From: an uncultured Dysosmobacter sp. | Lineage (GTDB): Bacteria > Bacillota > Clostridia > Oscillospirales > Oscillospiraceae | Assembly (NCBI GenBank): GCA_934636905.1 | Contig: CAKUBJ010000044.1 | Span: 1-10,146 of the forward strand | Direction: 5' to 3' | DNA: 10,146 nt | Shown here: piece by piece, positions 1-10,146 of the stretch | How positions within the stretch are numbered: position 1 is the first letter of the stretch | Layout of the letters: each line of letters starts with the position of its first letter | Position numbers and translations under genes: made by a program | The notes under the pieces: generated by a model | What the model was told of the DNA's origin: nothing | Seen by the model: the letters and a program-made list of their open reading frames with translations, nothing else | Database searches by the model: none

Positions 1-37
1 GCGGCGGTTGCGCTCCGAAACGCGCCTGCGGGCGCAG

Positions 38-94
38 TCCCGCGCACACCCTTCCTTACCGCCGCGGAAAACTCACCTCTTTATCGACAGTCTC
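38..94 (-). repeat. 57-bp inverted repeat, left copy
   Basis: This segment matches the reverse complement of 3819-3875. The outer 24 bases (38-61) and the inner 15 bases (80-94) are identical. The 18-base middle has the same length in both copies but only 11 matches, giving 50 of 57 overall. Beyond it, GGCGCAG (31-37) also occurs in the right copy, 17 bases further out. The inner flank ends in TGCTGCT just before the stop of the next gene, at a spacing close to that of the hairpin loop beside the right copy, so this may be a decayed version of a longer element. No ORF is credible in 1-113. Confidence 0.85.
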
Positions 95-113
95 AGGCAG
101 ACGCTCCTGCTGC

Positions 114-524
114 TTAGAAAATAATCCGCGCAATTTCCATCGTCGCGATTTTCAGTACGACGCCGCCGGACATCAGAAAGAACCAGACCTCCCGCATCCG
201 CTGCGTTTTCGCAATGGGCGCGGCAATGGCGGCAACGATAATCACCAGCGCACCGATGCAGCCAATGACGATAGGAACGCTGGCCAGCGGGAACAGCCCC
301 GGTGCACAGCTTCCGTCAATGGCGCACTGGATGGTCTTGTCCAGTCCGTCCCGGGTCGCCGCAAAGCAGCAGATCACAAGGCCGAATACCAGCAGGAGCA
401 GGCTCCTGCGTCCCCAATACTGGATGCTTGAACGATTTACAAAAGAAAAGCCCACAAAGCCCAACAGGACAAGAATCATCACCGTGGTAACGGTGGTGAC
501 TGTGTTTCCAAAATAGTTTTTCAT
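114..524 (-). CDS. Four-helix integral membrane protein of unknown function
   Basis: The product has 136 residues and I do not recognise its family. It shows four hydrophobic segments at about residues 12-29, 41-57, 80-104 and 113-134, with short polar loops. The loop between helices 2 and 3 has two cysteines (in IQCAIDGSCAPG), which could form a disulfide if it lies outside the cell. ATG is chosen because an AGAGGG ribosome site sits about 7 nt upstream. The gene lies downstream of the TetR gene and a doubtful small ORF on the same strand and could be part of the TetR-controlled transcript. A weak TATAAC -10-like box in the 58-nt gap leaves room for its own promoter. No clear terminator follows; the repeat at 38-94 comes next. 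Real gene likely, function unknown. Confidence 0.7.
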   Translation of the reverse strand: MKNYFGNTVTTVTTVMILVLLGFVGFSFVNRSSIQYWGRRSLLLLVFGLVICCFAATRDGLDKTIQCAIDGSCAPGLFPLASVPIVIGCIGALVIIVAAIAAPIAKTQRMREVWFFLMSGGVVLKIATMEIARIIF

Positions 525-582
525 TCGGATCCCTCTTTCTTGTTATACGCGTGCCTGCAAGATGCCGGAAGCAAGCCGGCGC

Positions 583-834
583 CTACAGTTCTTTCACCAT
601 CTGTACTTCCTGAAAACATCTGCAGAAAACTGTATATTCGACCGTTTTGACTTCTGTAAAGCCTTCTCCACTGTCATGGACTGTCAGATTCATGCACGCC
701 CAATCCTTCGATTTGTCGATCGCTCTCAATTCCATGCTGCCCGTTGTCCCCTTTCCGCCCGTGTCTCTGTGCCGATCCGCGCGGAATGCATATCCACTGC
801 GCCATATCCTGTCTATCATCCCGCCCCGCCGCAC
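583..834 (-). CDS. Small hypothetical protein, GTG start, uncertain
   Basis: This reading frame of 83 codons begins with GTG at 834. It is preceded by GAGGAG (842-847) at 7-nt spacing, a much better start context than the ATG at 819. It begins 34 nt after the TetR stop, consistent with a second gene in the same operon. The product is soluble, has no signal peptide, and shows no motif I recognise; its C-terminal half (VHDSGEGFTEVKTVEYTVF) looks like beta-strand-forming protein. Base composition appears less GC-rich than its neighbours. It could be a genuine small gene, a remnant of a larger decayed gene, or chance. The good ribosome site and operon position are the main support. Confidence 0.35.
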   Translation of the reverse strand: MRRGGMIDRIWRSGYAFRADRHRDTGGKGTTGSMELRAIDKSKDWACMNLTVHDSGEGFTEVKTVEYTVFCRCFQEVQMVKEL

Positions 835-868
835 AGTCTTTCTCCTCAAAAGGTTCTCCCGCAGCTTT

Positions 869-1498
869 TTATAAGGAGGGTTTCCGCTTTTTCCGGACGG
901 ACTCAATTTGGGCGATCAAGCGGTCGATATGCGTGCGCAGCATGGGCGCGACGCATTCCTTTTCAGCGGCTCCGTCGTAAACGCTGTAAAGCAGGAACAT
1001 GGGGCCGTAAAATTCCAGAGCCAGCTGCATGGCATCCTCGTCGGAATCCGTCAGACTCCGGAAAATCGCCGCCATGTACTCGGTAGGGCCGGCGGCCAGG
1101 CAATCGTGATACAGCTGCTTCAGCTTCGGATCCCGGTACTGCTCCAGTGTCAGCATTTTGCGGAAATTGGAGGCGAAGGGGTCTTTTGTCCAGTGGTCAA
1201 ACTGCGCCATGCTGTATGTGCGGATTTTTTCAATCGGCGTGTGCAGGTAGGCCTCTGCAAAGCCGTCCGGCTGCGTTTCCGGCATTTCGTATTCCGCAGC
1301 GCGTTCGTAGTCCATCCGGTTCATCCGCACCACGATGCTGTCCAGAATCTCCTGCTTGCCGGCGTAGTGCTTGTACAGGGCACCCTTTGTGATGCCCAGC
1401 CGCTGGGCAATGTCACGCATGGAGGTGCCCAGATACCCCTTCTCCGCAAATAATTCCAGCGCGGTTTCCAGAATGCGCTCTTTTGTGGTGCCGGCCAT
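869..1498 (-). CDS. TetR/AcrR-family transcriptional repressor
   Basis: The product has 209 residues. The N-terminal TetR helix-turn-helix spans about residues 5-50: TKERILETALELFAEKGY, then TSMRDIAQRLGITKGALYKHY, the strongly conserved recognition region. The remainder is the helical ligand-binding and dimerisation domain, which is variable, so the ligand cannot be predicted. A TTG start 15 nt upstream (1513) is rejected because it overlaps the ribosome site; ATG at 1498 has AGGAGGG 5 nt upstream. Two near-identical palindromes in its own promoter (1520-1535 and 1546-1561) are very likely its operators and imply autorepression. I saw no further copy of ACCGATCGGT elsewhere in the window, so within view its targets are itself and whatever is cotranscribed downstream. 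The C-terminus is basic (RKKRKPSL). Confidence 0.95.
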   Translation of the reverse strand: MAGTTKERILETALELFAEKGYLGTSMRDIAQRLGITKGALYKHYAGKQEILDSIVVRMNRMDYERAAEYEMPETQPDGFAEAYLHTPIEKIRTYSMAQFDHWTKDPFASNFRKMLTLEQYRDPKLKQLYHDCLAAGPTEYMAAIFRSLTDSDEDAMQLALEFYGPMFLLYSVYDGAAEKECVAPMLRTHIDRLIAQIESVRKKRKPSL

Positions 1499-1519
1499 GG
1501 TGTCCCTCCTCAATCGTTT

Positions 1520-1535
1520 GTAACCGATCGGTTAC
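1520..1535. promoter_or_regulatory. TetR operator 1 (perfect 16-bp palindrome)
   Basis: GTAACCGATCGGTTAC is a perfect palindrome lying just downstream of the -10 box, over the expected transcription start. ACCGATCGGT-type cores are typical of TetR-family operators. Its centre is 26 bp from that of operator 2. Confidence 0.85.
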
Positions 1536-1539
1536 TTAC

Positions 1540-1568
1540 AGTATAGTAACCGATCGGTTTCCTGTCAA
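1540..1568 (-). promoter_or_regulatory. Promoter of the TetR gene
   Basis: On the minus strand, a consensus TTGACA -35 box (1563-1568) and TATACT -10 box (1540-1545) are separated by exactly 17 nt (1546-1562). The predicted start is near 1533, about 35 nt before the ATG. The spacer is almost entirely occupied by operator 2. Confidence 0.9.
1546..1561. promoter_or_regulatory. TetR operator 2 (imperfect 16-bp palindrome)
   Basis: GTAACCGATCGGTTTC differs from operator 1 at one position and sits inside the -35/-10 spacer. Repressor bound here would directly occlude RNA polymerase. Confidence 0.85.
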
Positions 1569-1664
1569 GTCCTTTTCAAAAATTTGATCCTCCGGCACTA
1601 CACGGCGGAACGGAAAAACGCCGCTGCGGGAAAGGCTTTTCGCGGATCTACAAACACGGGGTCT

Positions 1665-1693
1665 TTGACAAATGGGCACATAAACAGAATAAT
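1665..1693 (+). promoter_or_regulatory. Possible plus-strand promoter, antisense to the VanW gene
   Basis: TTGACA (1665-1670) and AATAAT (1688-1693) are separated by 17 nt on the plus strand. A transcript would start near 1700, inside the hairpin at 1692-1742, and run into the 3' end of the VanW gene in antisense. No plausible plus-strand gene follows, so this may be chance. Confidence 0.3.
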
Positions 1694-1742
1694 GCGGCGG
1701 TTCTTGCCGAAAGGAACAGACTTCCGGTAAGAACCGCCGCAT
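1692..1742 (-). terminator. Hairpin after the VanW gene, probable terminator
   Basis: The arms 1692-1709 and 1725-1742 pair over 18 bp with a single G-T wobble; the loop is 15 nt. On the minus strand the stem is followed by TTATTCTGTTTAT, a moderately T-rich run. It lies 109 nt past the VanW stop codon and would separate that gene from the TetR promoter. The rest of the 1562-1851 gap shows nothing beyond this hairpin, the possible plus-strand promoter and the TetR promoter. Confidence 0.6.
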
Positions 1743-1851
1743 AGATTTCGTATAGATTCCGTGAGTTGAAACGCGGATCCGCAAGGATCTATGGGGGCAG
1801 GCTTTCACCCCTGCGGATTGCGTCCGGAGGGCACGCCACAGGCTGCCGCAA

Positions 1852-3663
1852 TTACGGCTCCTCCGGCGGGGTGATGAGGGAGGTTTCCGGCTCTGTCGGG
1901 GTATCCGGTTCCGAGGGAGCCGCAGGTTCTGAAGGGACGGCCGGCTCCGTCGGTGCGGAAGGCTCCGAAGGCGCCGTGCCAGTGTTCCCGCCGGATGCAG
2001 GGAGTTCCGCCGGGGCGCTTCCGGGGGCGGCGGCAGGTGCCCGCAGAACCACCTTGTTGCGCACCTTGTAATCGCTGGCAGCCTCAAAGTGGCTGTCGAT
2101 AACCTTGCCGTCCCGGTCGTAGATGGTCTGGTAGGTTCTCACCTTGTGGCCGGTGTAGGGGGTCACCTTCACCACGTCCGGGGCGCCGGGCGCCATGGTG
2201 GGGTCTTCCTCATAAATCGTCTCCCAGGGGGTGTCGGAGAGCACCTCGTTGGTCATTTTCGCGTAAGTACCGTCAACATTGGTGCCCAGAATCTTGACGG
2301 TCAGGTAGCCGCCGCTGTAGCTGGTGACGATTTTTACCGGGTAAAGGGTGTTGTTGGTGAATTTATAGTCCGGGCCGCCCCAGGACACCGTGGCGTCCAT
2401 GCCCCAGCTGATGTAGGCGGGCACATAGCGGTGGGCATAGCGCTCCGTGATTTCCAAATTGCTCAGCAGGCACGCCAGATACAGGGTGGAGGAGGTCTGG
2501 CAGATGCCGCCCCCCACCTCGTCCACGGTTTCCCCCTTGACATAGGCCGGGGCGGGCTTGTAGCCCCGGGCCTCCGTGCGCTGTCCCACGGACCCGTTGT
2601 AGGAGAAGGTTTCGCCGCTGTTGAGGACAATGCCGTTGATGGACTGGGCAGACAGCTTCACGTTGCCGATGCGCCCGGCGGAGCCGGAGACATGGGTTTT
2701 GGCCTCTCCCAGTACGTCCCGGAACAGCACGGCCTTCAGCTGTTGGGCGGTGACCTGCGGCTCTTCGATAACGGCGTCCACCGTCAGCGTTTCGCCGGGG
2801 GCGGCAGCGTCCATGGCCTTCTGGGCGGCGGCGGCGTCAAAATCAGCCCCCAGCTGTTCGGGGAGGATGGTATCGGTAGCGGCGTCATAGGAGGCGTTTT
2901 TCATCTTACCGTGAAGTTCATCGTAAATCTCCTGCGCGGTGAGGACTTTGGCCGGGAGGGTTTCCGCAGTCAGTTCCACCACGGCCTCCGGCTCGGAACT
3001 GACGTGCACCGCGTTCTGAATGGCGCGGCGCAGTTCGTTTTCCGCAATGGAGCGGCCGTCCCGGGCGGTGGTGATTTCAAGGGACTGACCCTCCAGCCGG
3101 TAAGCCGTATCAATCGGCGCGGCGTTCAGAAGGGCGGACAGCTTCGCTATGGCCTCATCCAGCCGGCGGCTGTCCCAGTACAGCGTGCCGTCATAGCCGG
3201 TTTCCTTTCCCAGCAGGTATTTCAGATAGGTAAAGCCTGTGGAGAGGTAACCCTTTCCCTGCTGGAGAATAAACGGAGTTTTCGCCATATGGTCATAGCC
3301 GTCTTCCGGAAAAAGCCCCAGTTCCTCAAAGGTAATGGACGCATCCGGCTCCCGGTCTTCCGGGGATGCGGCGCCCTGCTCGCTGAGGTAGATTCTGCAC
3401 ACCCGCCGGGGAATTTCGGCTTCCAGTCTGGCCTGCGCTTCCTCCACGGTCAGGCCGCCTACCGCCACACCGTTGACGGTAGTATGAGGAAAAAAGGTGC
3501 TGCGGTTATTCGCCAGCGTACAGCAGGCGCCGAAAAGCACCACAACCGTCAGAACAACTGCGCCCAGTGCGATTTTCCAGCCCTTCCCGCCTTTTTTCCG
3601 GTTTGGCTCCTCCGCCAGCCGCTTCCCCGGCTGGGCCTGCACATTGGCTTCCATCGGTTCCAT
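1852..3663 (-). CDS. Membrane-anchored VanW-domain cell-wall protein with Pro/Ser/Glu tail
   Basis: The product has 603 residues. A basic cytoplasmic N-terminus (to about 30) precedes one membrane helix (31-51), and the rest should be outside the cell. Residues 60-300 resemble the paired PG_binding_4 domains usual in this family (VNGVAVGGLTVEEAQARL near 63-80). The VanW domain spans about 325-450, with FSYNGSVGQRTEARGY and the diagnostic GGGICQTSSTLY (384-395). Residues 470-542 look like a G5-type domain. The final 60 residues are low-complexity proline, serine, glutamate and threonine. VanW proteins are common in Clostridia; the domain accompanies some vancomycin-resistance clusters, but its biochemical role is unsettled, and no vanHAX genes are here, so resistance should not be inferred. 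ATG at 3663 has AGGAGGG 7 nt upstream; an in-frame ATG three codons later is possible. TATGAT (3723-3728) could be a -10 box, but no matching -35 is evident. Confidence 0.9.
   Translation of the reverse strand: MEPMEANVQAQPGKRLAEEPNRKKGGKGWKIALGAVVLTVVVLFGACCTLANNRSTFFPHTTVNGVAVGGLTVEEAQARLEAEIPRRVCRIYLSEQGAASPEDREPDASITFEELGLFPEDGYDHMAKTPFILQQGKGYLSTGFTYLKYLLGKETGYDGTLYWDSRRLDEAIAKLSALLNAAPIDTAYRLEGQSLEITTARDGRSIAENELRRAIQNAVHVSSEPEAVVELTAETLPAKVLTAQEIYDELHGKMKNASYDAATDTILPEQLGADFDAAAAQKAMDAAAPGETLTVDAVIEEPQVTAQQLKAVLFRDVLGEAKTHVSGSAGRIGNVKLSAQSINGIVLNSGETFSYNGSVGQRTEARGYKPAPAYVKGETVDEVGGGICQTSSTLYLACLLSNLEITERYAHRYVPAYISWGMDATVSWGGPDYKFTNNTLYPVKIVTSYSGGYLTVKILGTNVDGTYAKMTNEVLSDTPWETIYEEDPTMAPGAPDVVKVTPYTGHKVRTYQTIYDRDGKVIDSHFEAASDYKVRNKVVLRAPAAAPGSAPAELPASGGNTGTAPSEPSAPTEPAVPSEPAAPSEPDTPTEPETSLITPPEEP
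1873..1976 (-). repeat. Degenerate short tandem repeats coding the P/S/E tail
   Basis: Imperfect units related to TCCGAAGGCGCC (plus strand) repeat through this stretch and encode PSEP/PTEP/APSEP motifs at the C-terminus of the VanW protein. Such tracts may vary in length between strains by slippage. They also create an open plus-strand shadow frame. Confidence 0.7.
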
Positions 3664-3789
3664 GATGAAGCCCTCCTAAATCACAATGTCGTTCAAAGAG
3701 AAACAGCTTCTCAATCAACGATATCATACCATCCTTTCCACAAAAAAGGTGTTACAATCCGGTAACAGAGCCGGAAATTTTGCAGGAAA

Positions 3790-3818
3790 AGCCGGCCGGA
3801 GCAGCACTCCGACCGGCC
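3790..3818. repeat. GC-rich hairpin with CAGCA loop, copy 1
   Basis: Arms 3791-3801 and 3807-3817 pair over 11 positions around the 5-nt loop CAGCA. The single C-A mismatch on the plus strand becomes a G-T wobble on the minus strand. The first 22 bases (3790-3811) recur exactly at 3981-4002. The hairpin abuts the 57-bp inverted repeat that starts at 3819 and seems to be part of the same element. Confidence 0.75.
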
Positions 3819-3875
3819 GAGACTGTCGATAAAGTGGCAAATTCTCCGCACCGGTAAGGAAGGGTGTGCGCGGGA
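3819..3875 (+). repeat. 57-bp inverted repeat, right copy
   Basis: This is the partner, in opposite orientation, of 38-94. The identical blocks are 3819-3833 (containing GACTGTCGATAAA) and 3852-3875 (containing GGTAAGGAAGGGTGTGCGCG). The two copies bracket the VanW, TetR, small-ORF and four-helix genes. The region is non-coding. Confidence 0.85.
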
Positions 3876-3917
3876 AACCCAAGAAGGGTGTCCTGCGCCA
3901 TTAAAATTTGCAGTTTA

Positions 3918-3938
3918 CAGAACTTTTATAAAGTTCTG
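3918..3938. repeat. Short AT-rich perfect hairpin
   Basis: CAGAACTTT and AAAGTTCTG form a perfect 9-bp stem with a TAT loop. It lies between the 57-bp repeat and the long hairpin downstream of the ParB/Noc gene. Function unknown. Confidence 0.55.
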
Positions 3939-3945
3939 AAAACTT

Positions 3946-3983
3946 GCTCAGCGGGGCGAAAAGACTTTTTCGCCCCGCTGAGC
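3946..3983 (-). terminator. Strong hairpin downstream of the ParB/Noc gene, probable terminator
   Basis: A perfect 17-bp stem (3946-3962 with 3967-3983) has a 4-nt loop. It is GC-rich at the base and has A/T runs at the tip. It sits 89 nt beyond the ParB/Noc stop on the minus strand and is followed there by AAGTTTTCAG, only partly T-rich. Termination is the simplest role. It directly abuts hairpin copy 2 (3982-4008), so it may instead belong to the repeat element. Confidence 0.55.
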
Positions 3984-4009
3984 CGGCCGGAGCAGCACTC
4001 CGGTCGGCC
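3981..4009. repeat. GC-rich hairpin with CAGCA loop, copy 2
   Basis: Arms 3982-3992 and 3998-4008 pair over 11 bp with one G-T wobble and the same CAGCA loop as copy 1. The 22 bases from 3981 are an exact direct repeat of 3790-3811. On the plus strand a run of six T begins 9 nt after the stem (4018-4023). The rest of the 3664-4072 gap holds only these repeats and the VanW leader. Confidence 0.75.
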
Positions 4010-4072
4010 TTGCTGCATTTTTTCCGGGATGCAGGCAGAAAAGCGGTCACTCTTCTCCCCGGCCGCGGCTCT

Positions 4073-4864
4073 TCAGCCCCTGCGGACGGCTTTGGGAATC
4101 CGGATGGTCAGGAGGATGGCGTCCTCCGTGTCCTCCCGGCGGGACTCCGCGCCGATGCCCGCCTCCCGCACCAGCCGCAGTCCCCGGTCCAGACTGTTGA
4201 GAAACAGCCGCACATCCTTGAGGATGAAGGTGCGGCGGCCTGATGGCGGCGTGGTCTGAAGCGCAGCAAGGCGCTTTTCGATATACTGCTCCGTTTGGGC
4301 AACGTTGAGACGAGCCTTGATGATATGACGCAGAGCGGCCAGCCGTTCCTCGGAATCCTCCAGCCGCAGCAGTGCCCGGGCGTGGCGCTCCGAAAGGCCG
4401 TTTTCCGTCAGCATTCTGCGGCAGTCCGGGGAGAGCCGCAGCAGCCGCAGCTTGTTGGCCAGTGCGGAGGGAGAGCGCCCCAGCCGGGCGGCGGCCTCCT
4501 CCTGTGTGGCGCCGGACTGCCGGAGATAGGCGGCAATGGCGGCGGCCTCTTCAAAGTAGTGTAAATCCCGCCGCTGGATGTTCTCAATCAGCGCCAGCAG
4601 GGCGGAATCCTCATCCTCCGCCCGGCGGCACAGGCAGGGCACCGTTTGCAGCCCCGCCAGCTTTGCCGCCCGGAGGCGGCGCTCCCCTGCCACCAGTTCC
4701 CAGCCCTGAGGCGTCCGGCGGACGGTGAGGGGCTGAAGAATCCCGTGGCTGCGGATGGAATCCGCCAGTTCCGCCAGCGGCTGCGGGGCAAAATCCCTCC
4801 GGGGCTGATAAGGGTTGGGGGCAATGGCTTCCACCGGAAGCTGAAGCACCTGCGAGTCCAACAT
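4073..4864 (-). CDS. noc: ParB/Spo0J-family protein, likely Noc-type nucleoid-occlusion protein
   Basis: The product has 263 residues, normal for the family. The N-terminal ParB domain shows NPYQPR (17-22), LAELADSI, the CTP-binding GERRLRA motif (60-66) and ENIQRRDL (94-101), followed by FEEA. A helix-turn-helix lies at about 119-146 (TQEEAAARLGRSPSALANKLRLLRLS). The C-terminal KDVRLFLNSLDRGLRLVREAGI...LLTIRIPK resembles the Noc dimerisation region more than Spo0J, so Noc is preferred. In Bacillus, Noc binds dispersed DNA sites, uses CTP to load on DNA and blocks division over the chromosome. The usual neighbours (rsmG, parA) are absent, so a second chromosomal ParB role cannot be excluded. 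ATG at 4864 has GGGAGGA 8 nt upstream. No N-terminal amphipathic membrane-targeting helix like that of Bacillus Noc is obvious: the protein begins MLDSQVLQLPVEAI. Confidence 0.85.
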   Translation of the reverse strand: MLDSQVLQLPVEAIAPNPYQPRRDFAPQPLAELADSIRSHGILQPLTVRRTPQGWELVAGERRLRAAKLAGLQTVPCLCRRAEDEDSALLALIENIQRRDLHYFEEAAAIAAYLRQSGATQEEAAARLGRSPSALANKLRLLRLSPDCRRMLTENGLSERHARALLRLEDSEERLAALRHIIKARLNVAQTEQYIEKRLAALQTTPPSGRRTFILKDVRLFLNSLDRGLRLVREAGIGAESRREDTEDAILLTIRIPKAVRRG

Positions 4865-4966
4865 AACCGGATTCCTCCCTGCTGTATGGTTTTCCCTGCC
4901 TTTGGCCTCATTTTAGTGCAAAAGTTCGGAGAAACCGCGGGAAAACCGTCGGGAAATTCAAAAATA

Positions 4967-4993
4967 ACTGCCAATCTTCCATAGACCGGCAGT
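4967..4993 (-). terminator. Rho-independent terminator after the transporter gene
   Basis: Arms 4967-4977 and 4983-4993 form an 11-bp stem, counting two G-T wobbles on the minus strand, with a 5-nt loop. A TATTTTTGAATTT run follows. It begins 12 nt past the stop of the symporter gene. The other side also carries CGTTTTTG, so it could work in both directions. Confidence 0.8.
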
Positions 4994-5005
4994 CGTTTTT
5001 GAAAA

Positions 5006-5962
5006 TTACTTTGAATTTGCTTTGGCACGGCTCCTCTGAAAAAGCTGCACGGCAATGGAAGTGCAGAATTGAGAAAACATGGGAGAGATGGAGGGGGCAA
5101 ATGCCGCAGCTGTGGGAAAATACTGGGCAGCAATTGTGCTGGCTGCCGCAATGTTTTTGGTGCCGGAATCCACCGTAACCGTCAGAGTAATATCACGGGG
5201 AAACCGGAACAGGCGGGACAGTCCATAGCCGATCAGCAGTCCTAAAGGCCGGAACAGGAATGTCAGGAACATCAGCAGAAGCAGTTCTCCATTGATCTGC
5301 TGAAGCATGGGAACACTGCGGGTTATATTGGCTCCCACTACAATCAGCATAATCAGCTTTGTAAGGAAGCCTGACTTGCTTTTGATCCGCGCGCAAAAGG
5401 GCTTTCCCTTAAAACGGCAGAGCAGCATGGCAGCTGCCGCCGGGAGAACGGTCATGATGACCAGATCGCGAATCATACCCACCGTGTCCAGCGCCACCAC
5501 GGAGCCGCACAGAACACGCAGCGTCAGGGGAAGAATCAAGGGGGAGAGCAGTGTATCAAAAAGGACGACGGACAGGCACAGTTCTACATTTCCGCTGCCA
5601 AGAGAAACCCACATCAGGGATGCAATTGCCACGGGAGAGGCCTCAATCAAAACAAAGCCCAGGGCATACAAAGGCTGCTCCGGAAACACCCATGTGCCGA
5701 CGCCAAAAGCAATCAGCGGCATCAGAATATGGACGGTAAGCAGACACAGCAGGATGGGCTTGGGATGGGCGAACATACGGATCAGATCATGAAAGCTGCC
5801 GCCAAGGCTGCTGAAAAAGGTCTGGGCACACATGAGTACCGTGATATAGGGGCACAATTTCCCCATAGTGTCGGGAAAGAGAAGGCCGATGGCGAGAACC
5901 GCAATAATCAGAAGCGGCATTTTGGGAGTCATCCAGTCGCTGATTTTCTGCAAAACACTCAT
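5006..5962 (-). CDS. Bile acid:sodium symporter (BASS) family transporter
   Basis: The product has 318 residues, with about ten hydrophobic segments covering nearly the whole chain, matching the SBF/BASS fold. Segment EASPVAIASLMWVSLGSGNV (107-126), followed by LSVVLFDTLLSPLILPL, resembles the first conserved unwound-helix region of the family. DSGTKNIAAASTIAAQYFP (265-283) resembles the second. Bacterial members move bile acids, organic anions, pantoate-like or other carboxylates with sodium; the substrate cannot be read from sequence. ACR3 arsenite carriers share the fold, but no ars genes are nearby. ATG at 5962 has AAAGGATG about 8 nt upstream. The gene starts 24 nt after prmA and is probably cotranscribed with it. 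Confidence 0.85.
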   Translation of the reverse strand: MSVLQKISDWMTPKMPLLIIAVLAIGLLFPDTMGKLCPYITVLMCAQTFFSSLGGSFHDLIRMFAHPKPILLCLLTVHILMPLIAFGVGTWVFPEQPLYALGFVLIEASPVAIASLMWVSLGSGNVELCLSVVLFDTLLSPLILPLTLRVLCGSVVALDTVGMIRDLVIMTVLPAAAAMLLCRFKGKPFCARIKSKSGFLTKLIMLIVVGANITRSVPMLQQINGELLLLMFLTFLFRPLGLLIGYGLSRLFRFPRDITLTVTVDSGTKNIAAASTIAAQYFPTAAAFAPSISPMFSQFCTSIAVQLFQRSRAKANSK

Positions 5963-5986
5963 AAAAAAGACATCCTTTCCGAAGCA

Positions 5987-6961
5987 TCAGCGGCAGGCAT
6001 AGGAGAACCAGCCCTCGCCGGAGCGCGTCTTTTCAATCTCCCAGCCGTTCTGCCGCAGGGCTTCCGCCACTTCCTCCGCCCGGGTGTCGATGATGCCGGA
6101 GCAGAGGAACAGCCCGCCGGGCTTCAGGAACCGGCGCACCATGGGGGCAAGACCGATGATGACGTCCGCCACAATGTTGGCCGCCACAATGTCATACCCG
6201 GTGCCCAGACTGTCCCGGAGGGCGGCATCGGACAGCACGTCCCCCACCAGCACCTGATAGCGATCCTTGCCGATGCCGTTGAGAGCGGCATTTTCATAAG
6301 CCACCGTCAGGCATTTGTCGTCAATGTCCACGGCCTTGGCGGAGGCGGCTCCCAGCCGCAGGGCGGCAATGGAGAGAATGCCGCTGCCGCAGCCCAGATC
6401 CAGCACCTGCTCGCCGCCGTGCACCGTCTCCTCCAGCGCCGTCAGGCACAGGCGGGTGGTGGCGTGGCTGCCGGTGCCGAAGGTCAGCCCCGGCTCCAGA
6501 ATCAGGGGGACTTTCCCGGCATATTTCGCCTGCCCCTTCACGTTGTCCTGCTCCCATTCCGGGATCACCAGCAGCCGCTCCCCGATCTCCATGGGCTTGT
6601 AATACTGCTTCCAGTTGTTCTCCCAGTCGGCATCCTCCAGATTCTCCATGGTCATCAGCAGGGTGCCGTATTTCCCGGCATGGGCTTCCCTGAAGCCCTG
6701 AAGGGCGGTGCGCAGCTGCCCCAGCCGGGCAAAGCCCTCGTCGTCCGCCGGGAGGTAGAAGGTAATCCGGGACTTGCCCTCCATGGACTTTTCCAGATCC
6801 TCATCCACATAATCCCAATACTGGTGGTTGTTTTCCAGAAAACTCCGGAAATCCTGTTCGTCGTCAATCACCACGCCGTCCACGCCGTTGGCGGAGAGAA
6901 AAATCTCCAGCGGCTCCAATCCGGCGTGGTTGGTGTCAATATGCAGTTCCAGCCATTCCAT
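5987..6961 (-). CDS. prmA: Ribosomal protein L11 methyltransferase
   Basis: The product has 324 residues. It uses S-adenosylmethionine to trimethylate ribosomal protein L11 in the cytoplasm. Residues 1-100 are the L11-recognition domain (MEWLELHIDT start, typical of the family). The catalytic part has PGLTFGTGSHATTRLCL (157-173), the SAM-binding VLDLGCGSGILSIAAL (186-201), DIDDKC (212-217), ANIVADVI (261-268) and SGIIDTR. The frame is open for 55 more codons upstream, but ATG at 6961 is chosen because homologues begin M-W-L/E-like and GAGG sits 5 nt upstream. The longer forms would run through the preceding terminator. No strong promoter is seen: TTGACT occurs in the leader, but without a good -10. 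Confidence 0.95.
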   Translation of the reverse strand: MEWLELHIDTNHAGLEPLEIFLSANGVDGVVIDDEQDFRSFLENNHQYWDYVDEDLEKSMEGKSRITFYLPADDEGFARLGQLRTALQGFREAHAGKYGTLLMTMENLEDADWENNWKQYYKPMEIGERLLVIPEWEQDNVKGQAKYAGKVPLILEPGLTFGTGSHATTRLCLTALEETVHGGEQVLDLGCGSGILSIAALRLGAASAKAVDIDDKCLTVAYENAALNGIGKDRYQVLVGDVLSDAALRDSLGTGYDIVAANIVADVIIGLAPMVRRFLKPGGLFLCSGIIDTRAEEVAEALRQNGWEIEKTRSGEGWFSYACR

Positions 6962-7017
6962 ACAATCCTCACAAGTCATTCCGCAGGGCGGAAAAGTCAA
7001 AAAGAAGCGAAAAAAAC

Positions 7018-7040
7018 GGGTCGGGAAATTTTCCCGACCC
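7018..7040 (-). terminator. Rho-independent terminator of the DUF1836-degV operon
   Basis: GGGTCGGGAA (7018-7027) pairs perfectly with TTCCCGACCC (7031-7040) around a 3-nt loop. On the minus strand the stem is followed by CGTTTTTTTCGC. It starts 12 nt after the degV stop. An A-rich tract precedes the stem, giving a classic intrinsic terminator. Confidence 0.92.
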
Positions 7041-7052
7041 ATTTTAGCATAC

Positions 7053-7925
7053 TTATCGCGCTTTGCCAAGGAAAAACAGCGCCATGGTGCCCGGGCCGGA
7101 GTGGTTTCCGATAACCGGCCCCACATAGTTGATGTGGATGGTCTTGACGCCCAGACGGCGGCGCACCTCCCCGGCTACAAATTCCGCGTCCTCCAGGCAG
7201 TCGCCGTGGCTGATGAACACGGTCTGGTTCTCCGGGTCCATGGCGGACTCCGCCATCCGGTCTACCAGCGCCGTCAGGGATGCCCGGCGTCCCCGGGCCT
7301 TGCTGACGGGAGTCAGGCGCCCCTCGTCATCCACATGCATCACCGGCTTGATGGCCAGCATGGTGCCGAAAAGCGCCGTGGCGGCGCTGATGCGTCCTCC
7401 CCGCTTCAGATGGTTCAGGTCGTCCACCGTGAACCAGTGGCAGAGGTGCGCCTTCGTCTTCTCGGCAAAGGCCTTCACCTCGTCTATGGTTTTCCCCTTC
7501 TTCTGCTCCTGGGCGCAGAGCCAGACAAACAGCCCCTGCCCCAGAGAGGCGCACAGGGAGTCCACCGTCAGAATCCGGGCGTCCGGGAACTCGCTTTTCA
7601 GTTCCTCCGCCGCAATGACGGAGGACTGATAGGTGGTGGACAGGGCGGAGGAAAAGCTGATGCTCAGGATGTCCTTCCCGGTTTTCAGGATTTCCCGCAT
7701 CTTCGCTTCAAATTCCCCCACGTTGACGGCGGAGGTAGTGGCCAGCGCACCATTCCGGATACGGGCATAGAACTCCTGAAAGCCGATGTCCCGGCCGTCC
7801 AGATAATTGCGGTAGGTTTTGCCCTCCATCTGAAGGCTCAGAGGCAGAACCTCCACGCCCAGCTCTGCCGCCATTTCGGCGGTGAGGTCACAGCAGCTGT
7901 CTGTTAAAATCACATAATCACGCAT
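7053..7925 (-). CDS. DegV-family fatty-acid-binding protein
   Basis: The product has 290 residues, the normal DegV/FakB length. DegV proteins bind a fatty acid chain; FakB members present it to the kinase FakA for phospholipid synthesis. Seen here: N-terminal ILTDSCCDL (6-14), ATTSAVNVGEF (62-72), SISFSSALSTTYQSS (88-102), VDSLCASLGQG (121-131), LKRGGRIS (173-180) and HSGPGTMALFF (275-285). These are the family's lipid-head-group and loop motifs. No fakA is in view. The frame extends 29 codons upstream, but ATG at 7925 has AAAGGAG 10 nt upstream and matches the family start. It overlaps the DUF1836 gene by 8 nt, indicating translational coupling, and a strong terminator follows. Confidence 0.93.
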   Translation of the reverse strand: MRDYVILTDSCCDLTAEMAAELGVEVLPLSLQMEGKTYRNYLDGRDIGFQEFYARIRNGALATTSAVNVGEFEAKMREILKTGKDILSISFSSALSTTYQSSVIAAEELKSEFPDARILTVDSLCASLGQGLFVWLCAQEQKKGKTIDEVKAFAEKTKAHLCHWFTVDDLNHLKRGGRISAATALFGTMLAIKPVMHVDDEGRLTPVSKARGRRASLTALVDRMAESAMDPENQTVFISHGDCLEDAEFVAGEVRRRLGVKTIHINYVGPVIGNHSGPGTMALFFLGKAR

Positions 7926-8490
7926 CGGTTTTGCGCTCCTTTCTGGCCTTTGCGGCTTTTTTGCCCTCGGCTTTGCCGGCGTCCGGCGTCCGGGAACGAA
8001 TCTGCGCCACATACCGGCGGCTCACAAGCCCCGCGGCGTAGCTCAGCAGTCCGAAGTGGACGGCGGCATCCGCCAGCTGCTCCGTATTCACATAGTGCTC
8101 CATCTCCCGGGAGGTGGCGGTCAGGGCGCTGTCCAGACTTTCCAGAAACGCGCGGTAGCCGTCCTCCACAGGGCGGTCGCCGTCCAGTTCCGTGCGGATC
8201 AGCAGATCCATATCCCGGGCGGACATCACCTGCTTGAGGATGCAGATGAAGGTGAGATAGGCCAGATGCTCCCGGTTGTACTTTTTTCCCTCGGCCCGGG
8301 GAACCAGCCCGTTCTTCGTGTAGTTGTTCACCATGGAAGCGGTCAGGGCGTCGCTTTCATCCAGACGGATGGTCTGCCGCTCCATATAGGAGAGGACCTG
8401 ATCCATGTACAGGGGAAAGTCCGGCAGTGCTTTCCACGCCTTGGGGCGAAGCGTTTCCAGCTGCCGGCGGAAAGCGGTAATATCCTCCAT
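7918..8490 (-). CDS. DUF1836 protein, probable DNA-binding regulator
   Basis: The product has 190 residues. Residues 42-90 (RLDESDALTASMVNNYTKNGLVP, then KKYNREHLAYLTFICILKQV) resemble a MerR-like winged helix and match the DUF1836 pattern found widely in Clostridia and Bacilli. The C-terminal half is helical and the last 25 residues are Lys/Arg/Ala-rich (KKAAKARKERK), so nucleic-acid contact is plausible. Target unknown. The frame is open 39 codons further upstream, but ATG at 8490 has AAAGGAG 7 nt before it and lies downstream of the promoter -10 box, which rules out the longer form. First gene of a two-gene operon with degV. Confidence 0.85.
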   Translation of the reverse strand: MEDITAFRRQLETLRPKAWKALPDFPLYMDQVLSYMERQTIRLDESDALTASMVNNYTKNGLVPRAEGKKYNREHLAYLTFICILKQVMSARDMDLLIRTELDGDRPVEDGYRAFLESLDSALTATSREMEHYVNTEQLADAAVHFGLLSYAAGLVSRRYVAQIRSRTPDAGKAEGKKAAKARKERKTDA

Positions 8491-8521
8491 ACCGGTACTC
8501 CTTTGCTTTGGAATACATTGG

Positions 8522-8550
8522 ATTATAGCACAGGCTGATGGTTTTGTAAA
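8522..8550 (-). promoter_or_regulatory. Promoter of the DUF1836-degV operon
   Basis: On the minus strand, TTTACA (8545-8550) and a perfect TATAAT (8522-8527) are separated by 17 nt, with TGTGC just before the -10 box (extended -10). The start would be near 8515, leaving a leader of about 25 nt. Confidence 0.85.
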
Positions 8551-8606
8551 CCGGATTATGCGATAAACAAAACGCAGACAGGACATAAAATTTTTGCCAA
8601 AACCCA

Positions 8607-8635
8607 TTGACAGAGCAGGAAATGTATGCTATCTT
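8607..8635 (+). promoter_or_regulatory. Promoter of the micropeptide-GntR-ABC operon
   Basis: TTGACA (8607-8612) and TATCTT (8630-8635) have a 17-nt spacer, with TG-C immediately before the -10 box (extended -10). The predicted start near 8642 lies inside the inverted repeat at 8636-8662. It faces away from the DUF1836 promoter. Confidence 0.85.
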
Positions 8636-8662
8636 AACTGTACTAACACGCATAGTACAGTT
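8636..8662. promoter_or_regulatory. Probable GntR (YtrA-type) operator
   Basis: AACTGTACTA and TAGTACAGTT form a perfect 10-bp inverted repeat with a 7-nt spacer, directly after the -10 box and covering the start point. A third half-site, TACAGTT, follows at 8665-8671. Position and symmetry suggest autorepression by the GntR protein encoded at 9006-9368. The RNA could also form a short 5' hairpin. Confidence 0.75.
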
Positions 8663-8683
8663 GATACAGTTCGGAGGAACGTT

Positions 8684-8791
8684 ATGAAGCTTATGAGAAA
8701 AGTGGCAGCCGCCGTGATAGTACTGGGGATTCTGGCGGCGCTGACGGTGGGTGTGGTTCTGAAGCCATGCCGGAAAGGAGCGAAAAAATGA
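8684..8791 (+). CDS. 35-residue single-helix membrane micropeptide, cationic ends
   Basis: ATG at 8684 follows GGAGG at 6-nt spacing. The frame is open 30 codons upstream, but those codons overlap the promoter and operator, so the short form is the gene. The peptide has a basic N-terminus (MKLMRK), one hydrophobic helix at about 7-26 and a strongly basic tail with one cysteine (KPCRKGAKK). It is too short for a secreted mature protein after signal cleavage, so a membrane peptide is likely. First gene of the operon; its stop overlaps the next start (ATGA). No family recognised. Confidence 0.7.
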   Translation: MKLMRKVAAAVIVLGILAALTVGVVLKPCRKGAKK

Positions 8792-8877
8792 TGCTGTTTG
8801 GATTTGCGGGGATTGCCGCCATAGCGGGTCTGATTTTCGCAGCGGTGGTTCTGGTGGCTGTGGCTTTGCAGCCGTGA
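8788..8877 (+). CDS. 29-residue hydrophobic membrane micropeptide
   Basis: ATG at 8788 overlaps the preceding TGA in ATGA and has AAAGGAG 7 nt upstream. The product starts MMLFGFAGIA and is hydrophobic to the end (ALQP), with no charged residue at all. Gly/Ala spacing (GIAAIAG) suits close helix packing. It resembles the following peptide in layout: Met-Met start, short, Ala/Gly/Leu/Val. Function unknown. Confidence 0.65.
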   Translation: MMLFGFAGIAAIAGLIFAAVVLVAVALQP

Positions 8878-8887
8878 AGGAGACGTT

Positions 8888-8965
8888 ATGATGACGCTTT
8901 TACTGGGCATCATCGGCGCGGCGCTGCTGGCGATTGTACTGGCGGCGGTGATTCTGCACCGCTGA
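8888..8965 (+). CDS. 25-residue hydrophobic membrane micropeptide
   Basis: ATG at 8888 has AAGGAG about 6 nt upstream and starts 10 nt after the previous stop. The product runs MMTLLLGIIGAALLAIVLAA and ends in VILHR: one helix with a basic C-terminal end. Like its neighbour it begins with Met-Met. The GntR gene begins 40 nt later. No known family; B. subtilis ytrG, a short ORF ahead of ytrA, is a positional analogue only. Confidence 0.65.
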   Translation: MMTLLLGIIGAALLAIVLAAVILHR

Positions 8966-8990
8966 TGCGGAACATCCATGACCCTTGGAA

Positions 8991-8997
8991 AAGGAGG
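8991..8997 (+). promoter_or_regulatory. Ribosome binding site deciding the GntR start
   Basis: AAGGAGG here rules out the upstream TTG (8985), which it overlaps, and favours GTG at 9006 (8-nt spacing). An out-of-frame ATG at 9004 (6-nt spacing) opens only Met-Cys-stop. Confidence 0.75.
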
Positions 8998-9005
8998 AAA
9001 CCCAT

Positions 9006-9368
9006 GTGTTGACATTGAATTACCGGGACTCCCGTCCCATTTACGAGCAGATTAAGGACGGCCTGCGGCGGATGATTGTCACCGGTGCCATGGCTCAGGA
9101 CGAAAAGCTGCCCTCCGTCCGGGCGATGGCCACCCAGCTGTCCATCAACCCTAACACCATCCAGCGGGCCTACAACGAGTTGGAGCAGGAGGGCTACATT
9201 TATTCCGTAGCCGGGAAGGGCAGCTTCGTCAGCGGTACGGCGGACGCCGACGCCGCCCGGCGGGAAAGCCTGAAGGAGGATTTGCGGAAGCTGCTGGGGG
9301 AACTGCGCTGTCTGGGCATGACCCATGAGGATGCCGCAAAACTCATCAAGGAGGTATACGAGCAATGA
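9006..9368 (+). CDS. GntR-family transcriptional repressor, YtrA subfamily
   Basis: The product has 120 residues with a GTG start. The N-terminal winged helix spans about 10-76: RPIYEQIKDGLRRMIVTGAM, LPSVRAMATQLSINPNTIQRAY, and LEQEGYIYSVAGKGSFV, matching the GntR consensus closely. Only about 45 helical residues follow (RRESLKEDLRKLLGELRCLGM, then HEDAAKLIKEVYEQ), the short dimerisation tail of the YtrA subfamily, with no effector domain. Such regulators usually repress their own ABC-transporter operon and are induced by cell-envelope stress or antimicrobial peptides; here the inducer is unknown. The stop overlaps the ATPase start (ATGA), so the two are coupled. The likely operator is 8636-8662. 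Confidence 0.93.
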   Translation: MLTLNYRDSRPIYEQIKDGLRRMIVTGAMAQDEKLPSVRAMATQLSINPNTIQRAYNELEQEGYIYSVAGKGSFVSGTADADAARRESLKEDLRKLLGELRCLGMTHEDAAKLIKEVYEQ

Positions 9369-10146
9369 TTGAAGTGAAAAACGTCGTCAAGACCTTTGAC
9401 GGCTTCACCGCCCTGAATGACGCCACCCTCAGCGTCCCCACCGGCGCGGTTTACGGGCTGGTAGGCCCCAACGGCGCCGGCAAGTCCACCATCATCCGCC
9501 ACCTCACCGGTATTTTCCGGCAGGACAGCGGCACGGTGCAGCTGGGGGGCGAGGACGTGTGGGAAAACGCGGCGCTGAAAGCCCGGATCGCCGCCATTCC
9601 CGACGACTGGTACTATTTCAGCACTGCCACCATCCGTGACATGATGCGGTTTTACAGGGGCTTCTACCCCAACTTCTCCATGGGGCGGTACGAAAAACTG
9701 AAAGAGGTTTTCAATCTGGACGAAAAGCGTCCCATCCGGCGGTTTTCCAAGGGGATGCAAAAGCAGGCGGCCTTCTGGCTGGCGCTGTCCGCCATGCCGG
9801 ACTACCTGATTCTGGATGAGCCGGTGGACGGCCTTGACCCGGTGATGCGCCGGCAGGTGTGGAGCCTGATGATGGGCGACGTGGCGGAACGGGGCACTAC
9901 GGTGCTGGTGTCCAGCCACAACCTCCGGGAACTGGAGGACGTGTGCGACCATGTGGGCATCATGGATCACGGCCATGTGCTGCTGGAGCGGAGCCTTGCC
10001 CAGCTGCAGGACAACATGGTGAAGATGCAGGTGGTGTTCCCCGACGGCGTCAGCGAGGTGCCCACCGGCCTGCCGGTGCTCCATGCGTCGAGAATCGGCC
10101 GGGTGCATACCCTCATCATGCGGATGAACGCCCAAGAGGCTACGGA
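9365..10146 (+). CDS. ABC transporter ATP-binding protein, cut by the window end
   Basis: At least 260 residues are visible. Walker A is GPNGAGKST (34-42), the signature is FSKGMQKQ (127-134), Walker B is YLILDEP (147-153), the D-loop is GLD and the H-loop is SSH (183-185). The Q-loop glutamine is not evident: the region reads AAIPDDWYYF. FSKGM in place of LSGGQ, with an acidic Q-loop region, fits the YtrB/BcrA-like exporter ATPases that pair with YtrA regulators. ATG at 9365 overlaps the GntR stop by 4 nt. After the core domain a C-terminal extension starts (about 218 on). The permease should lie just beyond the window. The role is probably export or resistance; the substrate is unknown. Confidence 0.93.
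   Translation, partial: MIEVKNVVKTFDGFTALNDATLSVPTGAVYGLVGPNGAGKSTIIRHLTGIFRQDSGTVQLGGEDVWENAALKARIAAIPDDWYYFSTATIRDMMRFYRGFYPNFSMGRYEKLKEVFNLDEKRPIRRFSKGMQKQAAFWLALSAMPDYLILDEPVDGLDPVMRRQVWSLMMGDVAERGTTVLVSSHNLRELEDVCDHVGIMDHGHVLLERSLAQLQDNMVKMQVVFPDGVSEVPTGLPVLHASRIGRVHTLIMRMNAQEAT

What the first reader, a model, noticed from the sequence alone, without database searches (positions are those of the whole stretch)
8684..8965. Three tandem membrane micropeptides heading a GntR-ABC operon
Three consecutive ORFs of 35, 29 and 25 codons each have a well-spaced Shine-Dalgarno site, are packed tightly (4-nt overlap, then a 10-nt gap), and each encode one hydrophobic helix. They sit between a strong promoter with an operator and a YtrA-type repressor plus ABC ATPase. 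The second and third share a Met-Met start and Ala/Gly/Leu/Val make-up. ORFs this short are routinely missed by gene callers. They might be transporter accessory subunits, envelope-stress sensors, or peptides the exporter handles, as Pmt exports phenol-soluble modulins in Staphylococcus. B. subtilis ytrG is a loose positional precedent.
Basis: partly seen in the sequence, partly recalled or inferred. Interest (0 to 1): 0.75.

Follow-up and report, generated by a model that had tools for sequence, protein, structure and literature searches.

The report
Tandem membrane micropeptides before a repressor
Some gut bacteria place one to three tiny membrane-spanning peptide genes, usually unlabelled, between a control switch in the DNA and the genes for its repressor and a cell-envelope transporter; comparison of related genomes indicates that they are real genes, but what they do is still unknown.

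Summary
ORFs 8684-8791 (35 aa), 8788-8877 (29 aa) and 8888-8965 (25 aa) lie between a promoter/operator (8607-8662) and a YtrA-type gntR (GTG start 9006) plus an ABC ATPase. No chain of three such ORFs arose in 20,000 shuffles of the leader. ORF2 has 53 database relatives, 41 of exactly 29 aa; ORF1 has 7, all 35 aa. The closest fetched locus (gntR 86% identical) carries two peptides. In all, 37 of 196 non-redundant related gntR loci carry 1-3 single-helix peptides in this slot (curated set). They are clade-confined, and six of seven families compared have pN/pS 0.14-0.51, the seventh 0.76. 50 of 53 peptides have R/K in the last two residues. Sister lineages keep operator-gntR-ABC but lack the peptides, so these are a lineage-specific add-on. 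Most likely they are N-out/C-in small membrane proteins, co-repressed with the transporter and acting as accessory or modulating subunits; an attractive alternative is that they signal to the repressor. PSM-like exported peptides are disfavoured: the helices are not amphipathic. Function is inferred, not shown.

The parts
8607..8635 (+). sigma-A-type promoter TTGACA-N17-TATCTT
   Evidence: 10 of 12 matches, TG before -10; TTG-type -35, N15-18, TANNNT ending at the operator in 68 of the 88 clade loci where an operator was found (96 in the clade)
8636..8662 (.). YtrA-type operator, AACTGTACTA-N7-TAGTACAGTT
   Evidence: pattern YGTAYTA-N7-TARTACRGT present in 75 of 86 genomes of one genus; the backward-read control matched twice in all
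8684..8791 (+). micropeptide ORF1, 35 aa, one predicted TM helix with basic N- and C-termini
   Evidence: 7 database relatives, all 35 aa, 88-97% identical; positional counterpart in L120 (33 aa, basic tail)
8788..8877 (+). micropeptide ORF2, 29 aa, one predicted TM helix, starts by a 4-nt overlap with ORF1
   Evidence: 53 database relatives, 41 of exactly 29 aa
8888..8965 (+). micropeptide ORF3, 25 aa, one predicted TM helix ending in HR
   Evidence: counterpart ending in HR in L120 and in run-on database entries P0027 and P0057, both ending ILHR; not searched on its own
8991..8997 (+). Shine-Dalgarno of gntR
   Evidence: sequence, 8 nt before GTG 9006
9006..9368 (+). YtrA-type GntR repressor (120 aa)
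   Evidence: PF00392 E 7e-16; PmtR model E 9e-21 but far below its cut-off; nearest PDB chains 3neu and 4ham
9365..10146 (+). ABC ATPase, runs off the window
   Evidence: PF00005 E 4e-22; an ABC gene 39-88% identical follows gntR in all 196 non-redundant loci (range recounted)

Best explanation
The three ORFs are real genes of a lineage-specific family of single-helix membrane micropeptides, inserted between the operator and the repressor of a conserved operon: operator - (micropeptide x1-3) - gntR - ABC ATPase - about 670-aa ABC-2-type permease - amidase. They are transcribed from the same promoter and so are co-repressed with the transporter and, by analogy with B. subtilis ytr, induced by envelope stress. 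Each inserts with its N-terminus outside and a basic C-terminus inside. The most likely action is that of an accessory or modulating subunit that packs against the permease, as KdpF, AcrZ and CydX do with their partners and as YtrG might by position. Shown here: ORFs, order, conservation, clade-wise inheritance, amino-acid-level constraint, shared operator. Inferred: translation in vivo, topology, induction signal, partner and action. Probability that they are real protein-coding genes about 0.95; that the main action is as accessory or modulating membrane subunit about 0.5.
For: Chance excluded. ORF2: 41 distinct database sequences of exactly 29 aa, invariant among themselves at positions 6-7, 15-19 and 26-28; ORF1: 7 of exactly 35 aa. 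Run-on entries show an ORF1-like sequence followed by ORF2 (P0011, P0014, P0015) and ORF2 followed by an ORF3-like one (P0027, P0057), so the order recurs. The nearest fetched relative L120 has two. 37 of 196 relatives carry 1-3 peptides (28 with one, 5 with two, 4 with three), plus L190 (TTG start) and L238. pN/pS in seven groups: 0.40, 0.14, 0.17, 0.27, 0.76, 0.51, 0.16. R/K in the last two residues in 50 of 53 and dibasic in 33 of 53, against 24% and 1.25% of 400 null ORFs; still 22 of 42 dibasic when AGGAGG-coded ends are left out, so this is not just the overlapping Shine-Dalgarno. C-side more positive in 45 of 53. Tree: 8 parsimony changes against a mean of 32.4 (minimum 27) for 200 label shuffles. 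The partner is an exporter-like ABC system with an Amidase_2 gene downstream in L004; the same operator precedes a GT4-type glycosyltransferase gene elsewhere in several genomes.
Against: No expression, ribosome profiling, topology or interaction data. The operon is kept without the peptides in sister lineages: 61 of 96 clade loci were scored without, and 0 of the 26 class-wide loci where gntR and its start were found had a candidate. One family, the 'middle' peptides, has pN/pS 0.76 and gives weak support. A test for a conserved helix face in ORF2 was not significant (p = 0.24). Some database entries look as if ORF1 were frameshifted (e.g. P0012), cause unknown.
Confidence: 0.5

Rival explanations
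1. The micropeptides act on the repressor: made from the first genes of the transcript, their basic cytosolic tails bind or tether the GntR protein, which has no large effector domain, and relay membrane state to it, a feedback or sensor loop.
For: They sit between the operator and gntR in the 29 bearing clade loci where the operator pattern was found (35 bearing). [quoted passage not shown] Two GntR-type repressors of ABC operons bind short membrane-active peptides directly: PmtR binds some PSMs (PMC5080381, section 10) and ClnR binds LL-37 (PMC6117091, abstract). The conserved basic C-terminus is predicted cytosolic.
Against: The same kind of repressor with the same operator is kept without any micropeptide in sister clades. 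PSMs and LL-37 are amphipathic (recalled); these peptides are not. No binding evidence.
Confidence: 0.2
2. Translated leader: the ORFs matter mainly as ribosome loading sites that protect the mRNA or couple and set translation of gntR; the peptide product is of little importance.
For: In 10 of 38 loci the last peptide ends 4 nt before gntR, and in all ten the end reads AGGAGGTGA, so the stop codon lies in the gntR Shine-Dalgarno. Sister lineages without peptides have a GC-rich hairpin in the same place (35 of 36 chosen leaders fold).
Against: Other loci have gaps of 7-40 nt. Helix, length and basic tail are conserved at amino-acid level.
Confidence: 0.15
3. The peptides are substrates of the exporter (signals, bacteriocin-like or PSM-like).
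For: Leaderless short hydrophobic peptides next to an exporter; Pmt precedent (PMC5080381, abstract).
Against: No amphipathic face, TM-like hydrophobicity, acidic residues in only 7 of 53 and a charge in the first five residues in 10 of 53; exporter kept without them.
Confidence: 0.09
4. Small membrane toxins of a type I toxin-antitoxin kind.
For: Size and a single helix with a basic end resemble such toxins (recalled).
Against: No antisense RNA was looked for beyond Rfam, which has no match over its cut-offs in the window, so this is only weakly tested; stable inheritance and up to three different copies in one operon speak against it.
Confidence: 0.04
5. Chance ORFs in a long leader.
For: Hydrophobic frames are not rare: 664 of 20,000 shuffles of the leader held one.
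Confidence: 0.02

Closest known systems
YtrG, first gene of ytrGABCDEF of Bacillus subtilis
KdpF / AcrZ / CydX type small membrane subunits
   Same: Single-helix small proteins attached to a large membrane complex (KdpF recalled; AcrZ from the start of the abstract of PMC7267776 in a search listing; CydX from the abstract of PMC6005532, which reports that no single residue is essential, in line with the sequence plasticity here).
   Different: No homology shown or tested; no partner shown; the number varies from 0 to 3 per operon here.
PmtR-Pmt with phenol-soluble modulins, and ClnRAB with LL-37
   Same: GntR-type repressor and ABC transporter that respond to short membrane-active peptides (PMC5080381 abstract and section 10; PMC6117091 abstract).
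   Different: There the peptides are amphipathic (recalled) and come from elsewhere; here they are not amphipathic and are encoded in the operon. The window GntR scores 74.2 bits against the PmtR cut-off of 200.
YtrA regulons in general
   Same: Palindromic operator, auto-repression, ABC genes downstream (PMC4494728 and PMC6746942, passages).
   Different: The regulator is generally the first gene of the operon (PMC6746942, passage); here one to three micropeptide genes come first.

Membership tests
YtrA subfamily of GntR | GntR winged-helix N-terminus, total about 120-130 aa with a short C-terminal part | tested here: met
   PF00392 at residues 12-74 of the 119 scanned; 120 aa from GTG 9006; the seven nearest PDB chains have 113-134 aa
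YtrA subfamily of GntR | Long palindromic operator at the promoter of its own ABC operon | tested here: met
   (sequence only; binding not tested)
YtrG-like small protein | Position: head of a ytrA-ABC operon; small; transmembrane | tested here: met
   literature PMC12772383
YtrG-like small protein | Sequence homology to YtrG | not testable with these tools
   the YtrG sequence appeared in no call
Pmt / PSM system | GntR over the PmtR equivalog cut-off | tested here: not met
   74.2 bits against a cut-off of 200
Pmt / PSM system | Amphipathic helical peptides | tested here: not met
   mean helical moment 0.07, maximum 0.20, over 53 peptides
Any described Pfam family (ORF1-3) | Match over a curated cut-off | tested here: not met
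   no family over its cut-off for ORF1-3
Small membrane accessory subunit (KdpF/AcrZ/CydX type) | Single TM helix of about 25-50 residues in one operon with a membrane complex | tested here: met
   (one operon inferred from spacing and a single promoter; one of the 53 peptides has only 19 aa)
Small membrane accessory subunit (KdpF/AcrZ/CydX type) | Physical association with the complex | not testable with these tools
   no complex prediction or interaction data

The most novel reading that the evidence does not exclude
A built-in peptide sensor for YtrA-type repressors: tandem membrane micropeptides made from the repressor's own transcript hold or release the repressor through their basic cytosolic tails, so that membrane state sets transcription; the 0-3 copies would tune the response.
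Probability: 0.18. Interest if true: 0.8.

Novelty: new variant of a known kind. Interest (0 to 1): 0.55.

Why it matters
YtrA-type repressors are common in Firmicutes (PMC4494728, passage), and what their B. subtilis namesake senses is still a matter of speculation (PMC12772383, discussion). A set of small membrane proteins encoded between operator and repressor, present in some related gut bacteria and cleanly absent in others, is a natural experiment on that question. It also adds a well-supported family to the thin list of bacterial micropeptides with a clear genetic partner.

Tried and rejected
Chance ORFs: rejected. PSM-like amphipathic peptides: rejected on helical moment. Dibasic end as a mere by-product of the gntR Shine-Dalgarno: rejected in part, since 22 of 42 peptides not ending in AGGAGG are still dibasic; 11 of 33 dibasic ends read AGG AGG TGA. 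A conserved helix face in ORF2: not significant, p = 0.24 for all 41 sequences and for the 17 on two or more contigs. A stand-alone micropeptide gene under the same operator in G435 (L223): dropped, because L223 and the gntR locus L132 both stop at contig ends and may be one locus split by an insertion. Rfam: no family over its cut-off in the window. No terminator-like site in 8500-9400. Search of 297 relatives of G442 with a 29-aa ORF2 relative: none, and the tool warns that this shows nothing.

Dropped rows: of the 50 candidate loci, 39 minus L190 were kept. The hand list names 11 loci (L023, L027, L030, L067, L074, L079, L090, L122, L125, L177, L205). Seven of them start with TTG and would fall to the ATG/GTG rule anyway; the other four (L023, L027, L030, L205) lie before or across the operator. 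The ATG/GTG rule also dropped L190, which looks genuine; the hydrophobicity cut dropped the first chain member of L163. 21 of 197 loci were left out of the tree for lack of a readable ABC segment; three of them (L028, L048, L108) carry peptides. L080 and L219 had no gntR start by my rule, nor had L314, L315 and L320; L337 had no adjacent gntR. L117-L241 came from 'listed places' only in part: fetched 80 places of those listed, and a further 20, of which 17 were examined late and are not in the counts. Shuffles were mononucleotide only. The sequence pairs are not independent. The 36 leaders were chosen by hand from the 61 clade loci without peptides.

Literature: search listings. No listed title or abstract start described these micropeptides; most subscription journals are not held, and the human-microbiome small-protein study cited in PMC11364881 (seen as passages) was not read.

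Full report
Observation. The window ends in an operon start on the + strand. A promoter TTGACA-N17-TATCTT (8607-8635) and an inverted repeat (8636-8662) are followed by three short ORFs and then by gntR (GTG 9006) and an ABC ATPase gene. In 20,000 shuffles of the leader no chain of three arose.

Relatives. DNA searches of 8, 400 and 86 genomes followed and matched in 7, 196 and 77; the 86 were given as one genus. Besides the loci returned, 80 of the listed places were fetched. Of 219 loci with a readable gntR start, 196 were non-redundant. A loose chain rule found at least one candidate in 50 of 197 loci, window included, against 84 of 3,940 shuffled leaders and 4 of 197 reverse-complemented ones. 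After the curation told under Tried and rejected, 38 loci (37 relatives and the window) hold 53 peptides: 28 loci with one, 5 with two and 5 with three. Of 17 further regions examined later, one (L238) has a convincing peptide and two (L229, L239) show candidates that I judge artefacts.

What the peptides look like. 50 of the 53 are 19-35 aa and three are 42-43 aa. 50 of 53 carry R or K in the last two residues and 33 of 53 both; 400 null ORFs from shuffled leaders give 24% and 1.25%. 7 of 53 contain an acidic residue. The best 18-mer has mean hydrophobicity 0.86 and moment 0.07, as expected of a membrane-spanning rather than a surface-lying helix. The C side is more positive in 45, equal in 7 and less in 1, which by the positive-inside rule (recalled) suggests N-out/C-in. 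Within related groups nucleotide changes favour synonymous ones: pN/pS 0.14-0.51 in six groups, 0.76 in the seventh.

The window's own peptides. ORF1 has seven database relatives, all 35 aa. ORF2 has 53, of which 41 have exactly 29 aa; in these 41, FA (6-7), LIFAA (15-19) and ALQ (26-28) never change. Longer entries run from an ORF1-like into ORF2 or from ORF2 into an ORF3-like sequence ending ILHR, so the order recurs outside this window; whether the run-on is natural or an assembly error cannot be told. One 29-aa cluster is listed with 1,000 contigs, so the group is probably common. The nearest fetched locus, L120 (gntR 86%, ABC 88%), has two: a 33-aa peptide with a basic tail and a 28-aa peptide ending HR. 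ORF3 alone could not be searched.

Evolution. On a GntR+ABC tree of 176 of 197 loci the bearing loci fall in a 96-locus clade, 35 with and 61 without by the curated list (L190 among the latter has a TTG-started peptide). Presence needs 8 changes, against a mean of 32.4 (minimum 27) for 200 label shuffles. Operator end to gntR is short in the loci without (median 41 nt, 59 of 61 measured); operator end to first peptide is a median 20 nt in bearers (29 of 35 measured); 8 clade loci showed no operator by my pattern. In a class-level sample of 196 genomes, 48 matched the ABC protein at E 1e-60; 30 loci were returned and 26 gave a gntR start, none with a candidate peptide; one of the 26 is G001, already in the set. 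So the peptides look like a lineage-specific, mostly vertically kept insertion, not an essential part of the transporter.

Setting. The permease predicted from L001 (pLDDT 86.7) has as best Foldseek hits NosDFY and a mycobacterial efflux pump, at weak E-values (0.03-0.05; none under 0.001), so an ABC-2-like class is indicated but not proved. An Amidase_2 gene follows in L004 (Pfam) and similar ORFs, judged by eye, in L001, L005, L013 and L072. The operator occurs in 75 of 86 genus genomes. Of 20 further operator sites fetched, 6 (L276, L281, L282, L283, L287, L288) stand before a GT4-type glycosyltransferase ORF by eye, as do L222 and L224; Pfam was run on the L222 pair, glycosyltransferase and VTT-domain protein. 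The other 14 sites showed no clear gene by my quick screen. Amidase, glycosyltransferase and VTT protein point to the cell envelope, as does B. subtilis ytr (PMC12772383).

Function. Nothing here shows function. A co-encoded single-helix protein next to a membrane transporter often turns out to be a subunit or modulator (established knowledge), hence 0.5. Direct action on GntR deserves serious testing because PmtR and ClnR bind peptides (PMC5080381 section 10; PMC6117091 abstract) and because the genes sit exactly between operator and repressor, hence about 0.2. A leader role gets 0.15 because of the stop-in-Shine-Dalgarno spacing in 10 of 38 loci.

Verdict. A real, little-noticed micropeptide family in a known kind of operon; new as a tandem array preceding the repressor, with ytrG as a one-gene precedent. 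No description of it appeared in nine search listings of the held library.

Noticed in passing
L124, L121, L097, L001 and others, leader between operator and gntR: In sister lineages without micropeptides the leader holds a GC-rich hairpin (such as GCGGC...GCCGC) just before the gntR Shine-Dalgarno, with differing stems; 35 of 36 hand-chosen leaders fold with at least 5 bp and under -5 kcal, but no consensus fold came out of the alignment and shuffle z-scores are modest (median -0.88 over 48 leaders).
   Followed up: partly
L276, L281, L282, L283, L287, L288, L222, L224: A second copy of the operator precedes a GT4-type glycosyltransferase ORF, followed in L222 and L224 by a VTT-domain-like (DedA/TVP38-like) membrane protein: a small envelope regulon.
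   Followed up: partly
L004, L005, L010, L012, L014, L072 (C-terminus of the permease): The permease ends in a detached GGADGPT motif typical of the oxaloacetate decarboxylase beta subunit (PF03977 E 2e-5 in L004, the only one scanned); absent in other relatives such as L001 and L016.
   Followed up: no
L223 and L132 (genome G435), L012: An insertion seems to sit at the end of a micropeptide gene and before gntR; the two G435 contigs end there.
   Followed up: partly
window 7053-8493, minus strand: DUF1836 and DegV genes lie divergent from the operon; L013 keeps prmA, DegV and DUF1836 near gntR but on the same strand as gntR.
   Followed up: no
window 872-7126, minus strand: TetR-type regulator (872-1513), VanW-like protein (1855-3663), ParB (4076-4864), SBF-type transporter (5009-5962) and PrmA (5990-7126) by Pfam.
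   Followed up: no
window 9004-9012: A two-codon ATG TGT TGA overlaps the gntR start region out of frame; probably chance.
   Followed up: no
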